A DNA stretch of 64,000 bases, from assembly GCA_029975915.1 (NCBI GenBank), contig JARKOC010000058.1:124001-188000 (forward strand), in the 5' to 3' direction. The translations under genes and the position numbers were made by a program. The notes below the pieces were generated by a model. It was not told the DNA's origin. It worked only from the letters and a program-made list of their open reading frames with translations, and made no database searches. This DNA is from Bryobacteraceae bacterium (GTDB taxonomy: Bacteria > Acidobacteriota > Terriglobia > Bryobacterales > Bryobacteraceae). This document shows, one piece after another, positions 1-64,000 of this stretch; the first letter of the stretch is position 1; each line of letters begins with the position of its first letter.

Positions 1-642
1 CCAGGTCGGTGTGATCGCCGGTTTCATCATCACCGGCACCCACATCGCGGTGGGGATGCCAGCCTCGGTTCCTTCAAAACCCTGCTGGGCGACGCCGATA
101 ACTGTGAAAGGCGTTCCGTTTAGCCGGATCTGTTCGCCGGCGATGTCCGCCCTGCCGCCAAACCTGTTCCGCCAGAAGTCGTACTGGAGCACCACCACCG
201 GATGGGCGTTTCGATTGAGATCGTCTGAGGGTTGCAGCAGACGGCCCAAACGAGGCCGTATGCCGAAGACCTGAAAGTAATTGCCGGCCACCATGGTCAC
301 GCTGACGACCTCACTCCGATCGCCGGCAACCATTCCGGCCCTCTCCGTTCGAGTCCCGGTGAGCCCGCCCAACACCGTGTTCCGGTCACGGAACTTCAGG
401 TATTGCGGGTGCGCGAAGGTGTGGCGGCCGTCGCCGTTCTGCGAGCCGAATCGCCCGCCCTCCAGACGGAACTGGACCAATTCCTGGGGCCGCTCGACCG
501 GCAGCATGCGCAAGAGGATCTGATCGACGAGCGTGAAGATCGCCGTGTTGGCGCCAATCCCCAAGGCCAGTGAAACGATCGCGGCCGTGGCGAAAACAGG
601 GGCTTTGGCGAGCGAACGCAGAGCGAACCGGAGATCCCTCAT
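1..642 (-). CDS. ADOP-family ABC transporter permease (MacB/FtsX-like), C-terminal part outside window
   Basis: The reverse strand reads from an ATG at 642 to the window edge without a stop, giving 214 residues. It begins MRDLRFALRSLAKAPVFA and continues into a hydrophobic segment with ALGIGANTAIF, the signature start of the acidobacterial duplicated orphan permeases (ADOP). A periplasmic MacB-like domain follows (NYFQVFGIRPRLGR, WRNRFGG, VIGVAQQGFEG). These proteins normally have about 800 residues with a duplicated FtsX module, so only the first quarter is present. The family is thought to act as inner-membrane efflux or mechanotransmission permease; the substrate is unknown. It is divergent from the oxidoreductase at 768. 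Confidence 0.9.
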   Translation of the reverse strand, partial: MRDLRFALRSLAKAPVFATAAIVSLALGIGANTAIFTLVDQILLRMLPVERPQELVQFRLEGGRFGSQNGDGRHTFAHPQYLKFRDRNTVLGGLTGTRTERAGMVAGDRSEVVSVTMVAGNYFQVFGIRPRLGRLLQPSDDLNRNAHPVVVLQYDFWRNRFGGRADIAGEQIRLNGTPFTVIGVAQQGFEGTEAGIPTAMWVPVMMKPAITPTW

Positions 643-767
643 AGCCAGAAATACGGACCACAGGTGCGATAGTTCGCGGAAAGCGCGTGAATTTACACGG
701 CGGAGACAGCCGCTTGCGCCGCCTCGCGTTGATGTAAGCTATCCAAGTCAAGCCAGGAGGCCCATCT

Positions 768-2159
768 ATGAGAGAAATCAAGACATCCGCCGCATCTCGG
801 CGCGAATTCCTCACCCGCACAGCCAGCGTCTCCGCCCTCGCCGGCGTCTCGCTGCCGCACGTCCATGCGGCCAGCACGGACACTCTCCAGGTTGCGCTTG
901 TCGGCTGCGGCGGCCGCGGCACCGGCGCGGCCATGGACGCGCTCCGCGTCACCAACGGTCCGATGAAACTGACCGCCATGGCCGACGTCGTCCGGGCCAA
1001 GCTGAACAACAGCTACGACCGGCTGAAAACCGAGTTCGGCGACAAAGTGGACGTGCCTCAGGAACGCCGCTTCCTCAGCTTCGATGCCTACAAACAGGCC
1101 ATGGACGCGCTCAAGCCGGGCGACGTCGTCATCCTCGGCACGCCGCCGGCGTTTCGCTGGGTCCAGTTCAGCTATGCCATCGAAAAGGGTCTGCACTGCT
1201 TCATGGAGAAGCCGGTCACCGTCGATGGCCCCACGACCAAGCGCATGCTGAAACTGGCCGAGGCGGCCTCGGCGAAGAACTTGAAAGTCGGCGTCGGGCT
1301 GATGGTCCGTCATTGCCGCGCCCGCCAGGAACTGCTCAAGCGGATTCAAGACGGCCAGATCGGCGACATCATCGCCATGCGCGGCTACCGCATGGGCCAG
1401 GGCGGCGGCACCGCCGGTCCGCGCCCGGTGGACGAGAGCGAACTCACCTACCAGATCAAGCGCTTCCACGCCTTCCTCTGGGCCAGCGGCGGCGTCTTTT
1501 CGGATTACTACATCCACCAGATCGACGAGTGCAGTTGGATGAAGGGCGCATGGCCCGTCGAGGCGCACGCCGTCGGCGGACGCCACTACCGCGGCGATTC
1601 GCTCGACCAGAACTTCGACACCTATTCAGTCCAGTACGTCTATCCCGACGGCACGCGGCTCTACTTCGACGGCCGCAACATGAAGGGCGCGCGCGACGAA
1701 TTCGCCAGCTACGCCCACGGATCGAAGGGGTCGGCGGTCATCTCGACGTTGTCGCACGCGCCGGGCATGACACGCATTTACAAGGGCCACAATATCCCGC
1801 GTGTGGATAACCGCAAGCAGCTGCCGCTGCCGCCGGATCCGAACCTCGTGTGGGCCTTCCCGCAACCTGAAAAGAGCCCCTATCAGTGGGAGTGGGACGA
1901 CCTGACCGACGCCATCCGCCAGGACAAGCCTTACAACGAAGCCAAGCGCGGCGCCGAGGCGAGCCTCGTTGCTTCGATGGGCCGCATGGCTGCCCATACA
2001 GGCCGCATCGTGACCTTCGAACAGATCCTGAATTGCCCGCACGAGTTCGCGCCCGACGTGGACAAGTTGGTGATGGACGGACCCCCGCCGCTGCGCATCG
2101 GCGCCGACGGCCGCTACCCGATCCCCGAACCAGGCGTCAAGATCGACCGGGAATACTGA
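768..2159 (+). CDS. Tat-exported Gfo/Idh/MocA family oxidoreductase
   Basis: The product has 463 residues and starts at an ATG preceded by AGGAGG. Residues 10-34 form a twin-arginine signal (SRREFLTRTASVSALAG). The Rossmann nucleotide-binding motif follows near residue 45 (ALVGCGGRGTG), and EKPVTVDG near residue 146 carries the conserved EKP lysine of Gfo/Idh/MocA enzymes. The C-terminal half resembles the alpha/beta substrate domain (GGVFSDYYIHQIDE). It is predicted to be an NAD(P)-dependent sugar or cyclitol oxidoreductase acting after export. The exact substrate cannot be read from the sequence. Exported enzymes of this family are abundant in Solibacter-like genomes. Confidence 0.9.
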   Translation: MREIKTSAASRREFLTRTASVSALAGVSLPHVHAASTDTLQVALVGCGGRGTGAAMDALRVTNGPMKLTAMADVVRAKLNNSYDRLKTEFGDKVDVPQERRFLSFDAYKQAMDALKPGDVVILGTPPAFRWVQFSYAIEKGLHCFMEKPVTVDGPTTKRMLKLAEAASAKNLKVGVGLMVRHCRARQELLKRIQDGQIGDIIAMRGYRMGQGGGTAGPRPVDESELTYQIKRFHAFLWASGGVFSDYYIHQIDECSWMKGAWPVEAHAVGGRHYRGDSLDQNFDTYSVQYVYPDGTRLYFDGRNMKGARDEFASYAHGSKGSAVISTLSHAPGMTRIYKGHNIPRVDNRKQLPLPPDPNLVWAFPQPEKSPYQWEWDDLTDAIRQDKPYNEAKRGAEASLVASMGRMAAHTGRIVTFEQILNCPHEFAPDVDKLVMDGPPPLRIGADGRYPIPEPGVKIDREY

Positions 2160-2184
2160 GCTTGGTGGGGCGGCCTTTAGGTTG

Positions 2185-2205
2185 CGCGGGGCTTTCAGCC
2201 CCGCG
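2185..2205. repeat. 9-bp stem hairpin after the oxidoreductase
   Basis: CGCGGGGCT and AGCCCCGCG pair perfectly around a 3-base loop, 25 bases after the stop codon at 2159. There is no T-run on either strand, so it is either a weak terminator, an mRNA 3'-end protecting hairpin or a REP-like repeat. Confidence 0.4.
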
Positions 2206-2304
2206 TCTCCGGCTGCCTACAAGAATGCCGGTCTCACAGGACTTCATAGAGCTACGCGGGGTGGGTTAAACCTGCCGTTGCGCGCCAATACTATCGGATG
2301 CCGA

Positions 2305-2580
2305 ATGAAGATATTCTTGATCCCTATCGCTGGCCTGATTGGCTTATGGCTTGGCTTCTACTTAGGGATCCTTTTCGGCGCATGGTTGTTTCCCAACAAC
2401 GACTGGATCGTCGCCGAATTTGGCCTCCTCATCGGACCTACGCTCGGCGCCTTTGCTCTTGGATGGTCGATGAGCAAGGCCATTTTCAAAAGGCGGAGGC
2501 CGCTTGCGAGTACCTGCAATTGTGTTGGGCTCAATCGATACCGCCCCGCTCCGCGAGCCTCGCGTGTCGGCGCGAGGTAG
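2305..2580 (+). CDS. Small two-helix membrane protein, unknown function
   Basis: A 91-residue frame starting MKIFLIPIAGLIGLWLGFYL. It contains two clear hydrophobic helices (about residues 2-27 and 37-58) joined by a short NNDW turn, then a basic tail (KRRRP) and a low-quality C-terminus that may be read-through into non-coding sequence. A longer reading from 2182 is possible, but its first 41 residues look non-coding, so the ATG at 2305 is chosen. There is no strong ribosome binding site. I do not recognise the family; it may be a genuine small membrane protein or a remnant. Confidence 0.45.
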   Translation: MKIFLIPIAGLIGLWLGFYLGILFGAWLFPNNDWIVAEFGLLIGPTLGAFALGWSMSKAIFKRRRPLASTCNCVGLNRYRPAPRASRVGAR

Positions 2581-3032
2581 ATCCGAATTGAGACCATCCG
2601 CTCACGAGAAGCAGCCCCCGGCCCCGGTCGCCGTGTCCACGAGCACCGATGCGCCAGGAGGGCGGACGCCCTCGTCCGCAGCCGGCGCGCTCTCTCGTAG
2701 CGCTGGCCCGTGGCCTGCCGCGTCGAGACTCGTCTCGACGCCCCTGCTCGGCCGGCTAGCCGCGAACCGAAACAGCGGGCGCCCACATGCGGCGAGCCTC
2801 GTGCTCGGGCGTGGGAGAGACCACGCGCCACCGCCCGCTCACCAGTCTTCGTGAATACATATAATCACCGCTTCTCGTCTTCTGCGGCTTGCCGTTCTCA
2901 ACGGATGCACGCTCAGTGAACAGACCTCAAAGGGAGTTTTCACGCGGACTCTCTGCGGCGGCGCTCGCAACACCAGCGGGTTGACGAGCCGGTTGCATCA
3001 ACGCCTCCGCCACCTGCCTGGCTCTCAGCCTG
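2581..3032. other. Intergenic stretch with GC-rich palindromes, no gene seen
   Basis: No convincing coding frame is present in these 450 bases. Two compact palindromes stand out: 2658-2673 (GAGGGCG, 2-base centre, CGCCCTC) and 2720-2741 (GCGTCGAGA, loop CTCG, TCTCGACGC). They resemble REP-type extragenic palindromes or decayed repeat sequence. Confidence 0.5.
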
Positions 3033-4022
3033 CTACCAGCCCTTGGCTTTTGTCTTCACGCGGCACAGGTACATATCGGCGGTAATGTACAACGTGGAAC
3101 CGTCATCGCCGAAAGCGACATTGGCCGTGGACTCGCCAATTTCGATCCGGCCGAGCAATTTGCCTTGCGGCGTCATGATATGGACTCCGCCCGGGCCAGT
3201 CGCCCAGAGATTTCCGTCGCGGTCTACCTTCATCCCGTCCGGACCGCCACGGAGCTTCAGCGGAGTCGCATCCACAAACACCCGGCCCGGTCCCACGTTA
3301 CCGTCAGCCAGAACAGGGAAGGCCATCCAGATCGCCTTTGTCCCTTCGGAATTGGCGACGTACAGGGTTTTTTCGTCGGGAGAAAGAGCAATGCCGTTCG
3401 GCCTCGGCAGTTCTCTGGTGAGCAGGGTGACTGAGCCGTCGCGGGCGCTCCAGCGATAGACGCCGCAGAAATCGAGTTCGCGGTTCGGGTCCTTTTCACG
3501 CTGCGGCAGACCGTAGATCGGGTCCGTAAAATAGATGTCGCCGGATGAGTGGACGACCGCATCGTTGGGCGAATTCAGCCGCTTGCCCTGATACCGGTCA
3601 GCGAGGGTCACCTTGCCTCCGCCGGGCTCGAGGCGCGCGATGCGGCGGTCGCCGTGTTCGCAGAGGATGAGACGGCCTTGCCTGTCAAAAGTGAGCCCGT
3701 TTGAACCGGGTTCCTGGCCGTAATCGGCTACGCCCGTATAGCCCGATGGCTTCATGAACACACTGATGCCCTTCTCCGCCGTCCAGGCATAGATGGTGTT
3801 CTTGGGGATGTCCGAGAACAGAAGTTGGGCATTGCGCACGTCCCAGACCGGACCTTCTGACCAATCAAATCCGGAGGCGAGGACCTCGATCTTCGCATCT
3901 GGGGCAAGCAACGCATCCAGGGAGGTATCCATGCGATGGATTGTGCCGATGGTGGGGTACGACCGGGGCGGTTGGGCGGCGGCCAGCGCTGCCATTGCGA
4001 GGACGAGCGTCACGAGTCTCAT
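3033..4022 (-). CDS. SMP-30/gluconolactonase family exported lactonase
   Basis: A 329-residue protein beginning MRLVTLVLAMAALAAAQ, a typical Sec signal peptide. A six-bladed beta-propeller of the SMP-30/LRE type follows. Visible motifs include ASGFDWSEGPVWD (metal-binding Glu blade), GSNGLTFDRQGRL, LNSPNDAVVHSSGDIYFTDPIYG (Asn/Asp metal ligands) and RPNGIALSPDEKTLYVANSE. The family hydrolyses sugar lactones using one divalent metal. A frame extension upstream to 4097 lacks a signal peptide and overlaps the divergent sulfatase, so the ATG at 4022 is preferred. Only 20 bases separate it from the sulfatase start, suggesting shared control of sugar breakdown genes. Confidence 0.9.
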   Translation of the reverse strand: MRLVTLVLAMAALAAAQPPRSYPTIGTIHRMDTSLDALLAPDAKIEVLASGFDWSEGPVWDVRNAQLLFSDIPKNTIYAWTAEKGISVFMKPSGYTGVADYGQEPGSNGLTFDRQGRLILCEHGDRRIARLEPGGGKVTLADRYQGKRLNSPNDAVVHSSGDIYFTDPIYGLPQREKDPNRELDFCGVYRWSARDGSVTLLTRELPRPNGIALSPDEKTLYVANSEGTKAIWMAFPVLADGNVGPGRVFVDATPLKLRGGPDGMKVDRDGNLWATGPGGVHIMTPQGKLLGRIEIGESTANVAFGDDGSTLYITADMYLCRVKTKAKGW

Positions 4023-4042
4023 GCGGTGATATTGTAAGGCCA

Positions 4043-5674
4043 ATGACCAGCCGCCGCGAATTCCTTTCCGCGCCCGCGGTGCTTGCCGCCCGCGCAAAAC
4101 GCCCGCCGAATGTCGTCTTTATCATCACCGACGACCAGGGCTACGGCGATCTGTCGCTGCACGGCAATCCCGTGCTGGGGACGCCGCACTTGGATACGAT
4201 CGGCCGTGAAGGAGTCCGCTTCACGCAGTTCCGCGTCAGCCCGGTGTGCGCGCCGACGCGCGCCAGTCTGATGACCGGCCGCTGGAATTACCGGACCGGC
4301 GTGACCGACACGTATCTGGGCCGGGCGATGATGCGGCCGGACGAAGTGACTTTACCCGAGTGTCTGAAGGCTGCCGGATACCGGACCGGGATCTTCGGCA
4401 AGTGGCATCTTGGCGACAATGCGCCTTTGCGCGCCACTGACCAGGGCTTCGAGGAGGCGCTCACGTTGCGAGGCGGCGGACTGGCCCAGCCGTCGTCGCC
4501 GCCGGGAACCGGCTACTTCGACCCGCCGCTGGAACACAACAACCGGCCGATCACCGGCAAGGGGTACTGCACCGACATCTTCTATGACAAGGCGATGGAG
4601 TTCATCGAACAGAACCGCGCCCGGCCGTTCTTCTGTTACCTCTCCTTGAACGCGCCCCATACGCCATTGCAGATCGGCGACGAATGGGTGGCGCCGTACC
4701 GCGGAAAAGGTTTGGACGAAACCACTGAGAAGATCTACGGCATGGTGTCGAACATCGACGCGAACACGGGCCGGTTGCTCGGCCATCTGAAACGGCTCGG
4801 GATTGAGCGCGACACGATGCTGATCTTCATGACCGACAACGGTCCGCAGCAGCGCCGCTACAACGCCGGGATGCGGGGTCTGAAAGGAACCCCATACGAA
4901 GGCGGGATCCGGGTACCCTGCTTTATCCGCCATCCCGGCACGGCCAGGCCGAGTGACTTCAGCGGCCCTACCGCGCATGTCGATTTGATGCCGACGATCC
5001 TGGAAGCCTGCGGGGTTGCGTTGCCAAAGGACCGCAAGATCGACGGTTTCTCCCGCCTGGCCTGGGTGAAGGGATCTCCGGTGAAGGCCGTCGCGCCAAC
5101 CCACTTTTTCCAGTGGCACAGAGGGGATGAACCGGAGGCCTGGAAGAACTGCGCTGTCGTTCAGGGCGACTGGAAGTTGGTGAATGGGACCGAACTGTAC
5201 AATCTACGGCAGGATCCCGGCGAGGCCCGGGATCTGCGGCCAAACGAACCCTCAGTTGCTGCAAGCCTAAGAAAAGAATACGAAAAATGGTTTGAGGGCG
5301 TCGGGCGGGCCGGGTATGCTCCGCCCAGGATCTGGATCGGATCTGATATTGAGAATCCTGTACTGTTAACGCGACAGGACTGGCGTGGTCCAAAAGCGAC
5401 CTGGGATGCGGACGGATTGGGACATTATGAGGTGGAGGTGAGGCGGGCGGGGCGGTATCGAATCACGCTCAGTTTTCCGCCGTTGATGGAAAATGCAACA
5501 GCGATTTTTGAGGGCGCCTCCACCCAGATGAGGACATTGGCCGGCGCAGGAGTAGCCGAGTGTAGCTGGGATACCGGCGTACTCCAGGTAGGACCGTCGA
5601 GGTTTGAGGGACGGCTGGAGGCCGGAGGGCGGGCTTGGGGCAGCCACTACATCAAAGTCCAGCGGCTGGAATAG
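4043..5674 (+). CDS. Family S1 sulfatase (formylglycine-dependent arylsulfatase)
   Basis: A 543-residue protein with a twin-arginine-like N-terminus (TSRREFLSAPAVLAARAKR). Metal ligands lie in IITDDQGYGD (D30, D31), and the active-site signature C69-A-P-T-R followed by ASLMTGR is the cysteine-type formylglycine motif. GIFGKWHLG and FMTDNGPQQRR are further conserved sulfatase motifs. It hydrolyses sulfate esters, probably of a polysaccharide or glycan, in the periplasm, and needs a formylglycine-generating enzyme that is not in this window. The C-terminal 130 residues (after about 410) look like an extra beta-sandwich. The ATG at 4043 is chosen because the frame upstream is shadow sequence. 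Confidence 0.93.
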   Translation: MTSRREFLSAPAVLAARAKRPPNVVFIITDDQGYGDLSLHGNPVLGTPHLDTIGREGVRFTQFRVSPVCAPTRASLMTGRWNYRTGVTDTYLGRAMMRPDEVTLPECLKAAGYRTGIFGKWHLGDNAPLRATDQGFEEALTLRGGGLAQPSSPPGTGYFDPPLEHNNRPITGKGYCTDIFYDKAMEFIEQNRARPFFCYLSLNAPHTPLQIGDEWVAPYRGKGLDETTEKIYGMVSNIDANTGRLLGHLKRLGIERDTMLIFMTDNGPQQRRYNAGMRGLKGTPYEGGIRVPCFIRHPGTARPSDFSGPTAHVDLMPTILEACGVALPKDRKIDGFSRLAWVKGSPVKAVAPTHFFQWHRGDEPEAWKNCAVVQGDWKLVNGTELYNLRQDPGEARDLRPNEPSVAASLRKEYEKWFEGVGRAGYAPPRIWIGSDIENPVLLTRQDWRGPKATWDADGLGHYEVEVRRAGRYRITLSFPPLMENATAIFEGASTQMRTLAGAGVAECSWDTGVLQVGPSRFEGRLEAGGRAWGSHYIKVQRLE

Positions 5675-5694
5675 ATCGCATGGAGCGAATTTGT

Positions 5695-5723
5695 TTGGCG
5701 GGCCATGCGAAATCTGGTATTCT
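5695..5723 (+). promoter_or_regulatory. Candidate sigma-70 promoter of the RRM gene with long 5' leader
   Basis: TTGGCG and TATTCT are separated by exactly 17 bases. Transcription would start near 5730 and leave a leader of about 190 bases before the TTG start at 5921. The leader holds complementary CCTCCGG (5846-5852) and CCGGAGG (5881-5887), so it may be structured. Confidence 0.5.
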
Positions 5724-5920
5724 GCCCTTGTATTTGGCTGGTGATAGCTTGTTGAGACAGAGTTCGACCCCCGCTGGTGATTCCTACCTTCCCCGTTGAT
5801 CTCTCGCCCTCAGTCAGCCGTCCATTCAGATACAGGTAAGACGCACCTCCGGGCGAATCCCGGCAGGAGCAGTAGTCCGGCCGGAGGCACGTCCCGAGGT
5901 TGGGTCCGAGGAGAGTTAGT

Positions 5921-6244
5921 TTGAAGAATATCTTTGTTGGCAACCTGAGCTTCAGCACGACGGAAGATTCCGTTCGTCAGTATTTTGAACCCTTTGGCAC
6001 GGTTGACCGTGTCAGTATCATCACCGATCGAGACACGGGGCGCAGCCGCGGCTTCGCCTTTGTCGAGATGCCCAACGATGAAGAGGCCGAGCGCGCCATC
6101 CAAGCCCTGAACGGCCAGGAACTTGGCGGCCGCAGGCTGAACATCAACGAGGCGCGGCCTCGCGAAGAGCGTGGCGGCGGCGGTTATGGTGGCGGCGGCG
6201 GCCGTCAGGGCGGCGGCTACGGCCGGCGCGAGAACCGCTGGTAG
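5921..6244 (+). CDS. RRM-domain RNA-binding protein with Gly/Arg-rich tail
   Basis: A 107-residue protein starting at TTG (5921), placed 6 bases after a GAGGAGAG ribosome binding site. A second TTG at 5900 lacks such a site. One RNA recognition motif covers residues 2-80, with RNP2 (NIFVGNL) and RNP1 (RGFAFVEM) both intact. The tail after residue 84 is rich in Gly and Arg (RGG-like), as in cyanobacterial Rbp and bacterial glycine-rich RNA-binding proteins, which act as RNA chaperones, often under cold shock. The long predicted leader fits post-transcriptional control. A strong terminator ends the unit. Confidence 0.93.
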
Positions 6245-6279
6245 GAATCCTCCGGCTACACCAAAACCAAAACGAGATC

Positions 6280-6314
6280 AAGGGACCCCGGCGCAAGCTG
6301 GGGTCCCTTTTCTT
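6280..6314 (+). terminator. Rho-independent terminator of the RRM gene
   Basis: AAGGGACCCC (6280-6289) pairs perfectly with GGGGTCCCTT (6300-6309) over 10 bp, followed by a T-rich run to 6314. It lies 36 bases after the RRM stop and ends one base before the intron boundary. Confidence 0.92.
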
Positions 6315-6740
6315 CGTGTGCCGAGCATGTTCGACAGCTTGAGGGTGGAAGTCCCTTTGACAACCTGATGGAGGTGAAGTCATAGCGAAGCGCAAGGGCG
6401 TCGCCGCGAGGCGGGGTCTGAAAGAAGCGCGGAGCAAAGGCGCGAGCCGATGGACAAGAACCGGATCAGAGGCATACGGCGCTGGGCGAGCGGGCAAAGG
6501 ACCGCGAAGCCCATATCCATCCAGGGCGCTGGTTGTAAATCCGGCGGTTGTGCGCTGAAGGCGGTCGAGCTTACCTCGGGAGATCTGCCGTTTGTCCTGG
6601 AATCAGGACTGGGGGCGAAGCGATTCGTCCTGACCGGGCGGCAGAAGTCAGCAGAGGGCGTAGTAGGCACGTCAGTGTTGAAGGCCCGAACGGTCCGGCA
6701 AAAGCCGGTGAATGGGAGCGGCAAGTAAGCGGCGCGACTC

Positions 6741-8120
6741 ATGAGCGACAAGCGGCAGAAGAACCAGTTGGAACTGGCCTTTATGGCGGAGGATACGGGT
6801 GAAGCCCCAAGAGCCGTCAACGAAGGGACCGAATCGCTCGCGGCGAAGCGCGGGACAGAAAGCCCGGCCATAGGCGAACAGTTGATGGAGGCAGTCTGCG
6901 AGCGGGCAAACTGCAAGCAGGCGTTGAAGCGAATCAAGGCCAATAGAGGGAGTCCGGGCGTGGACGGGATGACCGTCAACGATCTGACGGACTTCCTGAA
7001 GCAGCATTGGCCAGCAATCCGGGAACAGTTGATGAGCGGGGCCTACAGGCCGCAACCGGTGAAACGGGTGGAGATCCCGAAGCCGGACGGAGGGGTGCGC
7101 AAGCTTGGCATCCCGACGGTGCTGGACCGATTCATCCAGCAGGCGGTGATGCAGGTTTTGCAACGCAAATGGGACCGGACGTTTTCCGAACACAGCTATG
7201 GGTTTCGCCCCGGGCGGTCGGCGCATCAGGCGGTGGAGCAAGCGCAGAAGTACATCGCTGAGGGCTGCCGCTGGTGTGTGGATCTCGATTTGGAGAAATT
7301 CTTCGATCGGGTTTCGCACGACAAACTGATGGCGAAGATCGCCGAGAGGGTAGGCGACAAGCGTGTCTTGAAGCTGATCCGGGCGTTTCTCATGGCAGGT
7401 GTCATGGAAAGCGGGCTGGTGTGTGCGACGGACGAGGGGACGCCGCAAGGCGGCCCTCTTTCCCCCTTGCTCAGCAACATCGTGCTGGACGAGTTCGACC
7501 GGGAGTTGGAGCGGCGCGGACTGCGGTTTGCGCGGTATGCAGACGACTGCAATGTGTACGTCCGCAGCCGGCGGGCCGGAGAGCGAGTGATGGAAAGCCT
7601 GAAGCGATTCATCACGACGCGGCTCAAGCTCAAGGTGAACGAGCAGAAGAGTGCGGTGGCGCGGCCATGGGAGCGAACGTTTCTGGGCTTCAGCTTCACG
7701 GCCGGGCAGCAGCCGAAGCGGCGGATTGCGCCGAAGGCGGCGGGCCGGTTCAAGGAGCGGGTGCGGGAACTGACGCGGCGGACGCGAGGTGTGAGCATCG
7801 AACGGATGGCGGAAGACCTGGCCCGGTATCTGCGGGGCTGGATCGGCTATTTCGGGAGATGCGAGACGCCTTCGGTGCTAGAAGGTCTTGAACAGTGGAT
7901 CAGGCGCAGGCTGAGATCTGCGCTCTGGAAGCAGTGGAGGCGAGGTTCGGTGCGGTTTGCTGAATTGCGGAAGCGGGGTGTGGGCAAAGTTCTCGCCGCC
8001 AGAACGGCGGGCAGCGCCCATGGCCCATGGAGGCTGGCCAACAGCCCGGCACTCGCCATTGCGCTGCCCAACGCCTATTTCGACTCGCTCGGGATTCCGA
8101 GACTGACTGTTCGTCGGTAG
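6741..8120 (+). CDS. ltrA: Group IIC intron-encoded reverse transcriptase/maturase
   Basis: A 459-residue protein. The RT fingers-palm has RT0/RT1 (RIKANRGSPGVDGMTV), RT2 (VEIPKPDGGVRKLGIPTVLDR), RT3 (HSYGFRPGRSAHQAV), RT4 (VDLDLEKFFDRV), the catalytic YADD at residues 266-269 (RYADDCNVYV) and RT6/7 (RPWERTFLGFSFT). The thumb/maturase domain follows (LRGWIGYFGRCETPSVLEGLEQWIRRRLR). No HNH endonuclease domain follows, as expected for IIC proteins, which prime from nascent DNA strands. The frame is intact, so the element could be active. The first 50 residues are poorly conserved and the true start could be slightly downstream. Confidence 0.95.
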   Translation: MSDKRQKNQLELAFMAEDTGEAPRAVNEGTESLAAKRGTESPAIGEQLMEAVCERANCKQALKRIKANRGSPGVDGMTVNDLTDFLKQHWPAIREQLMSGAYRPQPVKRVEIPKPDGGVRKLGIPTVLDRFIQQAVMQVLQRKWDRTFSEHSYGFRPGRSAHQAVEQAQKYIAEGCRWCVDLDLEKFFDRVSHDKLMAKIAERVGDKRVLKLIRAFLMAGVMESGLVCATDEGTPQGGPLSPLLSNIVLDEFDRELERRGLRFARYADDCNVYVRSRRAGERVMESLKRFITTRLKLKVNEQKSAVARPWERTFLGFSFTAGQQPKRRIAPKAAGRFKERVRELTRRTRGVSIERMAEDLARYLRGWIGYFGRCETPSVLEGLEQWIRRRLRSALWKQWRRGSVRFAELRKRGVGKVLAARTAGSAHGPWRLANSPALAIALPNAYFDSLGIPRLTVRR

Positions 8121-8133
8121 CTCAACCCGCCGA

Positions 8134-8200
8134 ACCGCCCGGTACGGACCCGTACGCCGGGTGGTGTGACAGGGAAAGCTCGTGAGAGCCTACCTATGTC
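8134..8200 (+). ncRNA. Group II intron domains V and VI
   Basis: Domain V is 8134-8165. Strands ACCGCCCGG and CCGGGTGGT pair over 9 bp, including a G-U wobble in the catalytic triad. A 2-base CG bulge follows, then TACG/CGTA closed by a GACC loop. Domain VI follows at 8168-8200 with outer GACA/TGTC pairing and an inner GCTC-GTGA-GAGC hairpin. The candidate branch-point A is 8192 or 8196; the latter is seven bases before the assumed end. Confidence 0.8.
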
Positions 8201-8202
8201 GA

Positions 8203-8367
8203 TTAGCCCTTCACAAGCGCATAGTAGATCACATAGATCCAGCCCAGCAGCCCGTGGATGATCGCCCACAGGATACTCTTGTTCGCCGACCATGAAATCG
8301 CAATTGCGAGCGCGCTGCCGAACGTGATCCCGCTACGGGCCGCCTCGTGTCTGATCTGAACCGCCAC
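8203..8367 (-). CDS. Small membrane protein, conserved hypothetical
   Basis: A 54-residue protein starting at GTG (8367), preceded by a strong AAAGGAGGG site. It has one basic amphipathic N-terminus and two hydrophobic segments ending SILWAIIHGLLGWIYVIYYAL, a pattern seen in short bacterial membrane proteins of unknown function. The stop codon TAA occupies 8203-8205 and touches or overlaps the last base of the group II intron. If the intron is removed, the joined flanks still give a stop (TAG or TAA), so the insertion did not lengthen the protein. It is convergent with the RRM gene. Confidence 0.75.
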   Translation of the reverse strand: MAVQIRHEAARSGITFGSALAIAISWSANKSILWAIIHGLLGWIYVIYYALVKG

Positions 8368-8453
8368 GATTCCCTCCTTTGTGTGCGACCGCATGCATCG
8401 CGCTAGAATCTATACAAAGAAGTAAATCATCTGGGAGCAAGGAACAGCCGCAC

Positions 8454-9560
8454 ATGAACACTGACAGGCGAGAGTTTATCCAATCCGCGCTGCTTGGCGC
8501 CACAGTCTATGGAAGCCTTCAGGCTGCCGCGACTCCAGTGGCCGGACTCGGCATCCCCGGGCCGTGGCCCGGCCGCGTCATCGAGGTTCATCACCCTGCC
8601 AGCGCCGTCAGTTTCAAGTACAACCGCGAAGCTGTCCGCGGCATGCTCTCGAAGGGTCTGACGGAACTCACCGGCGCGCCGGATGCCGTTTCGGCATGGC
8701 GAACATTTTTCGAACCTTCCGACGTTGTCGGCCTGAAACTGAACCCTGTCGGCAAGCCGCACGTCATTTCCTCACCCGAAATGGTACAGGAGATCATCGC
8801 CGGGCTTGAGTCGGCGGGAGTGAAGCGCTCGAACATCATCGCCTATGACCGCTACAAACGCGAATTTGTTCAGGCCGGTTTCGACAAGTGGCTGCCCGAG
8901 GGTGTCCGCTGGACCTACGGTACGGACGCCCCGCACCCGCTGCAACTCGACATGGAGATGTACGACGAAAACGAATACGTCGAACTGCCCCTCGTCCTGC
9001 CCCGCGCCGACGCCAAGAACCCTCACCACCGCCGAAGCTATCTGGCCAAGTTCATCACCAAGGATGTGAACAAGATGGTGAACCTCTGCCTGCTAAAGCA
9101 CCACCAGTCCGCAGGCGTCACGGCGGCGCTGAAGAATCTTTCGCATGGACTTGTGAACAACGTCAGCCGCAGCCATTCGACCCCGACCCTGAACACCTGC
9201 GGCACCTTCATCCCGTCCATCGTCGACCACCCGGTGATCCGCAAGAAAGTGGTGCTGAACATTCTTGATGGTATTGTGGCAGGCTACCACGGCGGACCCG
9301 GCGGCAAGATCGGCAAGTACATGTGGGAGCACAAGACCATGTATTTTTCCACCGATCCCGTCGCCATGGACAAGGTCGCCTGGCGGGCCCTCGATGCTAA
9401 GCGCGCTGAGGTTGGCATGAAGTCCATCGCCGAGGGCAAGCCTGATCCCGACTCCACCTTCCTCAACATGCAGGTGGAGCATATAGAAATTGCCGGTGCG
9501 CTCGGGTTGGGCGTTTACGCCGACTCAAAGATCGACTTGCGCAAGTTCGAACTGGCTTAG
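8454..9560 (+). CDS. DUF362 domain protein with Tat-like signal
   Basis: A 368-residue protein. The N-terminus NTDRREFIQSALLGATVYG is a twin-arginine-type signal. The remainder matches DUF362 proteins: VVGLKLNPVGKPHVISSPEM (nucleotide- or ligand-like segment), VKRSNIIAYDRYK, VNKMVNLCLLKHHQSAGVTAALKNLSHG and VVLNILDGIVAGYHGGPGGK. DUF362 proteins are often linked to iron-sulfur or redox chemistry, but no ferredoxin cysteine motif is seen here, so no function is assigned. The ATG at 8454 is chosen over an upstream start (8379) because it begins the signal peptide. Confidence 0.85.
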   Translation: MNTDRREFIQSALLGATVYGSLQAAATPVAGLGIPGPWPGRVIEVHHPASAVSFKYNREAVRGMLSKGLTELTGAPDAVSAWRTFFEPSDVVGLKLNPVGKPHVISSPEMVQEIIAGLESAGVKRSNIIAYDRYKREFVQAGFDKWLPEGVRWTYGTDAPHPLQLDMEMYDENEYVELPLVLPRADAKNPHHRRSYLAKFITKDVNKMVNLCLLKHHQSAGVTAALKNLSHGLVNNVSRSHSTPTLNTCGTFIPSIVDHPVIRKKVVLNILDGIVAGYHGGPGGKIGKYMWEHKTMYFSTDPVAMDKVAWRALDAKRAEVGMKSIAEGKPDPDSTFLNMQVEHIEIAGALGLGVYADSKIDLRKFELA

Positions 9561-9587
9561 GACGCGAAAGGTTGCGCTGGCGCCAGG

Positions 9588-10493
9588 CTATTGCTTCTCC
9601 GCGCCGAAGATCCCGGTGGGGAGCGTCCAAATCCCTTCGACGCGCGTCCGATCCGCCCTGAACGTCCCGCCCGCAAGCACGGATGCGAGGCTCGACTTGG
9701 GCGCCATTCTCCCTTCCCGCGCCATCAGAGTCTTCAACGCTTCGGTCGCATCGCGCAGACGTTTCGCAGATGCCTCGGCCCGCAACTGATCGTCGAATGG
9801 CGCGACGAGCCTGACCTCGTAGCCTTCCCTCCCCGCGTTAGCGGCGAACGTCGCCCGGCTGGCGCCGCTCAGCGAACCCAAAAGTGCGCTGAATCCAGGC
9901 GGTAGCCCCTCCTGGGCCTCCAGCACCGAACCCGGCAACGCCAGCCATACCGGCGCTGGCGGCAGCGGCTCAGGCGCGCGGCTGCCTTTAGCCAGCGCCG
10001 TGGCGGCCAGCGGATCTTTCGACACGGCGACGCCCAGGATGTCGCTGTCAAGCATAACCCAAGAGATCTGCCGCTCCCGCGCGCTCCCTTCCACGGTGCA
10101 GAGTTCTCCGGCGCATCGCCCACCCTGGCTTTTGGCGAAGGCTGCCAGCTTGGCCTGGTCAAACCGTCCCCGCACGACTATGAGTCGCGCCTCGGGCGTA
10201 AAGTAGGCGGCCACGGCGTCCAGTCCTGTCCTGTAATCGAAACCGGTGGCCGCGACGAACTGCTTGTAGTCCGGCTCCTCGGCGGTGGCCGGTCCGGCTA
10301 TCGCCTCGAGGATGCCTGCCTCGCGTAACGTTTGGACGTCGACATATAGCGTAGGGTGGCCGCCGGCGGGCAGGCAGGTGAGCAGCCGCTGTGGGTCACG
10401 CGCCCGTCTCGGCGCGAACACCAGAAAGTAGAGGACAAGCGCGCCCGCAAGAAGCGCGGCCATATAGATGATGATTCGCCGCCGGGTGGTCAC
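9588..10493 (-). CDS. Membrane-anchored hypothetical protein
   Basis: A 301-residue protein with a basic N-terminus (TTRRR) and one membrane helix (residues 7-27, IIIYMAALLAGALVLYFLVFA). The rest is predicted to be outside the cytoplasm and includes a Cys pair (CAGELC) and repeated alternations typical of a two-domain alpha/beta fold (HPTLYVDVQTLREAGILEAIAG). The pattern recalls acidobacterial proteins of unknown function of similar length. I do not recognise a catalytic motif. It is convergent with the DUF362 gene and reads away from the PmoA-like gene behind it. Confidence 0.75.
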   Translation of the reverse strand: MTTRRRIIIYMAALLAGALVLYFLVFAPRRARDPQRLLTCLPAGGHPTLYVDVQTLREAGILEAIAGPATAEEPDYKQFVAATGFDYRTGLDAVAAYFTPEARLIVVRGRFDQAKLAAFAKSQGGRCAGELCTVEGSARERQISWVMLDSDILGVAVSKDPLAATALAKGSRAPEPLPPAPVWLALPGSVLEAQEGLPPGFSALLGSLSGASRATFAANAGREGYEVRLVAPFDDQLRAEASAKRLRDATEALKTLMAREGRMAPKSSLASVLAGGTFRADRTRVEGIWTLPTGIFGAEKQ

Positions 10494-10574
10494 TTGAATC
10501 CTCAGGCTACAACAGGGGCATACGGGAATAGAAACCGGCCAGGGTCTGAACTCGCAGAGAGATTCGCCGTTCCC

Positions 10575-11498
10575 TCATCGTGTCGAGGTGTAGGCCTTGT
10601 ATAACTGCGCCACCCGGCCTGTCCCGGCGTCGCCTGGATGAATCACGACCCGCCATTTGAACGACAGCTTCTGCCCGGTGGCCAGCTTCGTGATGTTGTC
10701 CTCCAGGTCAGGGTTGAAAGCGCTCTGGCCAAACGGATTCAGCGAAAAAAGGCCGTAGTCGCGGACATGCCAGTACGCCGGGTAACGGCGGTTTGACGGA
10801 TGGTCGAAGATTGCAACACCCAACCGCTCTCCATCGATGACGCCCGTGTAATCCACCCATGCCGAACGCTTGCCCCAGGCGTTCACCATCCCGGTCAGTC
10901 CCTCCGCATTGACGATCTTGCCGCCTCGCCGTTCGGTGAACTCCTCGGCCAAACGAATCGCAAATGCGCCTTCCTTTGTGTCGCCGATCGTCACGTCCAC
11001 CGCCGCGGTCAGCGTCACCACAATGTCAATGATCCGCAGATCACCTTCGGCCCGGAAGGTCATGTCTCGATTCTCAACCAGCAAGGTTTTGCCCGCCGGG
11101 TCGCGCCAATCCATCACAGCCGTGAGCGTGCCAGATGCACCTCCGTCTTTCCAGGATGTGCTGCGCACTGTCACTCGGCCCAAATTTGGCCTCGTGTAGG
11201 AGGGGTCATTCTCCCAGAACCTGACGCCATTGACGTCGTTGTAAGTGAACCACAGTCCGCGGTGATGCAAATGGTCCCGGCTCTCGCCTGGGATTGTCTG
11301 CATCGGGAAACGGCGAGTTACGATCTTGCCCGAAGCGGACCGCAGTGGCGCCAGATAGGGCTTGGCTGCCTCCGCGCCGTAGTGGAAAGTGGAGAACGGC
11401 TTGCCGCCAATTTCGACCGAAACCGATTCAGCGGCGAACTTCACTTGCGCCGTGGCGTCGGCCGCGCTTAAGGCAAGGATGAACAGGAGAAGTCTCAT
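10575..11498 (-). CDS. PmoA-like (DUF6807) exported protein
   Basis: A 307-residue protein starting MRLLLFILALSAADATAQ, a Sec signal peptide. The core motifs KPYLAPLRSASGKIVTRRFPMQ, GESRDHLHHRGLWFTYNDVNGVRFWEN and HPSNRRYPAYWHVRDYGLFSLNPFGQ are characteristic of proteins annotated as PmoA family (DUF6807). Despite that name they are not methane monooxygenase subunits; they resemble carbohydrate-active beta-sandwich proteins. The His-rich DHLHHRG suggests a metal or sugar site. The frame extends upstream to 11750 but only the ATG at 11498 starts a signal peptide. Confidence 0.87.
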   Translation of the reverse strand: MRLLLFILALSAADATAQVKFAAESVSVEIGGKPFSTFHYGAEAAKPYLAPLRSASGKIVTRRFPMQTIPGESRDHLHHRGLWFTYNDVNGVRFWENDPSYTRPNLGRVTVRSTSWKDGGASGTLTAVMDWRDPAGKTLLVENRDMTFRAEGDLRIIDIVVTLTAAVDVTIGDTKEGAFAIRLAEEFTERRGGKIVNAEGLTGMVNAWGKRSAWVDYTGVIDGERLGVAIFDHPSNRRYPAYWHVRDYGLFSLNPFGQSAFNPDLEDNITKLATGQKLSFKWRVVIHPGDAGTGRVAQLYKAYTSTR

Positions 11499-11586
11499 AT
11501 CTGGGCACCAAGTATATCGCCACAGGGGGCCGTCGGATTCGACTCCCGCTTCACCCGCGCTTCCACCCGCGTCCGGTGTGTGGATA

Positions 11587-12243
11587 ATGGCAGGTATGCT
11601 GTGTCGCGTTATTGCAGTCTCATTGCTAGCCTCGATGACGGCCATGGGCGCCGAGGCGCCGTTGCCCGGATTGAAAGTTGAGGCAATCGACGCCGGATCG
11701 GTCCTCCGGGTCAGTAACCCGTCGAGCCAGCCGCTCTCCGCGTTCCTCATCGAACTCGTTGGCTATCCGGGAAGTTATTACGCTTTGTGGCGCGACGATC
11801 CCGCTACGCCAATCGCTCCGGGCGCCGAACTTCGCATTCAAATCGTGAACATGACCGTCGGGGCGGCGCCGGAGTACGTCAAGATGCAGGCCGCTGTCTA
11901 CTCAGACGGCTCGTTGGCGGGTATTCCAGAAAAAGCAGCGCAGATCGTCGAACGGCGGCGCTTCGTCCTCCAGACCACGCGGGACCTGATCCAGCGTCTG
12001 GAAACAGCTGCGAAGGCAGGCGCCGCCAGGGACGCCATCATCGCCGGTCTAAAGCAGTGGAGCGAATCGCTGCCACCCGCCGGACGGCCCAGGCGCAACA
12101 CCCAGCCGGCGATTAACCAAACCGCGGGCCGGGAGTTGATTGCTGATGCCTGCAAGAAACTCGAAGTGGACACGCCCGAAAAGGTCATTGCCTCGCTTCG
12201 TGCCTCAGAGAACGTCCTGGCGTCCGCCAAACCCGCGCTCTGA
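11587..12243 (+). CDS. Exported hypothetical protein
   Basis: A 218-residue protein with a Sec signal (MAGMLCRVIAVSLLASMTAMGAEA). An Ig-like or beta-rich segment follows (residues 30-100, LKVEAIDAGSVLRVSNPSSQPLSAFLIELVG), then a helical half (residues 110-215). No known catalytic motif is visible. The start could also be the second Met, three codons on. It is divergent from the PmoA-like gene. Confidence 0.7.
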   Translation: MAGMLCRVIAVSLLASMTAMGAEAPLPGLKVEAIDAGSVLRVSNPSSQPLSAFLIELVGYPGSYYALWRDDPATPIAPGAELRIQIVNMTVGAAPEYVKMQAAVYSDGSLAGIPEKAAQIVERRRFVLQTTRDLIQRLETAAKAGAARDAIIAGLKQWSESLPPAGRPRRNTQPAINQTAGRELIADACKKLEVDTPEKVIASLRASENVLASAKPAL

Positions 12244-12258
12244 ACTGACCTTGGAAGG

Positions 12259-13302
12259 CTAAACCGCTGCACCCACAGGCGCAGTGCGCGACCGCTTCCA
12301 CAGTTCAATGTATGGTTTCAGTTCGTTCATCATCTCCAGCCAGTGCGGCGGATCGAGCGACTGGGCGCCGTCCGACATCGCCCTCGCCGGATTCGGGTGG
12401 ATCTCGACGATTATCCCGTCGGCGCCGATCGCCACGCCGGCCCGCGCCAGCGGAGGAACTAGGCTTCGTTTGCCTGTGGCGTGCGACGGATCGAGGATAA
12501 GAGGCAAATGGGTGAGTTCACGGAGTGCGGCGATTGCGGCGATGTCGCAGGTGTTCCGCGTTGCGGTTTCGAACGTCCGGATGCCCCTTTCGCAGAGCAT
12601 GACGTCATTGTTGCCGTGCGCCACAATGTATTCGGCCGACATCAGAAGCTCCTTGATCGTCGAACTTAAGCCGCGCTTCAGCAGCACAGGCTTGCCACAC
12701 CGGCCCAGCGCCTTGAGCAATGCAAAGTTCTGCATGTTGCGGGCGCCCACTTGCATCAGGTCGGCGTAGCTCGCCACAAGATCGACATCGGCATCGGTCA
12801 TCACTTCCGTGACGATCGCCAACCCCGTCTGTTCCCGCGCCTTAGCGAGCAGTTTCAGGCCCTCCTCTTCCATCCCCTGAAAATCGTATGGCGAGGTCCT
12901 CGGCTTGAACGCGCCGCCTCTGAGGATTTTGGCGCCGCCTCTGGCCGCCAGTTCGGCCGTCTCCATGATCTGCTTCTCGCTCTCCACCGAGCACGGGCCG
13001 GCCATCATGACGAACTCATCGCCGCCAACCTCGACTTTCTTTCCTACCTTGATGACCGTTCGGGAAGGCTTGAATTCCTTGCTGACAAACTTGTACGGAG
13101 CCGAGATCGGTACCGCTTTCTCGACGCAATCCATCGCCGAAAGCGCTTCCAGGCAACTCGAAGTGTCACCCACGCCTATGGCGCCGATCACCACCCGCTC
13201 TTCTCCCTCGATGGTGTGGATCTTGTAGCCGAAATCGCGAATTCTACTAATGACGGACTCGATCTCCTCCGCCGTCGCATGACGCTGCATTGATATGATC
13301 AT
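12259..13302 (-). CDS. aroF: 3-deoxy-7-phosphoheptulonate synthase (DAHP synthase, type I-beta)
   Basis: A 347-residue enzyme that condenses phosphoenolpyruvate and erythrose 4-phosphate in the first step of the shikimate pathway. Residues 1-70 form the ferredoxin-like regulatory domain seen in Thermotoga-type DAHP synthases ([23 protein letters not shown]). The TIM barrel carries [13 protein letters not shown] (metal-binding Cys), [17 protein letters not shown] and [17 protein letters not shown]. It is alone, not in an aro operon. A promoter placed very close to the ATG suggests a leaderless or very short-leader transcript. It is divergent from the NlpC/P60 gene. Confidence 0.95.
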
Positions 13303-13310
13303 TTCGACTT

Positions 13311-13339
13311 ATACTAGCATGCTGTGACACCTTTGACAA
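13311..13339 (-). promoter_or_regulatory. Candidate sigma-70 promoter of aroF, nearly leaderless
   Basis: On the minus strand TTGTCA (13339-13334) and TAGTAT (13316-13311) are 17 bases apart. Only 8 bases separate the -10 box from the aroF ATG, so the transcript would start at or within a few bases of the start codon. No ribosome binding site is visible there. Confidence 0.5.
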
Positions 13340-13449
13340 GTGCCATAAATAACTAAGTCTATACATTACAGTGCATTAAAGCACCACTTCTTGTTGGTGT
13401 ATCTTCATCGCGGCCCATTCGTCTTGACCCTGCGCTAAGCTGAATAGCC

Positions 13450-14313
13450 ATGTGGCGAGGTATCTTTCTATTAGCCATGCTGACGGCAGCCACGGTTCAG
13501 GGCAACGAGAGGGCGGTGGTGGTTGAACCGGTGGTTAACATGTACTCCAAGCCGTCCGCGGAGGCCGATGTGGTCTCCCAGGCGAGGTTGGCATCCACGG
13601 TATCGGTTGTGCAGCACCAGGGCGATTGGGTCCAGATCAAGACGCCCGATGACTATCCGGGTTGGGTCTTTTGGACAGCGATCCGGCCTCTCGCATCGGG
13701 TGAGGCGTACGGCGAATCTGGGAGGACCGTCTCCACCGTCAGCCTCCGCACGCACATCTATCCAGTTGCCTCAGTGACTCGCCGGGCCCCACTTCTGACG
13801 GCCCCTTTCGAGAGTCGGTTGGAGGTGGTTGAGCAACGACCGGAGGAAAACGGCCGCTGGATCGGCGTCCGTCTGCCTGACGGGCGGCTGGCCTGGCTTC
13901 AGCGAGGCGACGTCGAGTTTGAGACTCGCATCGCTGCAATCCCGGAACTGATTGAATTGTCAAAGCGCTTTTTGGGCCTGCCCTACACCTGGGGTGGAAC
14001 CAGTTCGTTTGGTTACGACTGCTCAGGCTTCACCCAGATGCTTTGCCGGCGCGGTGGAGTGAGCATCCCACGTGACGCTCAGCCGCAGGCCGATTGGTCT
14101 GGTATGGTCCATGTCGGCAAGGCGGAGCTTCAGCCCGGCGATTTGCTCTACTTTGGCTCGTCGGACAAGAAGATCACACACACCGGGTTCTATTTGGGAA
14201 GCGGCGAGTTCATCCACTCGACGACAAACCAGCAACCGGTGTTGCAGATCAGCCGCCTAACCGAGGAACACTGGACGAAGTTGTTTGTCGCCGCGCGCCG
14301 CTGGAAGAAATGA
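13450..14313 (+). CDS. NlpC/P60 (C40) cell-wall endopeptidase with SH3 domains
   Basis: A 287-residue exported protein (signal WRGIFLLAMLTAATVQG). Two bacterial SH3-like domains occupy about residues 22-80 and 98-155 (VVNMYSKPSAEADVVSQ, GWVFW). The C40 peptidase domain follows, with catalytic Cys in GYDCSGFTQM, His in KITHTGFYLG and a third polar residue in GEFIHST. The domain order matches gamma-D-glutamyl-L-diamino acid endopeptidases of the YkfC type, which cut peptidoglycan stem peptides to release L-Ala-D-Glu. The next gene, 10 bases downstream, is the matching dipeptide epimerase, which supports a murein peptide recycling role. Confidence 0.92.
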   Translation: MWRGIFLLAMLTAATVQGNERAVVVEPVVNMYSKPSAEADVVSQARLASTVSVVQHQGDWVQIKTPDDYPGWVFWTAIRPLASGEAYGESGRTVSTVSLRTHIYPVASVTRRAPLLTAPFESRLEVVEQRPEENGRWIGVRLPDGRLAWLQRGDVEFETRIAAIPELIELSKRFLGLPYTWGGTSSFGYDCSGFTQMLCRRGGVSIPRDAQPQADWSGMVHVGKAELQPGDLLYFGSSDKKITHTGFYLGSGEFIHSTTNQQPVLQISRLTEEHWTKLFVAARRWKK

Positions 14314-14323
14314 GGCATCCACC

Positions 14324-15424
14324 ATGAATCGCAGACAACTGATCCTGAGTGCGGCCACGTTGCACGCTGCCGGCGCTCCGGCGAGAAACCAGTTTACAAG
14401 CCGGAGATGGACCGGCGAGGTGAAGCGGCTCAATCTCCGCCACACCTGGACCACTGTTATGTCTTCGAGCGAGTTCCGTGACACTTTGCACCTTCGCTAT
14501 GAACAGGATGGCATCACCGGGCGCGGCGAGGGCGCAGGCATCGTCCGCTACGGTGAAACGGCGCAAAAGGGCCTGGAACTGCTACAAGCCAACAGTTCCT
14601 GGATGCTCCAGCGCGACGCTTGGCAGTATGCCCGCATCATGCAGGAGGTCTTCGAGAAGATCGACGGCAACTTCGCCTTCAAAGCCGCCGTTGACATCGC
14701 CCTGCTCGACTGGGTTTCGCAGCGGGCCGGCGTTCCGTTGTGGAAGTTCCTCGGCCTGGACGCCGCCGCCGCGGCCACCACAACATTCACCATCGGCATT
14801 GACAAAGCCGAAGTCATCAAGCAGAAGGTCCGCGAAGCTGAACCATACCCGATTCTCAAGATTAAGGTGGGACTGGACAACGACGAGGAAGTCATCTCGG
14901 CCGTACGCAGTGTTACGAAAAAGCCGCTGCGCGTCGACGCCAACGAGGGCTTCAAGTCCAAGGAACAGGCCGTCGAGAAGATCAAATGGCTCGAACAGCA
15001 AGGGGCGCTGTCGATTGAGCAGCCGCTGCCCGCGGTAAATCTTGACGATATGAACTGGATTCGAAAGCGCGTTCACATCCCGGTGATCGCGGACGAGGCG
15101 TGTTTGCACCCGTCCGACATCCCGCGCCTGGCGCCGCATTTCGACGGCGTGAACGTCAAAGTGGATAAGTGCGGCGGTCTACTCGAGGCCCGGCGGATGA
15201 TCGACATGGCACGGGCGCTGAAGCTTCAGGTCATGATCGGCTGTATGGTTTCCTCGTCAGTGGCCATCACGGCCGCAGCCCAACTCTCGCCGCTGGTCGA
15301 TCATGCGGATCTGGACGGCAATCTCCTGATTGCGAATGATCCCTTTGAGGGAGTCAAAGTGGTGAATGGAAAGCTGGTCCTGTCTGACCGGCCCGGTCTA
15401 GGCTTGGTCGCAAGGGTGGCATAG
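14324..15424 (+). CDS. L-Ala-D/L-Glu epimerase (enolase superfamily)
   Basis: A 366-residue member of the mandelate racemase/muconate lactonizing group. The catalytic K-x-K is in LKIKVGLD, and metal ligands lie in RVDANEGF, SIEQPLP and VIADEAC. The second catalytic lysine is in VNVKVDKCGG, and IGCMVSSSVAITAA is typical of dipeptide epimerases. It converts L-Ala-D-Glu to L-Ala-L-Glu for reuse of murein peptides. The N-terminus (NRRQLILSAATLHAAG) looks like a signal peptide, unusual for a normally cytoplasmic enzyme, so the enzyme may work outside the cytoplasm. The ATG at 14324 begins that signal. It is co-directional with the peptidase 10 bases upstream. Confidence 0.9.
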   Translation: MNRRQLILSAATLHAAGAPARNQFTSRRWTGEVKRLNLRHTWTTVMSSSEFRDTLHLRYEQDGITGRGEGAGIVRYGETAQKGLELLQANSSWMLQRDAWQYARIMQEVFEKIDGNFAFKAAVDIALLDWVSQRAGVPLWKFLGLDAAAAATTTFTIGIDKAEVIKQKVREAEPYPILKIKVGLDNDEEVISAVRSVTKKPLRVDANEGFKSKEQAVEKIKWLEQQGALSIEQPLPAVNLDDMNWIRKRVHIPVIADEACLHPSDIPRLAPHFDGVNVKVDKCGGLLEARRMIDMARALKLQVMIGCMVSSSVAITAAAQLSPLVDHADLDGNLLIANDPFEGVKVVNGKLVLSDRPGLGLVARVA

Positions 15425-15736
15425 GCTCCTGTTCCGATTTGGGATGGGGTGCTGAACCGGAATGAAGGAACCGTAATTATCTCCTGATTTGAAACACAAC
15501 CAAACGAACTAAAATTATTATTTTCAATAACTTATAGTTTGGTCTGGATCTTGCTTTATCAAGTACGTGCGACTTCCGCAGGGCAGGCTCGAAGCTGATG
15601 GCGTTCCCCACAACGTCAAGACCTACCTCTCTCTCCCTCTCTTGCCCTGCATTTCCTCGTTCCCCTGCACCGCCCCAGCTTCGAGCCTTTGATTTCAGAA
15701 CCTCATGTACCCTAAAGCTCCATTCCGGACTGGCCG
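15425..15736. other. Intergenic region with AT-rich block and nested inverted repeats
   Basis: No gene of normal composition is seen. Bases 15475-15540 are strikingly AT-rich for this genome. Downstream, an exact 13-bp inverted repeat brackets 79 bases (15585-15597 with 15677-15689), and a second complementary pair (GCAGGGCA near 15578 and TGCCCTGC near 15643) interleaves with it. It could be a promoter plus structured RNA. Confidence 0.4.
15585..15689. repeat. 13-bp inverted repeat pair
   Basis: AGGCTCGAAGCTG at 15585-15597 is the exact reverse complement of CAGCTTCGAGCCT at 15677-15689. It could fold as a long-range stem in RNA or mark the ends of a small element. Confidence 0.6.
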
Positions 15737-15919
15737 ATGAAATTAAAGCAAATGAGACCCGAAAAACAAGAACTTGGGGAGATCCTCCGCTTCCAGGAGA
15801 GTCTCTTGCGATTGGTCGCTGTGAATCCGAACGGGAGCGGCCAACCTGCGCCCGTGAGGAAGCAGGTGGCCGCCGAACGGATCGCCGAGATGGCCCGAAA
15901 GCTGACTCAGGCGTCCTAG
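15737..15919 (+). CDS. Possible small protein of 60 residues
   Basis: The frame MKLKQMRPEKQELGEILRF continues into a soluble, highly charged helical sequence rich in Glu, Arg and Lys. It is followed 43 bases later by a strong terminator that no other plus-strand gene would use, which favours a transcribed unit. No clear ribosome binding site is present and I do not recognise the family. It may instead be part of a non-coding transcript. Confidence 0.4.
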   Translation: MKLKQMRPEKQELGEILRFQESLLRLVAVNPNGSGQPAPVRKQVAAERIAEMARKLTQAS

Positions 15920-15961
15920 AATCGCGGCTAGGAACACGGAAAAGCGCCGAGCGGCTAAACT

Positions 15962-16010
15962 GAACGCCGGCGCGGGGGCTTGGGGGCCTTCGCGCCGGCG
16001 TTCGTTCTTC
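15962..16010 (+). terminator. Strong terminator hairpin between convergent genes
   Basis: GAACGCCGGCGC (15962-15973) pairs with GCGCCGGCGTTC (15992-16003) over 12 bp, followed by GTTCTTCC. It ends the unit containing the 60-residue frame and lies 15 bases past the end of the GH109-like gene. Confidence 0.75.
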
Positions 16011-16024
16011 CAGTGGTCTAGAAC

Positions 16025-17344
16025 TCAGGCGGTGACGATACCGAAAGGTGGCCGGGACCGCCATTTCCCCCGTGTGAAATCGGGGAAATCGACGCTCTTG
16101 CTCCGGTTCGAGATCGAGCGCTCGCTGAGTTCGGTGACCGCACTGAGGGCTGCCGCGTCGTAGACATCCATGTCAGGCGGCTCGCCTTTGAGCAGACACT
16201 GCATCAGGCGATAGTTCATAACAAAGTCCATGCCGCCGTGGCCGGCGCCTTTGGCGCGCTCCTGTAGTTCTTTCCAGAGGGGATGCTCGAACTCTGCGGC
16301 GTAGTTAGAGAACAGTTCCACCCACTCATCATTCTTGTCGCGCCCTTCGATGTAGATCTGCGGCTTTGGGTACTTTTCGAGGACGCCCTTTGAACCCTGC
16401 AGCAGGATCTTCCGGCTGTAGGGACGCGGCAGGTTGGTGTCGTGAACAACCAGGATCGTCTGGCCGGCCCGCGTCCGGATAAGCGAACTGACGACATCGC
16501 CCAGCTTCACGTCCAGCTTCGATTGCGGGCTGTCTGGTCCGAACTTGCCACGCGCGTATTCGCGCAACCCTTCCGACTTCGACGCCATTGAGACCATGTG
16601 ATCGAACAGGTTGCCGCGGTTGACGCCGAGCGTTTGCGCGACGGGACCAAGGCCGTGCGTCGGATAGAGGTCGGCGTTGCGCCGGATGGCATGGTTCAGC
16701 CGCCACAGGCCCTCACCGCGGTCGCTGAACTTGATCGATCGGAGGTCGTGCAGATAGCCGCATTCGGCGTGGACAAGTTCGCCGAAGACCCCCTTGCGGG
16801 CCATGTTGAGAGCCATCAACTCGACGCGGTCGTAGTTGCAGTTCTCGATCATGACGCAGTACTTGCCGGTGGCCTCCGAGGTTTCAACCAGTTCCCAGCA
16901 CTCTTCGATGGTGGTCGCGGCAGGCACTTCGACGATGGCGTGCTTGCCGTTCTTCATCGCCTCGACGCACATCGGAACGTGCAATTCCCAAGGAGTGGCG
17001 ACGTAAATGGCATCCAGGTCGGGATTGGCGCACAACCGTTTGTAGTCGACCGGGCCCCTGGAGTACCCTTCCGGCCTGGCCTGGCCCGCCTTTTGGGTCC
17101 AATTCTGAATGGCCTCGACGCGCGTTGGATTGATATCGCAGACCGCTTTGAGTTGTACCTTCGGGATGCGGAGCACATCGCGGACGTGGCCCGATCCGCG
17201 GCCACCCACGCCGATAAAGCCGAGCCTGACGTTCTCCAGCGGCTTCGCCTGAGCCGCCTGCACGGTTTGGCCGGCCCCGGCCATGGCGGCCGCTACGCCG
17301 GCAGCGCGCTCAAGAAACCTCCTGCGATCAAGACCTGCGTTCAT
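16025..17344 (-). CDS. GH109-like Gfo/Idh/MocA protein (putative alpha-N-acetylgalactosaminidase)
   Basis: A 439-residue protein with a twin-arginine signal (LDRRRFLERAAGVAAAMAGAG) and a GGAGT ribosome binding site. The Rossmann motif is FIGVGGRGSGHV. The segments RGEGLWRLNHAIRRNADLYP, THGLGPVAQTLGVNRG and GHGGMDFVMNYRLMQCL are those of glycoside hydrolase family 109, which uses bound NAD in a redox-assisted cleavage of alpha-GalNAc. The typical EKP motif of oxidoreductases is replaced by VEVPAATTIEE, also a GH109 feature. Substrate identity is inferred from the family only; some relatives act on other glycosides. Confidence 0.88.
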   Translation of the reverse strand: MNAGLDRRRFLERAAGVAAAMAGAGQTVQAAQAKPLENVRLGFIGVGGRGSGHVRDVLRIPKVQLKAVCDINPTRVEAIQNWTQKAGQARPEGYSRGPVDYKRLCANPDLDAIYVATPWELHVPMCVEAMKNGKHAIVEVPAATTIEECWELVETSEATGKYCVMIENCNYDRVELMALNMARKGVFGELVHAECGYLHDLRSIKFSDRGEGLWRLNHAIRRNADLYPTHGLGPVAQTLGVNRGNLFDHMVSMASKSEGLREYARGKFGPDSPQSKLDVKLGDVVSSLIRTRAGQTILVVHDTNLPRPYSRKILLQGSKGVLEKYPKPQIYIEGRDKNDEWVELFSNYAAEFEHPLWKELQERAKGAGHGGMDFVMNYRLMQCLLKGEPPDMDVYDAAALSAVTELSERSISNRSKSVDFPDFTRGKWRSRPPFGIVTA

Positions 17345-17490
17345 ACCTGGCACTCCTTTCCACTCCGAAAGCGTACGCCGCCATCTTTCCACGGCGTACA
17401 GAACAGGCCCAGTCTATCGGCCAGTCCGTGTCGAGGTCAATCATCAAAGGGGATAGGTCCTGCCTTGGTCTGGGCGGTTACACTGACTCC

Positions 17491-17958
17491 ATGCGGATTA
17501 TTCTCAAAACGGTGGTGACTGTGGCACTGCATACGATGTGTGTGTGGGCGGCGGGACCCGAACATGACGTCATCGCTGCGGTGCAACGGGTCTTTGACGC
17601 CATGGCGGCCAAGGATGCGCAAGCTCTCAGCGCCGCGTTCCTCCCGGATGCAAGGCTGGTGGCGTTGTCGCCAGAGGGCCGGGTGACGAGCACACCCGCG
17701 GCCGAGTGGAATGCGCGGATCTCCACGATGCAGGAGACTCCGCTGGAACGCATGTGGTCGCCGAAGGTGCTGATCGACGGTTCGCTGGCCACCCTGTGGG
17801 CGCCGTATGATTTCCACCGCGGAGGCAAGTTCAGCCATTGCGGGACCGACCAGGTGACGCTTGTCCGCCAGGACGGCGTTTGGAAGGTGGCGGCGCTGGC
17901 CTACACCATTCAGCGGGAGGGTTGCCAGCCTAGCCCGCTCGGGCCGCCGAAGCCCTGA
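17491..17958 (+). CDS. Exported NTF2/SnoaL-like protein
   Basis: A 155-residue protein starting MRIILKTVVTVALHTMCVWAAG, a signal peptide. The mature part matches the nuclear transport factor 2-like cone fold: VIAAVQRVFDAMAAKDAQALSAAFLPDARL, LIDGSLATLWAPYDFHRGGKFSHCG and VWKVAALAYT. Members bind small hydrophobic ligands or act as accessory enzymes; no specific substrate can be given. The ATG at 17491 begins the signal peptide, so the 21-codon upstream extension is rejected. Confidence 0.8.
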   Translation: MRIILKTVVTVALHTMCVWAAGPEHDVIAAVQRVFDAMAAKDAQALSAAFLPDARLVALSPEGRVTSTPAAEWNARISTMQETPLERMWSPKVLIDGSLATLWAPYDFHRGGKFSHCGTDQVTLVRQDGVWKVAALAYTIQREGCQPSPLGPPKP

Positions 17959-18133
17959 GGCTTGCCGCGCAACATGCATCCTAGTCAGGATTGAAGGCGA
18001 CGCTGGCAGCCCAATTGCCCCGTCGCGTATTTGAACTTCCCATGCGCACCGAGTCTCTTGTTGGTGTTCAAATCGTGCCGGCCCCAATCGCGAAACTTCG
18101 CGCTGCACGTCAAATTGAATTTCACAGGCTCCG

Positions 18134-18535
18134 CTATTGAGGCGCCCGAGACGATTGCACAGCGCGGGCATTCCGGAACAGATTTGCGGCGAATACCATG
18201 AGCGATAGCAGCACCACAGCGGAACCGGCGCCAATGACGGGTTCTACGTCCTTCCGTCCAAAAGCCTCCATTGCGAGGCTTGCCAACATGACGGGCAGTC
18301 CGAGATTGTGTCCCCAGAAATGGACAGGCGCCAGCCTGGAATTCGCACATTCTGGAAGCACGAGATAGACGATGCCGCTGATCGCCATCGCTGCCCAGCC
18401 CAGCAGCAGTGTGTGCGAATGGACCGAGGCAAGCCAGAAACTTTTGGAGATCCCCATGGCGAGGCCGAGAACCAGCCCAGCGGCGAGGTAGATGACCGAC
18501 ATATGGAGCATTCTGATGCCAATGTTCGGCTTCAT
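18134..18535 (-). CDS. Four-helix cbb3-oxidase-subunit-I-like membrane protein
   Basis: A 133-residue protein with AAGGAGGG upstream of its ATG. Four hydrophobic helices are visible. VHSHTLLLGWAAMAISGIVY and LAPVHFWGHNLGLPVMLASL resemble the His-bearing helices of CcoN/NorB-like heme-copper oxidase subunit I, as in the short proteins often annotated as cytochrome-c oxidase subunit I-like. At one third of the normal size it cannot be an oxidase core; it may bind heme or be an accessory factor. Confidence 0.75.
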   Translation of the reverse strand: MKPNIGIRMLHMSVIYLAAGLVLGLAMGISKSFWLASVHSHTLLLGWAAMAISGIVYLVLPECANSRLAPVHFWGHNLGLPVMLASLAMEAFGRKDVEPVIGAGSAVVLLSLMVFAANLFRNARAVQSSRAPQ

Positions 18536-18714
18536 GCCCGATTGACCCTCCTTGCAGGGAGCAGTATGCGCCCGGAGGCCGGTTTCGCCAGTGACTGGAG
18601 TCACACGGTCGGAGTGGAAGCGATCGAGTCCAGCGGAACGGGGCTGGTCGGGCGGCCCTGAGTGATGTCATGCCAGCGATTGCTGGGCGGCCCGCGGCAA
18701 CAGGTTGGAGGGCC

Positions 18715-19314
18715 TCACTGGAGGCGCGCCTTTAGCGTATTCAGAACGGCGGCCCAGGCGTCGCGCATTCCGTCGGCGGCGGCGCGGGTCTGGAGCCGGT
18801 CGTGGTTGATCATCAACGATGTTTTGCCTGCCGCATCCGTGCACTTGATTTCAACAACCTCGCCGGGGTGGTGGTTCGGACCGGACCAGGTAAAGCGGAT
18901 GACCTTGCCCGGCGCCACCTTCTTGAAAACGCCCCTGTGACCGTCGCCGGCGTCGAATTCAGCGCCTTCGGCCACCTTGACGCCTTCGCCAAGCCACCAT
19001 GATCCATCGGCGAACTCATTGATGGCAGCTTCATGGGACACTGTGAGGGCCTTGGTCACGCAGATGTTGTAGCCCTTGGGGTGGCCGTCCTTTTCATAAA
19101 CGCCGCGCGCCTTTTCGTATTCGACGATGAGGGTCGTCGCCCACCAGGGGTCAACTTTCATCTGGCGATACAGGTATTCCATCAGAACACGGCGGCCCTG
19201 GGATGGACCTCCGCGGGAGTCAAGATGGGCGTACCAGTCATCCAGCGTCCTGCCTGTGGCGGCCCTGGCGGATGCCTGCGAAACTTCGTTTTGAGACTTG
19301 TACTCGACTTTCAT
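18715..19314 (-). CDS. DUF4287 and SRPBCC (AHSA1-like) domain protein
   Basis: A 199-residue soluble protein. Residues 14-75 match DUF4287 (ATGRTLDDWYAHLDSRG, HPKGYNICVTKALTV). Residues 75-199 form a helix-grip SRPBCC/AHSA1 fold (GSWWLGEGVKVAEGAEFDAGDG, VIRFTWSGPNHHPGEVVEIKC, RDAWAAVLNTLKARL). AHSA1 relatives bind hydrophobic ligands or co-chaperone partners; the actual role is unknown. The second Met (19314) is taken as the start. Confidence 0.83.
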   Translation of the reverse strand: MKVEYKSQNEVSQASARAATGRTLDDWYAHLDSRGGPSQGRRVLMEYLYRQMKVDPWWATTLIVEYEKARGVYEKDGHPKGYNICVTKALTVSHEAAINEFADGSWWLGEGVKVAEGAEFDAGDGHRGVFKKVAPGKVIRFTWSGPNHHPGEVVEIKCTDAAGKTSLMINHDRLQTRAAADGMRDAWAAVLNTLKARLQ

Positions 19315-19456
19315 GCAACACCCCGTTCGACCCACAGTAGATGTGCCGCGTCCGAAGAGGATTCAACTTTGACACCCCTCAGTTCATGAACGCGTGGTGA
19401 AAGAGCTTCCACGAGGCTTTTGTTCGGTTTAGAATTGCGTGAACGAGGAGGCATCC

Positions 19457-20461
19457 GTGAAGCAGCAGCTATCCACCCGCAGAGGATTCTTTCTGGCCGG
19501 CGCGCCGGCGGCGCTGGCGACGGCCGTGATGGCCCAAACGCAGCCTTCGGCATCTGGCATCCCGACCCGGCCGCTTGGCAAGACAGGCGTGCGAGTATCG
19601 TTCCTGGGCCTTGGAGGTGCGCATGTTGGCCGGGTCCAGCCGGAGGCGGAGGCGGTGAAGATCATCCACGCATCGATCGACGGCGGCATGACGTTCATGG
19701 ACAACGCCTGGGAGTACAACAAAGGCCGAAGCGAAGAGGTGATGGGCAAGGCCTTCTTGACGCCTGGTTACCGTGGCAGGGCATTCCTGATGACAAAGGT
19801 CTGCAGCCGCGAAGGCAAGGGGGTGATGGAGCAGATCGAAGACGGGCTGAAGCGGATGAACACGGATCGCATCGACCTCGTCCAGTTCCACGAGTGCAAT
19901 TACCACAACGACCCGGAGTGGATCGTCGAGAAGGGCGGGCTGAAGGCGCTGCTCAATGCGCGCCAGCAGGGCAAGGTGCGCTTCATCGGATTCACGGGCC
20001 ACAAGTCGCCGGCGATCCACAACCGGATGCTGGCGCTCAACGTCGAGTGGGACGCCTGCCAGATGCCGAACAACGTGATGGACGCGGGCTTCCTCAGTTT
20101 CCGCCATGAGACGATGCCCATCTGTCTCGAAAAAGGCATCGGCATCATCGGGATGAAGGGCTGCTGCGGCGATGGGAAGATTGTCAGGGACGGGCTGGTG
20201 ACGTTGGAGGAGTGTTACCGCTATTGCCTTTCGCAGCCGGTGAGCAGTCAGGTGGTTGGGCTGACGACGATGGAGATGCTTGAAACGGCGCTGCGCATCG
20301 GACGGTCGTTCACGCCGCTGACTCAGGAGGAACACCAGGCGCTGATCACGCGGCTGCGCGAACCGCGCGGCGATGGGCGCTACGAGCTGTTCAAGACGAG
20401 CAAGCGATACGACAGCGGGTATCACAGGACGCAGCACGGTTTCGAAGTGCAGGGGGTGTGA
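19457..20461 (+). CDS. Tat-exported aldo/keto reductase
   Basis: A 334-residue protein starting at GTG (19457), six bases after GAGGAG. The N-terminus QLSTRRGFFLAGAPAALATAVMA is a twin-arginine signal. The AKR barrel shows FMDNAWEYNKGRSEEVMG (catalytic Asp and Tyr), LMTKVCS (Lys) and DLVQFHEC (His), completing the catalytic tetrad. It reduces or oxidises carbonyls with NAD(P)H. The gene is convergent with hisA, with seven bases between them. Confidence 0.9.
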   Translation: MKQQLSTRRGFFLAGAPAALATAVMAQTQPSASGIPTRPLGKTGVRVSFLGLGGAHVGRVQPEAEAVKIIHASIDGGMTFMDNAWEYNKGRSEEVMGKAFLTPGYRGRAFLMTKVCSREGKGVMEQIEDGLKRMNTDRIDLVQFHECNYHNDPEWIVEKGGLKALLNARQQGKVRFIGFTGHKSPAIHNRMLALNVEWDACQMPNNVMDAGFLSFRHETMPICLEKGIGIIGMKGCCGDGKIVRDGLVTLEECYRYCLSQPVSSQVVGLTTMEMLETALRIGRSFTPLTQEEHQALITRLREPRGDGRYELFKTSKRYDSGYHRTQHGFEVQGV

Positions 20462-20468
20462 GCCGGGA

Positions 20469-21169
20469 CTAGAGTTGGGCGTTCAGCCGGCGGAGTTCGG
20501 CGAGATCGAGACGGCCGGTGTAGACGGCCATGCCGAGAGCGGCGTCGATCTTGAGTTCATTCAGGGCAAGGATTTCTTCCATCGTGGTGATGCCGCCGGC
20601 GGCGGTAATGGGCAGGGAGGTGCCGGCGCGAAGGCGGCCGAACCAGCCGAGGTCAGTGCCCTGCATCATGCCCTCCTTGTCGACGTAGGTGCAAAGGAAG
20701 CTGCCACAGTAGGGTTCAAGTTGCGCAAGGACCTGTTCAGCGGTGAGGTCGATCGCTTCAGTCCAACCTTTCACGACGATGCGGCCGTGCTTGGAATCGA
20801 GCGCGACGGTCACTCGCTCGCGGCCGACCTCGGCGGCAATCGATGACAGCAGGGCGTGGTTGACGCCGTTCATTGTAAACGCTGATGTTCCGACAATGAC
20901 ACGGTGGGCGCCGCAGTCAAGGAGCGTCCGTGCTCGTTCAGCAGTTCTCACGCCGCCGCCGACGCGGCAGCGCGCTCGCGAGGCGAGCAGTTCCACGATG
21001 GCGTTGTTTTCGCCGCGGCCCAGGGCGGCGTCGAGGTCGATCACCTGGATCTCAGGGAATCCCTCGAAACGGGTCAGCATTTCGAGCGGCGCGGCGCCTT
21101 CCAGTGCCTTCTCCTTGCCCTGGATGAGCTGCACGACTTTGCCGTTCATCAGGTCGATGCAGGGAACGA

Positions 21170-21173
<4 letters not shown>
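20469..21173 (-). CDS. hisA: ProFAR isomerase HisA
   Basis: A 234-residue (beta/alpha)8-barrel enzyme of histidine biosynthesis that isomerises ProFAR to PRFAR in the cytoplasm. The catalytic Asp is in [16 protein letters not shown] and the second in [15 protein letters not shown]. Phosphate-binding loops [18 protein letters not shown] and [11 protein letters not shown] are present. It is the last gene of the his operon and overlaps hisF by four bases (ATGA), which implies translational coupling. Confidence 0.96.
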
Positions 21174-21934
<761 letters not shown>

Positions 21935-21936
21935 GG

Positions 21937-22530
21937 TTACAACTCCACGAAGTTGCGCACGATCTTCAGCCCGAGCGGGCCCGACTTTTCGGGATGGAAT
22001 TGGACGCCGAAGATGTTGTCCTGCTCGAGCGCGGCTGTGTAGTCGAGCGTGTAGTTGCACACGGCGGCTGTTTGCGGCGTCACCGGGCAATAGTAACTGT
22101 GGGCGAAGTAGACATACGGGTTGGGTCCGATGTCTGCCAGGAGCTTGCCGGGCTTTGACGGGACGATCTCGTTCCAACCCATGTGGGGCACGCGGGCATC
22201 GGCGGCGAAGCGTTTGACCTGGCCGGGAAAAAGGCCGAAGCCGGTCTCCTCCGGCGCTTCCTCGCTCACTTCAAACAGCGCCTGCATGCCGAGGCAGATG
22301 CCCAGGAACGGCGTGCCCGAACGCAGCTTGGAGATGATTGGCTGTCGCAGGCCGAGGTCATCGAGCGCCCGCAGCATCTGGCCATAGTGGCCGACGCCTG
22401 GCAGGATAAGCTTTGCGGCTTTCCCGACACCCTCGGGCGAACAAGTGAGTTGGTACGCCGCGCCGATGGCGCCGAGCGTGTTTTGGACCGAGCGCAGGTT
22501 GCCCGCGCCGTAATCGATGATGGTAATCAC
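21937..22530 (-). CDS. hisH: Imidazole glycerol phosphate synthase glutaminase subunit HisH
   Basis: A 197-residue class I glutamine amidotransferase. The nucleophile Cys is in [14 protein letters not shown] and the His/Glu pair in [11 protein letters not shown]. It starts with the family motif [14 protein letters not shown]. It delivers ammonia through the HisF barrel. It overlaps hisB by four bases upstream. Confidence 0.96.
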
Positions 22531-23114
22531 AGCAAACCCTTGGTTGACGGCAACTGGTCTCTCAGGCGGGCGTCAGTGGAACAGGCGTAGCGCATGGCGC
22601 GCGCCCAGCATTTGAAGATGGCTTCGATCTTGTGATGATTCGACCGGCCATGCATGATCTTGGCGTGAAGGTTCGCGCCGGCGTGTGTGGTGAACCCGTG
22701 GAAGAAGTCTTCCATGAGTTCTGATTGCAGATCGCCGACCAGGCGCGTCTTCACCTTGTCTTCGTAGACGAGGTACGGGCGGCCGCCAAGGTCAACCGCG
22801 ACGACGGCGAGAGTTTCGTCCATTGGCAGGACGAAGTAGCCCGCGCGGTTGATGCCCTTGCGGTCGCCGAGCGCCTTTGAGAAAAGCTGTCCGAGAACGA
22901 TACCAATGTCCTCGACCGTGTGGTGTTGATCGACGTCCATGTCGCCCTGGGCGTCGATACTCAGGTCGAATCCGCCATGCTTGGCGAAGAGTTCGAGCAT
23001 GTGATCCAGGAAGCGGACCTGCGTAGAGACGGTGTAGCGCCCCTTGCCTTCGATCTTCAGCGACCCTCGTATCTGGGTTTCGCGCGTGATCCTTTCAACC
23101 ACAGCCGATCTCAT
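22527..23114 (-). CDS. hisB: Imidazoleglycerol-phosphate dehydratase HisB
   Basis: A 195-residue monofunctional dehydratase with the metal-binding motifs [35 protein letters not shown] and [19 protein letters not shown]. It lacks the N-terminal histidinol-phosphate phosphatase domain found in enteric HisB, so that reaction must be supplied by another gene. It overlaps the upstream HAD gene by four bases and hisH by four. Confidence 0.96.
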
Positions 23115-23803
23115 GGCAGCACCTCCTCCAGTTTGTTGATGTCCTCGATAATTGCGATGGCCTTCTCTTCGCGCATGGCAGCGACGAGCTCGTCGAAACA
23201 CGGGTTCGACCGCGCGGCGATGCCGATGAAGGGCACGCCGGCGGCACGGGAACTGCGTGCGTCGTCCACGGTGTCGCCGACGTAATAGAGCGAAGAGGCG
23301 CCAGTCTTCTCACGGATCATGTTCAAGCCGTCGGGAGCGGGCTTGCCGTTGACGACATCGTCCGAGGTCAACAATGGATCGAAGCGTATGAAGGGCGCGT
23401 ACTTGTTCAGCGTCACCGCGGCCTCGGCCCGGTTGCGCCCGGTGAAGATCGCCAATTGATAACGCGCCGCAAGCCTGTTCAGCAGGCCGTCCGACGGAAC
23501 CCACTGTTCGCGCGAAATCAGACCGTCATTGTTCTCGCCGAAGAAGATCTTGCAGAAGTACTCGACGACGGTCTGATAGGGCAATTCGACGCCTAGGTCT
23601 CGGCAGAGTTGCTGCGACAGCAGCCAGTCGTTATTGAAGCCGCCGCGATTTTTGTAGCCATAAATCGTTTCGCGTTCCACCGTGGCGCCGGTAAAGTGGC
23701 GCACCGTCAGGACAATGCCTTCGATATAGCTCTCGCTCACTTCGGCCAGAACGCCGTCCATGTCGAAGATCAATACGGGCCGTAATGCGCCGCTGCGGCT
23801 CAT
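23111..23803 (-). CDS. HAD-superfamily phosphatase in the his operon (candidate histidinol-phosphatase)
   Basis: A 230-residue HAD hydrolase. Motif I is [12 protein letters not shown] (two Asp), motif II lies in [12 protein letters not shown] (Thr), and motifs III/IV are in [12 protein letters not shown] and [18 protein letters not shown] cap domain fills residues 20-110, and the sequence resembles subfamily IA hypothetical phosphatases (TIGR01548 type). It sits between hisC and hisB with four-base overlaps on both sides, and no other histidinol-phosphate phosphatase is in the operon, so it is the natural candidate for HisN activity. The ATG at 23803 gives the ATGA overlap; a GTG two codons earlier is possible. 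Confidence 0.85.
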
Positions 23804-24858
23804 TTCCACACCTCGTCCAGCGCGGCGAAGAAGCGGCTGGCTTGCTCGGGCGTTCCCGCCGTGACACGGACCGTGCCGGGGATCTCATAGCTGCGGTCGC
23901 GGATGAGAACGCCGCGATCGCGCAGTCCGTCCCGGATCGATCTGGCTTTGTCTCCAGCATGGAAGAGCACAAAATTCGCCTGGCTTGAATAGAACGGAAT
24001 GCCGCGCTGGCGGAATCCCTCGTAGATCGCGTTACGAGCCTCGACCGCGTTGCGAACATACTCACTCACATATGTTTCGTCTTCCACTGCAGCCCGGACG
24101 GCGAGGGCGGCCAGCATGTTGACGCTGTAGGGCGACTGCGCCTTGCGCACATAGGCGACATTCTGTTTTTGCGAAAACAGGCAGCCGACGCGCATTGCCG
24201 CCATGCCGAAGGCCTTGGAGAAAGTCCGGCTGACAAACAAATTCGGGCAGGCGTCGATGAGCGGTAGTGCGGTTACGCCGAAGAATTCGAAGTAGGCTTC
24301 ATCGATGAGGACCGCCGCGCGGGGCGCGGCCTTGAGGATGGTCTCAACCGCATCGAGGCGGATGGCCGTGCCGGTTGGGTTGTTGGGGTTCGAGATGAGA
24401 ATCACTCGCGTTGCGGGCGTCACGGCGGCGATCAGTTCCTCCAGCGGGAACGAAAGATCCTCGCTCCGATAGGGAACCTCGATTAGGCTGCCTCCGGCGA
24501 CCTCGGCGTAGAAGCGATACATGGCGTAGGACGGGTGCAGGATCAGCACTTCATCGTTGTCGTCGACGTAGGTGTTGATGAGGACCTGAATCGCTTCGTC
24601 GGTGCCGTTGGTGATGGCGAAGCGCTCTTCCGGCTGGTCGAAGTACCGTGCCAGTGCGGCTCGCGTGGCTTCGTATTCGGGGTAGATTGACAACTGCTCC
24701 TGGGTCAGCTTCTCCGAGAGAAATTTGATGACGGCGGGCGAGCAGCCGACCGTATTCTCGTTGAAATCGAGGCGGAGCTTGCCGGCACGGCCGGCGGTGG
24801 GCGGCGAGTAAGGCGCCATGCGCTCGATGGCGGAGCGGGGTTTCAATGCATCAGCCAC
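23800..24858 (-). CDS. hisC: Histidinol-phosphate aminotransferase HisC
   Basis: A 352-residue PLP enzyme. It starts at GTG (24858) behind GGAGGTG; the longer frame to 24927 lies inside hisD. Motifs are LDFNENTVGCSP, ITNGTDEAIQVLIN, LISNPNNPTG, VLIDEAYFEFFG and the PLP lysine in SRTFSKAFGMAAMRVG. It transaminates imidazole acetol phosphate to histidinol phosphate. It overlaps hisD by eight bases. Confidence 0.95.
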   Translation of the reverse strand: MADALKPRSAIERMAPYSPPTAGRAGKLRLDFNENTVGCSPAVIKFLSEKLTQEQLSIYPEYEATRAALARYFDQPEERFAITNGTDEAIQVLINTYVDDNDEVLILHPSYAMYRFYAEVAGGSLIEVPYRSEDLSFPLEELIAAVTPATRVILISNPNNPTGTAIRLDAVETILKAAPRAAVLIDEAYFEFFGVTALPLIDACPNLFVSRTFSKAFGMAAMRVGCLFSQKQNVAYVRKAQSPYSVNMLAALAVRAAVEDETYVSEYVRNAVEARNAIYEGFRQRGIPFYSSQANFVLFHAGDKARSIRDGLRDRGVLIRDRSYEIPGTVRVTAGTPEQASRFFAALDEVWK

Positions 24859-26095
24859 GGGTGCGCACCTCCACCGAGCGCGCGTGCGCTTCCAATCCTT
24901 CGGCGCGGGCCAGCGTCGTGATCGCACCTTCCAGCCGCTTCAGCGCAGGCCTGTTCAGCTGCTGGACCGAGATCGTCTTCACGAAGTCGGCGGCCGACAG
25001 GCCGCCGCGCAACCGGGCCACGCCTGAAGTCGGCAGGACATGATTCGGGCCTGAAGCATAGTCGCCCGCAGCCTCTGTACTCATAGGGCCGAGGAAGATG
25101 CTGCCCGCGTGGCGGATCTTTGCGAGCAAACTCGCATCGTGCAGGCTCAAATGCTCTGGCGCGAAACGATTGGAGAGTTCGACTGCCTCGTCAAGCGATG
25201 AGACGAGAATGATGGCGCTGTTGCGGTCTATGGCCTTGCGGGCCACTGGCGAAGTGGGCAGCGTGGCGAGTTGCGCTTCGAGTTCGTCGAAGACAGCTGC
25301 CGCCAGGGCCTTCGATGTTGTCAGCAGGATGGCCGATGCGTCGGTGTCGTGTTCGGCCTGTGCCAGCATGTCGGCGGCCAGCCAGCGGGGATTGCCATCG
25401 GCGGCAATAATCAGGATTTCGGTCGGACCGGCGACGAAATCAATGCCCACTTCGCCGGCGAGCAACTTCTTGGCCGCGGCGACATAGATGTTGCCAGGCC
25501 CCACAATGCGGTCAGCGCGTGGGACGGTCTTGGTTCCGTATGCGAATGCCGCGATGGCGTGTGCGCCGCCCATCTCGAAGACGTGAGTCGCGCCAAGCAT
25601 ATGGGCCGTCCCGAAGATGCCGTCCACGGCTTTCGGGGCGCAGACCAGAATGTTCGAGACGCCGGCGACGGCGGCCGGCACGACGGTCATGATGACAGTC
25701 GAGGGCAGGGGATAGCGGCCGGCGGGGATGTAAGCGGCGACGGTGTCGAGCGGCCGAACGATCTGCGACAGCTTCAATCCCGGCGCGGGTTCGGTCTTTT
25801 TCGTCTGAGGCAACTGGAGCCGGGCGTAGGCGCGGACGTGTCTGGCCGATTCCTTCACCGCGCGCTTGAACTCAGCGCTCAACCTGGAGGCGGCAGCGGC
25901 CAATTCCTCCTCAGGCACGGCCACGCTCTTGCGCGCAAGATTGTCGAACTTCCGCGCGTAGCCAAGCAAAGCCTTGTCGCCCTTCTTCCGCACGTCATCG
26001 AGAATCGGGCGCACCACGGCTTCCGCCTCGCTCATGCGCGCGGCGCGGCGGCTCAGCAGCCTTCCTGCATCCTTGCTTTCAATGATTCGAAGCAT
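24851..26095 (-). CDS. hisD: Histidinol dehydrogenase HisD
   Basis: A 414-residue zinc, NAD-dependent enzyme that oxidises L-histidinol to L-histidine. Motifs are AAYIPAGRYPLPSTVIMT, ADRIVGPGNIYVAAAKKLL, GIDFVAGPTEILIIA, AQAEHDTDASAILLT and APEHLSLH (catalytic Glu-His pair). Length is normal for the family. It is nine bases downstream of hisG. Confidence 0.96.
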   Translation of the reverse strand: MLRIIESKDAGRLLSRRAARMSEAEAVVRPILDDVRKKGDKALLGYARKFDNLARKSVAVPEEELAAAASRLSAEFKRAVKESARHVRAYARLQLPQTKKTEPAPGLKLSQIVRPLDTVAAYIPAGRYPLPSTVIMTVVPAAVAGVSNILVCAPKAVDGIFGTAHMLGATHVFEMGGAHAIAAFAYGTKTVPRADRIVGPGNIYVAAAKKLLAGEVGIDFVAGPTEILIIAADGNPRWLAADMLAQAEHDTDASAILLTTSKALAAAVFDELEAQLATLPTSPVARKAIDRNSAIILVSSLDEAVELSNRFAPEHLSLHDASLLAKIRHAGSIFLGPMSTEAAGDYASGPNHVLPTSGVARLRGGLSAADFVKTISVQQLNRPALKRLEGAITTLARAEGLEAHARSVEVRTRG

Positions 26096-26104
26096 CGCCG
26101 GTCC

Positions 26105-26974
26105 TCACATCACGATCTTGTTCAACGGGTACTCAACGATGCCTTGCGCACCGGCCTGTTTCAGGCGGGGAATGATGGTGCGCACGGTGGATTCATCGAG
26201 AATAGTATTTACAGCCAGCCAATCGCCGTCGCTCAGCGGTGAAACTGTCGGGTTCTTCAATGCCGGAAGGACGCCGAGCACAGCGGCGAGCTCCGCTTTT
26301 TGAACGTTCAGCATCAGTCCGACTTTGCCCAGAGCGGCGATGGCGCCGTCGAGCAGAATCTTCATGTCTTCGAGCTTTTGCCGCTTCCACGGATCGGCCC
26401 AGGCTTGTTTGTTGGCGACAAGCTGGGTGTTGGATTCCATCACGGTCTCGACGATGCGCAACTTGTTGGCGCGCAGCGACGAGCCGGTTTCGGTCACTTC
26501 AACGATGGCGTCGGCCAGTTCGGGCGGCTTCACTTCAGTGGCGCCCCAACTGAACTCGACCTTTGCAGTGACGCCATATTTGGCGAGGTAGCGCGTGGTC
26601 GCGCCGACAAGCTCAGTCGCAATGATCTTGCCTTCCAAGTCCTTGGCCGATTGAATCGGCGACGCCTCGGGCACGGCCAGCACCCAGCGGACCTTCCCGA
26701 AACTCTGTTTCGCATACACCAAATCGGCCACAGTGACCACGTCGGAGTCGTTTTCGACCACCCAGTCGTAGCCGGTCAGCCCGGCATCGAGGACACCGTC
26801 CTCGACATAGCGCGCCATCTCCTGGGCGCGGATCAGCATGCACTCGATTTCGGGGTCGTCGATGGAAGGGAAGTAGCTGCGGCTCGATGTGGAGATGTTG
26901 AAGCCGGCTTTGCGGAACAGATCGACAGTCGCATTTTCAAGCGACCCCTTGGGAATGCCCAGTTTGAGTTTCAT
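26105..26974 (-). CDS. hisG: ATP phosphoribosyltransferase, long form HisG
   Basis: A 289-residue long-form HisG. The catalytic core (residues 1-210) shows [27 protein letters not shown] and the PRPP-binding region [12 protein letters not shown] and [21 protein letters not shown]. Residues 215-289 form the C-terminal ACT-like domain that senses histidine in long HisG enzymes. Therefore HisZ is not required. It catalyses the committed first step and would be feedback inhibited, adding to the attenuator control. Confidence 0.95.
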
Positions 26975-26977
26975 CGT

Positions 26978-27346
26978 CTAGTACACCTTCTCTGGATCGT
27001 ATGTCTGCGCCTCGGTCACCTTCCACTCGCCTGCGTCGAGTGTGCGGAAGAAGCAGGATTCATAGCCCTCGTGACAGACGCCGGGGCCGAGTGACTCGAC
27101 CTGAAGCAGGACACAGTCCCTGTCGCAGTCGGTCTGAATTGACTTCACCACAAGCTTATGGCCCGACGATTCGCCCTTCAGCCACAGTTTGTTGCGTGAG
27201 CGGCTGAAGAACGTCGCGAAGCCGGTTTCAACGGTCAGTCTGAAGGACTCTTCGTTCATGAATCCGACCATCAAGACGCGGCCCGATCCTGCGTCCTGAA
27301 TGACGGCCGGGATGAGGCCATCGAGTTTGCTGAAGTCCAATGTCAT
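26978..27346 (-). CDS. hisI: Phosphoribosyl-AMP cyclohydrolase HisI (without HisE domain)
   Basis: A 122-residue enzyme with LWLKGESSGH and the zinc-site motif QTDCDRDCVLLQV plus a later Cys (PGVCHEGYESCFFR). It opens the purine ring of PR-AMP. The fused or separate HisE pyrophosphohydrolase is absent here and must be elsewhere. It is the first enzyme gene of the operon, starting 12 bases after the attenuator T-run. It ends three bases before hisG. Confidence 0.95.
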   Translation of the reverse strand: MTLDFSKLDGLIPAVIQDAGSGRVLMVGFMNEESFRLTVETGFATFFSRSRNKLWLKGESSGHKLVVKSIQTDCDRDCVLLQVESLGPGVCHEGYESCFFRTLDAGEWKVTEAQTYDPEKVY

Positions 27347-27357
27347 TTTTTTCTGTC

Positions 27358-27400
27358 CTGAAACAAAAGTGGCCCGCCGGTTTCGCTCGGCGGGCCACTT
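27358..27400 (-). terminator. his attenuator terminator
   Basis: On the minus strand AAGTGGCCCGCCG (27400-27388) pairs perfectly with CGGCGGGCCACTT (27379-27367) over 13 bp around an 8-base loop, followed by TTTTGTTTC. It lies between the His-rich leader peptide and hisI. GCCCGCC in its 5' arm (27395-27389) is complementary to GGCGGGC in the leader (27444-27438), giving a 7-bp candidate antiterminator. Confidence 0.9.
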
Positions 27401-27437
27401 GATCTCCGTCTTCTTGCTCGTCGCTAAGACGCGGATC
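27401..27437 (-). promoter_or_regulatory. Upstream hairpin of the his attenuator
   Basis: GATCCGCGTCTT (27437-27426) can pair with AAGACGGAGATC (27412-27401) in 10 of 12 positions. It overlaps the leader stop codon and abuts the terminator, as a pause or protector hairpin would. Confidence 0.55.
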
Positions 27438-27492
27438 GCCCGCCCATCGCATGATGGTGATGGTGAGCGTGAATTGCGTTCACAACGAACAT
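27424..27492 (-). CDS. hisL: his operon leader peptide
   Basis: A 22-residue frame, too short for usual gene finding. It begins MFVVNAI and has six His in the seven residues 8-14 (HAHHHHH), ending in a TAG codon. Such a run is essentially diagnostic of transcription attenuation: when charged tRNA-His is scarce the ribosome stalls on the His codons (CAC and CAT mixed) and the terminator at 27358-27400 does not form. An in-frame TAG lies five codons upstream, fixing the start. The ribosome binding site is weak. The promoter must overlap the end of the tonB-like gene. Confidence 0.9.
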   Translation of the reverse strand: MFVVNAIHAHHHHHAMGGRSAS

Positions 27493-27528
27493 CGAAACTT
27501 TAGTCTAGCGCAAAAGGATCGGTTTTGG

Positions 27529-28293
27529 CTATCGGCCCAGGGTGAAGTGGACGTCGACTTGTGTGACAACCTCCATCGGGACGCCGCTCAACAGTGTAGG
27601 GCGGTAGCGCCACTGTTTTACTGCTTCGATTGCAGCCGGAACCAGCAGAGGATGTCCGCTGATGACGCGCATTTGCGTGACACGGCCCTCGCGGCTGATC
27701 AATGCTGTCAACTGGACGACGCCCTGGACACGGGCTTGGATGGCCAGTTGCGGATAGCGGGGAATTACCTTTTCGATCAGCAACGCCTCCTGCACGCCCT
27801 TGCTGACGTGGATCGGCGCGGCCGGGACTTTCGCTGGTTCCACAGCCTGTGCTACTGGCGCCGGCGGCGCCTCAACAGTCCGGATTAGATCCATTAGCGA
27901 CCGGACGAACTCCGAGCCGTGGCCGGAGCCGGAACCAGGGATGCTGCCAGGTACATACGGGCCCGGATCACCAACGCCGGTCGCAACCGGATCGTCGACA
28001 AGGATCGCCGGCTTTGCGGGTATCGCTGCCGGCTCATAGAAACCTCGCGGAACCTCCCTCCCCGGGGCGCGGGTGGCGGCGAGCGCCCGCGGCAGTTCTG
28101 GCGGCGGGCCAGGCGGAGGAGCGGGCGGTACGAGCAAAATCGCCGACTCGAGCACCCTGGGCAGGATTTGAGGGTTGAGGAGAGGGATCGCCAGCGCGAC
28201 CGTTAACATCAACGCCTGAAGGCCAAACGATGTCACCAGGCTCCAGCCCGTTCGTACGCGCGAATTCGGCTGGACGAAGCTCTGTTCAAACAT
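27529..28293 (-). CDS. TonB-like energy transducer protein
   Basis: A 254-residue protein starting at ATG 28293 behind GAGGAAG. A membrane helix lies at about residues 18-45 (SLVTSFGLQALMLTVALAIPLL), then a proline-rich stretch (LLVPPAPPPGPPPELPRALA). The C-terminal TonB domain spans residues 175-254 (LLIEKVIPRYPQLAIQARVQGVVQLTALISREG, AAIEAVKQWRYRPTLL). It would carry proton-motive energy or act as a periplasmic linker to an outer-membrane partner. It is divergent from the redox operon and its 3' end abuts the his leader region. Confidence 0.9.
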   Translation of the reverse strand: MFEQSFVQPNSRVRTGWSLVTSFGLQALMLTVALAIPLLNPQILPRVLESAILLVPPAPPPGPPPELPRALAATRAPGREVPRGFYEPAAIPAKPAILVDDPVATGVGDPGPYVPGSIPGSGSGHGSEFVRSLMDLIRTVEAPPAPVAQAVEPAKVPAAPIHVSKGVQEALLIEKVIPRYPQLAIQARVQGVVQLTALISREGRVTQMRVISGHPLLVPAAIEAVKQWRYRPTLLSGVPMEVVTQVDVHFTLGR

Positions 28294-28445
28294 GGCTTCC
28301 TCACTTTCCGCCGTCCTCCGCGCCCCGCCCGACGGCATTGGGTCTGGGCGCTCACTCCTTTTGACACCTTCCCTCTGGAGTTGTTCCCGCTCGACGCGAG
28401 ACTTCTGATGAGTTCGTTTGGGCAAAGACCTTGGGCCAACGGCTA

Positions 28446-28496
28446 GGTCGCGTGTTGGAAATCCAGACTGCCTGAGCAGGAGAATCCAACACGACC
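28446..28496. promoter_or_regulatory. Inverted repeat, candidate upstream activating sequence
   Basis: GTGTTGGA at 28452-28459 faces TCCAACAC at 28485-28492, and the outer GGTCG (28446) and CGACC (28492-28496) extend it with a 2-base slip. It lies 72-122 bases upstream of the -24 element, the usual distance for an NtrC-type activator. It could alternatively be the hairpin of a terminator, but no T-run follows. Confidence 0.5.
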
Positions 28497-28567
28497 AATC
28501 GAATTCGCGAACGGTAAATATGCGCTAAGTATCTGATTTCATTTCCGTCAAGAATTTTGCTGGCAGG

Positions 28568-28583
28568 TGGCCCGACGATTGCA
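28568..28583 (+). promoter_or_regulatory. Sigma-54 (-24/-12) promoter of the Qrc-like operon
   Basis: TGGCCCG-N4-TTGCA matches the consensus TGGCACG-N4-TTGCW at all but one base, with the invariant GG and GC exactly 10 bases apart. Transcription would start near 28595, about 55 bases before the first gene. A sigma-54 activator is encoded at the far end of the cluster. Confidence 0.75.
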
Positions 28584-28649
28584 TGACACCTTGTGGCGAG
28601 AAGTCCGTGTGGGAAAGCCGGACAGCTCGGAAGACGAAGGAGGTTCAGT

Positions 28650-28895
28650 ATGTTTGGACTTGATTGGAATGACCCGCAGACGTTGTGGTTGAACCTGACC
28701 AACGTGGGGCTTGGGATCGTGACTCTGGTCTGTGTCGTCGCAGTTGCCTACAACGTTGTCAATGAACTCTGGATTCGCCGTCACGCGACTCAGACCAATG
28801 ACGCCCACGCGATGCATGTGCCGGAATTGGGCTGGACCATGGCCGACGGCGGCGAGCCGTTGGAAAAATCCACTCCTGAGAAGAAGGCCAACTGA
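28650..28895 (+). CDS. Small membrane protein, first gene of the Qrc-like operon
   Basis: An 81-residue protein behind GAAGGAGG. One membrane helix covers residues 15-38 (LTNVGLGIVTLVCVVAVAYNVV), followed by a hydrophilic tail ending in a charged segment (EKSTPEKKAN). No cofactor motif is visible apart from two His. Its place as leading gene suggests an assembly or anchoring subunit for the complex encoded downstream. I do not recognise a named family. Confidence 0.8.
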   Translation: MFGLDWNDPQTLWLNLTNVGLGIVTLVCVVAVAYNVVNELWIRRHATQTNDAHAMHVPELGWTMADGGEPLEKSTPEKKAN

Positions 28896-28921
28896 GCCGG
28901 TTTGGCGGCGGGGATCTGAAG

Positions 28922-29845
28922 ATGAACTGTCCGTTCCTCAAAGAGGCTCACGTGCGCACCTGCGCCGTGGCGCCCGTGCGGAAGATGCTCGTAGAGGCGC
29001 CAGACCTGAATCTGGCCGGCGTCTGCGGGTCGGATGCGCACACTGGTTGCCGGGTTTTCCAGAGCCGCGGCGAGGATGGCGGCCAGGGTGCCTGCCCTTA
29101 CCTGGATGAGCAACTGGTGCAGTATTGCTCGGTGGCGCCGGTGAAGAAGTACATCCCGTACAGCGAATCGGTCATGAGCCGGTGCGGCGGCAACAACTAC
29201 CAGTACTGCAGCCTCTATCTGGCTCTGTCGCAGCCCGGCTATGCGCACCAGGCGGCGGGCGACAGCCGGGACCCGCTGGTCGAAGGCATTCGGGTTCCCC
29301 GGAAGTTGTACTACGCGCCGAACCATATGTGGCTCAATCTTGGCGACAACGGCAGTTGCCATGTGGGATTGGATGGATTTCTTTCACGAATGCTGAGCAA
29401 TCTGGAACGCATCAGCTTCGTGGCGCCAAAGGGTGTCAGGCGTCCCAGTGTGACGTTAACCGTGGAGGGCATGACCTGGCCGCTCATCTTTCCCAACGAC
29501 ATCCTGATCAGCAACGCCAACCTCTATTTGCGGAGCGATCCGGCCCGCCTTGCGGCAGATCCCTACGGAGCGGGCTGGCTGTACGAAGGATGGGAAGCGC
29601 CAGGCCAGCATGCATGCGACGGTCTGATGACTGGCGACCAGGCGGCCGAGTGGATGGCGCAAGAGATGGAACGCCTGGGCTGCTATGTCCACAACTGCGC
29701 GTCCAGGAGCCAGGGTGAATTAGGCGTCGTTCTGAATGACGGCGGCGCGCCAGACGCCGGCTTACTGAAATACCTGCCGCCTGATGAACTCGCCCGGCTG
29801 TTCAACGAATTCTTCAGCCCTCAGGCCTCGTGGAAAATTGCTTAG
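28922..29845 (+). CDS. GcvH-like protein with two tandem four-Cys modules
   Basis: A 307-residue protein without signal peptide. Residues 1-100 contain a duplicated module: C3-PFL..C14-AVAPV, C35, C43 and then C58-PYL..C69-SVAPV, C88, C96, both with the spacing C-x10-C-x(18-20)-C-x7-C. Each could bind an iron-sulfur cluster or zinc. Residues 130-230 resemble the glycine cleavage H-protein/biotinyl-lipoyl fold (YYAPNHMWLNLGDNGSCHVGLDGF, then DPYGAGWLYEG), but the usual ESVKA lipoylation loop is replaced by IFPNDILISNANLYL, so no modified lysine is expected. A role as a redox or assembly partner of the neighbouring complex is inferred from position only. Confidence 0.8.
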   Translation: MNCPFLKEAHVRTCAVAPVRKMLVEAPDLNLAGVCGSDAHTGCRVFQSRGEDGGQGACPYLDEQLVQYCSVAPVKKYIPYSESVMSRCGGNNYQYCSLYLALSQPGYAHQAAGDSRDPLVEGIRVPRKLYYAPNHMWLNLGDNGSCHVGLDGFLSRMLSNLERISFVAPKGVRRPSVTLTVEGMTWPLIFPNDILISNANLYLRSDPARLAADPYGAGWLYEGWEAPGQHACDGLMTGDQAAEWMAQEMERLGCYVHNCASRSQGELGVVLNDGGAPDAGLLKYLPPDELARLFNEFFSPQASWKIA

Positions 29846-29862
29846 ACGGAGAAATAGATAAG

Positions 29863-30441
29863 ATGCGGAGCGCGATCTTCTTCCTGACTGGAGCAGCGGT
29901 GATGCTAGCGGCAGGCTGGGCAGGCTTGCCGAAAGTCCTATACAAACAGAAGCAGCAGCCGCTCGAATTCAGCCACAAAGCGCACAAAGTGAAGGCCGAT
30001 ATGGACTGCACGGCGTGCCACGATTTCCGGCAGGACGGCTCATACGCAGGCTTGCCTAAGCTGGAAGGTTGCGCCGCTTGCCACCCTGAGCCGGTCGGAG
30101 AGACGGCGGCGGAGAAGAAGTTCGTCGAATCCTATGTGAAGCAGGAAAAGGAAGTGGACTGGCTGGTCTATGCTAGGCAGCCGATCAATGCGAGGTTTTC
30201 GCACGCCATTCATGTCAAGAAGGCAGATCTGAAGTGCGAGCGTTGCCACGGAGACCATGGCAACACCGAGAAGCTCAGGCCGTATGAATACAACATTGTG
30301 AGCGGCTACAGCCGGGACATCTGGGGGCCGAGCATCTCAAGGCTGCGCAGGGCGAGCCACCAGGGCATGAAGATGGACGACTGCATGGGATGCCACAAGG
30401 AGAAAGGCGCCGAGGCCGGGTGTCTCGGATGCCATCGCTAA
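29863..30441 (+). CDS. Pentaheme c-type cytochrome (QrcA-like / cytochrome c3 family)
   Basis: A 192-residue protein with an uncleaved or signal helix at residues 4-20 (AIFFLTGAAVMLAAGWAG). Five heme motifs are present: C49-TA-CH, C70-AA-CH, C125-ER-CH, C174-MG-CH and C187-LG-CH. Extra His (FSHKAH, FSHAIH) are suited as distal ligands for bis-His hemes, as in class III cytochromes. Desulfovibrio QrcA, the cytochrome subunit of the menaquinone reductase complex, carries six hemes; this one has five. It would exchange electrons with periplasmic donors. The next gene is the MopB subunit, as in qrcABCD. Confidence 0.88.
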   Translation: MRSAIFFLTGAAVMLAAGWAGLPKVLYKQKQQPLEFSHKAHKVKADMDCTACHDFRQDGSYAGLPKLEGCAACHPEPVGETAAEKKFVESYVKQEKEVDWLVYARQPINARFSHAIHVKKADLKCERCHGDHGNTEKLRPYEYNIVSGYSRDIWGPSISRLRRASHQGMKMDDCMGCHKEKGAEAGCLGCHR

Positions 30442-30455
30442 CAGGACGAACTGAG

Positions 30456-32477
30456 ATGATCAAGCGCAGAGACATTCTCATGCTGGGCGGCGGATCCATC
30501 GCCGCGCTTCCACTGACGCCGATCCCGTACAAGCTGCTGGACGACGTATCGATCTGGACGCAGAACTGGCCGTGGATTCCCGTGCCCAAGGCTGGCGAAC
30601 TCACGGTTCGGAATAGCGTCTGCACGCTTTGCCGGGGTGGTTGCCCGATTCGGGTCCGATGCGTCGACGGACGGCCGATCGGCGTGATGCCAAAACGGAA
30701 CGAGGAGGGATCAGTGAGCCCCGTCTGCGCCCTGGCATTCGGTTCGCACCAGTTGCCTTGGCACCCGGCCCGGTTGAAGAAATGCTTGCTCAACGGAAAA
30801 CCGGCGACGCCAGACGAGGTGTCGGCGGCTGTTGCCGAAGCGTGCAGGAACGCGGGAGGGAACTCGATTGCGATCCTCGACGAACGCCCTGGCAGGGCGA
30901 TGTCGGCGCTGTACAGGAGATTCACCTTGGCAGTGAAGGGCGGGGTCTATGTGACGCCTCCTATGCAAGAGCGGGCGACTCTGGATGCCGTGGCGGCGCT
31001 ATGCGGGGCAAAATCAAGGCTTGGCTTTGACTGGTCCAAGACGGCGACGGTCCTGAGCATCGGCGCGCCGCTGCTGGACGGATTCCCTGGAACCGCTGAA
31101 CTCGCCGGCCGCAGGTCGAGAGGCGAGGTCAGGCTGTTTCATGCCGGGTCCAGTTACTCGCGCCAGGCGCAGCTCGCCGAGCGGTTTTTCCCGATCCTGC
31201 CCGGCGGCGAAGGGGCGTTTGCGCTTGGCTTGGCGAGCGTCCTGGCCGAAAAAGCCCCCGCGATGGCGGGCCTCGCCGAGTTTCAATCGCTCACCACGCG
31301 CTTCCCCCTGGAACGGGCCGCGGCACTGTCCGGCTTGAAGCCTGAGACGATCCGCCAGTTGGCGTCGGATCTCGCGTTGGGCGCACCAGCCGTGGTGGCT
31401 GGCGGAGGCGATTATGCTTCCGGGCCTTACGGGGTTGAAACCGAAACGCTCATCGCGGCATTGAACATGTTATTGGGCAGTGTGGGCATAAACGGCGGGA
31501 TCCGGCCGTATACCGGGCTGGATTCGCAGTCCGGCTCAACGCCGCTGGCACAACTGCCCGACCACAGCGTTGGCGTCCTGTTCGCGGACCGCGCTCCGGC
31601 TGGGTTCGCACTTCCCTGGTCTCTGATCGAACGCAAACTCGCAAAAGGCGCGATGGTTGTCGCGCTGACGTGTTGGCATCGGGAATTGGCATCGAGAGCG
31701 CAGGCCGTCGTGGCGGCGCCGGCGCCGATGGAGGACTGGACAGAGAGCTGTTCCACCGCGCAACCTGCCTACAACGTCGCGCCTGCCGTCCTGAAGCGGC
31801 CCGAAGGCACAGTCCGCGCCGACGAACTCTTGCTCTCGGTTGCTGGTCAGCTTGGCGCGAACCCCGGGGAGGGATTTGACTTGGAAACGGCATTGAAGGG
31901 CAGGGCCGGAGAGATTCTTGCGGCCAGGCGCGGCTCCGTTGCCGGTCAGAAGATAACTGAATTCGCTACAGCCGAGGATGTCTGGAAGGCTCTGTCGGAA
32001 GGCGCGGAATGGACCGATTCTGAGTCATCGGCAGAGCGGCTCAAGGCGTGTCTCCCCGGCGTGTCTGCGGGCGAAACCGACAGGCTGCTCGCAGCGGTCA
32101 ACGGCCGGGCGTCATCGAAGCGGCCTGATGAATTCCCGCTGGCCCTGATCGCCACGGGATGGATTGGTGAGGCGGGCGGCCTGCGGCTGCCGCTGTCCCG
32201 AATCCTCGACAAGGAGTCGCTGCTTCGCCGTCCATCCGGACGGGCGGCGGTTCATCCGTCAACAGCGGCAAGCCTTGGACTCAAGGGCGGAACGCAAGTG
32301 CAAATCGAAACGCCGAAAGGGCAGAGGAGAATGATGCTGGATTTGGACGACGCTGTACTGCCTGGAGCGATTGAAGTCACGCCGGAGGCCGCGGACGGCG
32401 ATTTCGCGCTCGATTTGATGGAGCCTGGCGCTGATGGAACATGGGGCCTTGCTTGGGCGCGGATGAGGAGGGCGTAG
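30456..32477 (+). CDS. MopB-fold (molybdopterin oxidoreductase-like) subunit, QrcB-like
   Basis: A 673-residue protein with a Tat-type start (IKRRDILMLGGGSIAALPL). One [4Fe-4S] motif is visible: C56-x2-C59-x3-C63-x27-C91 (VCTLCRGGCPIRV ... SPVCALAFG). The body resembles the Psr/Qrc/alternative complex III branch (SHQLPWHPARLKK, YASGPYGVETETLIAALNMLLGSVGINGGI). In Desulfovibrio QrcB this fold binds no molybdopterin and serves as an electron-transfer scaffold. The same is likely here since its length is about 670 rather than 750-1000 residues, but cofactor loss is an inference. The ATG at 30456 overlaps no neighbour and begins the signal. Confidence 0.87.
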   Translation: MIKRRDILMLGGGSIAALPLTPIPYKLLDDVSIWTQNWPWIPVPKAGELTVRNSVCTLCRGGCPIRVRCVDGRPIGVMPKRNEEGSVSPVCALAFGSHQLPWHPARLKKCLLNGKPATPDEVSAAVAEACRNAGGNSIAILDERPGRAMSALYRRFTLAVKGGVYVTPPMQERATLDAVAALCGAKSRLGFDWSKTATVLSIGAPLLDGFPGTAELAGRRSRGEVRLFHAGSSYSRQAQLAERFFPILPGGEGAFALGLASVLAEKAPAMAGLAEFQSLTTRFPLERAAALSGLKPETIRQLASDLALGAPAVVAGGGDYASGPYGVETETLIAALNMLLGSVGINGGIRPYTGLDSQSGSTPLAQLPDHSVGVLFADRAPAGFALPWSLIERKLAKGAMVVALTCWHRELASRAQAVVAAPAPMEDWTESCSTAQPAYNVAPAVLKRPEGTVRADELLLSVAGQLGANPGEGFDLETALKGRAGEILAARRGSVAGQKITEFATAEDVWKALSEGAEWTDSESSAERLKACLPGVSAGETDRLLAAVNGRASSKRPDEFPLALIATGWIGEAGGLRLPLSRILDKESLLRRPSGRAAVHPSTAASLGLKGGTQVQIETPKGQRRMMLDLDDAVLPGAIEVTPEAADGDFALDLMEPGADGTWGLAWARMRRA

Positions 32478-32479
32478 CG

Positions 32480-33256
32480 ATGGCGGCCGGAACCATGGAA
32501 ACAAAGAAAACCAACCGCAAGTTCCGCTACGGAATGGTGATCGACCTGGATGCGTGCACCGGGTGTGGTGCCTGCATGATCGCGTGCGCGGCGGAGAACA
32601 ACGTCGCGCCGTCGCGCGAGACGGTGAACGAACGGACATCGATCACACCGATGCGCGTGTTCAAGGTGAACGATCCGGCGCCGATGCCGGCGCGCAAGAC
32701 CGTCTTCGCGCCGATGATGTGCCAGCAGTGCGATGACCCGCCCTGCGAGCATGTCTGCCCGCAGCAAGCCGTTGAACTGGATGCCCGGACTGGCATCGTC
32801 ACACAAATGCCGCAACGATGCTTCGGCTGCCGGTACTGCATGGCTGCTTGCCCCTATCATGCGCGGTATTTCAACTGGTTCGACCCGCAGTGGCCAGAAG
32901 GGATGGAACAGACGCTCAATCCGGCGGTTGCGCCGAAGATGCGTGGCGTGGTGGAAAAGTGCAATCTGTGCCATGGGCGCTTCCACCAGGCGCAGGATCT
33001 GGCGGCGATTGAGGGATCAGAGAAGATCTCCTACACGCCCGCGTGCGTCGAGGCCTGCCCGGTTCAGGCGATCCGGATCGGAGATCTGAACGATCAAGAG
33101 GATCCGATTCAGCAAGAAATCAAAAAGTCCGAGACCTTCCAATTCCTGGCCAAGCTGGGCACCAGACCGAAGGTGTATTACAAGTCGCGCCAGGAGTGGG
33201 TGCGGATGCTCGCAGGCCGCGCGGCCGGTGATGGATCCGGAAGGAGGAACGGCTGA
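32480..33256 (+). CDS. Ferredoxin-like subunit with four [4Fe-4S] motifs, QrcC-like
   Basis: A 258-residue protein with sixteen motif cysteines arranged as in DmsB/PsrB/QrcC: CTGCGACMIAC, CQQCDDPPCEHVC, CFGCRYCMAAC and CNLC with CVEAC at the end. It would carry electrons between the cytochrome/MopB head and the membrane subunit. It starts two bases after the MopB stop codon and overlaps nothing. The upstream extension to 32441 is inside the MopB gene. Confidence 0.92.
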   Translation: MAAGTMETKKTNRKFRYGMVIDLDACTGCGACMIACAAENNVAPSRETVNERTSITPMRVFKVNDPAPMPARKTVFAPMMCQQCDDPPCEHVCPQQAVELDARTGIVTQMPQRCFGCRYCMAACPYHARYFNWFDPQWPEGMEQTLNPAVAPKMRGVVEKCNLCHGRFHQAQDLAAIEGSEKISYTPACVEACPVQAIRIGDLNDQEDPIQQEIKKSETFQFLAKLGTRPKVYYKSRQEWVRMLAGRAAGDGSGRRNG

Positions 33257-33257
33257 A

Positions 33258-34568
33258 ATGGCGACCAACACCCTGGAACCGTCAATGGGCATCCAAGCTG
33301 CCTCAAGTGAACGGCGGTGGATCGCTCGCGGCCTTTCAAGATGTTCGATGGCCATGTTTTCGGCCTGGCTAGCGCCGTGGCTGATCATGCTGGGCGTCGG
33401 CGTCTATGCCACCTACCTTTGCCTGAGCCAAGGGCTGGGCGTGACCAACCTGGACAACCGCTTCGGATTCGGGCTTTGGATCTTCCTCGACCTAGCGGTG
33501 ATCGCCCTCGGAGCAGGAGCGTTCTTTTCCGGTTTCCTGCTTTACATCATGAAGTGGAAGGAGATCAAAGCGGTCATCAGCAGCGCGGTCGTGCTCGGAT
33601 TCCTCTGCTACAGCGGCGCGATGGCTGTTCTCGCCGTGGATGTCGGCCAACCGCTGCGTGCGTGGTTCACCTTCTGGCATCCGAACGTGCATTCGATGCT
33701 GACCGAAGTCACCTTCTGCATCACTTGCTACCTGATCGTCCTTTCGATCGAGTACCTGCCGATCATCCTCAAGAACCGGCGCTTGAAGCAGGTTCCGTCG
33801 TTCCTGGTTTTTGAATGGGAGCTCCACAAGCTCATTCCCGTGCTCGCCGGCATCGGTTGTCTGCTCTCGTTTTTCCACCAGGGATCGCTTGGCGGTCTGT
33901 TTGGGGTGATGCGCGGCCGCCCATTCGCCTTCCGCGAAGGATTTGCCATCTGGCCGAGCACGTTCTTTCTGTTCGTCCTTTCGGCCGCAGCCGTCGGGCC
34001 GAGCTTCATCATCCTCACCACAAAACTCGTCGAGTGGATCACCAGCAAGCGCCTGGTCAAGCCGGGCGTCTATCTGACTCTGGCGAAGACCACCGGGGTG
34101 CTACTAACCGCCTACGTCGCTCTGAAAAGCATCGACACGCTCATCTGGCTGAACTCGACGTCGGTCAACGCCGGATTCGCACCGTGGGAATACTACGAGT
34201 GGAAGCCGTTTGGAGGCTGGATTCTTTTCGCCGAGATCGTCATATTCGGCATGGCGCCGGCGCTGATGCTCCTCTCCAAGCGGCTGCGGACGAAGCCGGC
34301 GATTCTGATCGCGGGCGCAGTGCTGGCCTGCACCGGGGTTGTGCTGAACCGCTTTGTCATGACGATTCAAACGCTAGCGCTGCCGACGCTGTCATTCGAT
34401 CAGTTCCTCACATACACGCCGAACTGGGTCGAGTTCGCGGTCTTTGGTATGGTTATCGCCTACGCGGTGATCGTGTATTCGCTTTCATACAGGTACTTAA
34501 ATCTCTTCCCGCAGGAAAAGGAAATCGCTGCGGAAGTCTTGGAGGTGGCTGATGTTCCCGTTCGTTGA
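33258..34568 (+). CDS. NrfD/PsrC-type membrane quinone-binding subunit, QrcD-like
   Basis: A 436-residue integral membrane protein behind AAGGAGG with about ten hydrophobic helices (for example LAPWLIMLGVGVYATYLCL, LWIFLDLAVIALGAGAFFSGFLLYIM). The segments FHQGSLGGLFGVM and EWELHKLIPVLAGIG carry residues typical of the NrfD family quinone site. It would reduce or oxidise menaquinone at the outer face of the membrane. It completes the A-B-C-D order of a Qrc-type complex. The next gene starts inside its 3' end, with a 17-base overlap. Confidence 0.92.
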   Translation: MATNTLEPSMGIQAASSERRWIARGLSRCSMAMFSAWLAPWLIMLGVGVYATYLCLSQGLGVTNLDNRFGFGLWIFLDLAVIALGAGAFFSGFLLYIMKWKEIKAVISSAVVLGFLCYSGAMAVLAVDVGQPLRAWFTFWHPNVHSMLTEVTFCITCYLIVLSIEYLPIILKNRRLKQVPSFLVFEWELHKLIPVLAGIGCLLSFFHQGSLGGLFGVMRGRPFAFREGFAIWPSTFFLFVLSAAAVGPSFIILTTKLVEWITSKRLVKPGVYLTLAKTTGVLLTAYVALKSIDTLIWLNSTSVNAGFAPWEYYEWKPFGGWILFAEIVIFGMAPALMLLSKRLRTKPAILIAGAVLACTGVVLNRFVMTIQTLALPTLSFDQFLTYTPNWVEFAVFGMVIAYAVIVYSLSYRYLNLFPQEKEIAAEVLEVADVPVR

Positions 34569-35373
34569 TGGTTTTCACTGGACATTTGGACACGTTCTGT
34601 TCCTGAGCGTCTTCGGGGCCGTGCTCGCTGTGATCGGCGTCACGTTGCTGATGTCACTGCGGCGTTCAGCGCGCGTGGCCGCGTCCGGCCAGGCGGAAAC
34701 GATCCGCTGGAAGAGCGATTTCCACGATCTCGCCGAGTCCGAGCGCCAGTGCCGGCACGAGCTTGCTGGCCGGGTGGATCACCGGCAATGCCACAACGAA
34801 TTCGACTGCCGAAAGTGCGAGACTCATCCGAAATTGGTCAATGCCATCGCAGCGGACGAATTCGATGTAAGCGCCTATGGGCTGTCCTATCCGGCCGACA
34901 GGCTCTATCATCGGGGCCAGACGTGGGTCCGCCAGGAAGCGGACGGGACTCTGACTGTCGGCCTGACGGACCTGGGGCGGCGCTTGCTCGGGCGTCCGGA
35001 CAGCTTAGAATTGCCTTCACCGGGCGACAGGTTGTTCGCCAATGGCAAGGGCTGGACGTTGACGCGCAACGGCGTGACAGCCCGCCTGCTGTCGCCGGTC
35101 GACGGCGAAGTCCTGGAAGTGGGCGGCCCGGATCTGGAGTTCTATCTGCGAGTGAAGCCGTCCACGGCTCACCCGAATATGGCTCATCTGCTGCGCGGAG
35201 CCGAGGTCAGCGGATGGGTGCGATCGCAGCTTGAGCGGCTTCAGATTCTCACCACTCCCGAAGGCGCCAAAGCGTCGCTGGCCGACGGCGGCGTACTGAT
35301 GGACGACCTCCCGAAAGCTCAGCCGGATGCCGATTGGGACAAAGTCTATGGCGAGATATTCCTCGAGCCTTAA
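34552..35373 (+). CDS. Membrane-anchored GcvH-like protein with Cys cluster
   Basis: A 273-residue protein with one N-terminal membrane helix (residues 12-36). A four-Cys motif follows: C67-RH, C80-HNEFD-C86-RK-C89, close to the CRHxLxGxxxxRxCxxxxxCxxC pattern of GcvH-like proteins found beside NrfD-type complexes in delta-proteobacteria. Residues 115-240 resemble the H-protein fold (LYHRGQTWVRQEADGTLTVGLTDLGRRLLG, LLSPVDGEVLEVGG), but the lipoyl lysine loop is replaced (GKGWTLTRNGVTARL). The function is unknown; position argues for a structural or redox accessory of the Qrc-like complex. Its stop overlaps by four bases the end of the convergent regulator gene. Confidence 0.82.
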   Translation: MFPFVDGFHWTFGHVLFLSVFGAVLAVIGVTLLMSLRRSARVAASGQAETIRWKSDFHDLAESERQCRHELAGRVDHRQCHNEFDCRKCETHPKLVNAIAADEFDVSAYGLSYPADRLYHRGQTWVRQEADGTLTVGLTDLGRRLLGRPDSLELPSPGDRLFANGKGWTLTRNGVTARLLSPVDGEVLEVGGPDLEFYLRVKPSTAHPNMAHLLRGAEVSGWVRSQLERLQILTTPEGAKASLADGGVLMDDLPKAQPDADWDKVYGEIFLEP

Positions 35374-36728
35374 CCCCGCTCAATGTTGTACTTTTTGATC
35401 TTCTCGTAAAGCGTCGAGCGGTCGATACCGAGGGCGGCGGCGGCCTCCTTGATGTTGCCCTGGGTCCGGCCTAGGGCGGCCTCGATGGCCAGCTTCTCGA
35501 GTTCCTGAAGGGGCACGGGCGGCAGGGCCACGTTCGCCCGGCTGCGCATGAGCGAATCGAGGAAACTGAAGTCCTCGGCGCACAGCACGCGGCTGCGCGT
35601 CGTGACGATCGCGCGTTCCACGGCGTTTTCGAGTTCCCTGATATTACCCGGCCAGTCGTAGTCGAGCAGGATCTTCAAAGCGTCTTCGCCGATCCCATCT
35701 ACGTTCTTGCCGATTTCAGATGAAAGGCGCGCGACGAAATGCCGCGCGAGGTGCGGAATGTCGTCGCGCCTCTGCGAGAGCGGCGGGACGTTGATCTCGA
35801 TCACGTTCAAACGGTAATACAGGTCGTCACGGAATCGGCCCTCGCGCACTTCCTCCGCAAGGTCCTTATTCGTAGCAGCGATCACGCGCACATCCACTTG
35901 GATCTCCACCGTGCCGCCGACCCGGTAGAATCTCCGCTCCTGAAGAACGCGCAACAGGTCAGCCTGCAGTTTCGGCGAGATGTCCCCGATCTCGTCCAGG
36001 AATATCGTGCCTCCTTCGGCCAATTCGAACTTGCCCTTCGTCTGAGCGGCAGCGCCGGTGAAGGCTCCCTTCTCGTAGCCGAACAGCTCGCTCTCTAGCA
36101 GGGTTTCGGCCAGTGATGCACAGGAGACGGCGATGAACGGGGCATTGGCCCGGTCTCCCGAATAGTGGATCGCCCTTGCGATGAGTTCCTTGCCAGTCCC
36201 GCTGGCGCCCTTGATCAGCACGGTCGAGCGCAGGCTGGCGACGTCCTTCACAAGTTCGAGGATGGATTGCATCTTCGCGTTCTTTGTGATGATGTCGCGG
36301 TATTCGTATTGCCCGGTGAGGCGCTTGCGCAGCATCTGGTTTTCAAGCTGGAGGTTCTTGACCTTGATAATGCGGTCCACCAGCAAAGAGATCTCCTCTG
36401 GGTTGCATGGCTTGACGATGTACTCCTGCGCCCCTTCCTTCATCGCCGTAATCGCCGTATCGACGGTGGCATAGGCCGTGATGATGATGACCGACGCATC
36501 GGGGTGCAAACGACGGATCTCCATCATTGTTTCGATGCCGTCCATGCCCCCCGGCATCTTCAGATCGACGAAGTAGATGGCGTAGTCTGTTTCGCGGCTC
36601 CGGGCGACCGCCGCACGGCCCGAGGGAGCCGTGTCCACGCTATAGCCATCCTCACGGAGCCATGCCGCAAGGGATTCGGCCATCACTTCTTCGTCGTCGA
36701 CAATCAGAATCTGCCATCTCGATTTCAT
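35370..36728 (-). CDS. Sigma-54-dependent response regulator (NtrC family)
   Basis: A 452-residue activator. The receiver domain (1-120) has acidic residues in LIVDDEE and the phosphorylated Asp at D55 (YFVDLKMPGG). The AAA+ domain has Walker A GASGTGKE, the sigma-54 contact loop GAFTGA and Walker B GGTIFLDEIGD. A Fis-type helix-turn-helix ends the protein (NIKEAAAALGIDRSTLYEKIKKY). It would open a sigma-54 promoter when phosphorylated by the kinase encoded two genes upstream. The near-consensus -24/-12 site at 28568 in front of the neighbouring redox operon is the obvious target. The ATG at 36728 sits eight bases after GAGGT. Confidence 0.95.
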   Translation of the reverse strand: MKSRWQILIVDDEEVMAESLAAWLREDGYSVDTAPSGRAAVARSRETDYAIYFVDLKMPGGMDGIETMMEIRRLHPDASVIIITAYATVDTAITAMKEGAQEYIVKPCNPEEISLLVDRIIKVKNLQLENQMLRKRLTGQYEYRDIITKNAKMQSILELVKDVASLRSTVLIKGASGTGKELIARAIHYSGDRANAPFIAVSCASLAETLLESELFGYEKGAFTGAAAQTKGKFELAEGGTIFLDEIGDISPKLQADLLRVLQERRFYRVGGTVEIQVDVRVIAATNKDLAEEVREGRFRDDLYYRLNVIEINVPPLSQRRDDIPHLARHFVARLSSEIGKNVDGIGEDALKILLDYDWPGNIRELENAVERAIVTTRSRVLCAEDFSFLDSLMRSRANVALPPVPLQELEKLAIEAALGRTQGNIKEAAAALGIDRSTLYEKIKKYNIERG

Positions 36729-36738
36729 GATTCTTACC

Positions 36739-37293
36739 TCACCCATCTTCTTCCATGAGCGACTTCATCCGTGCGTCCACGTTCAAGGAGCACGGACGGC
36801 AGAAGCTGTCCCTTTTGATGTCAACTTGCTCAAGAGTCGTCGAAAGGCACATGGCGCATGACCTGTCCGGACAATGGACGAGCCCAAACGTATGTCCCAT
36901 TTCATGCAGGATCTCCTTGCGGACCCGCATCATCAGTAATTCCTGGTTTGGCGGCAGGCCGTAGAACTCCTGCCGCAACCGGGCGGTCGAAACGAGCGCA
37001 GCCGCACCGCCCAGTTGGGCCTGTCCGAACAGGAAGCTCAACACCGGGACGAAAAGGTCGTCCGACGTCAGTCCAAGGATACGTGACGCGCCTGGCGGGC
37101 AGATTCGAACCAGTTCCTTCATGAACTCGACGGCGCTCCACTGGCCTCTTGACGCGTCAAAGGCTCCCGCTGGCGGGGGGGGTGCCGGCAGGCGCCCGAC
37201 CTCGAATCCGAATGATCGTTCTATTAACATCTGCGCTTCACTAAGGATCGCCTCTTCGACGAAGCCAAACGGGACGATGCAGGCCAGCCTCAC
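36739..37293 (-). CDS. amzA: Archaemetzincin-type metalloprotease
   Basis: A 184-residue protein carrying the archaemetzincin signature: H130-EMGH-TFG-LVH-C141, then C146-AM, and CRPC at 165-168, which bind catalytic and structural zinc. The Met after the second Cys is the metzincin Met-turn. The first half (residues 1-110) matches the family fold (RILGLTSDDLFVPVLSFLFGQAQLGG). No signal peptide is seen, so it is probably cytoplasmic. It starts at GTG (37293), nine bases after CGGAG; a TTG two codons earlier is possible. It lies between a sensor kinase and its response regulator in one operon, which suggests a regulatory role, but this is inference. Confidence 0.93.
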   Translation of the reverse strand: MRLACIVPFGFVEEAILSEAQMLIERSFGFEVGRLPAPPPPAGAFDASRGQWSAVEFMKELVRICPPGASRILGLTSDDLFVPVLSFLFGQAQLGGAAALVSTARLRQEFYGLPPNQELLMMRVRKEILHEMGHTFGLVHCPDRSCAMCLSTTLEQVDIKRDSFCRPCSLNVDARMKSLMEEDG

Positions 37294-37312
37294 GCCCAAG
37301 ACTCCGCCCCGC

Positions 37313-38926
37313 TCAGGCGGGCTCCTCGGTCCGGATCGATGCAGTCAACGGCAATGTGACGCTGAATCTGGAACCCATCCCTTTGCTGCTCTTCACCTCG
37401 ACAGTCCCGTCGTGCGCTTCCACGATGCCATAAAGAACGGCCAGACCCAGGCCCACCCCTTTCCCGTCAGGCTTTGATGTGAAGAATGGGGCGAAAATTT
37501 TATCGAGATTCTCCTCGGGAATCCCCTCGCCATTGTCTTCAACGACGAGTACGGCGCTATCCTTGGCCTGGTTCAAGTGCGTGGCGATGGTCACCTTTCC
37601 GCCTCCGGTCGGCTGTATGGCCTCGGCGGCATTGAGCACCAGATTCAGGATTACTTGCTGGATCTGAGAGGCGTCGCAAGGCACCAGCGGAAGGTCCGGC
37701 TGAAGATTGTATTCGATTGTCGCCTCGCACAATCTGAGCTTGTGCTCGACGAGCGACACGGTGGATTGGACGAGCCGGTTCAAGTCGGCGCCGGCGCGTT
37801 GCGGCTTGGATCTCCTCGAAAACGCCAATAGATCGGAGACGATCCGCCCGACACGGGCAGTCTCGCGGCTGATCTGGTTCAGGTATTTTTTCAACTCGGG
37901 TACGCGCTCCGGAGGCAACGTATCGTCCTTGAGGATGCGCTGGCACAGCATCGAAAGGTTCAACACGCCCGAAATCGGGTTGTTGATCTCGTGCGCGACG
38001 CTCGCGGACAACTGGCCGAGTGAAGCGAGACGGTCGGAATGCAGCAGTTTCTGGTGCGCCGCCTTGAGCTGCTGCGTCCGCTCCTCTACCTTGTCCTCCA
38101 GGCTCTGCGTGAACAGGTTCAGCTTGCCCATGGCGTCGGCCAGCCGTTCGCGCATCGTGTTGAAACTGGCAACCAGCTCGTCCATTTCCTCACTGCGATG
38201 CTCGATTTCGATCGGCTTATCGAGTTCCATTGCGCTCACCGCTTTGGTCCCGGCGATCAGCTCGTCGATTGGCTTGGTGACAAAGAAACGCGTGAAGAAG
38301 ACGATGCAAACAGCCACCAGGAGAATCTGGACAATCGTTGAAAGCGCCGTCTGGAATTTGATGGACGCCTCTTCCTGGGCGATCGGGTCGGTCCTTAGCG
38401 CGACATCGAGGACGCCAAGCACCTTCACCGTAGAGGGGTGCGCGTGGCAGGCCGCTTGGCTGCAAGAGGGCTCGTTATAGATCGGCGTAATCATGTTGAG
38501 GGTTTGGAACCCCTCGGGTGAGCGGCTTCTCCGCGCGCGGGCCTCTACCGTTAGTTTTTCGCGCACGATCCCTTTGGCATGGCAGGAAGCGCATGGTTCA
38601 TCCTTCAGGGACCTGGCGCGTCTTGAGTCTTCCGGCCGGGTCGAAAAAGTGAGATCGCCATTGCCGTTATATATCCGGATCCGGTCTACGCCCTGCTTCT
38701 CCGCGATCTTGCTCATGATGTCGTATGCCACTTCACGGTGATCGTCGAGCATTGCCTGCCAGGTGGCGCTTGTGATGCTCTTGGAAAGCTGGTCCGCGCC
38801 CAAAATCATCGTGTCGAGCAAGTGTTTCTGTTGGGTATCAAGATAGATGAAGCCGAAGATCGACTTGATCAAAACAACAATGAATGTGAGCGAGACGATT
38901 AGCTTGACCGAGAGTTTTCGCCTCAT
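37313..38926 (-). CDS. Membrane sensor histidine kinase with two c-type heme motifs
   Basis: A 537-residue kinase. Helices at residues 8-28 and 196-214 flank a periplasmic sensor domain. In it, C112-AS-CH and C155-SQAA-CH are two heme c attachment motifs, the second with a four-residue spacer. A HAMP domain (215-268), a short coiled coil, the HisKA domain with phospho-acceptor H312 (SVAHEINNP) and an HATPase domain ([30 protein letters not shown]) follow. It probably senses redox state or a gas ligand through heme and phosphorylates the sigma-54 activator in the same operon. It needs the cytochrome c maturation machinery. Confidence 0.93.
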
Positions 38927-39099
38927 GACTGGACTCTACTTCATTTCTGAAGGTGGAGTCCATCGATGCCCGCCTGCGCCGCCGCGCCTCGCGCCTCCTG
39001 CCCCATCCCGCCCTTGGCAGGAGTTGGATGATCGGCTTCCCCGGCCCATTCGTGACTTCAATCACTGCGATGCGCCAACCTGGGCCCGAAAATGGACTC

Positions 39100-39816
39100 A
39101 TGCACCAGGAACCCATCCAAGGCACTGTCAACGACTGGGCCTCCCGCAGCTTCCGCGCTCTGCTTGTCGTCGAACGCTACGGCATCGACTTCCACGACCA
39201 GGGCAACCGGTCGTTCTACGAGGTCTGTCGCGAGAACGGCCTGGACCCGGCCGCGGTCGCCGCCGAGATAGAGGGCGTCTCGCAGCCCCGCGTACCTGTT
39301 GAACTCGACCCGTCGATGACCCTTCGCGCCCTGATCCAGCACATCAATGCCCGCCATCACGAATATCTGAAGCTGGAGCTGCCCCGCCTCCGGGCGAGGC
39401 TGGATCGCATGGCATCGCGCCACCCCGATCGCGATGATGCTCTCCTGCCCCGGCTCCGCGAGGTCTTTGTGGCGATCCAGCAGGACCTCGAACTGCATCT
39501 GCACAAGGAAGAAGACATCCTATTCCCGGCCATCGTCCGATTGGAACGCGCAACCGCCAGCGGGGAGCCGCCGCCCCCCACGCCCTTTGGGCCAGTCAGG
39601 AATCCCATCAGGATGATGGAGCACGAACACGCAACCCTGACGCAGCTGCTCCTCCGCATGCGTGAGATCGCTCGCGATTACGTCGCGCCCGAATATGCGT
39701 GCGCCAACTTCCGGGCAGTCTTCAATACGCTCAAGGAACTCGAGGCCGACCTCCACGAGCACATCCGTGTTGAAAACGACATCCTCCACGTCAGAGCCGC
39801 TACCCTGGAGGCTTGA
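39100..39816 (+). CDS. RIC/ScdA-like hemerythrin di-iron protein with altered N-terminal motif
   Basis: A 238-residue protein. Residues 1-60 match the ScdA_N (DUF542) domain (FRALLVVERYGIDFHDQGNRSFYEVCRENGLD), but the usual CC-GG cysteines after IDF are replaced by His and Asp. The hemerythrin-like domain (65-235) keeps iron-ligand His/Glu sets: INARHHEYLKLELPRL, LELHLHKEEDILFPAI, MMEHEHATLTQLL and EADLHEHIRVENDILH. RIC proteins repair iron-sulfur centres after nitric oxide or oxidative damage. The start is uncertain because no ribosome binding site is visible at 39100, at 39070 or upstream. Confidence 0.87.
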   Translation: MHQEPIQGTVNDWASRSFRALLVVERYGIDFHDQGNRSFYEVCRENGLDPAAVAAEIEGVSQPRVPVELDPSMTLRALIQHINARHHEYLKLELPRLRARLDRMASRHPDRDDALLPRLREVFVAIQQDLELHLHKEEDILFPAIVRLERATASGEPPPPTPFGPVRNPIRMMEHEHATLTQLLLRMREIARDYVAPEYACANFRAVFNTLKELEADLHEHIRVENDILHVRAATLEA

Positions 39817-40147
39817 GTCTACTCCTGCAGAACTCACTCCTCCCGGCGCTCGCCGATATGTTGAGTTGCGGGCCTTCCACAGGCGGGCCGATTGCCCACG
39901 AGGAAGCATCTACATCAAGTTTGGCGGATTCCCTGTCCCTGTCGACAAGACAAAGTTTTTTCGGATCAATGTGTCATGCGACTATGCCAAGCCGGGACCC
40001 CAGGCTATCCCGGTCAGAGCCACACCGGTGGTTCCAGATAGATCAATTCGCAAACGCCGCTCTCTCGTCACCCATACCGCGGCTCGAACACTGTTCTCGT
40101 CCTCCGGCACGAAGGGAAAGGGGTTGAGTAAGTTTGGCCGCGGATCC
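39817..40147. other. Intergenic region, no gene seen
   Basis: The 330 bases between the hemerythrin gene and the convergent VWA gene show no convincing frame, strong hairpin or promoter. A 6-bp CCGGGA/TCCCGG pair near 40003 is weak. Confidence 0.5.
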
Positions 40148-41146
40148 TCAGACGCCAGCGCGCGGCCTGTAGCCTGGCCTGGCACTCACCCGGAGCTTCT
40201 TGCCCGGATCATTCACCAGCTCCACCTTGATGCTTCGGAATCCTTCGTTCGGATTCGGCTGCGGGTAGTAAGTGACCGTGTAGGAATTGCCGAGATCCTC
40301 GCGGATCGATTCAAATGCCTCCACCTGCTTCTGCCAGGTCTTGGCGAAGAAGGATTTGCCGCCCGTACGGCTGGCCAGACGGCGGAACACGCCGGTGGAG
40401 ATTGGATCGCGGTTCACGTCGCTGGTCGAAATCACGTAAATCGGAATCCCTTCGTCTTCGGCCACAGCGCGCACATCGTCGGGCGCAACCATTGAGGCTG
40501 AATCAGGGCCGTTCGAGAACACGATGATCACCTTGCGCCCTGGAACCTTCGCTGCGTCGCGCAACGCCAGTAGCAGGGCGTTGTAGAGTGCCGCCTCGTC
40601 GCCGGCGACGGCCTTTCTCAAGCCCTGCAATACTTCGTTGCGTTCCCGGGAAAGCGGAGCCGCCCTGCTGAGATTCCGCGAGAAGGTGTAGACGGCTACT
40701 GAGTCTGCGCGGTCCAGTCCCCGGATGAAGTCGGCGATCGCGTCCGAGGCGTACACAAATCCCCGGTACATGTAATTGCTTGTGTCGAATAGCACGAAAA
40801 CGTTTGTTCCCACGAGGGCGTCCGTGGCGATGCCGCCGCGCTCAGGATCGCCTTGCGGGGCTTCAACAGGCTCGGTGCGGCCGGACTCGAGCACCCTTAA
40901 CGGCGGACGGCTGCCCTCAGAGAACGTAGTCAGTCGTTGGGGGATGCCGTCCTCAAGGATGCGGAAGTCGCCCGGCTTGAGTCCGTTGATGTACCGGCCG
41001 CGGCTGTCGGTGACCGTGAAACTCAGCACCACCATGTCGACCTTTACGCGGAAAGTCGGCTGCTGGGCGATCAAGCCTCCAGCCAATGCCATCAATCCGG
41101 CGACAGATGCTGCAGTCATCAGGATTCTGGTTTTGCTGTTCATCAT
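40148..41146 (-). CDS. VWFA-related acidobacterial exported protein (TIGR03436 type)
   Basis: A 332-residue protein with a signal peptide (residues 1-27, TRILMTAASVAGLMALAGGLIAQ). The start of the mature part, FRVKVDMVVLSFTVTDSRGRYINGLKPGDFRILEDG, is the hallmark of the VWFA-related domain expanded in Acidobacteria. A von Willebrand A fold follows with a partial MIDAS (VFVLFDTSNYMYRG, VIIVFSNGPDS); the canonical DxSxS is DTSNY. The family is exported and of unknown function. It lies 20 bases downstream of the large orphan protein gene, in the same direction. Confidence 0.92.
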   Translation of the reverse strand: MMNSKTRILMTAASVAGLMALAGGLIAQQPTFRVKVDMVVLSFTVTDSRGRYINGLKPGDFRILEDGIPQRLTTFSEGSRPPLRVLESGRTEPVEAPQGDPERGGIATDALVGTNVFVLFDTSNYMYRGFVYASDAIADFIRGLDRADSVAVYTFSRNLSRAAPLSRERNEVLQGLRKAVAGDEAALYNALLLALRDAAKVPGRKVIIVFSNGPDSASMVAPDDVRAVAEDEGIPIYVISTSDVNRDPISTGVFRRLASRTGGKSFFAKTWQKQVEAFESIREDLGNSYTVTYYPQPNPNEGFRSIKVELVNDPGKKLRVSARPGYRPRAGV

Positions 41147-41166
41147 GGTCTCTGTCTCCGAATGGG

Positions 41167-44100
41167 TTATTCAAGCGAAGCCTTCTGTTGTTGCGTGCTG
41201 GCCTGGCGGGCTTCCGCTCTCGCCCGGTCGGCGATAACTCGCATCGAACGCAGCACAGCGGGCCAATCCTCCAAATGCGTGGCGAAGATTTGCTCTACTG
41301 TCTGCTGCGTCCATTCCGGAATCCGCACATTCAATTCCGCGGGCCGCAATTGAAGCTCGTCGGCCAGCGCGGCAAAGAAGAGATTGTTGGACTCCCAACT
41401 CTCAGCCATGATCCGGCTGGAGAAGCCCATCAAAGTAGGAAAAGTCCTCAAGTTCAGCAGGTGTGGTTGCATGGTGTTGGCGAGTGTCGGTTTTGGCGTG
41501 CCAAAAACCTCTGAGATCACTTGATGATTCAGCCTTTCCGGGTCGGCTGCGGCAAGACTGGCGATCACCGCTCCGAATCCCGCTGGCAAATCGATTTGCT
41601 CGCTGGCGGCGTGCCGGCCCAGGGCATACAGCTCGGCGGGATTGACATCCTCGATCGCCTCCGCTACTTCGCCGGCCGCCAGAGCCGACACGATTCTTCG
41701 CAATCGGACCGGTTGCGCGGTCCGGTCGAGCACTTCGGTGGCTTTTGCCAGCATCTCCGGCGAGAGCGCCGCGGCAGCCAGCAACTCCTCTCCAAGCCTC
41801 AGATGAAGACCCACATAGTGAAGCTGTGGCTGGGTCACATTCCACCATCGTGGCAGTTTGGCGCTGACAAGCATCTGCGGCACCAGGTCGCCCCAGATCA
41901 AAGCCTGTTCGCGTGTTGGAATCAGGAAGTTCTGTTCTGCCTCCGCAAGCGCATACGGCAGCGTAGAAAGCGATCCGACCAGGCGGCCCCCAGCCGAACT
42001 GGGCCAACCGCTTCCCAGCACTTCGGTCTGTTTCCAGGTTTGCTGCGCGCCCTGGATGCCGATGAAGTCATGGCTTCGCGCGAATAGCGGGTTCGTGTAT
42101 AAGATCTGGGCGCCAGGCGGGGCGTAATGCACATAGAGAAGTCCCACAAGGGTGTCGCGAAGTAAGGGCGCCAGGAGCCCTCGCGCCTCTCTCAACTTGT
42201 CGGCGTTGCCGGCCGCCTTGTCGATCACGGCCCGGAAGTTGAGCTTGCGCTGCGCGTCTATGTGCCTTTCGGTCCAGTATCCAAGAGAATACGCGTTGCG
42301 CTCCTGCGCCGAAAGAGAAGCCCGGGGCAGGTTCAGGTCGGAAACTCGGGCAGCCAGGCGGTTGAACAACGTGGCGTTGAGCCTCTCTCCGCGCGTTAAG
42401 CTCTCCAGATGATCGGCAAGGTCGAACAGGATTTTCAGGCTCACCAGTTTCTGGGCTTCAAAGACGCGAAGCATGTCGCCTCGAATGGTGTCGAGAGTCT
42501 GTTGATCGCTCGATCCGGGCGCTCCAGCGAGCAGATCGATCATGCGGTCCTGCACATTCGCTCCGGGTGCGGTTCCGGTCGCTCTCAGAAGCGTCTCAAC
42601 TCCAGCCCTGCCGGCATCGAAGAGAGAATTTCCCCCGCGCGCCTTCATGAAAGGATCGATGATTGCATTCAGAGCCGCGTCCGCCTGAGATTCCGGAATC
42701 AACTTCTGCCTGTAAAGCACTTGCCAGAGGCCAGCGAGCGCCTGCATGGTGCCGGCTGAGTCCGCCTTGTCAACGGAGTCGCCGATGTCGCTGATCGCCT
42801 CGGCGGTGTTGAGGAACTTGAGTATCGTCTCATCCTTCAACACGCCCGCTTCGCTAAACAGCGAGTACTGCGCGCCATAGGCGCGATAGGACCGGGCCAG
42901 CCGGTCAACGGTTTCGGGTGACAGCGGCGTGGTCCTCCTCCGCTCGATGTCGCTGATGGAAAGGAAGATCTTCAGGGGCTCGTTCTCCACCGCTTTGCGG
43001 GACAACCCGAACAACGCCTCCAGCAAATCATCCGGCGCTTTCCAACCACTCGCCGCCTTGGTGAGCTTGCCGTCGTACTTGCCTTGCGGATGCTTGATGA
43101 ACAGGTTCTTCCATACCTCCAACCCCCCCGGGATGTGAGGCTGATTCGGCGCGGCCATTCTCAAGCGCGTGGTCAACAGCATCAGGTCGGTGTTTGAACG
43201 GAAGACAGGCCTGGCTGGACCGGGGCTGGTCACCCGGCCACGCAGCGCAGCATAGAACCGTTTCAAGCGGGCTGGTTCGGTGAGGTATGCCTGAACGGGG
43301 CCGTCGATGCGGGAAAGCGAATCAAAGTAGCTGGCCAGCCAGCCGTCGTCCTTCATGATGAGCTTCTCGATAAACTCGACGCCCTTGTCCGGACTGGCTC
43401 CTACAAGATCGCTCCAGGCCGCCGCCGAGTGTTGTCCTCCCGGCACAATCGCCTTTCCCCCTTGAAGTCTCAGCATCCCGCCGAAGAAGTCGAACACATG
43501 TGCAAAGGCGCGCACCCGCGCCACGGGCATCGCTGCCCGAACCTGGTCGGCGGTTTCCGGATCGAGTTTCACCACCCCGAGGTACAACCGGCAGAGCGCC
43601 GGATCGGAAAGAAATGCGTCAATCAACTCGCCGGAGAACTTCTCCTTTGCGCTCAACCAGTACTCGGGCCCGTAGAGCACTGCCACCCTGGAAGGCTTGT
43701 AGTCAAATTCGAAGGGACGGTTGCTCCGTAGCGCCTGTTCCAGTTCTGCCAGCGGAAAGCCGGAATCGATTGTCAGAAATGCGCGCGAAGCGTTCACGGT
43801 CTCGAGCACAACTTCGCTACCGCACCCGCCTCTCATCCGGAAGCCGAGGATTCGGAGGAGTTCTCCGGTCTGCGTTGACTCGCACTGCTCGATTCGAACG
43901 ACGCGGTTGGCGCCGGCAAGCGCTTCGATCTCACGCGCCTGGCTGAGATAGCGCACGATCAGTTTGAGATACTCGGTCTGCTCCAGTCCCTGGTTCCCGC
44001 TGGTCGCCTGGTACCCGCTCGTCACAATGTTGCGCGCCAGAGCCGCCAGGACTTCTGCTGGAGGCAGATCCGGCGAAAGAGCTGCCATCCTGGAGAATCC

Positions 44101-44553
44101 TGACATCGGCCCGGGGATCAACACCTCGCCGGTCGCAACTCTCGGCTTGGAAGGCGGTGAAGGGAGGCTGGCCGGAGTTGAGAGAGCGCTCAAGCGTTTT
44201 GCAGCCGAACTCCTATCCGCCTCCAAGAGATCGAGCGCCGCCAGGCGGCGTAGCGCCCTGTCTCTTTCCTGAGTGGACAATCCTCCCGCGGCGGCGTAGT
44301 CTTCGTAAGCCTTCCTCGTTTCGGGATGCCTGCGCGAATCGAGCATCCTTGCCCGCACTCGGAGCAATTCGACGTTGCCGGGTTCGGCAGCCAGAGCGCG
44401 TTCGATATCGCTCAGCAACACTCCGGCCTCGCCTCGGAGCTCGGCCTGCGTCGCGCGCGCTTGCCAGTCCACGGTCTGTCCACTCGCGCTTGCCTGCGCC
44501 GTCAAGGCAATTACAAGCCCTAGAGCCAGATGCACGAATCGGTCGAGTCTCAT
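41167..44553 (-). CDS. Very large exported protein of unknown function
   Basis: A 1128-residue protein starting MRLDRFVHLALGLVIALTAQASASGQ, a signal peptide. Residues 28-140 look like tetratricopeptide-type helices (LLSDIERALAAEPGNVELLRVRARML). The rest is mainly helical with no membrane segment, Cys motif or catalytic signature that I recognise. It has a helical C-terminus rich in Gln and Ala (residues 1095-1128). The gene is intact and of normal codon use. It is followed by the VWA protein with the same direction and a 20-base gap, so the two may act together outside the cytoplasm. Confidence 0.85.
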   Translation of the reverse strand: MRLDRFVHLALGLVIALTAQASASGQTVDWQARATQAELRGEAGVLLSDIERALAAEPGNVELLRVRARMLDSRRHPETRKAYEDYAAAGGLSTQERDRALRRLAALDLLEADRSSAAKRLSALSTPASLPSPPSKPRVATGEVLIPGPMSGFSRMAALSPDLPPAEVLAALARNIVTSGYQATSGNQGLEQTEYLKLIVRYLSQAREIEALAGANRVVRIEQCESTQTGELLRILGFRMRGGCGSEVVLETVNASRAFLTIDSGFPLAELEQALRSNRPFEFDYKPSRVAVLYGPEYWLSAKEKFSGELIDAFLSDPALCRLYLGVVKLDPETADQVRAAMPVARVRAFAHVFDFFGGMLRLQGGKAIVPGGQHSAAAWSDLVGASPDKGVEFIEKLIMKDDGWLASYFDSLSRIDGPVQAYLTEPARLKRFYAALRGRVTSPGPARPVFRSNTDLMLLTTRLRMAAPNQPHIPGGLEVWKNLFIKHPQGKYDGKLTKAASGWKAPDDLLEALFGLSRKAVENEPLKIFLSISDIERRRTTPLSPETVDRLARSYRAYGAQYSLFSEAGVLKDETILKFLNTAEAISDIGDSVDKADSAGTMQALAGLWQVLYRQKLIPESQADAALNAIIDPFMKARGGNSLFDAGRAGVETLLRATGTAPGANVQDRMIDLLAGAPGSSDQQTLDTIRGDMLRVFEAQKLVSLKILFDLADHLESLTRGERLNATLFNRLAARVSDLNLPRASLSAQERNAYSLGYWTERHIDAQRKLNFRAVIDKAAGNADKLREARGLLAPLLRDTLVGLLYVHYAPPGAQILYTNPLFARSHDFIGIQGAQQTWKQTEVLGSGWPSSAGGRLVGSLSTLPYALAEAEQNFLIPTREQALIWGDLVPQMLVSAKLPRWWNVTQPQLHYVGLHLRLGEELLAAAALSPEMLAKATEVLDRTAQPVRLRRIVSALAAGEVAEAIEDVNPAELYALGRHAASEQIDLPAGFGAVIASLAAADPERLNHQVISEVFGTPKPTLANTMQPHLLNLRTFPTLMGFSSRIMAESWESNNLFFAALADELQLRPAELNVRIPEWTQQTVEQIFATHLEDWPAVLRSMRVIADRARAEARQASTQQQKASLE

Positions 44554-44735
44554 GCTTCCCCTCCCTGAATCAGGATGGTCGTAGGCTGCCCAGCTGTTGG
44601 CTTAGAACTTTACCACATTTCTTTACGGAAGTCGCCGCCGCTTGGACTTATTACAATACAGATGCACATCGTTTACATTCGATCCGCGAATCCTGGCCGG
44701 GCTGGCCGGTCAGCGGAGAAAGAAGGCATTTACTT

Positions 44736-45794
44736 ATGAAGACACTATTCGCGTCAGCCGTCCTGATGGCGCTGCCCGCCATGGCGGCTGAGCACACCAT
44801 CGCGGTGGTGGGCCTAGTGCATTCCCACGTTTGGGGCCACCTCGGCAAAATGGTCAAGGGCCAGCCGGCGAAACTGGTCGGCGTGGCTGAAACCGTTCCT
44901 GAACTGGTTGCGGAGGCGCAAAAACGTGGCGTCCCCGCCAACCTGATCCAATCGGACTGGAAAAAGATGATCGACGAGACGAAGCCGGAGATCGTCTGGG
45001 CCTTCGTCGAGAACAACCGCCACATGGAGATCGTTCAGTACTGCGCCCCGCGCAAAATCCACGTCATGTTCGAAAAGCCGCTTGCAGCCACCGGTAAGGA
45101 AGCTGTTGCCATCCGCGACCTCGCCCGCAAGAACGGGATATACGTCATGTCGAATTACCAGATGGCCTGGTGGCCGTCGAACTATGTCGCCAAATCCGTT
45201 GCCGACAAAGGCGAACTCGGCCAGGTCTACCGGATCCGCGGCATCGTCGGCCACGGCGGCCCCGGCGGACCGAAAGGTTTGAACAAATGGTTCTTTGAAT
45301 GGCTCACTGACCCGGTGAAGAACGGCGGCGGCGCCCTGGTCGATTTCGGTTGCTACAACGCCCTGTGGAGCCTCTGGTACCTCGGCAAGCCAACCACTGT
45401 CTACGCCACGGTGAATCACCTCCGGCCTGAGGAATTCGGCAAGGTTGAGGACAATGCCACCATCATCTTGCATTACCCCAAGGCCGTAGCCGTGCTTGAG
45501 GGCAGTTGGGACCTGCCGCGCAGCTTCCAGGACCTCGAGGTCTTTGGCCGTCAGGGCAGCGTCTACATGACCCGCGAAAAGGTTGAACTACGAAAGGGCC
45601 GCGCCGTCCAGGAGGTGAAAATCGATCCGCTGCCGCCCGAAGCCGCCGAGCCGATCGCCAACATGATCCACTCGATCGAAACAAAGACTGAACCGGGCGG
45701 CATGGTGGCGCTCGACATCAATGTTCAGGTGGTCCAGATTCTCGACGCCGCCAAACAGAGCATTAAGACTGGCCGTGCGGTCGCCTTCAAGTAG
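44736..45794 (+). CDS. Exported Gfo/Idh/MocA family oxidoreductase
   Basis: A 352-residue protein with a Sec-type signal (KTLFASAVLMALPAMAAEH) instead of a Tat motif. The nucleotide-binding start is AVVGLVHSHVWGHLGK, an altered Rossmann loop in which GxGxxG is replaced by GLVHSHVWG. The EKP motif is intact (HVMFEKPLAATGKEAV). GGALVDFGCYNALWSLWYLGKP matches the substrate domain. The altered cofactor loop and Sec export suggest it might not bind NAD tightly. The frame extends far upstream (44157), but only the ATG at 44736 starts a signal. A strong terminator follows. Confidence 0.88.
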   Translation: MKTLFASAVLMALPAMAAEHTIAVVGLVHSHVWGHLGKMVKGQPAKLVGVAETVPELVAEAQKRGVPANLIQSDWKKMIDETKPEIVWAFVENNRHMEIVQYCAPRKIHVMFEKPLAATGKEAVAIRDLARKNGIYVMSNYQMAWWPSNYVAKSVADKGELGQVYRIRGIVGHGGPGGPKGLNKWFFEWLTDPVKNGGGALVDFGCYNALWSLWYLGKPTTVYATVNHLRPEEFGKVEDNATIILHYPKAVAVLEGSWDLPRSFQDLEVFGRQGSVYMTREKVELRKGRAVQEVKIDPLPPEAAEPIANMIHSIETKTEPGGMVALDINVQVVQILDAAKQSIKTGRAVAFK

Positions 45795-45810
45795 TTGCTG
45801 AACCCACTCC

Positions 45811-45858
45811 GCCCCTCCTCCCGGTGCGGACGCCCTCCGCGCCGAGGAGGGGCTTTTT
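45811..45858 (+). terminator. Rho-independent terminator
   Basis: GCCCCTCCTC (45811-45820) pairs with GAGGAGGGGC (45844-45853) and the stem continues inward with GGTGCGGA/TCCGCGCC, followed by TTTTTC. It ends exactly at the stop codon of the convergent lgt gene. No T-run is present on the opposite strand, so it works for the plus-strand gene only. Confidence 0.9.
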
Positions 45859-46653
45859 CTATTTCTTCGCCACTGAGTCGTCCTGGTGCCGGCTGCGCAG
45901 AACGATCCACAACCCAACCAGTGTCAACCCTGCGGCGATCCATTGCGTCCAGGTGAGCGGCCCGCCGAAGGGCATGGCTTGGTCGTGCTCCCGGAAGAAC
46001 TCGGTGACAACCCGGACGGGTCCATATAACGCCAAATAAAGGCCAAACGTCCATCCGGGAGTTCGTTTGGTCGAGAATCCGCGGTACAGAACATACGCCA
46101 CGGCGAAGGTCAGAGCCGCCTCGTAGATTTGCGTCGGATGCAAAGGGATGTTCAATGGGACGCCAGTGATGTCATGGGCGTCCCGGCTGGTGAAAGTCAC
46201 GGCCCAGGGCCGGTCGCACTTGTCACCCCAGCAACATCCGGCGGCGAAGCAACCCAATCGTCCGACGGCGTGTCCCAGCGCCGCCCCCGGCGCCAGCACG
46301 TCCAGGGTCCGCAGCCAGGGCAGTTTCTGGCGGCGAACGTAGAACCAGGCAAAGGTCAGGGCAGCCAAGAATCCGCCGTGAAACACCCCCGCCGACAACA
46401 GTGTGCCGAAGCTGAACAACTCGCCCGGATTGGCCATGTAGTAGCCGAAGTTCAGGGCAAACATCATCAACTTTGCCCCGGCCAGTCCGGCCAAGGCGCA
46501 ATAGATGGCCAGGTTTGTCACCGTTTCGGCGTCAAGTCCGGCCCGCCTGGCGAGTTTCGTCGTGAGCCAGACGCCGGCCAGGAAGCCGCCGGCTACCAGC
46601 GCGCCGTAGGTGGGAAGGAAGAAACCGTCGATTGTGAACAGCTTAGGGAACAT
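45859..46653 (-). CDS. lgt: Prolipoprotein diacylglyceryl transferase
   Basis: A 264-residue membrane enzyme with seven predicted helices. Motifs are HGGFLAALTFAWFYVRR (catalytic-region His-Gly), GHAVGRLGCFAAGCCWG (the conserved HxxGRxxN-type signature, here with Cys for Asn) and HPTQIYEA, FGLYLALYGPVRVVTEFFRE. It transfers diacylglyceryl from phosphatidylglycerol to the lipobox cysteine of prelipoproteins. It is the last gene of the minus-strand cytochrome-oxidase assembly cluster and ends at the terminator of the opposing gene. Confidence 0.95.
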   Translation of the reverse strand: MFPKLFTIDGFFLPTYGALVAGGFLAGVWLTTKLARRAGLDAETVTNLAIYCALAGLAGAKLMMFALNFGYYMANPGELFSFGTLLSAGVFHGGFLAALTFAWFYVRRQKLPWLRTLDVLAPGAALGHAVGRLGCFAAGCCWGDKCDRPWAVTFTSRDAHDITGVPLNIPLHPTQIYEAALTFAVAYVLYRGFSTKRTPGWTFGLYLALYGPVRVVTEFFREHDQAMPFGGPLTWTQWIAAGLTLVGLWIVLRSRHQDDSVAKK

Positions 46654-46658
46654 CGGGC

Positions 46659-47147
46659 TTAGCCATTCCTCCTTGCCAGAACAAACAAATCCGCGCCGCG
46701 CATCTCACAGACGTCCACAGCGAAGCCTTGCTTTTCGAGTAGCTTGGCATATTCTCTCGGCCTCGGCGCATAGTAGGCGTCCAACTCGCGCGCCGTCTGG
46801 TTGGCCCCGCCCAGAGCCGCTGCCAGCCGGCCGCCCGGCTTCAGCAGATCTCGAATTCGTTTGGCGGCACAATCGGGCGGCGCGATCCAATCGAGCACGG
46901 CATTGGCGAAGACGGCGTCAAAAGCAACCTCTGGCGTGTAATCGAACAGATCGGCCTCGACGAATTCGATATTGGGAAACCGGAATCGTGCCTGTTCGAG
47001 CAGGACCCCCAAACTGTCCAGCCCGACAACCACCGCGCCGGACTCGGCGATCCGTCCGGAAAGCTCACCAATGCCGCAGCCGAGATCCAGAATCCGCTCG
47101 CCATGCTGGGGCGAGAGAAGCTCAATGAGCTGTGTCGAGGGGTCCAA
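46659..47147 (-). CDS. Class I SAM methyltransferase, N-terminally short
   Basis: A 162-residue protein. SAM-binding motif I is ILDLGCGIGEL, then VVGLDSLGVLLEQAR (motif post I), EADLFDY (motif II) and LKPGGRLAAALGG. Family members with this sequence usually carry 25-30 more residues before motif I. Here the frame can begin only at a TTG (47147) that directly follows the stop codon of the DUF420 gene in the same frame. There is no separate ribosome binding site. It could be translationally coupled or truncated. The substrate is unknown. Confidence 0.75.
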   Translation of the reverse strand: MDPSTQLIELLSPQHGERILDLGCGIGELSGRIAESGAVVVGLDSLGVLLEQARFRFPNIEFVEADLFDYTPEVAFDAVFANAVLDWIAPPDCAAKRIRDLLKPGGRLAAALGGANQTARELDAYYAPRPREYAKLLEKQGFAVDVCEMRGADLFVLARRNG

Positions 47148-47555
47148 CTAGAGATGGTACAGCATCAGGTAGATGATGACGCCCGTCACGCCGACGTAGA
47201 GCCAGATGGGTAGCGTGATCCGTGCCAGCGACTTGTGTCCGGCGAAGTTAGCCTTGAAACCGCGCCGTAACACCATGATCGCCATCGGCGCCACGGCCGC
47301 CGCCAGCACTGTGTGCGACAGCAGGATCGCGAAATACACCATCCGGATCGCACCCTGGCCCTGGAACTTCACCGAGCCAACGCTGTAGTGGTAGACCAGG
47401 TAGCTGATCAGAAACAGCACCGACGTGGTGAAGGCCATCAGCATTGTCCGTTTGTGTTCCTCGCGCCGTCCCTGGCGGATCAGAAGGTAGCCACGGATCA
47501 GAAGTCCCGCGGACAGGGCGTTCAGAAAGGCGTTTAGCGTGGGCAGGTTGCGCAT
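47148..47555 (-). CDS. DUF420 membrane protein (cytochrome oxidase assembly, CtaM-like)
   Basis: A 135-residue membrane protein with four helices (ALSAGLLIRGYLLIRQ, MLMAFTTSVLFLISYLVYHYSVG, VYFAILLSHTVLAAAVAPMAIMVL, ITLPIWLYVGVTGVIIYLMLY). The conserved His and pattern match DUF420, found next to heme-copper oxidase genes and implicated in oxidase maturation. It lies seven bases downstream of the SCO gene. The ATG at 47555 is chosen; the upstream frame is shadow sequence. Confidence 0.9.
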   Translation of the reverse strand: MRNLPTLNAFLNALSAGLLIRGYLLIRQGRREEHKRTMLMAFTTSVLFLISYLVYHYSVGSVKFQGQGAIRMVYFAILLSHTVLAAAVAPMAIMVLRRGFKANFAGHKSLARITLPIWLYVGVTGVIIYLMLYHL

Positions 47556-47562
47556 GGAATCC

Positions 47563-48120
47563 TCAGAAGATCTCCTTCTCCAGCTTGCCGATGTCGCGGG
47601 CGAGTTCGGCGAGTCCGTTGGCGTCCAGCGAGTCGTAGTAGCCGCGGATCTGCATCTTCTTGTCAACCAGGGCGAACTTGGTGGAATGCTGCAATGCCCC
47701 GCCGACCTCGGACAGGTGGAACGTGTCCCAGCTCAGGACTTTGATCTTGTCCAGTTCGCCTGTCAGGAACCGCCAGCGGACCGGATCGGCTTTCCATCGT
47801 TTGGCGTATGCGGCGATCACCTCCGGCGTGTCGCGCTTGGGATCGATGGAGAACGAAACCAAACGAACATCCGCCCGATCTTTGATCATGCCCTGCAACT
47901 TATTAAATTGCGCCGACATTCGCGGACAGGGTCCGTTACAGGTTGTGAAGAAGAAATTGGCGACCCAGACGCGGCCTTCGAGGTCCGCGGTGCCAAACGA
48001 TTGGCCTGATTCAGCAGTGAGGCTGAACTCGGGGACCGTGCCGTAGGTGGGCAATCCTGAATGCCATCCGCAGCCGGCGAGCGTGGCCAGCGAAGCAACG
48101 GCGAACGTTCGGCGTTTCAT
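47563..48120 (-). CDS. SCO1/SenC copper chaperone lipoprotein
   Basis: A 185-residue protein with a lipobox (RRTFAVASLATLAGC, lipidated Cys at residue 16). It has a thioredoxin fold with the copper-binding C-x3-C (TTCNGPCPRM) and the distant His (ALQHSTKFALVD), as in SCO proteins that build the CuA site of cytochrome c oxidase. It overlaps the upstream permease gene by four bases. Being a lipoprotein, it would be a substrate of the Lgt encoded in the same cluster. Confidence 0.94.
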   Translation of the reverse strand: MKRRTFAVASLATLAGCGWHSGLPTYGTVPEFSLTAESGQSFGTADLEGRVWVANFFFTTCNGPCPRMSAQFNKLQGMIKDRADVRLVSFSIDPKRDTPEVIAAYAKRWKADPVRWRFLTGELDKIKVLSWDTFHLSEVGGALQHSTKFALVDKKMQIRGYYDSLDANGLAELARDIGKLEKEIF

Positions 48121-48869
48121 TGACTGTCTTTTCCGAGCGGCCGGCGTTCGACGTTCATGATCGCCGCCGTCAGAAACAAGATGCCACAAACCGAAGTCCA
48201 AAGCAGGCCCGCACCCAGAGCCGGTCCTGCCCAATTCGGGTCGGCAGGAATCGTCCTTTGCAGGGTTGCCAGGAAGTACGTCATAGGGTTGAGCGACATG
48301 ACCGAACGAATCCAGGGCAGCGCCGTCGAGGCGTCGAACAGCGCGCCCGAAATCAGCCACAGTGGCATCAGGATCAGGTTCATCATGGCGTGGAAGCCCT
48401 GCGGCGTCCTGCTCTTCCAGGCCATCCAGAAGCCGAGCGATGTGAACGACGCCCCGCAGAGGACCAGCGCTCCAGCGGCGGCGACCACTTCTCCGAGACT
48501 CATCGGCCGCCCGGTCACGATCAGCAGCGGGAGAAAGAACAGCCCTTGCACGCCCGACATCACTGCCCCGGCGAGAACTTTGCCAGAAACCAGCGCACAC
48601 CTTGGCGCTGGCGCCGACAGCACCGACAGCAGGAATCCCTCTCGCCGGTCCTCGATCACAGACATGGTCGAAAAGACAGCCGTGAACATCACGCTCAGCA
48701 GCAGAGATCCGTTGAAGAACTTGCCCATGTCACCGAATCCGGCGCCCAATAGTAGCCAGAACAGCAGTGGCGAAGCGACAAAGCCGATCACTCTGCTGCG
48801 TTCCCGCCAGAAGTGCAGCATGTCCCGCACAAAGACGGCCCGGACGGCGAGCAGATAGGTTCTAAGCAC
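48117..48869 (-). CDS. ABC-2 type transporter permease
   Basis: A 250-residue protein starting at GTG (48869), seven bases after GGAGG; the ATG 21 codons upstream lies inside the ATPase gene. It has six helices and the ABC-2 signature near residues 145-210 (GASFTSLGFWMAWKSRTPQGFHAMMNLILMPLWLISGALFD, LNPMTYFLATLQRTI). It pairs with the ATPase just upstream, which it overlaps by eight bases. The substrate is unknown; the location between heme O synthase and SCO suggests a role in oxidase or copper-centre assembly. Confidence 0.92.
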   Translation of the reverse strand: MLRTYLLAVRAVFVRDMLHFWRERSRVIGFVASPLLFWLLLGAGFGDMGKFFNGSLLLSVMFTAVFSTMSVIEDRREGFLLSVLSAPAPRCALVSGKVLAGAVMSGVQGLFFLPLLIVTGRPMSLGEVVAAAGALVLCGASFTSLGFWMAWKSRTPQGFHAMMNLILMPLWLISGALFDASTALPWIRSVMSLNPMTYFLATLQRTIPADPNWAGPALGAGLLWTSVCGILFLTAAIMNVERRPLGKDSQ

Positions 48870-49806
48870 CTGTGGCCTCCGTTTCCGTGCCTTCCAGATG
48901 CTCGCCGGCCGCCTTGAAGAAAACGTCTTCAAGGGTAGGCCGGTGCAGCGAAGCTGAGGTGATGCGCCCCGGAAACGCCTCGAACGCCTCGGCGATGAAC
49001 CGGTGGCCGGCCGGCGTCTCCACCGAGATCTTTCCGCCTCCTTCGTTCACGTCGACGGGAAACCGTTTTCTCAAGGCCTCGGCGAGGTCCGCCGAGTCCG
49101 ATTCAAACACGACCACGTCCCCGCCTACCCTTGACTTCAGCCTCTCCGGCGTGTCTTCCGCGACCGCCTTACCGCGTGACATCATCAGCAGTCGCGTGGC
49201 GTTTTCGGCCTCGTCCATCAGGTGCGTGGTGAACAGGATGGTGACCGGCGATGCCGAACGAAGCCGCCCGAGCGCCGCCCACATCTCGCGCCTCGCCGCT
49301 GGGTCCAGCCCGGTCGAAGCCTCATCAAGCAGCAGGACGCGCGGTTTATGGATGATCGCCTTGGCGATCTCGACTTTGCGCTTCAACCCGCCTGAAAGCG
49401 TCCTTGCTTCATCGGCGGCGCGTGATTCCAGGCCGAACTCGGCCAGCAGCTCAGCGACACGGGATTTGAGCGCCGCGCCGCTGATCGATTGCAGATGGCC
49501 CTGTGCAAGCAGGTTCTCGCGGACCGTCAGCCGGGCGTCCAAACTGCCGTTCTGGAAAACAACCCCGATCTTCCCGCGCAGCCGGATTCCACCTTTCGCG
49601 ATGTCCATTCCGGCGATAATTGCCGTGCCCTGCTGAGGGCGTTCAAGAGTGCAAAGGATACGGAATAGAGTAGATTTGCCGCATCCGTTTGGTCCCAGAA
49701 TGCCGTAGACATCACCTTCGGAGACGGCGAATGAAAGCCCATCAAGCGCCGCGCGGCTGCCATAGACGTGGCGCAGGCTGGACGCTTCGACGATTACGCC
49801 GGCCAT
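48862..49806 (-). CDS. ABC transporter ATP-binding protein
   Basis: A 314-residue ATPase. Walker A is GPNGCGKST, the Q-loop region VVFQNGSLD, the signature LSGGLKRKVEIA, Walker B VLLLDEAS and the switch His in FTTHLMDEAE. Residues 230-314 form an extra C-terminal domain of the type seen in DrrA/NodI-like exporters. It energises the ABC-2 permease encoded next. It lies two bases after ctaB. Confidence 0.95.
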   Translation of the reverse strand: MAGVIVEASSLRHVYGSRAALDGLSFAVSEGDVYGILGPNGCGKSTLFRILCTLERPQQGTAIIAGMDIAKGGIRLRGKIGVVFQNGSLDARLTVRENLLAQGHLQSISGAALKSRVAELLAEFGLESRAADEARTLSGGLKRKVEIAKAIIHKPRVLLLDEASTGLDPAARREMWAALGRLRSASPVTILFTTHLMDEAENATRLLMMSRGKAVAEDTPERLKSRVGGDVVVFESDSADLAEALRKRFPVDVNEGGGKISVETPAGHRFIAEAFEAFPGRITSASLHRPTLEDVFFKAAGEHLEGTETEATGA

Positions 49807-49808
49807 TA

Positions 49809-50666
49809 TCAGAGCCCCAGAGAGCGGCTGTCGAGCACCAGTGCGAGATAGATCAGCGGCAGGTACATCACCGACGCCTTCAGTACGCCCCTCGCGTTCA
49901 CCGCGGTCCGCTGACGAGCGCAGAGTGCGGCCGACTTAAGGAATAGGCCGCCCAGAATCAACGCAGCGGCCAGATACCAGTGGCCCGTCATCGCGAAGAA
50001 CGACGGCAACAGAGACACCGGAATCAGGATCGCGGCGGTGAGCAGGATCTGGCGCGAAGTTGATATCCCATCCGGCTCCACGACTGGCAACATCCGAATT
50101 CCAGCCCGCGCGTAGTCGTCCCGGTACATCCAGGCGATGGCGTAAAAGTGCGGAAACTGCCAAAGGAAGACAATGGCGAACAGAATCCACGCTTCTACCG
50201 TTAATTCGCCGCGGGCGGCGGCGAAACCAATTAACGGCGGAGCAGCACCCGGGAATGCGCCCACCGTCGTCGACCACCATGTCCGTTGCTTCAGAGGCGT
50301 ATAGAACAACAAGTAGCTGACCACTGTTGTCAGTCCCACCAAGGCGGTCAACGGATTCACCCCGAACGCCAGTTCGAACTCTCCCACCACCAAAAGCGCC
50401 AGCCCAAACACGAGCGCGTTCCGCGGAGCGACTTCACCTGCCGGGATCGGCCGCCCGGCCGTCCGCTTCATCCGCGCGTCGGCGTCCCGCTCATACCATT
50501 GATTTAGCGTTGCCGTGCCCGAGGCGATCAACGCCGTGCCGAGCAGGGTGTGGATCAGCAGCAGCCAGTCGAGCGCTCCCTGGCGCCCGAAATAGTAGCC
50601 GATCCCTGTGCTCATGAGGATGAGCCAAGTGATTCGCGGCTTGGTGAGGGCGAGATAATGCTTCAT
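49809..50666 (-). CDS. ctaB: Heme O synthase (protoheme IX farnesyltransferase)
   Basis: A 285-residue UbiA-family prenyltransferase with the first Asp-rich motif NQWYERDADARMKRTAGRPIP and a second region (WQFPHFYAIAWMYRDDYARAGIRMLPV). Eight to nine helices are visible. It attaches farnesyl to heme B, yielding heme O for heme-copper oxidases. It is three bases downstream of the ctaA-like gene, so heme O is made and then oxidised by the neighbouring enzyme. Confidence 0.96.
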   Translation of the reverse strand: MKHYLALTKPRITWLILMSTGIGYYFGRQGALDWLLLIHTLLGTALIASGTATLNQWYERDADARMKRTAGRPIPAGEVAPRNALVFGLALLVVGEFELAFGVNPLTALVGLTTVVSYLLFYTPLKQRTWWSTTVGAFPGAAPPLIGFAAARGELTVEAWILFAIVFLWQFPHFYAIAWMYRDDYARAGIRMLPVVEPDGISTSRQILLTAAILIPVSLLPSFFAMTGHWYLAAALILGGLFLKSAALCARQRTAVNARGVLKASVMYLPLIYLALVLDSRSLGL

Positions 50667-50669
50667 TCG

Positions 50670-51458
50670 TTATGCCCCGTTGCGGGCGAGCCCCGCTTCG
50701 CCGGCCGGTTCGACGTGGCGCAAAGTCTGCGCGGAGAGCGCCAAAGTCAGCGCCAGAACGGTGGCTCCGGTCAGCACGTGCGAAGTCGTTGCCAGCACCT
50801 TCCAGGCGGCTTCTCCTTCGGCAAGCCGTCCAACCAGCGCAGTCACGCCGAGAATCAATTGGACGCCCGTCACTGCGATCAGCCCGAGCGACAGTTTCCG
50901 CAGTGCCGGGTGCTTTCCGCATTGGGTCAAGGTGAACGCTGCCGTCATGATCACTGCCATGGCGGCCACGAACGCCCAGGAGACGTGCGGGATCAAGCCC
51001 GTCAACTGATGTCGGTACGCCGCTCCCAGGGCCACCTGAACCGAGACCGATGCCGGAGTAAACCATGCCAGCGATCGCAAACTTGGGAATCCACCGTCGG
51101 CTACCGCCAGTTTGGCCTCCCAGGAATCCGAGGTCATCGCCACCCCAGCCGCCGTGAGCCCGAACGCTAGGTGGCTGAAAACCGCATGGACCACCTTGGC
51201 CGTCGGAGTCAGAATCATCCCGCTCCAACCAGACGCGGCGATGGCCGCAAGCACCAGCATCGCTAACGGGAGCGCTTCTCGTCTCGACTTTGCCACAGCC
51301 GCCGCCCACACGATCGCCAGCAGTCCGATGCCCAGGCCCACGACCAGATGCGGTTGCGACGCCTGCGTCTTGCCGGACTCCACCGCGCCCTGGGCCAGGA
51401 CCAGGAAAAGTCCGGCGGTGAGTGCCAGGCTGAGCCGATGTGTGAACTGTCTGGTCAT
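50670..51458 (-). CDS. ctaA: COX15/CtaA-like heme A synthase
   Basis: A 262-residue membrane protein with eight helices in two similar halves. Conserved His occur in the expected helices (SQPHLVVGLGIG, VVHAVFSHLAFG, LIPHVSWAFVAAM, TTSHVLTGATVLAL), as in the four heme-ligand His of CtaA. It would oxidise heme O to heme A. It heads the minus-strand cluster of cytochrome aa3 assembly genes; the oxidase subunits themselves are not in the window. Confidence 0.87.
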   Translation of the reverse strand: MTRQFTHRLSLALTAGLFLVLAQGAVESGKTQASQPHLVVGLGIGLLAIVWAAAVAKSRREALPLAMLVLAAIAASGWSGMILTPTAKVVHAVFSHLAFGLTAAGVAMTSDSWEAKLAVADGGFPSLRSLAWFTPASVSVQVALGAAYRHQLTGLIPHVSWAFVAAMAVIMTAAFTLTQCGKHPALRKLSLGLIAVTGVQLILGVTALVGRLAEGEAAWKVLATTSHVLTGATVLALTLALSAQTLRHVEPAGEAGLARNGA

Positions 51459-51604
51459 TTGAATGAACAGGGTTCGATCCCAGTTTAAGGATGTGGCGTC
51501 CCTTGCTCTTGATTCTATCCTGACAGGAATTTTTTCGCACTAACCGAATGCGCCGGTGGGTGAGTTTTCCTGCCGGCCGTGTGAAAAATGATACAACCAA
51601 CACC

Positions 51605-52975
51605 ATGAACCGCCGCACGATGATCTCCACAACGCTCGCACCTGCCGTTCTTCGAGGAGCCCGGAGCGCGGCCCGTCCGAACATCCTCTACCTGCATTCG
51701 CACGATACGGGCCGATACATCCAGCCTTACGGCCATGCGGTCCCTACGCCGAATCTTCAGAAGTTCGCCGCCGAGTCGGTCCTGTTCCGCCAGGCCTTCG
51801 ATGCCGCGCCCACATGTTCGCCCTCCCGTGCCGCGCTGCTGACCGGGATGGCGCCACACTCCTGCGGAATGTACGGCTTGGCGCATCGCGGATTCGCGCT
51901 TACAGACCCGAGCCAGCATCTGGCCAACTATTTGAGAAATCAGGGTTACGAGACAGTCCTGAGCGGCGTTCAGCACGAGGCTGTGGCGGCCAAGGTTTCT
52001 GAACTGGGCTATCAAAGAGTCCTCGAAACCAAGGGCAACCGCGGACCTGCCATATCCGAAGCGGCCGCCTCGTACCTGGGATCGCAGCCGAAGGGGCCCT
52101 TTTTCCTGGCATGCGGCTTCTCAGAGACTCACCGAGAGTTTCCAGCGCCCGGACCAGCCGAGGACGCTCGATACACCCTGCCGCCCTCACCACTACCTGA
52201 TACGCCCGCCACACGCGCCGACATGGCGGCTTTCAAGGCCTCGGCGCGGGTCTTGGACGAGTCCATGGGGCGCGTGCTTGACGCAGTGTCGCGCGCCGGG
52301 CTGGCCGAAAACACGCTGGTCATCGTCACCACGGACCACGGCATCGCGTTCCCGCGGATGAAATGCAACCTGAACCAGCACGGGATGGGCGTCATGCTCA
52401 TGATGCGCGGTCCGGGCGGTTTCGGCGGAGGCAAGGTCCTGGATTCGCTCGTGTCCCACATTGACCTGTTCACGACCATCTGCGAGGCGGCGGGTTTACC
52501 GGCTCCCGGATACCTCCAGGGACATTCATTGATGCCCTTGATCCGAGGCGAGAAGGCCGAAATTCGCGACCATCTTTTCGGCGAAGTCAGCTATCACGCT
52601 GCCTACGAACCGGCGCGGTCGGTCAGAACCCATCGCTTCAACTATGTCCGCCGGTTCGATGGCCGAGGCAAGCCGAATCTGCCCAACTGTGATGACGGGC
52701 TGAGCAAGTCCCATTGGCTCGACCAGGGATGGCGCAGCGAGTCCATCGAGGCCGAAGCGCTCTACGATCTCGCTTTCGACCCTGACGAATCGCGAAATCT
52801 CGTTGCGTCGCCCGCGCACCGGGCCACGCTGGACCGCATGCGCGGGATGCTCAGCGCCTGGATGAAGCAAACTGGCGATCCGCTGGTCGATGGCGCCGTG
52901 CCCCCGCCCAAGGGCGCCCGCGTGAACGACCCGGAGGGCACCTCGCCTCGGGAACCTGCCAGGACTCTAGATTGA
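51605..52975 (+). CDS. Sulfatase, heparan N-sulfatase-like
   Basis: A 456-residue protein with N-terminal signal-like sequence (NRRTMISTTLAPAVLRGARS). Active-site signature C71-S-P-S-R-AALLTGM is the cysteine-type formylglycine motif; the metal site is in YLHSHDTGRYI and VTTDHGIAFPRMKCNL. The order and spacing resemble the SGSH/S1_8 group (N-sulfoglucosamine sulfohydrolase-like). It is the second sulfatase of the window, so the organism likely degrades sulfated glycans. Its last nine bases overlap the convergent deacetylase gene. Confidence 0.9.
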   Translation: MNRRTMISTTLAPAVLRGARSAARPNILYLHSHDTGRYIQPYGHAVPTPNLQKFAAESVLFRQAFDAAPTCSPSRAALLTGMAPHSCGMYGLAHRGFALTDPSQHLANYLRNQGYETVLSGVQHEAVAAKVSELGYQRVLETKGNRGPAISEAAASYLGSQPKGPFFLACGFSETHREFPAPGPAEDARYTLPPSPLPDTPATRADMAAFKASARVLDESMGRVLDAVSRAGLAENTLVIVTTDHGIAFPRMKCNLNQHGMGVMLMMRGPGGFGGGKVLDSLVSHIDLFTTICEAAGLPAPGYLQGHSLMPLIRGEKAEIRDHLFGEVSYHAAYEPARSVRTHRFNYVRRFDGRGKPNLPNCDDGLSKSHWLDQGWRSESIEAEALYDLAFDPDESRNLVASPAHRATLDRMRGMLSAWMKQTGDPLVDGAVPPPKGARVNDPEGTSPREPARTLD

Positions 52976-53908
52976 GGCGACTCCGAACTCGGGCCAACCG
53001 CATTCGCGGGCGGCGTCCATGGCTGCTTTGTAGGTCTGGACGTGCAACTCGACGGTGTCGGAAAGTTGGTGGGCATAGCCTCCTGCCAGAGTGACGCACA
53101 CCGGTACTCGATGGCGGAAGGCGGTCTCGAAAACCAGCCGGTCGCGTGTCAGCATCCCTTCCTTGGTCAGCGACAGGCCGCCGAGTTGATCTTCAAGAAA
53201 AGGATCGGCTCCTGCGACGTACATCACGAGGTCTGGTTTGTAGCCGGCGATGATCGGCGAAACCGCCTCGCCGAGCCTGGAGAGGTAGTCCTGGTCCCCA
53301 GTAGCGTCAGGTAGGTGGATGTCGAGCGAGGACGGCGGTTTTTCCGACGGGTAGTTGTCCCGCTGATGGATTGAAAAGGTGAAGACCGTTGCGTCCGACC
53401 CAAAAATCGATGCCGTCCCGTTGCCGTGGTGAACGTCGCAATCCACGACAGCAGCCTTACGGATCAGCCCCTCGCTTTGGAGTAGCCGGATAGCCACCGC
53501 CACGTCGTTGATGGCGCAGAAGCCCTCGCCATGTCCCGCAAAGGCGTGGTGGAAGCCGCCGCCGATGTTCATCGCCATACCGCGCTCCAAAGCCTTTCTC
53601 GCGGCCAGAATCGTCCCCCCAGCGGCGAGGAAGTAGGCCTGGACCATTTGCCGGGAGTAAGGCGCTTCGAGCTTCAAGACCTCTTGATAAGAAAGCGTGC
53701 CGGTGGTGAGCTTAGTGATCCACTCCTCGGTATGGGCGAGGACCAACTCGGCCCGTGTCGCCGGGATCGGCACGGCAAAGTCGCCCATTGTGGCGCTATA
53801 GGCAGCCATCAGCGCGTCCCGGATCAGCTTGTACTTGACGGTAGGGAAGACGTGCTTGCCGAAGTTCAGGTCGTAGCCTGCGTGGTAGATAGCGGGGAAG
53901 GGCAGCAC
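52967..53908 (-). CDS. Histone deacetylase/acetoin utilization family deacetylase
   Basis: A 313-residue protein starting at GTG. Motifs of the arginase/deacetylase fold are GGGFHHAFAGHGEGFCAIND (His pair), DCDVHHGNGT (zinc Asp/His), FSIHQRDNYP and ADPFLEDQLGGLSLT (zinc Asp). LAGGYAH carries the Tyr region, as in class IV-like bacterial HDACs. It would remove acyl groups from lysine or polyamines by zinc hydrolysis. Its neighbour pta makes acetyl phosphate, a major non-enzymatic acetyl donor, which may be meaningful. Confidence 0.92.
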   Translation of the reverse strand: MLPFPAIYHAGYDLNFGKHVFPTVKYKLIRDALMAAYSATMGDFAVPIPATRAELVLAHTEEWITKLTTGTLSYQEVLKLEAPYSRQMVQAYFLAAGGTILAARKALERGMAMNIGGGFHHAFAGHGEGFCAINDVAVAIRLLQSEGLIRKAAVVDCDVHHGNGTASIFGSDATVFTFSIHQRDNYPSEKPPSSLDIHLPDATGDQDYLSRLGEAVSPIIAGYKPDLVMYVAGADPFLEDQLGGLSLTKEGMLTRDRLVFETAFRHRVPVCVTLAGGYAHQLSDTVELHVQTYKAAMDAARECGWPEFGVASI

Positions 53909-53914
53909 CGTCGC

Positions 53915-54901
53915 TTATCCCGCTTGGAGCGCGGTCACAATGGCCACGCGATAGATCTCGTCAGACAGGCAGCCGCGCGGCAGGTCGTTGGCCGGCTTGG
54001 CCAGTCCCTGGAAAAACGGTCCGGTGTTGACCGAGCCGCCCAGGCGTTCCACCAGCTTCACGCCGATGTTGGCGCTGGCAAGGTCGGGAAAGATGAGCGT
54101 ATTGGCGCGCCCGGCCACGGTCGAGCCCGGCGCCTTGGACCGGCCGACAGCCTCCACCAGCGCCGCGTCGGCCTGGAGTTCGCCATCGACGTGCAGTTCC
54201 GGCGCACGCGCCTCGACGATGCGCCGCGCCTCGCGGACCTTCTCGACAAACGGATGCTTGGCGCTTCCTTTGGTCGAGAACGACAGCAGTGCGACAGCGG
54301 GTTCAACGCCCATGACGGTCCGCACGGTATCGGCGGTGGCAATGGCCATATCGGCCAACTGTGATGCTGTCGGATCGACGATCAGAGCCGGGTCAGCCAT
54401 GGCGATGACGCCGTTGGCCCCATATGTCTGGTCATGCACACAGACAATCATCACGCCAGAAACGGTTTTGACGCCTTGTTTTACGCCGACTGTCGAAACG
54501 GCCGCCCTGAAAGTTTCCGCCGTAGTGGATGCGGCGCCGCCGACAAATCCGTCAGCGTCCCCGGAGGCCACCATCAGCCCGGCGAAGACCAGCGGGTTCA
54601 ACGCCGCCAGGCGTGCTTCGGTTTCAGTCATGCCCTTGGCCCGGCGGCGTTCGTGATAGAGGCGGGCGTACTCGCGAAATCTGGCGTGGCCGGCCGGGTC
54701 GATGGCCTCGACTCCGCCCGTGTCACCCTTGCCGCCAATCAGAATCGGTTCAACTAGTCCTTCCCGTTTTAATTTGGCGGCGGCTTCGACTACTCTAGGA
54801 TCGCTGCCCTCGCCAAACACAATGCGGCGTGGCTTGGCTTGGGCGCGCAGGCGTTCGAGTTGGCGGTCGAGAAATTGTTGGGCTGATGCTGGCGGTTCCA
54901 T
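53915..54901 (-). CDS. pta: Phosphate acetyltransferase (short form)
   Basis: A 328-residue Pta catalytic domain without the N-terminal DRTGG extension. Motifs are [37 protein letters not shown] and the family signature [16 protein letters not shown]. It interconverts acetyl-CoA and acetyl phosphate. The ATG at 54901 is chosen; the upstream frame overlaps the mdh promoter. It is co-directional with the deacetylase, six bases apart. No ackA is present nearby. Confidence 0.93.
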
Positions 54902-54940
54902 TCGAAATAGCAATTGTACCGCCGCAGGCGGCTCAGCCGT

Positions 54941-54946
54941 TATAAT
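54941..54946 (+). promoter_or_regulatory. Perfect -10 box of the mdh promoter
   Basis: TATAAT lies 61 bases before the mdh ATG. A consensus -35 at 17 bases is not present. Instead CCGCC-GCA-GGCGG, a small palindrome, occupies the spacer region, which could be an operator. Confidence 0.5.
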
Positions 54947-55007
54947 TCGATGTGGCCAGTTGCCACTTTGGCGGCAGCGGCCGGCAGCACTCTGGAAGGG
55001 ATTAATT

Positions 55008-55946
55008 ATGAGGAAAAAAGTAACTGTCGTAGGCGGAGGCAACGTTGGCGCCAATTGCGCGCTGCGCATTGCCAACAAGGAACTCGCCGATGTCGTTCTG
55101 GTCGACATCGTGGAAGGCGTACCGCAGGGCAAAGGGTTGGATCTTCTCCAGTCCGGCCCGGTTGAAGGCTATGACGTTATGGTGACGGGCGCAAACGACT
55201 ACGAGCTCACCACCGATTCCGATATCGTCGTCATTACTGCCGGCTTCCCGCGCAAGCCGGGCATGAGCCGTGACGACCTCCTGATGGCGAACTACGAGAT
55301 CGTCAAGAACGCGACTGAGCAGGCCGCAAAGTATTCGCCCAACTCGATTCTCGTTCTCGTCACAAACCCGCTCGATGCCATGTGCTGGGTCGCCCACCAG
55401 GTCTCGAAATTCCCCAAACACCGTGTTGTCGGCATGGCCGGCGTGCTTGACACGGCCCGTTACCGCACGTTCCTGGCGATGGAATTGGGAGTCTCCGTTG
55501 AATCGATATCCGCGCTGGTGCTTGGAGGCCACGGCGATACGATGGTTCCGCTGCCTCGCCTGACCACCGTCGGCGGCATCCCGCTGCCCGAACTGCTGCC
55601 GCAGGACCGCATCGACGCCATCGTCGACCGGACCCGCAATGGCGGCGCGGAAATCGTGAAGTACCTCAAGACCGGTTCAGCTTATTATGCCCCGTCGGCT
55701 GCCGCGGTTGAAATGGTCGAATCCATACTGAAGGACAAGAAGAAGGTTCTGCCTTGCGCCGCGCTGGTCGAAGGCGAATACGGCCTTAATGGCCTGTTCG
55801 TCGGCGTGCCGGTGAAACTCGGTTCAACCGGTATCGAAAAGATCTATGAGTTGTCGTTGAACGAGACCGAGAAAGCGCAACTGGACAAGAGCGGCGCCGC
55901 CGTGCAAGAACTGATCACTGTTCTGAAAGAGAAGACGGGCCTGTAA
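55008..55946 (+). CDS. mdh: Malate dehydrogenase (LDH-like type)
   Basis: A 312-residue NAD-dependent enzyme behind GGAAGGGATTAATT. Motifs are [18 protein letters not shown] (Rossmann), [14 protein letters not shown] (substrate Arg on the loop), [10 protein letters not shown] and the catalytic His in [13 protein letters not shown]. The tricarboxylic acid cycle enzyme oxidises malate to oxaloacetate. It is divergent from pta across a short region with a perfect -10 box. The frame upstream to 54702 is not coding. Confidence 0.96.
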
Positions 55947-56034
55947 CTTGCATCTGCCCGGCTCTGTCCTCCGGCCGCGCCGCCCGGTACGGCCGGAGGG
56001 CGGGCGTCTCGCACGTGGTTCACTTGTGTCTTGC

Positions 56035-56562
56035 ATGACGTCCCCCAAAATGCCAATTGACCCCGCGCCGGCGGACCGTCCGCCGGAGATCAACCAACGC
56101 TACGCAGCTTTCAGATTGAAGATCGATGCTTCACCTATTCATCGCTGGGGTGTCGTTGCGGCCGAATTCATCCCCAAGGGCCACAAGGTGATCGAATACA
56201 CCGGCGAACGCATCAGCCGGGTCGAGACGGCGCGCCGGGCCCGGCTCAGCACGAAGCTGAACTACCTCTTCACGATCGACAAGTATTGGACGCTCGACGG
56301 CTCGGTTGGCGGTAGCGGCGCCGAATTCATTAATCATTGTTGCGAGCCGAACTGCAAAGCGAGGATCCTCGGCGGCCGGATCTACTACTATTCGAAGCGC
56401 GACATACAACCCGGCGAAGAACTGACGGTCGATTACCGCTTCGATCATGACGTGGAAAAGGTACCCTGTGCCTGTGGCGCGCCTAAGTGCCGCGGCACCA
56501 TCAACTTGAAACGGGAAACCAAACGATCCAAGCGGATGGCCAAGAGATCCGGCCGGAGTTGA
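56035..56562 (+). CDS. SET-domain protein lysine methyltransferase
   Basis: A 175-residue protein that is almost entirely a SET domain. Visible motifs are HRWGVVAAEFIPKGHKVIEYTGERIS, GSGAEFINHCCEPNCKARIL (the NHxCxPNC signature) and GEELTVDYRF, followed by a post-SET zinc motif (CACGAPKCRGTI). These bind SAM and zinc as in eukaryotic histone methyltransferases. The bacterial substrate is unknown; DNA-associated or ribosomal proteins are possible. The C-terminus is very basic (KRSKRMAKRSGRS). The start is uncertain: Met at 56035 or 56050, with no ribosome binding site in view. Transfer from eukaryotes in the distant past is a common proposal for such genes. Confidence 0.9.
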   Translation: MTSPKMPIDPAPADRPPEINQRYAAFRLKIDASPIHRWGVVAAEFIPKGHKVIEYTGERISRVETARRARLSTKLNYLFTIDKYWTLDGSVGGSGAEFINHCCEPNCKARILGGRIYYYSKRDIQPGEELTVDYRFDHDVEKVPCACGAPKCRGTINLKRETKRSKRMAKRSGRS

Positions 56563-56930
56563 GGTCATGGATTGAAGGCTGGCCGGGCTTGCCCATCGGG
56601 GAGGCGAAGACCGTGATCCTACTGTGCGGCGCTGGCGCCGATCGGATGTTCCCCACGGATTCCTAATTCTGACGTGAGATCTGAGCGAGGCTGTGGACAC
56701 TATGGTTACCGGATAGGCGTTGCATGGCGCAAACCGGTTGGTTCGCGGTACTCCTGGGCAATCTAGTGCCCACTCGTTCCAATTTGGGTCCAGACCGCAA
56801 TTCTCCTCACCAGCCTGCCGGTCGTGAAACGCCGCTGCGCCATATCCGGTTTCTGAGCGACAGGCCGCGCCCGGCGGGTCCGGCCTGTCGCGGGAATTGC
56901 AGCCGGGAGGTTGGCACGTCAAGAAGCGAG
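56563..56930. other. Intergenic region with a 9-bp hairpin, no gene seen
   Basis: No convincing frame is present in these 368 bases. A hairpin at 56858-56890 (CGACAGGCC and GGCCTGTCG) lies 40 bases past the end of the CpaE-like gene on the minus strand. No T-run follows, so it is a weak terminator candidate. Confidence 0.5.
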
Positions 56931-58124
56931 CTACTTGCGTAGGAAACCAAACAAGTTAGCCAGTGAAGTTGTCTTCGGGCTTTCGGAGCGGATGGTCTTA
57001 CCCGTAAGCTTCTCCACAAGCGACTGAATGCTCCTGCCGACGGCTGTAGTAGTTGGAATCGCGCTTCCTTCGACAAGCGAACGGTTCACTGTCTCATAAT
57101 CGCTCGGGATGGTGTGGTAAACCTCAGTGTGCAGCGCTGCCTCGATCACCTCCTGGCCGAGGCCGAAGTCCTTGCTGAACCGGTTGACTACCACCCTGGT
57201 TTTTGAGCGTTCGATGCGGTTCCGGTCGAAGTAGGCCAAGGCCTTCTGAGCAGCTTGAAGGCTGGCCAGTTCATTCGTTGTGACCAAAAGCAACTCGTCG
57301 GCTTGGCGCGCGATCGACAGCGCCCAGGCGCCAAAAGGCACATTCGTGTCGGCCACCGCGAAGTCATAGAGCATGCCCGCGAACTGGAGAAGTCCGGATG
57401 CGTCGCTTTGGAGGTCGATGCCATGCGCCGGCTGTTCTGGCGACAAGAGTGCGTCGATACCATTCCAGTTGGCCACCAGGCCTCGCCAGATGTCTTCATC
57501 CAAGGAATGCGTGCGCGTCAGGGCGTCGACGAAGCTGTAGCCGGATTTGAGTTTCAGCAGGAACGGGATGGTGCCTGTCAGCGGGTCCAAATCGGCAAGC
57601 AGGACACGCTGGTTGCTGGACTTCCGAGCGAAGTACGCGACATTGCATGACAGAGTCGATGCGCCGCAGGCTCCTTTAGCTGGAATGAGGGCTATAAGCT
57701 TGCCGCTTCGTTGTCCCGAGCCGTGAGTGGCGTTCAACCGTTCGATCACCGAAACGAACTGGTCCTCTCCAAACGGCTGGATAAGGACTTCAGTGGCCCC
57801 TGCGCGGAGCGTGCGAAGGATGAAATCCGGTTCGCTCTGGCCATGCACTGCCACCACGGGGAGCTTGGCATTTAGCATGGCCAGGTCGCTCAACAGCGCC
57901 TGCGCCCAATCCTGATTTGTGGTGGAGTCCACGAGGCAGAGGGTTACACCATAGTCGGTCAGGGCCTCTTCCAGGACAGCACGGGTAGGGTAGGATCGTA
58001 ATTCGTTGACCTGCGAAAACGGCAGCAGCTTTGCTGCCAGCGTCTTCAAGCCCTCCAGCATCTCCTGGTCGGGCACGATCAGCAGTATCTTCCACTGTCC
58101 AAGTTTCTTAGGCGCCGCCGCCAC
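56931..58124 (-). CDS. CpaE/TadZ-like ATPase with receiver-like domain
   Basis: A 397-residue protein starting at GTG six bases after AGGAG. Residues 10-125 form a receiver-like fold (WKILLIVPDQEMLEGL, CLVDSTTNQDWAQALLSDL). Residues 140-385 are a ParA/MinD-type ATPase with the deviant Walker A KGACGASTLSCNVA and Walker B region VLLADLDPLTGTIPF. This architecture is that of CpaE/TadZ, which positions Tad pilus machines at the pole. No other pilus gene is nearby, so it may instead be an orphan regulator. It is divergent from the NarL-type regulator at 58295. Confidence 0.88.
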   Translation of the reverse strand: MAAAPKKLGQWKILLIVPDQEMLEGLKTLAAKLLPFSQVNELRSYPTRAVLEEALTDYGVTLCLVDSTTNQDWAQALLSDLAMLNAKLPVVAVHGQSEPDFILRTLRAGATEVLIQPFGEDQFVSVIERLNATHGSGQRSGKLIALIPAKGACGASTLSCNVAYFARKSSNQRVLLADLDPLTGTIPFLLKLKSGYSFVDALTRTHSLDEDIWRGLVANWNGIDALLSPEQPAHGIDLQSDASGLLQFAGMLYDFAVADTNVPFGAWALSIARQADELLLVTTNELASLQAAQKALAYFDRNRIERSKTRVVVNRFSKDFGLGQEVIEAALHTEVYHTIPSDYETVNRSLVEGSAIPTTTAVGRSIQSLVEKLTGKTIRSESPKTTSLANLFGFLRK

Positions 58125-58294
58125 GTCGTCTCCTGTCCGCGCGCTATGCCCGGTCCCGGTTCGTCCAGGCCATTCCCACTTGGTCTATCGTCGAGCCCGC
58201 CGGAAAACTTGAGAGCTTTCCAGGGTTCAGTGAACTAAATCGACGAAGAGCCGTACGGCGTTCTGGCGTGAGCTGGAGGCAAGCGGGTATCTCT

Positions 58295-58969
58295 ATGACA
58301 AATGAAACTACAAACAGGACGATAGGTCTGATAGAGACGCAACCGGCGACGGTGGAGGGGTTGAGAGCCATCGCAAGCAGTGGCGGCTTTGCATGCCGTT
58401 GGAGCGCCGGTAGCCTGCTATTGGGCATGCAACTGGTACGCCAGGATCCCGTTGAGATTATCCTGATCGACAAAGCGTTCGGGCTGCAGGCGGTTCTCGA
58501 TGCCCTTTCGCTTAACGCTTCGATGCCCGGCAGACAGCCAGTCGCCATCGTCTGGGGTACGTCGATGAGCGAATCGGAGGCCCTCAAACTGCTGCAAGCG
58601 GGTGCGCGCGGGATTCTGAGGAAGACCGCCGATCAGGGGACCATCCTTTCATGCTTCCGCACTGTTGCCAGCCATGCAGCCTGGATGGAGGACTGTGTCT
58701 TCCGTGAATCCGGGCCGGAAGACCGTTCGCTACGGACAGATCTGACCGTCCGTGAGCGGCAAGTGCTAGAACTCGTCGAGCAGGGCTTAAGAAACAAAGA
58801 GATTGCTGATGAACTCGGCATCCGCCCTGGAACGGTGAAAATTCACCTGAAACACATTTTTGAGAAGACTGGGGTTCATGGCCGCTACGGCCTGGCGATC
58901 AGCGGTTTCCGCCGTAGGGCGATTCCGGCCGCGTCAGTGGATGGGCCGGCCTCAATCAGCGCCGCCTGA
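58295..58969 (+). CDS. NarL/LuxR-type response regulator
   Basis: A 224-residue protein. The receiver domain spans about 8-125 with phosphoryl-acceptor Asp at D59 (IILIDKAFG). The first acidic pair is partly lost (GLIETQPATV), so phosphorylation may be weak. The helix-turn-helix domain is LTVRERQVLELVEQGLRNKEIADELGIRPGTVKIHLKHIFEK shortened here to its key parts: TVRERQVL and NKEIADELGI. It is divergent from the CpaE-like gene, which has its own receiver-like fold. No kinase gene is adjacent. The ATG at 58295 is used; GTG at 58268 is an alternative. Confidence 0.87.
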   Translation: MTNETTNRTIGLIETQPATVEGLRAIASSGGFACRWSAGSLLLGMQLVRQDPVEIILIDKAFGLQAVLDALSLNASMPGRQPVAIVWGTSMSESEALKLLQAGARGILRKTADQGTILSCFRTVASHAAWMEDCVFRESGPEDRSLRTDLTVRERQVLELVEQGLRNKEIADELGIRPGTVKIHLKHIFEKTGVHGRYGLAISGFRRRAIPAASVDGPASISAA

Positions 58970-59041
58970 ACCTGAATAGCTGGTCCACGCCCTGACAGGC
59001 AGAAACGTGCCGCCGGGGCCCTGCATGCTATTCTGACTATC

Positions 59042-60751
59042 GTGTTGCGCACACCTCTGGCAGCGCTGGGAGCCCTGGGGGTCCTTGCCATGACAATGTC
59101 GCCCGCCGAGCCGGGCGCTCAGACCGCGGGAAGGGCGGCGAGTAGCCCCGCTGACCTCACGCAGGTGCTGTCATCGGAGTTGAAGCGGAATCTGGATTTT
59201 CTCATCAAGGCCGAACCCGCGGCTTACTATATCTCGTTGGAAGTAACCGAGGTAGAGTCGCATGACATGACCGCCAGCATGGGCTCGCTTCTGAGTTCGA
59301 ATGGCCGCAAGAGAAGAAGGCTGGACTGTATGGTCCGTGTGGGATCGCCGGCGTTCGACAACTACAGAGTTACTGGCGGTGACCGGCAAATCCTTTCCAC
59401 TTCGGCCGAGTTGCCGGTAGAAAACGATGAGGCCGCGCTGCGGCGTATCATCTGGCGGGAAATTGACCGGGCATGGCGAGCAGCCGCGCAACGGTACATT
59501 AAAGCGCGCAGCTCGGCCAGTCTGGCAAACGCCGAGACAACGCTGCCGGACTTCTCTGGTGAAAAGGCCAGCAAGGGGACCATTACCGCTCCACCGTTCA
59601 AGTTCAAGGCGCAGGAATGGGAAACCCGGATCCGCAAACAGTCGGCCGCGGCCGCCGCTTATGGCGTCTTGTCGGCGACGGTCAGCCTGAGTGTCCGCCG
59701 TGAGGAGCGTACTTTTGTTGACTCGGAAGGAAGTCAAATCACTCACGGCAGGAGCTTCGCCACCTGGGGCGCGGTCTCGAGAGCCAAGGCGCAGGATGGC
59801 CAGGATCTGTCGGCATCGGAGAGCTTCGAGGCGGCAGATGTCTCGGGTCTTCCGAAGGATGAGGCTCTCATCGAGGCAGCCAGAAAGACCGCCATGCTCG
59901 TCACCAGTCTCTTGAGAGCGCAGCCCGTGGACCCGTATGTCGGGCCGGCCATCCTTTCGGGCAAAGCAGCCGGCGTCTTTTTCCACGAGATTTTCGGGCA
60001 TCGTGTCGAAGGCCACCGTCAAAAGGATGAAACCGAGGGTCAAACCTTCACCAATAGCCTCGGGAAGCCTGTTCTTCCACCCTTCCTCTCCGTCCTGTTC
60101 GATCCGACACGCAGGTCGGCGGCGGGCGCCGATCTGAACGGCTGGTACGCTTTTGACAACGAAGGACGTCCGGCCCGCCCGGTGAAGGTTGTGGACAAGG
60201 GAATCCTGAAGAGCTTTCTGGTTTCCCGCGAACCGGTAAAAGGTTTTCCCGTCTCGAACGGCCACGGGCGGCGACAGCCGGGTTTTGAGCCAATAGCCAG
60301 ACAATCCAACCTGATCGTTGAGTCGGACAAGCGCGTCAGCGACGCCGAGCTTCGCCAGATGCTGATCGATGAGGTGGTCCGCCAGGGCAAGCCGTATGGC
60401 CTTTATTTTGAGAGCGTAACCGGCGGTTACACCACCACCCGGCGGAGGGGGTTGCAGGCCTTCACGGTCATCCCACTGGTGGTCTACCGAATCTATCCGA
60501 ATCGCCCCCCCGAACTGGTTCGGGGGGTGGACATCGTTGGGACTCCGCTGGCCAGTTTCGAGAAGATCATGGCGACAGGGGATACCGACGGCGTTTTCAA
60601 CGGCTATTGTGGGGCCGAATCGGGCCAAGTGCCGGTTTCAGCGGTTTCCCCCGCATTGCTGGTGTCAGAGATTGAAGTGCAACGTAAACCAGCGCCAACC
60701 GACCGGCCGCCGCTCCTGCCCAGACCCATGGTCTCCGGGGGGCTACAATGA
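59042..60751 (+). CDS. Exported TldD-like metalloprotease
   Basis: A 569-residue protein starting at GTG with a signal peptide (residues 1-27, LRTPLAALGALGVLAMTMSPA). The TldD/PmbA catalytic motif is intact: H315-E316-IFG-H320 in GVFFHEIFGHRVEGH, with the C-terminal zinc Cys in NGYCGAESGQ. TldD/TldE in Escherichia coli is a cytoplasmic heterodimeric protease that trims microcins and CcdA; an exported form is unusual. The next gene, overlapping by four bases, encodes a paralogue without the active site, so the two probably form a TldD/TldE-like pair. Confidence 0.9.
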   Translation: MLRTPLAALGALGVLAMTMSPAEPGAQTAGRAASSPADLTQVLSSELKRNLDFLIKAEPAAYYISLEVTEVESHDMTASMGSLLSSNGRKRRRLDCMVRVGSPAFDNYRVTGGDRQILSTSAELPVENDEAALRRIIWREIDRAWRAAAQRYIKARSSASLANAETTLPDFSGEKASKGTITAPPFKFKAQEWETRIRKQSAAAAAYGVLSATVSLSVRREERTFVDSEGSQITHGRSFATWGAVSRAKAQDGQDLSASESFEAADVSGLPKDEALIEAARKTAMLVTSLLRAQPVDPYVGPAILSGKAAGVFFHEIFGHRVEGHRQKDETEGQTFTNSLGKPVLPPFLSVLFDPTRRSAAGADLNGWYAFDNEGRPARPVKVVDKGILKSFLVSREPVKGFPVSNGHGRRQPGFEPIARQSNLIVESDKRVSDAELRQMLIDEVVRQGKPYGLYFESVTGGYTTTRRRGLQAFTVIPLVVYRIYPNRPPELVRGVDIVGTPLASFEKIMATGDTDGVFNGYCGAESGQVPVSAVSPALLVSEIEVQRKPAPTDRPPLLPRPMVSGGLQ

Positions 60752-62571
60752 CCAGCCGGCTCGCGGCTGCCCCGGCCGCATTGTTTTGCTTCTCCGCGAT
60801 GTTGGCTCAACAGAGCTCCGCAGCACCGCCACCCGGCCACGGCGAGCAAACCAACAACGCAGCGGTCCAGAAGCTGAGCGCGGCCATCAACGCCGATTTG
60901 ATTCTCAGGGCGAGTGTCGAAGAACTGGCTCGTGCCAGGAGTCTGCGGCTCATGAGCGATCCGCCGTATTATGTCGAAATCGCGGTTGAGGATGCGAGAT
61001 CATTCAGCGTCTCCGCCTCTTTTGGCGCTGTATTCGGCCCACAGGAGAACCACTTCCGGCCGGTTCGGGCGGCGGTGCGCGTCGGCCGTCCGGACTTCGA
61101 CAACACCGGGTCCGTCTATAGCGACTTCTACAGCGGCACACGTTACGATTCCGATTTTCTGCCGCTCGACTCAAACCTTCTCAGTCTCCGTTCGGCGCTC
61201 TGGCTGACCTTGGACCGGACTTACAAGACCGCGGTCGAGGCCATAGGGCGCAAGAATGCGGCATTGCGAGGCGTCACGCTCCAGGACAGGCTGCCTGATT
61301 TTTCCAGCGCCCCGGCCACGATCTTGCTGGACACCGTCAAACCGGTCGCCGTAGACAAGGAGCTTTGGACGCGCCGCGTGCGCACTCTTTCGTCGCTGTT
61401 CAGGAACTCGCCCGAGACAACAGGCAGCGCTGTGGAGTTCCAGTTCACCCAGTCGGCCTCCTACTATGTGAATAGCGAAAACAGCTTTGTCCGGGTGAAC
61501 GACCACATTGCCTATGTTCAGGCAAGGGCCACGCGCCAAGCCACTGACGGACTGGTCGTTTATGACGGTGCCACGATCGTCGCCCTGTCGCCGTCCGCCC
61601 TGCCGTCCGAGTCCGCGCTGGCCGAGCAGGTTGGCTCGGTCGCCAGGAACCTGGACAGCCTTGCCGGGGCGCCGGCCGGGGAGGCCTATGCCGGGCCGGT
61701 CCTCTTCGAGCCCCACGCGGCAGCCCAGATCTTCGGTGAGATCTTCGGGACCCATCTTACCGTTGTTAGGCGTCCTGTGGCGGAAGCTGGACGTGTGGTT
61801 CCTTTCGGCGGCAGCGACTTCGAAACTCGTCTGGGCTCACGGGTGCTTCCGGAATGGATGGATTTACTCGACGATCCATCCGCCACAGTGCATGAAGCAG
61901 TGCCACTCGCCGGCACCTTCAAAGTGGACATTGAGGGTGTGACGCCCGCTCCCCTCAACGTTGTGGAAAAGGGGGTCCTGAAAACTCTCTTGACCACCCG
62001 GCAACCAGTCCGGGGAGTTACCGCGTCAACGGGCCGCGCCCGGCTGCCCGGGGCGTTTGGCGTGCGGCAACCCAGGATTTCGAACCTTTTTGTGAAAGCT
62101 GCGCAGAGCGAGCCCCTTCCGTCGCTCAAGGCCCGCCTGATCGAGATGATCAAACAGCAGGGCAAGCCATACGGAATTTTGGTCAGGAAGATGGACTTTC
62201 CCTCCCACGGCTCGATCGATGATCTGCGGCGGTTGAGTCAGAGAACGGCTGGTTCGGGAGGCGGACGGCCGGTCAGCAACCCCGTATTGGTCTATCAGGT
62301 GATGCCGGATGGCAGCGAGAAACTGGTGCGAGGGCTCCGTTTTCGCAACCTGAGCACCCGGGCCTTCCGCGACATCCTAGCCGCGTCACGTGAAACCGCC
62401 GTATACAGCTACCTGGACAACGGACTGCCGCTCGCCCTGGCCGGGGCGGGGAGTTACGTCGCCGGCTGTTCAGTAATCGCGCCCGGAGTTCTCTTCGAGG
62501 ATCTTGAACTCGAACCGGCCAGCGACGACGCGCCAAAACTGCCTATCGTCCCCCCGCCACCAACGCCTTAG
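60748..62571 (+). CDS. Exported TldE-like paralogue, active site lost
   Basis: A 607-residue protein with a signal peptide (residues 1-26). It aligns along its length with the upstream TldD-like protein, for example GPVLFEPHAAAQIFGEIFGTHL against GPAILSGKAAGVFFHEIFGH, and LIEMIKQQGKPYGILVRKM against LIDEVVRQGKPYGLYFESV. Where the protease has HEIFGH this protein has GEIFGT, so both zinc His are gone. TldE partners likewise lack the motif and help form the substrate cavity. A scaffolding role in a heterodimer is inferred. It ends in a proline-rich tail (PIVPPPPTP). Confidence 0.88.
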   Translation: MTSRLAAAPAALFCFSAMLAQQSSAAPPPGHGEQTNNAAVQKLSAAINADLILRASVEELARARSLRLMSDPPYYVEIAVEDARSFSVSASFGAVFGPQENHFRPVRAAVRVGRPDFDNTGSVYSDFYSGTRYDSDFLPLDSNLLSLRSALWLTLDRTYKTAVEAIGRKNAALRGVTLQDRLPDFSSAPATILLDTVKPVAVDKELWTRRVRTLSSLFRNSPETTGSAVEFQFTQSASYYVNSENSFVRVNDHIAYVQARATRQATDGLVVYDGATIVALSPSALPSESALAEQVGSVARNLDSLAGAPAGEAYAGPVLFEPHAAAQIFGEIFGTHLTVVRRPVAEAGRVVPFGGSDFETRLGSRVLPEWMDLLDDPSATVHEAVPLAGTFKVDIEGVTPAPLNVVEKGVLKTLLTTRQPVRGVTASTGRARLPGAFGVRQPRISNLFVKAAQSEPLPSLKARLIEMIKQQGKPYGILVRKMDFPSHGSIDDLRRLSQRTAGSGGGRPVSNPVLVYQVMPDGSEKLVRGLRFRNLSTRAFRDILAASRETAVYSYLDNGLPLALAGAGSYVAGCSVIAPGVLFEDLELEPASDDAPKLPIVPPPPTP

Positions 62572-62582
62572 AGGGGTACGCC

Positions 62583-64000
62583 ATGGGGTTGATCGGGCGG
62601 ACACTGTTTCTTGAAATTCTGGCCAGCGCCATGCTCGGCTCAGTACTGTTCATCTTCGTCCTCTTTCTCCAGAAGGCGGGTCAACTCTTCTCAATCCTGG
62701 TGAACGCCTCCACAAACCCGGCCAATGTCGGGTATCTGTTTCTGTTGCTTCTGCCCGCTACATTGCCGCTTACGATCCCATTGGGCGTGCTGTCGGGTAC
62801 GCTGATCGCACTCTCGCGGATGTCGAGCGACGGTGAGATCATCGCCCTGAGGGCATCGGGCATCCCAGCCCGCCGCCTCGCCCTTCCGACCGCAGCTTTC
62901 GGACTCGCGGCCGTCCTGCTCACGGGCTTTTGCTCGCTCTGGCTGACACCCTGGTGCAATACAGAAACCATACGTGTCCTTAATGAGTTGGGAGCCGCAC
63001 AGGTGACCGCCGAGATCCAGCCTCGCGTGTTCGAAGAGAGCTTCCCGAGGACGATTCTCTACGTGGGCGACGTATTGCCGGGTCAGCCAGTCCGCTGGCG
63101 CAATGTCTTCATTGCAGATATGACGCCGGCGGCCCAGAGGCAGTCGATGGGTTCAGGCGAACAGGGCGACGGCCCGCGGGTCACATTGGCCGGCGAAGCC
63201 CTTGTCACACCCGACCCCGCCCGCAACCGCCTGCAGTTGACCATGCGGCACAACAGCATTTACGAAGCTGGCCCAAACCCCGAGACCTACTATCGTGTGA
63301 CCTATCCGAAAGGCGAGCAGGTGCTTGAGGCCCGGGAGCGCAGTGCGGTCAGGGCCAAGCTATTTTCAGCCACGCCTACACTGGCCCTGATCCCTGATCT
63401 GGACAAGTCGGTTGAAGCGACTCTGGAGTTCCATCAAAGGCTCGCCTTGCCCCTGGCGTGCCTGCTACTTGCGCTCACAGGGCTGCCTCTGGGGATCAGT
63501 TCCCGCAAAGGCGGCAAGTCGGCGGCATTTGTAGTTACGGTCGCCTTCGCGTTTCTCTACTACATGGCGCTGGTCAGCTTGGTCGGACTGGCTCGCGAGG
63601 GCCGGTTCGACCCCGCTTGGGCAGTCTGGATGCCAAACCTGGTTTTTGCTGTGTTCGGCTTAGTCGCCATGATCCGGCTGGAGCGCACCGCGGGGCGGGA
63701 CACATTCGGAGCGGTGAGATTCTGGGCTGCCCACCACACCGGGCGGATTGCTTCCGCGCTTCAGCAGGCAACCTCTAGTCCTGGATCTTACCGGCGAATC
63801 ACAGCGCTCCCGTCGGTGATTGATTCGATGGTTCTCTCCAGCTTTCTGTTTTACTTCGGAGTGCTGCTGGCCACATTCGTCCTGCTCACCGAGGTTTTCA
63901 ATTTCTTCGAGCTGCTCGGCGACGTGTTCAAACAGCAGATTCCGATGGGAGACCTCATACGATACCTGGTGTTCCTTGCTCCGAAACTCATCTTCGACGC
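62583..64000 (+). CDS. LptF-LptG fusion permease, C-terminal part outside window
   Basis: The frame from ATG 62583 stays open to the window edge, giving 472 residues. Residues 1-360 form a complete LptF/LptG (YjgP/YjgQ) unit: helices at the N-terminus (LFLEILASAMLGSVLFIFVLFLQKAG), the TIPLGVLSGTLIALSRMSSDGEIIALRASG segment in two parts, a beta-jellyroll and three C-terminal helices. After about residue 405 a second unit begins (VIDSMVLSSFLFYFGVLLATFVLLTEVFNF), equal to the start of a second permease. So LptF and LptG appear to be joined in one chain. The complex lifts lipopolysaccharide from the inner membrane. Confidence 0.88.
   Translation, partial: MGLIGRTLFLEILASAMLGSVLFIFVLFLQKAGQLFSILVNASTNPANVGYLFLLLLPATLPLTIPLGVLSGTLIALSRMSSDGEIIALRASGIPARRLALPTAAFGLAAVLLTGFCSLWLTPWCNTETIRVLNELGAAQVTAEIQPRVFEESFPRTILYVGDVLPGQPVRWRNVFIADMTPAAQRQSMGSGEQGDGPRVTLAGEALVTPDPARNRLQLTMRHNSIYEAGPNPETYYRVTYPKGEQVLEARERSAVRAKLFSATPTLALIPDLDKSVEATLEFHQRLALPLACLLLALTGLPLGISSRKGGKSAAFVVTVAFAFLYYMALVSLVGLAREGRFDPAWAVWMPNLVFAVFGLVAMIRLERTAGRDTFGAVRFWAAHHTGRIASALQQATSSPGSYRRITALPSVIDSMVLSSFLFYFGVLLATFVLLTEVFNFFELLGDVFKQQIPMGDLIRYLVFLAPKLIFD

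What the first reader, a model, noticed from the sequence alone, without database searches (positions are those of the whole stretch)
28650..35373. Qrc-like redox complex operon with two GcvH-like partners
The order pentaheme cytochrome, MopB-fold protein, four-cluster ferredoxin, NrfD membrane subunit matches the menaquinone reductase complex QrcABCD of sulfate reducers. Here it is bracketed by two proteins with a glycine-cleavage-H-like fold that seem to lack the lipoyl lysine, and led by a small membrane protein. The recurring pairing of lysine-less H-like proteins with such a complex may mark an undescribed subunit or assembly factor.
Basis: partly seen in the sequence, partly recalled or inferred. 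Interest (0 to 1): 0.8.

Follow-up and report, generated by a model that had tools for sequence, protein, structure and literature searches.

The report
Respiratory Qrc operon with lipoate-free H-proteins
A membrane respiratory complex known from sulfate-reducing bacteria is encoded here, and in related bacteria of several phyla, together with proteins shaped like the lipoate carrier GcvH that have lost the lipoate site, which suggests an overlooked cytoplasm-facing partner or assembly factor of the complex.

Summary
Window 28650-35373 is one tight operon: small membrane protein (SM), H1, QrcA-, B-, C- and D-like proteins, H2, behind a sigma54-type promoter match. H1 and H2 are predicted to fold as GcvH and carry Gly in place of the lipoyl lysine. 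The pairing is not chance: in 29 of 29 loci chosen by QrcD alone (four taxonomic samples) H2 follows QrcD; 19 show all seven genes, L163 shows H1 and then ends, 7 are cut by a contig end, L176 lacks H1 and SM, and L177 shows no H1 in the 0.56 kb available. The characterised Desulfovibrio Qrc has four genes and four subunits, so this is a variant. Distant relatives, nearly all lysine-less, often lie beside HmcC/HybB-like NrfD genes, sensor kinases, sigma54 regulators and an M54 metalloprotease; two are fused to a receiver domain, and three genomes have one without any NrfD match. My reading: H1, H2 and SM are cytoplasm-facing adaptor or regulatory components of the Qrc complex. Assembly factor is the main rival. 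There is no biochemistry here, and Desulfobacterota genomes could not be sampled.

The parts
28568..28582 (+). sigma54 -24/-12-type promoter match (one mismatch to TGGCACN5TTGC), 67 nt before SM
   Evidence: one of 3 matches with one mismatch in the window (at two mismatches the window has 59, fewer than the 74 expected by chance); relatives: 28 of 48 score 12.5 or more against 6.5% of shuffles
28650..28895 (+). SM: small one-helix membrane protein, C-terminal TMADGG motif
   Evidence: no Pfam or NCBIfam hit
28922..29845 (+). H1: no membrane helix found; two Cys4 modules (Cys 3,14,35,43 and 58,69,88,96), lysine-less GcvH-like domain 129-246, DGG tail
29863..30441 (+). QrcA-like pentaheme cytochrome c, N-terminal hydrophobic helix
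   Evidence: NF041781 209.8 bits over cut-off 180; 5 CXXCH; helix; start chosen by eye (GTG 29830 also possible)
30456..32477 (+). QrcB-like molybdopterin-fold protein, RR motif near N-terminus (by eye), CxxCx3C...C motif
   Evidence: NF041783 226.5 bits, below cut-off 440; start chosen by eye
32480..33256 (+). QrcC-like ferredoxin with 16 Cys
   Evidence: NF041782 314.8 bits, below cut-off 400; Cys positions; start chosen by eye (ATG 32441 also possible)
33258..34568 (+). QrcD-like NrfD membrane subunit; D70, Y88, Y110, D120, S138, E142, Y150, E157 equivalents present
   Evidence: NF041784 561.1 bits, cut-off 570; 18 of 25 listed residues identical at identical spacing; start chosen by eye
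34552..35373 (+). H2: N-terminal membrane helix, one Cys4 module (Cys 67,80,86,89), lysine-less GcvH-like domain, DGG tail
35370..36746 (-). sigma54-type response regulator (convergent neighbour)
   Evidence: Pfam Response_reg, Sigma54_activat, HTH_8
36739..37299 (-). M54 archaemetzincin-like metalloprotease, HEMGHTFGLVH
   Evidence: Pfam PF07998 87.0 bits; motif
37313..38926 (-). sensor histidine kinase with two heme-c-type motifs (CASCH, CSQAACH) between its two membrane helices

Best explanation
This is a Qrc-type cytochrome c:menaquinone oxidoreductase (inferred from QrcABCD similarity) with three dedicated cytoplasm-facing partners: SM, H1 and H2. Shown by sequence: the genes form one tight cluster, H2 is constant, H1 and SM nearly so, the H domains lack the lysine that carries lipoate, and SM, H1 and H2 end in a common DGG motif. 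Inferred: QrcABC lie outside the membrane, SM and H2 are anchored with their soluble parts inside, H1 is cytosolic, so the three form a module on the cytoplasmic face of QrcD, from where protons for quinone reduction are taken. There the H domain works as a protein-docking, not a lipoate-carrying, domain, and the module adjusts the complex (activity, stability or expression) to cell redox state, working with the heme-sensor kinase, sigma54 regulator and M54 protease often found beside it.
For: 29 of 29 QrcD-selected loci have H2. In 199 Acidobacteriota genomes, close H2 (over 370 bits) occurs in the same 3 that have QrcD. Mantel r with QrcD: H1 0.76, H2 0.75, SM 0.67; QrcA 0.75, QrcB 0.81. Lysine lost. 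More Lys/Arg after than before the helix in SM 52 of 52 and H2 50 of the 57 (of 80) with a helix found; no helix in 52 of 56 H1. DGG tail: SM 51 of 52, H1 56 of 56, H2 78 of 80, genuine GcvH 0 of 7. Receiver-H fusions beside kinase and NrfD in L139 and L140. Distant H-like proteins near NrfD in 22 of 36 regions and near a kinase in 25 of 36. M54 in 32 of 34 genomes with H-like protein, 26 of 165 without.
Against: N. vulgaris Qrc works and purifies with four subunits. H1 and SM are missing in L176, H1 in L065, and no H1 is seen in 0.56 kb before QrcA in L177. H2 of L178 has no Cys module, so redox sensing by it is not general. RR and M54 are both absent near 15 of 41 Qrc loci with 7 kb or more downstream. 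Mantel values do not single out the H proteins: M54 also gives 0.77 and the true subunit QrcC only 0.54. Nothing shows physical contact; topology is by hydropathy and charge only, and no helix was found in 23 of 80 H2. Genomes are related and of unknown completeness, so co-occurrence counts are not independent.
Confidence: 0.45

Rival explanations
1. H1, H2 and SM are assembly factors: cytosolic chaperones that hold or load the QrcB/QrcC precursor with Fe-S clusters before Tat export and hand it to QrcD, not part of the finished complex.
For: Cytosolic side, Cys4 modules that could pass metal, constant linkage; an RR motif at the QrcB N-terminus, seen by eye.
Against: Most distant H proteins have 0-3 Cys; H-like proteins exist beside regulator genes in three genomes without an NrfD match; receiver-H fusions.
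Confidence: 0.3
2. H proteins are signalling proteins only: they read the state of an NrfD complex and report to the HK-sigma54 system, without being subunits.
For: Receiver-H fusions, HK-M54-RR linkage, H with a kinase that carries an iron-only-hydrogenase-like domain and no NrfD match.
Against: No strong kinase or regulator hit at 14 of 41 Qrc loci with enough flank (loci selected by H2), while H2 is at 29 of 29 QrcD-selected loci.
Confidence: 0.15
3. H1/H2 Cys modules bind Fe-S clusters and carry electrons between the cytosol and Qrc.
For: 8 Cys columns in H1 and 4 in H2 conserved at 90% or more.
Against: H2 of L178 lacks them; QrcD is described as having no cofactor (PMC13059093).
Confidence: 0.08
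4. H1/H2 are ordinary or LbpA-like lipoate carriers, misread as lysine-less.
For: H fold and Pfam GCV_H.
Against: Lys in 1 of 58 H1 and 3 of 84 H2 rows, 7 of 7 in true GcvH; in the 6 Qrc genomes where a strong GcvH was found it lies on another contig than QrcD.
Confidence: 0.02

Closest known systems
QrcABCD menaquinone reductase of Desulfovibrio/Nitratidesulfovibrio vulgaris
   Same: Gene order A-B-C-D, best family hits; D70, Y110, D120, S138 and Y150 conserved by spacing
   Different: Plus SM, H1, H2; QrcA has 5 heme motifs in 58 of 58 (6 hemes listed in PMC8076601); QrcB-like keeps a CxxCx3C...C motif in 61 of 66 rows, while QrcB is said to have no redox cofactor
GcvH of the glycine cleavage system
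   Same: Fold (TM-score by target: best-ranked hit 0.77 for H2, up to 0.84 for H1)
   Different: No lipoyl lysine; added helix or Cys modules and DGG tail
LbpA lipoate-binding proteins of Hdr-like sulfur oxidation (PMC6067878, listing and abstract start only)
   Same: GcvH-like protein dedicated to a redox system (that LbpA resembles GcvH is recalled)
   Different: LbpA is described as lipoate-binding; H1/H2 lack the usual lysine
HmcC/HybB-type NrfD complexes
   Same: Distant H proteins sit beside NrfD genes whose best hit is HmcC in 5 of 5 tested (303-536 bits, cut-off 550, none over it)
   Different: The window complex is QrcD-type

Membership tests
Qrc complex | QrcA, B, C, D genes in order | tested here: met
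Qrc complex | NCBIfam equivalog cut-offs | tested here: inconclusive
   QrcA over; QrcD 561.1/570, QrcC 314.8/400, QrcB 226.5/440 below; relatives' QrcD over the cut-off in 2 of 3, 8 of 19, 3 of 3 and 0 of 4 matching genomes
Qrc complex | QrcD residues changed in mutants (D70, Y110, D120, S138, Y150, R358, E413) | tested here: met
   first five identical at identical spacing; R358 and also E319 fall one position off; E413 not tested; 18 of 25 listed residues match in all (residues)
Qrc complex | six-heme QrcA | tested here: not met
   five CXXCH, 58 of 58
Qrc complex | cytochrome c3:menaquinone reductase activity | not testable with these tools
   needs biochemistry
GcvH / LbpA lipoate carrier | lipoyl lysine | tested here: not met
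   Gly in both
GcvH / LbpA lipoate carrier | H-protein fold | tested here: met

The most novel reading that the evidence does not exclude
Lysine-less H proteins with DGG tails are a general adaptor family that wires QrcD- and HmcC-type NrfD respiratory complexes to heme- or hydrogen-sensing kinases, and the M54 metalloprotease acts on the DGG tails shared by SM, H1 and H2 as a maturation or quality-control step.
Probability: 0.12. Interest if true: 0.85.

Novelty: new variant of a known kind. Interest (0 to 1): 0.62.

Why it matters
It would turn a complex described in the Qrc papers I saw as a four-subunit complex of Desulfobacterota into one with conserved extra partners in other phyla, in genomes where DsrA was found in only 4 of 28 (assemblies may be incomplete). 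It would give a role in respiration to an H fold without lipoate, and it points to a possible function for bacterial M54 proteases.

Tried and rejected
Lipoate carrier: rejected by the lysine column. NrfD-only association: too narrow, see G028, G041, G054. Obligate link to sulfate reduction: DsrA in 4 of 28 Qrc genomes. Obligate link to a canonical NiFe hydrogenase: PF00374 over 500 bits in 9 of 28; the weaker hits that all 28 have probably include complex I subunits (my judgement). Plasmid carriage: no H2 match, only NrfD matches under 25% identity among the 10 of 12 rows shown. Papers: of ten searches, those that joined GcvH words with Qrc or NrfD words returned 0 papers; others (10 of 63 listed) listed none that from title and abstract start joins them; some searches asked other questions. 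The library holds open-licence papers only. The first Qrc paper (PMC2906268) was not held.

Counting notes: rows dropped before counts were ORFs under 45 residues, H hits under 40 bits or 60 bits (distant rows), fragments under 220 or 250 residues, and L077. In H2 the lysine column is variable (Gly in 34 of 84), so lysine loss is clear but glycine is not conserved. In the other rows Lys stands in 2 of 47 and 3 of 24. The promoter control used mononucleotide shuffles, and SM starts were set by rule. tallies NrfD in 20 of 36 regions; I add L139 and L140, where the H domain is in a frame labelled RR, to make 22, and likewise 25 for kinases. Kinase and regulator profiles are generic.
Full report
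What is there. Window 28650-35373 on the + strand is a seven-gene cluster with gaps of at most 26 bases or short overlaps, taking the starts that I chose by eye. NCBIfam names the four middle genes as QrcA-, QrcB-, QrcC- and QrcD-like; QrcA passes its curated cut-off, QrcD misses it by 9 bits, QrcB and QrcC by more. Of 25 QrcD residues listed in the literature, 18 are identical at identical spacing, among them D70, Y110, D120, S138 and Y150, which were mutated in Nitratidesulfovibrio vulgaris (PMC8076601, passages; PMC13059093, abstract, sections 3 and 8 and passages). QrcA has five heme motifs in 58 of 58 relatives, where six hemes are listed for the known QrcA.

The H proteins. H1 (307 aa) and H2 (273 aa) match GcvH by profile, by sequence to PDB chains and by predicted fold. 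The models rest on alignments of 30 rows and are of moderate confidence (mean pLDDT 82 and 78, pTM 0.71); the Cys modules are among the less certain parts. In an alignment with seven genuine GcvH from six Qrc-carrying genomes, those keep the lipoyl lysine 7 of 7; window H1 and H2 have glycine; across relatives Lys stands in 1 of 58 H1 and 3 of 84 H2 rows. H1 starts with two copies of a four-cysteine module (8 columns with 52-56 Cys of 56), H2 has one (4 columns, 77 of 77) behind an N-terminal helix. The metal, if any, is unknown. All three extra proteins share a DGG motif near the C-terminus: SM 51 of 52, H1 56 of 56, H2 78 of 80, distant H-like 39 of 46, genuine GcvH 0 of 7.

Is the pairing real? 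A scan of genome contigs with H2 gave 108 relatives, 80 kept. 77 of 80 show QrcD in the same locus; in the other three (L056, L059, L073) H2 begins at the contig edge. 54 of 80 have all seven genes; most others are cut by contig ends, and L065 lacks H1 between SM and QrcA. The reverse test chose loci by QrcD alone: 3 of 199 Acidobacteriota genomes, 19 of 149 in the class of G003 (genome of L046, titled Kryptoniota), 3 of 79 in the phylum of G005 (L018, titled KSB1) and 4 of 282 in the phylum of G431 (L076, titled Oligoflexales). All 29 have H2 as the next gene after QrcD. 19 also show H1 and SM, L163 shows H1 and then ends, 7 are cut by a contig end, L176 has neither H1 nor SM in over 4 kb upstream, and L177 shows no H1 in the 0.56 kb available. 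Some of these genomes are also among the H2-selected loci. Distances in H1 and H2 follow QrcD as well as those of QrcA and QrcB do (Mantel r 0.75-0.81); SM gives 0.67, QrcC 0.54, M54 0.77, kinase 0.44 and regulator 0.19, so this measure shows shared descent rather than contact.

The wider family. In the same 199 Acidobacteriota genomes, H2-profile hits at E 1e-15 or better occur in 34 (45 places; the 3 over 370 bits are the Qrc ones, the rest are under 133 bits). I read all 36 regions holding the other 42. NrfD lies nearby in 22 of 36, a kinase in 25, and none of NrfD, kinase, regulator and M54 in 7 (L139 and L140 added by hand). The five NrfD genes tested have HmcC as best hit, below its cut-off; [quoted passage not shown] L139 and L140 encode a receiver and an H domain in one chain, with a hydrophobic stretch before them, next to a kinase and NrfD. 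L089 and L132 have an H-like protein, M54, a regulator and a kinase; in L089 the kinase carries an iron-only-hydrogenase-like domain, and neither genome has an NrfD match. M54 occurs in 32 of 34 genomes with H-like protein and 26 of 165 without (Fisher p about 9e-19, not corrected for kinship); by place, 27 of 45 H hits have M54 within 10 kb but only 22 of 70 M54 hits have an H hit that near.

Regulation. A sigma54-type promoter match lies at 28568-28582, 67 nt before SM; over the whole window such sites at two mismatches are not enriched (59 found, 74 expected). In 48 relatives the best upstream site scores 12.5 or more in 28, against 6.5% of shuffles; 20 of those 28 start 60-110 nt before SM. 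The convergent neighbours are a sigma54-type regulator, an M54 protease and a kinase with heme-c motifs between its helices. A convergent regulator or M54 is found at 26 of 41 Qrc loci with at least 7 kb downstream, neither at 15.

How it most likely works. Shown: gene content, constancy, loss of lysine, predicted fold, topology signals. Inferred: QrcABC act outside the membrane, QrcD reduces menaquinone with protons from inside, and SM, H1 and H2 form an inner-face module that docks through the H domains and tunes or protects the complex. That helix, H domain and tail persist when the Cys module is gone (L178) favours docking over electron transfer. Assembly factor remains a serious rival.

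Known or new. MAG CO124 (L021) has this operon; its paper assigned qrcABCD by NrfD phylogeny and reported anoxic transcription, with no occurrence of GcvH in its text (PMC10564751, passages). NCBI already names some Bacteroidota and Terriglobia proteins QrcD. The Qrc papers seen describe four subunits, QrcD only in Deltaproteobacteria and Qrc in Desulfobacterota; GcvH does not occur in PMC8076601, PMC6303296 or PMC13059093. Searches joining GcvH with QrcD or NrfD in an open-licence library found no paper. I therefore call it a new variant of a known kind.

Noticed in passing
window 36739-37299: M54 archaemetzincin-like protease between a sigma54 regulator and a heme-motif kinase; M54 is present in 32 of 34 Acidobacteriota genomes with H-like proteins and 26 of 165 without.
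   Followed up: partly
L139:7925-9280, L140:7434-9191: Hydrophobic stretch, receiver domain and H domain in one protein, beside kinase and NrfD.
   Followed up: partly
L089:2328-7731: Kinase with an iron-only-hydrogenase-like domain, M54, regulator and an H protein with three Cys modules (by eye), in a genome without an NrfD match.
   Followed up: partly
L083:6129-6506, L084:6476-6814, L087:5122-5424, L098:10773-11372, L099:5451-5747: Small stand-alone proteins with one H1-type Cys4 module just before the Fe-S and NrfD genes.
   Followed up: no
window 30456-32477: QrcB-like protein keeps four cysteines in CxxCx3C...C (61 of 66 rows), though known QrcB is said to have no redox cofactor.
   Followed up: no
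L023, L024, L029, L056: These loci carry a second H2-like gene after H2.
   Followed up: no
window 23800-27346: Upstream minus-strand genes look like histidine biosynthesis (by eye, no search).
   Followed up: no
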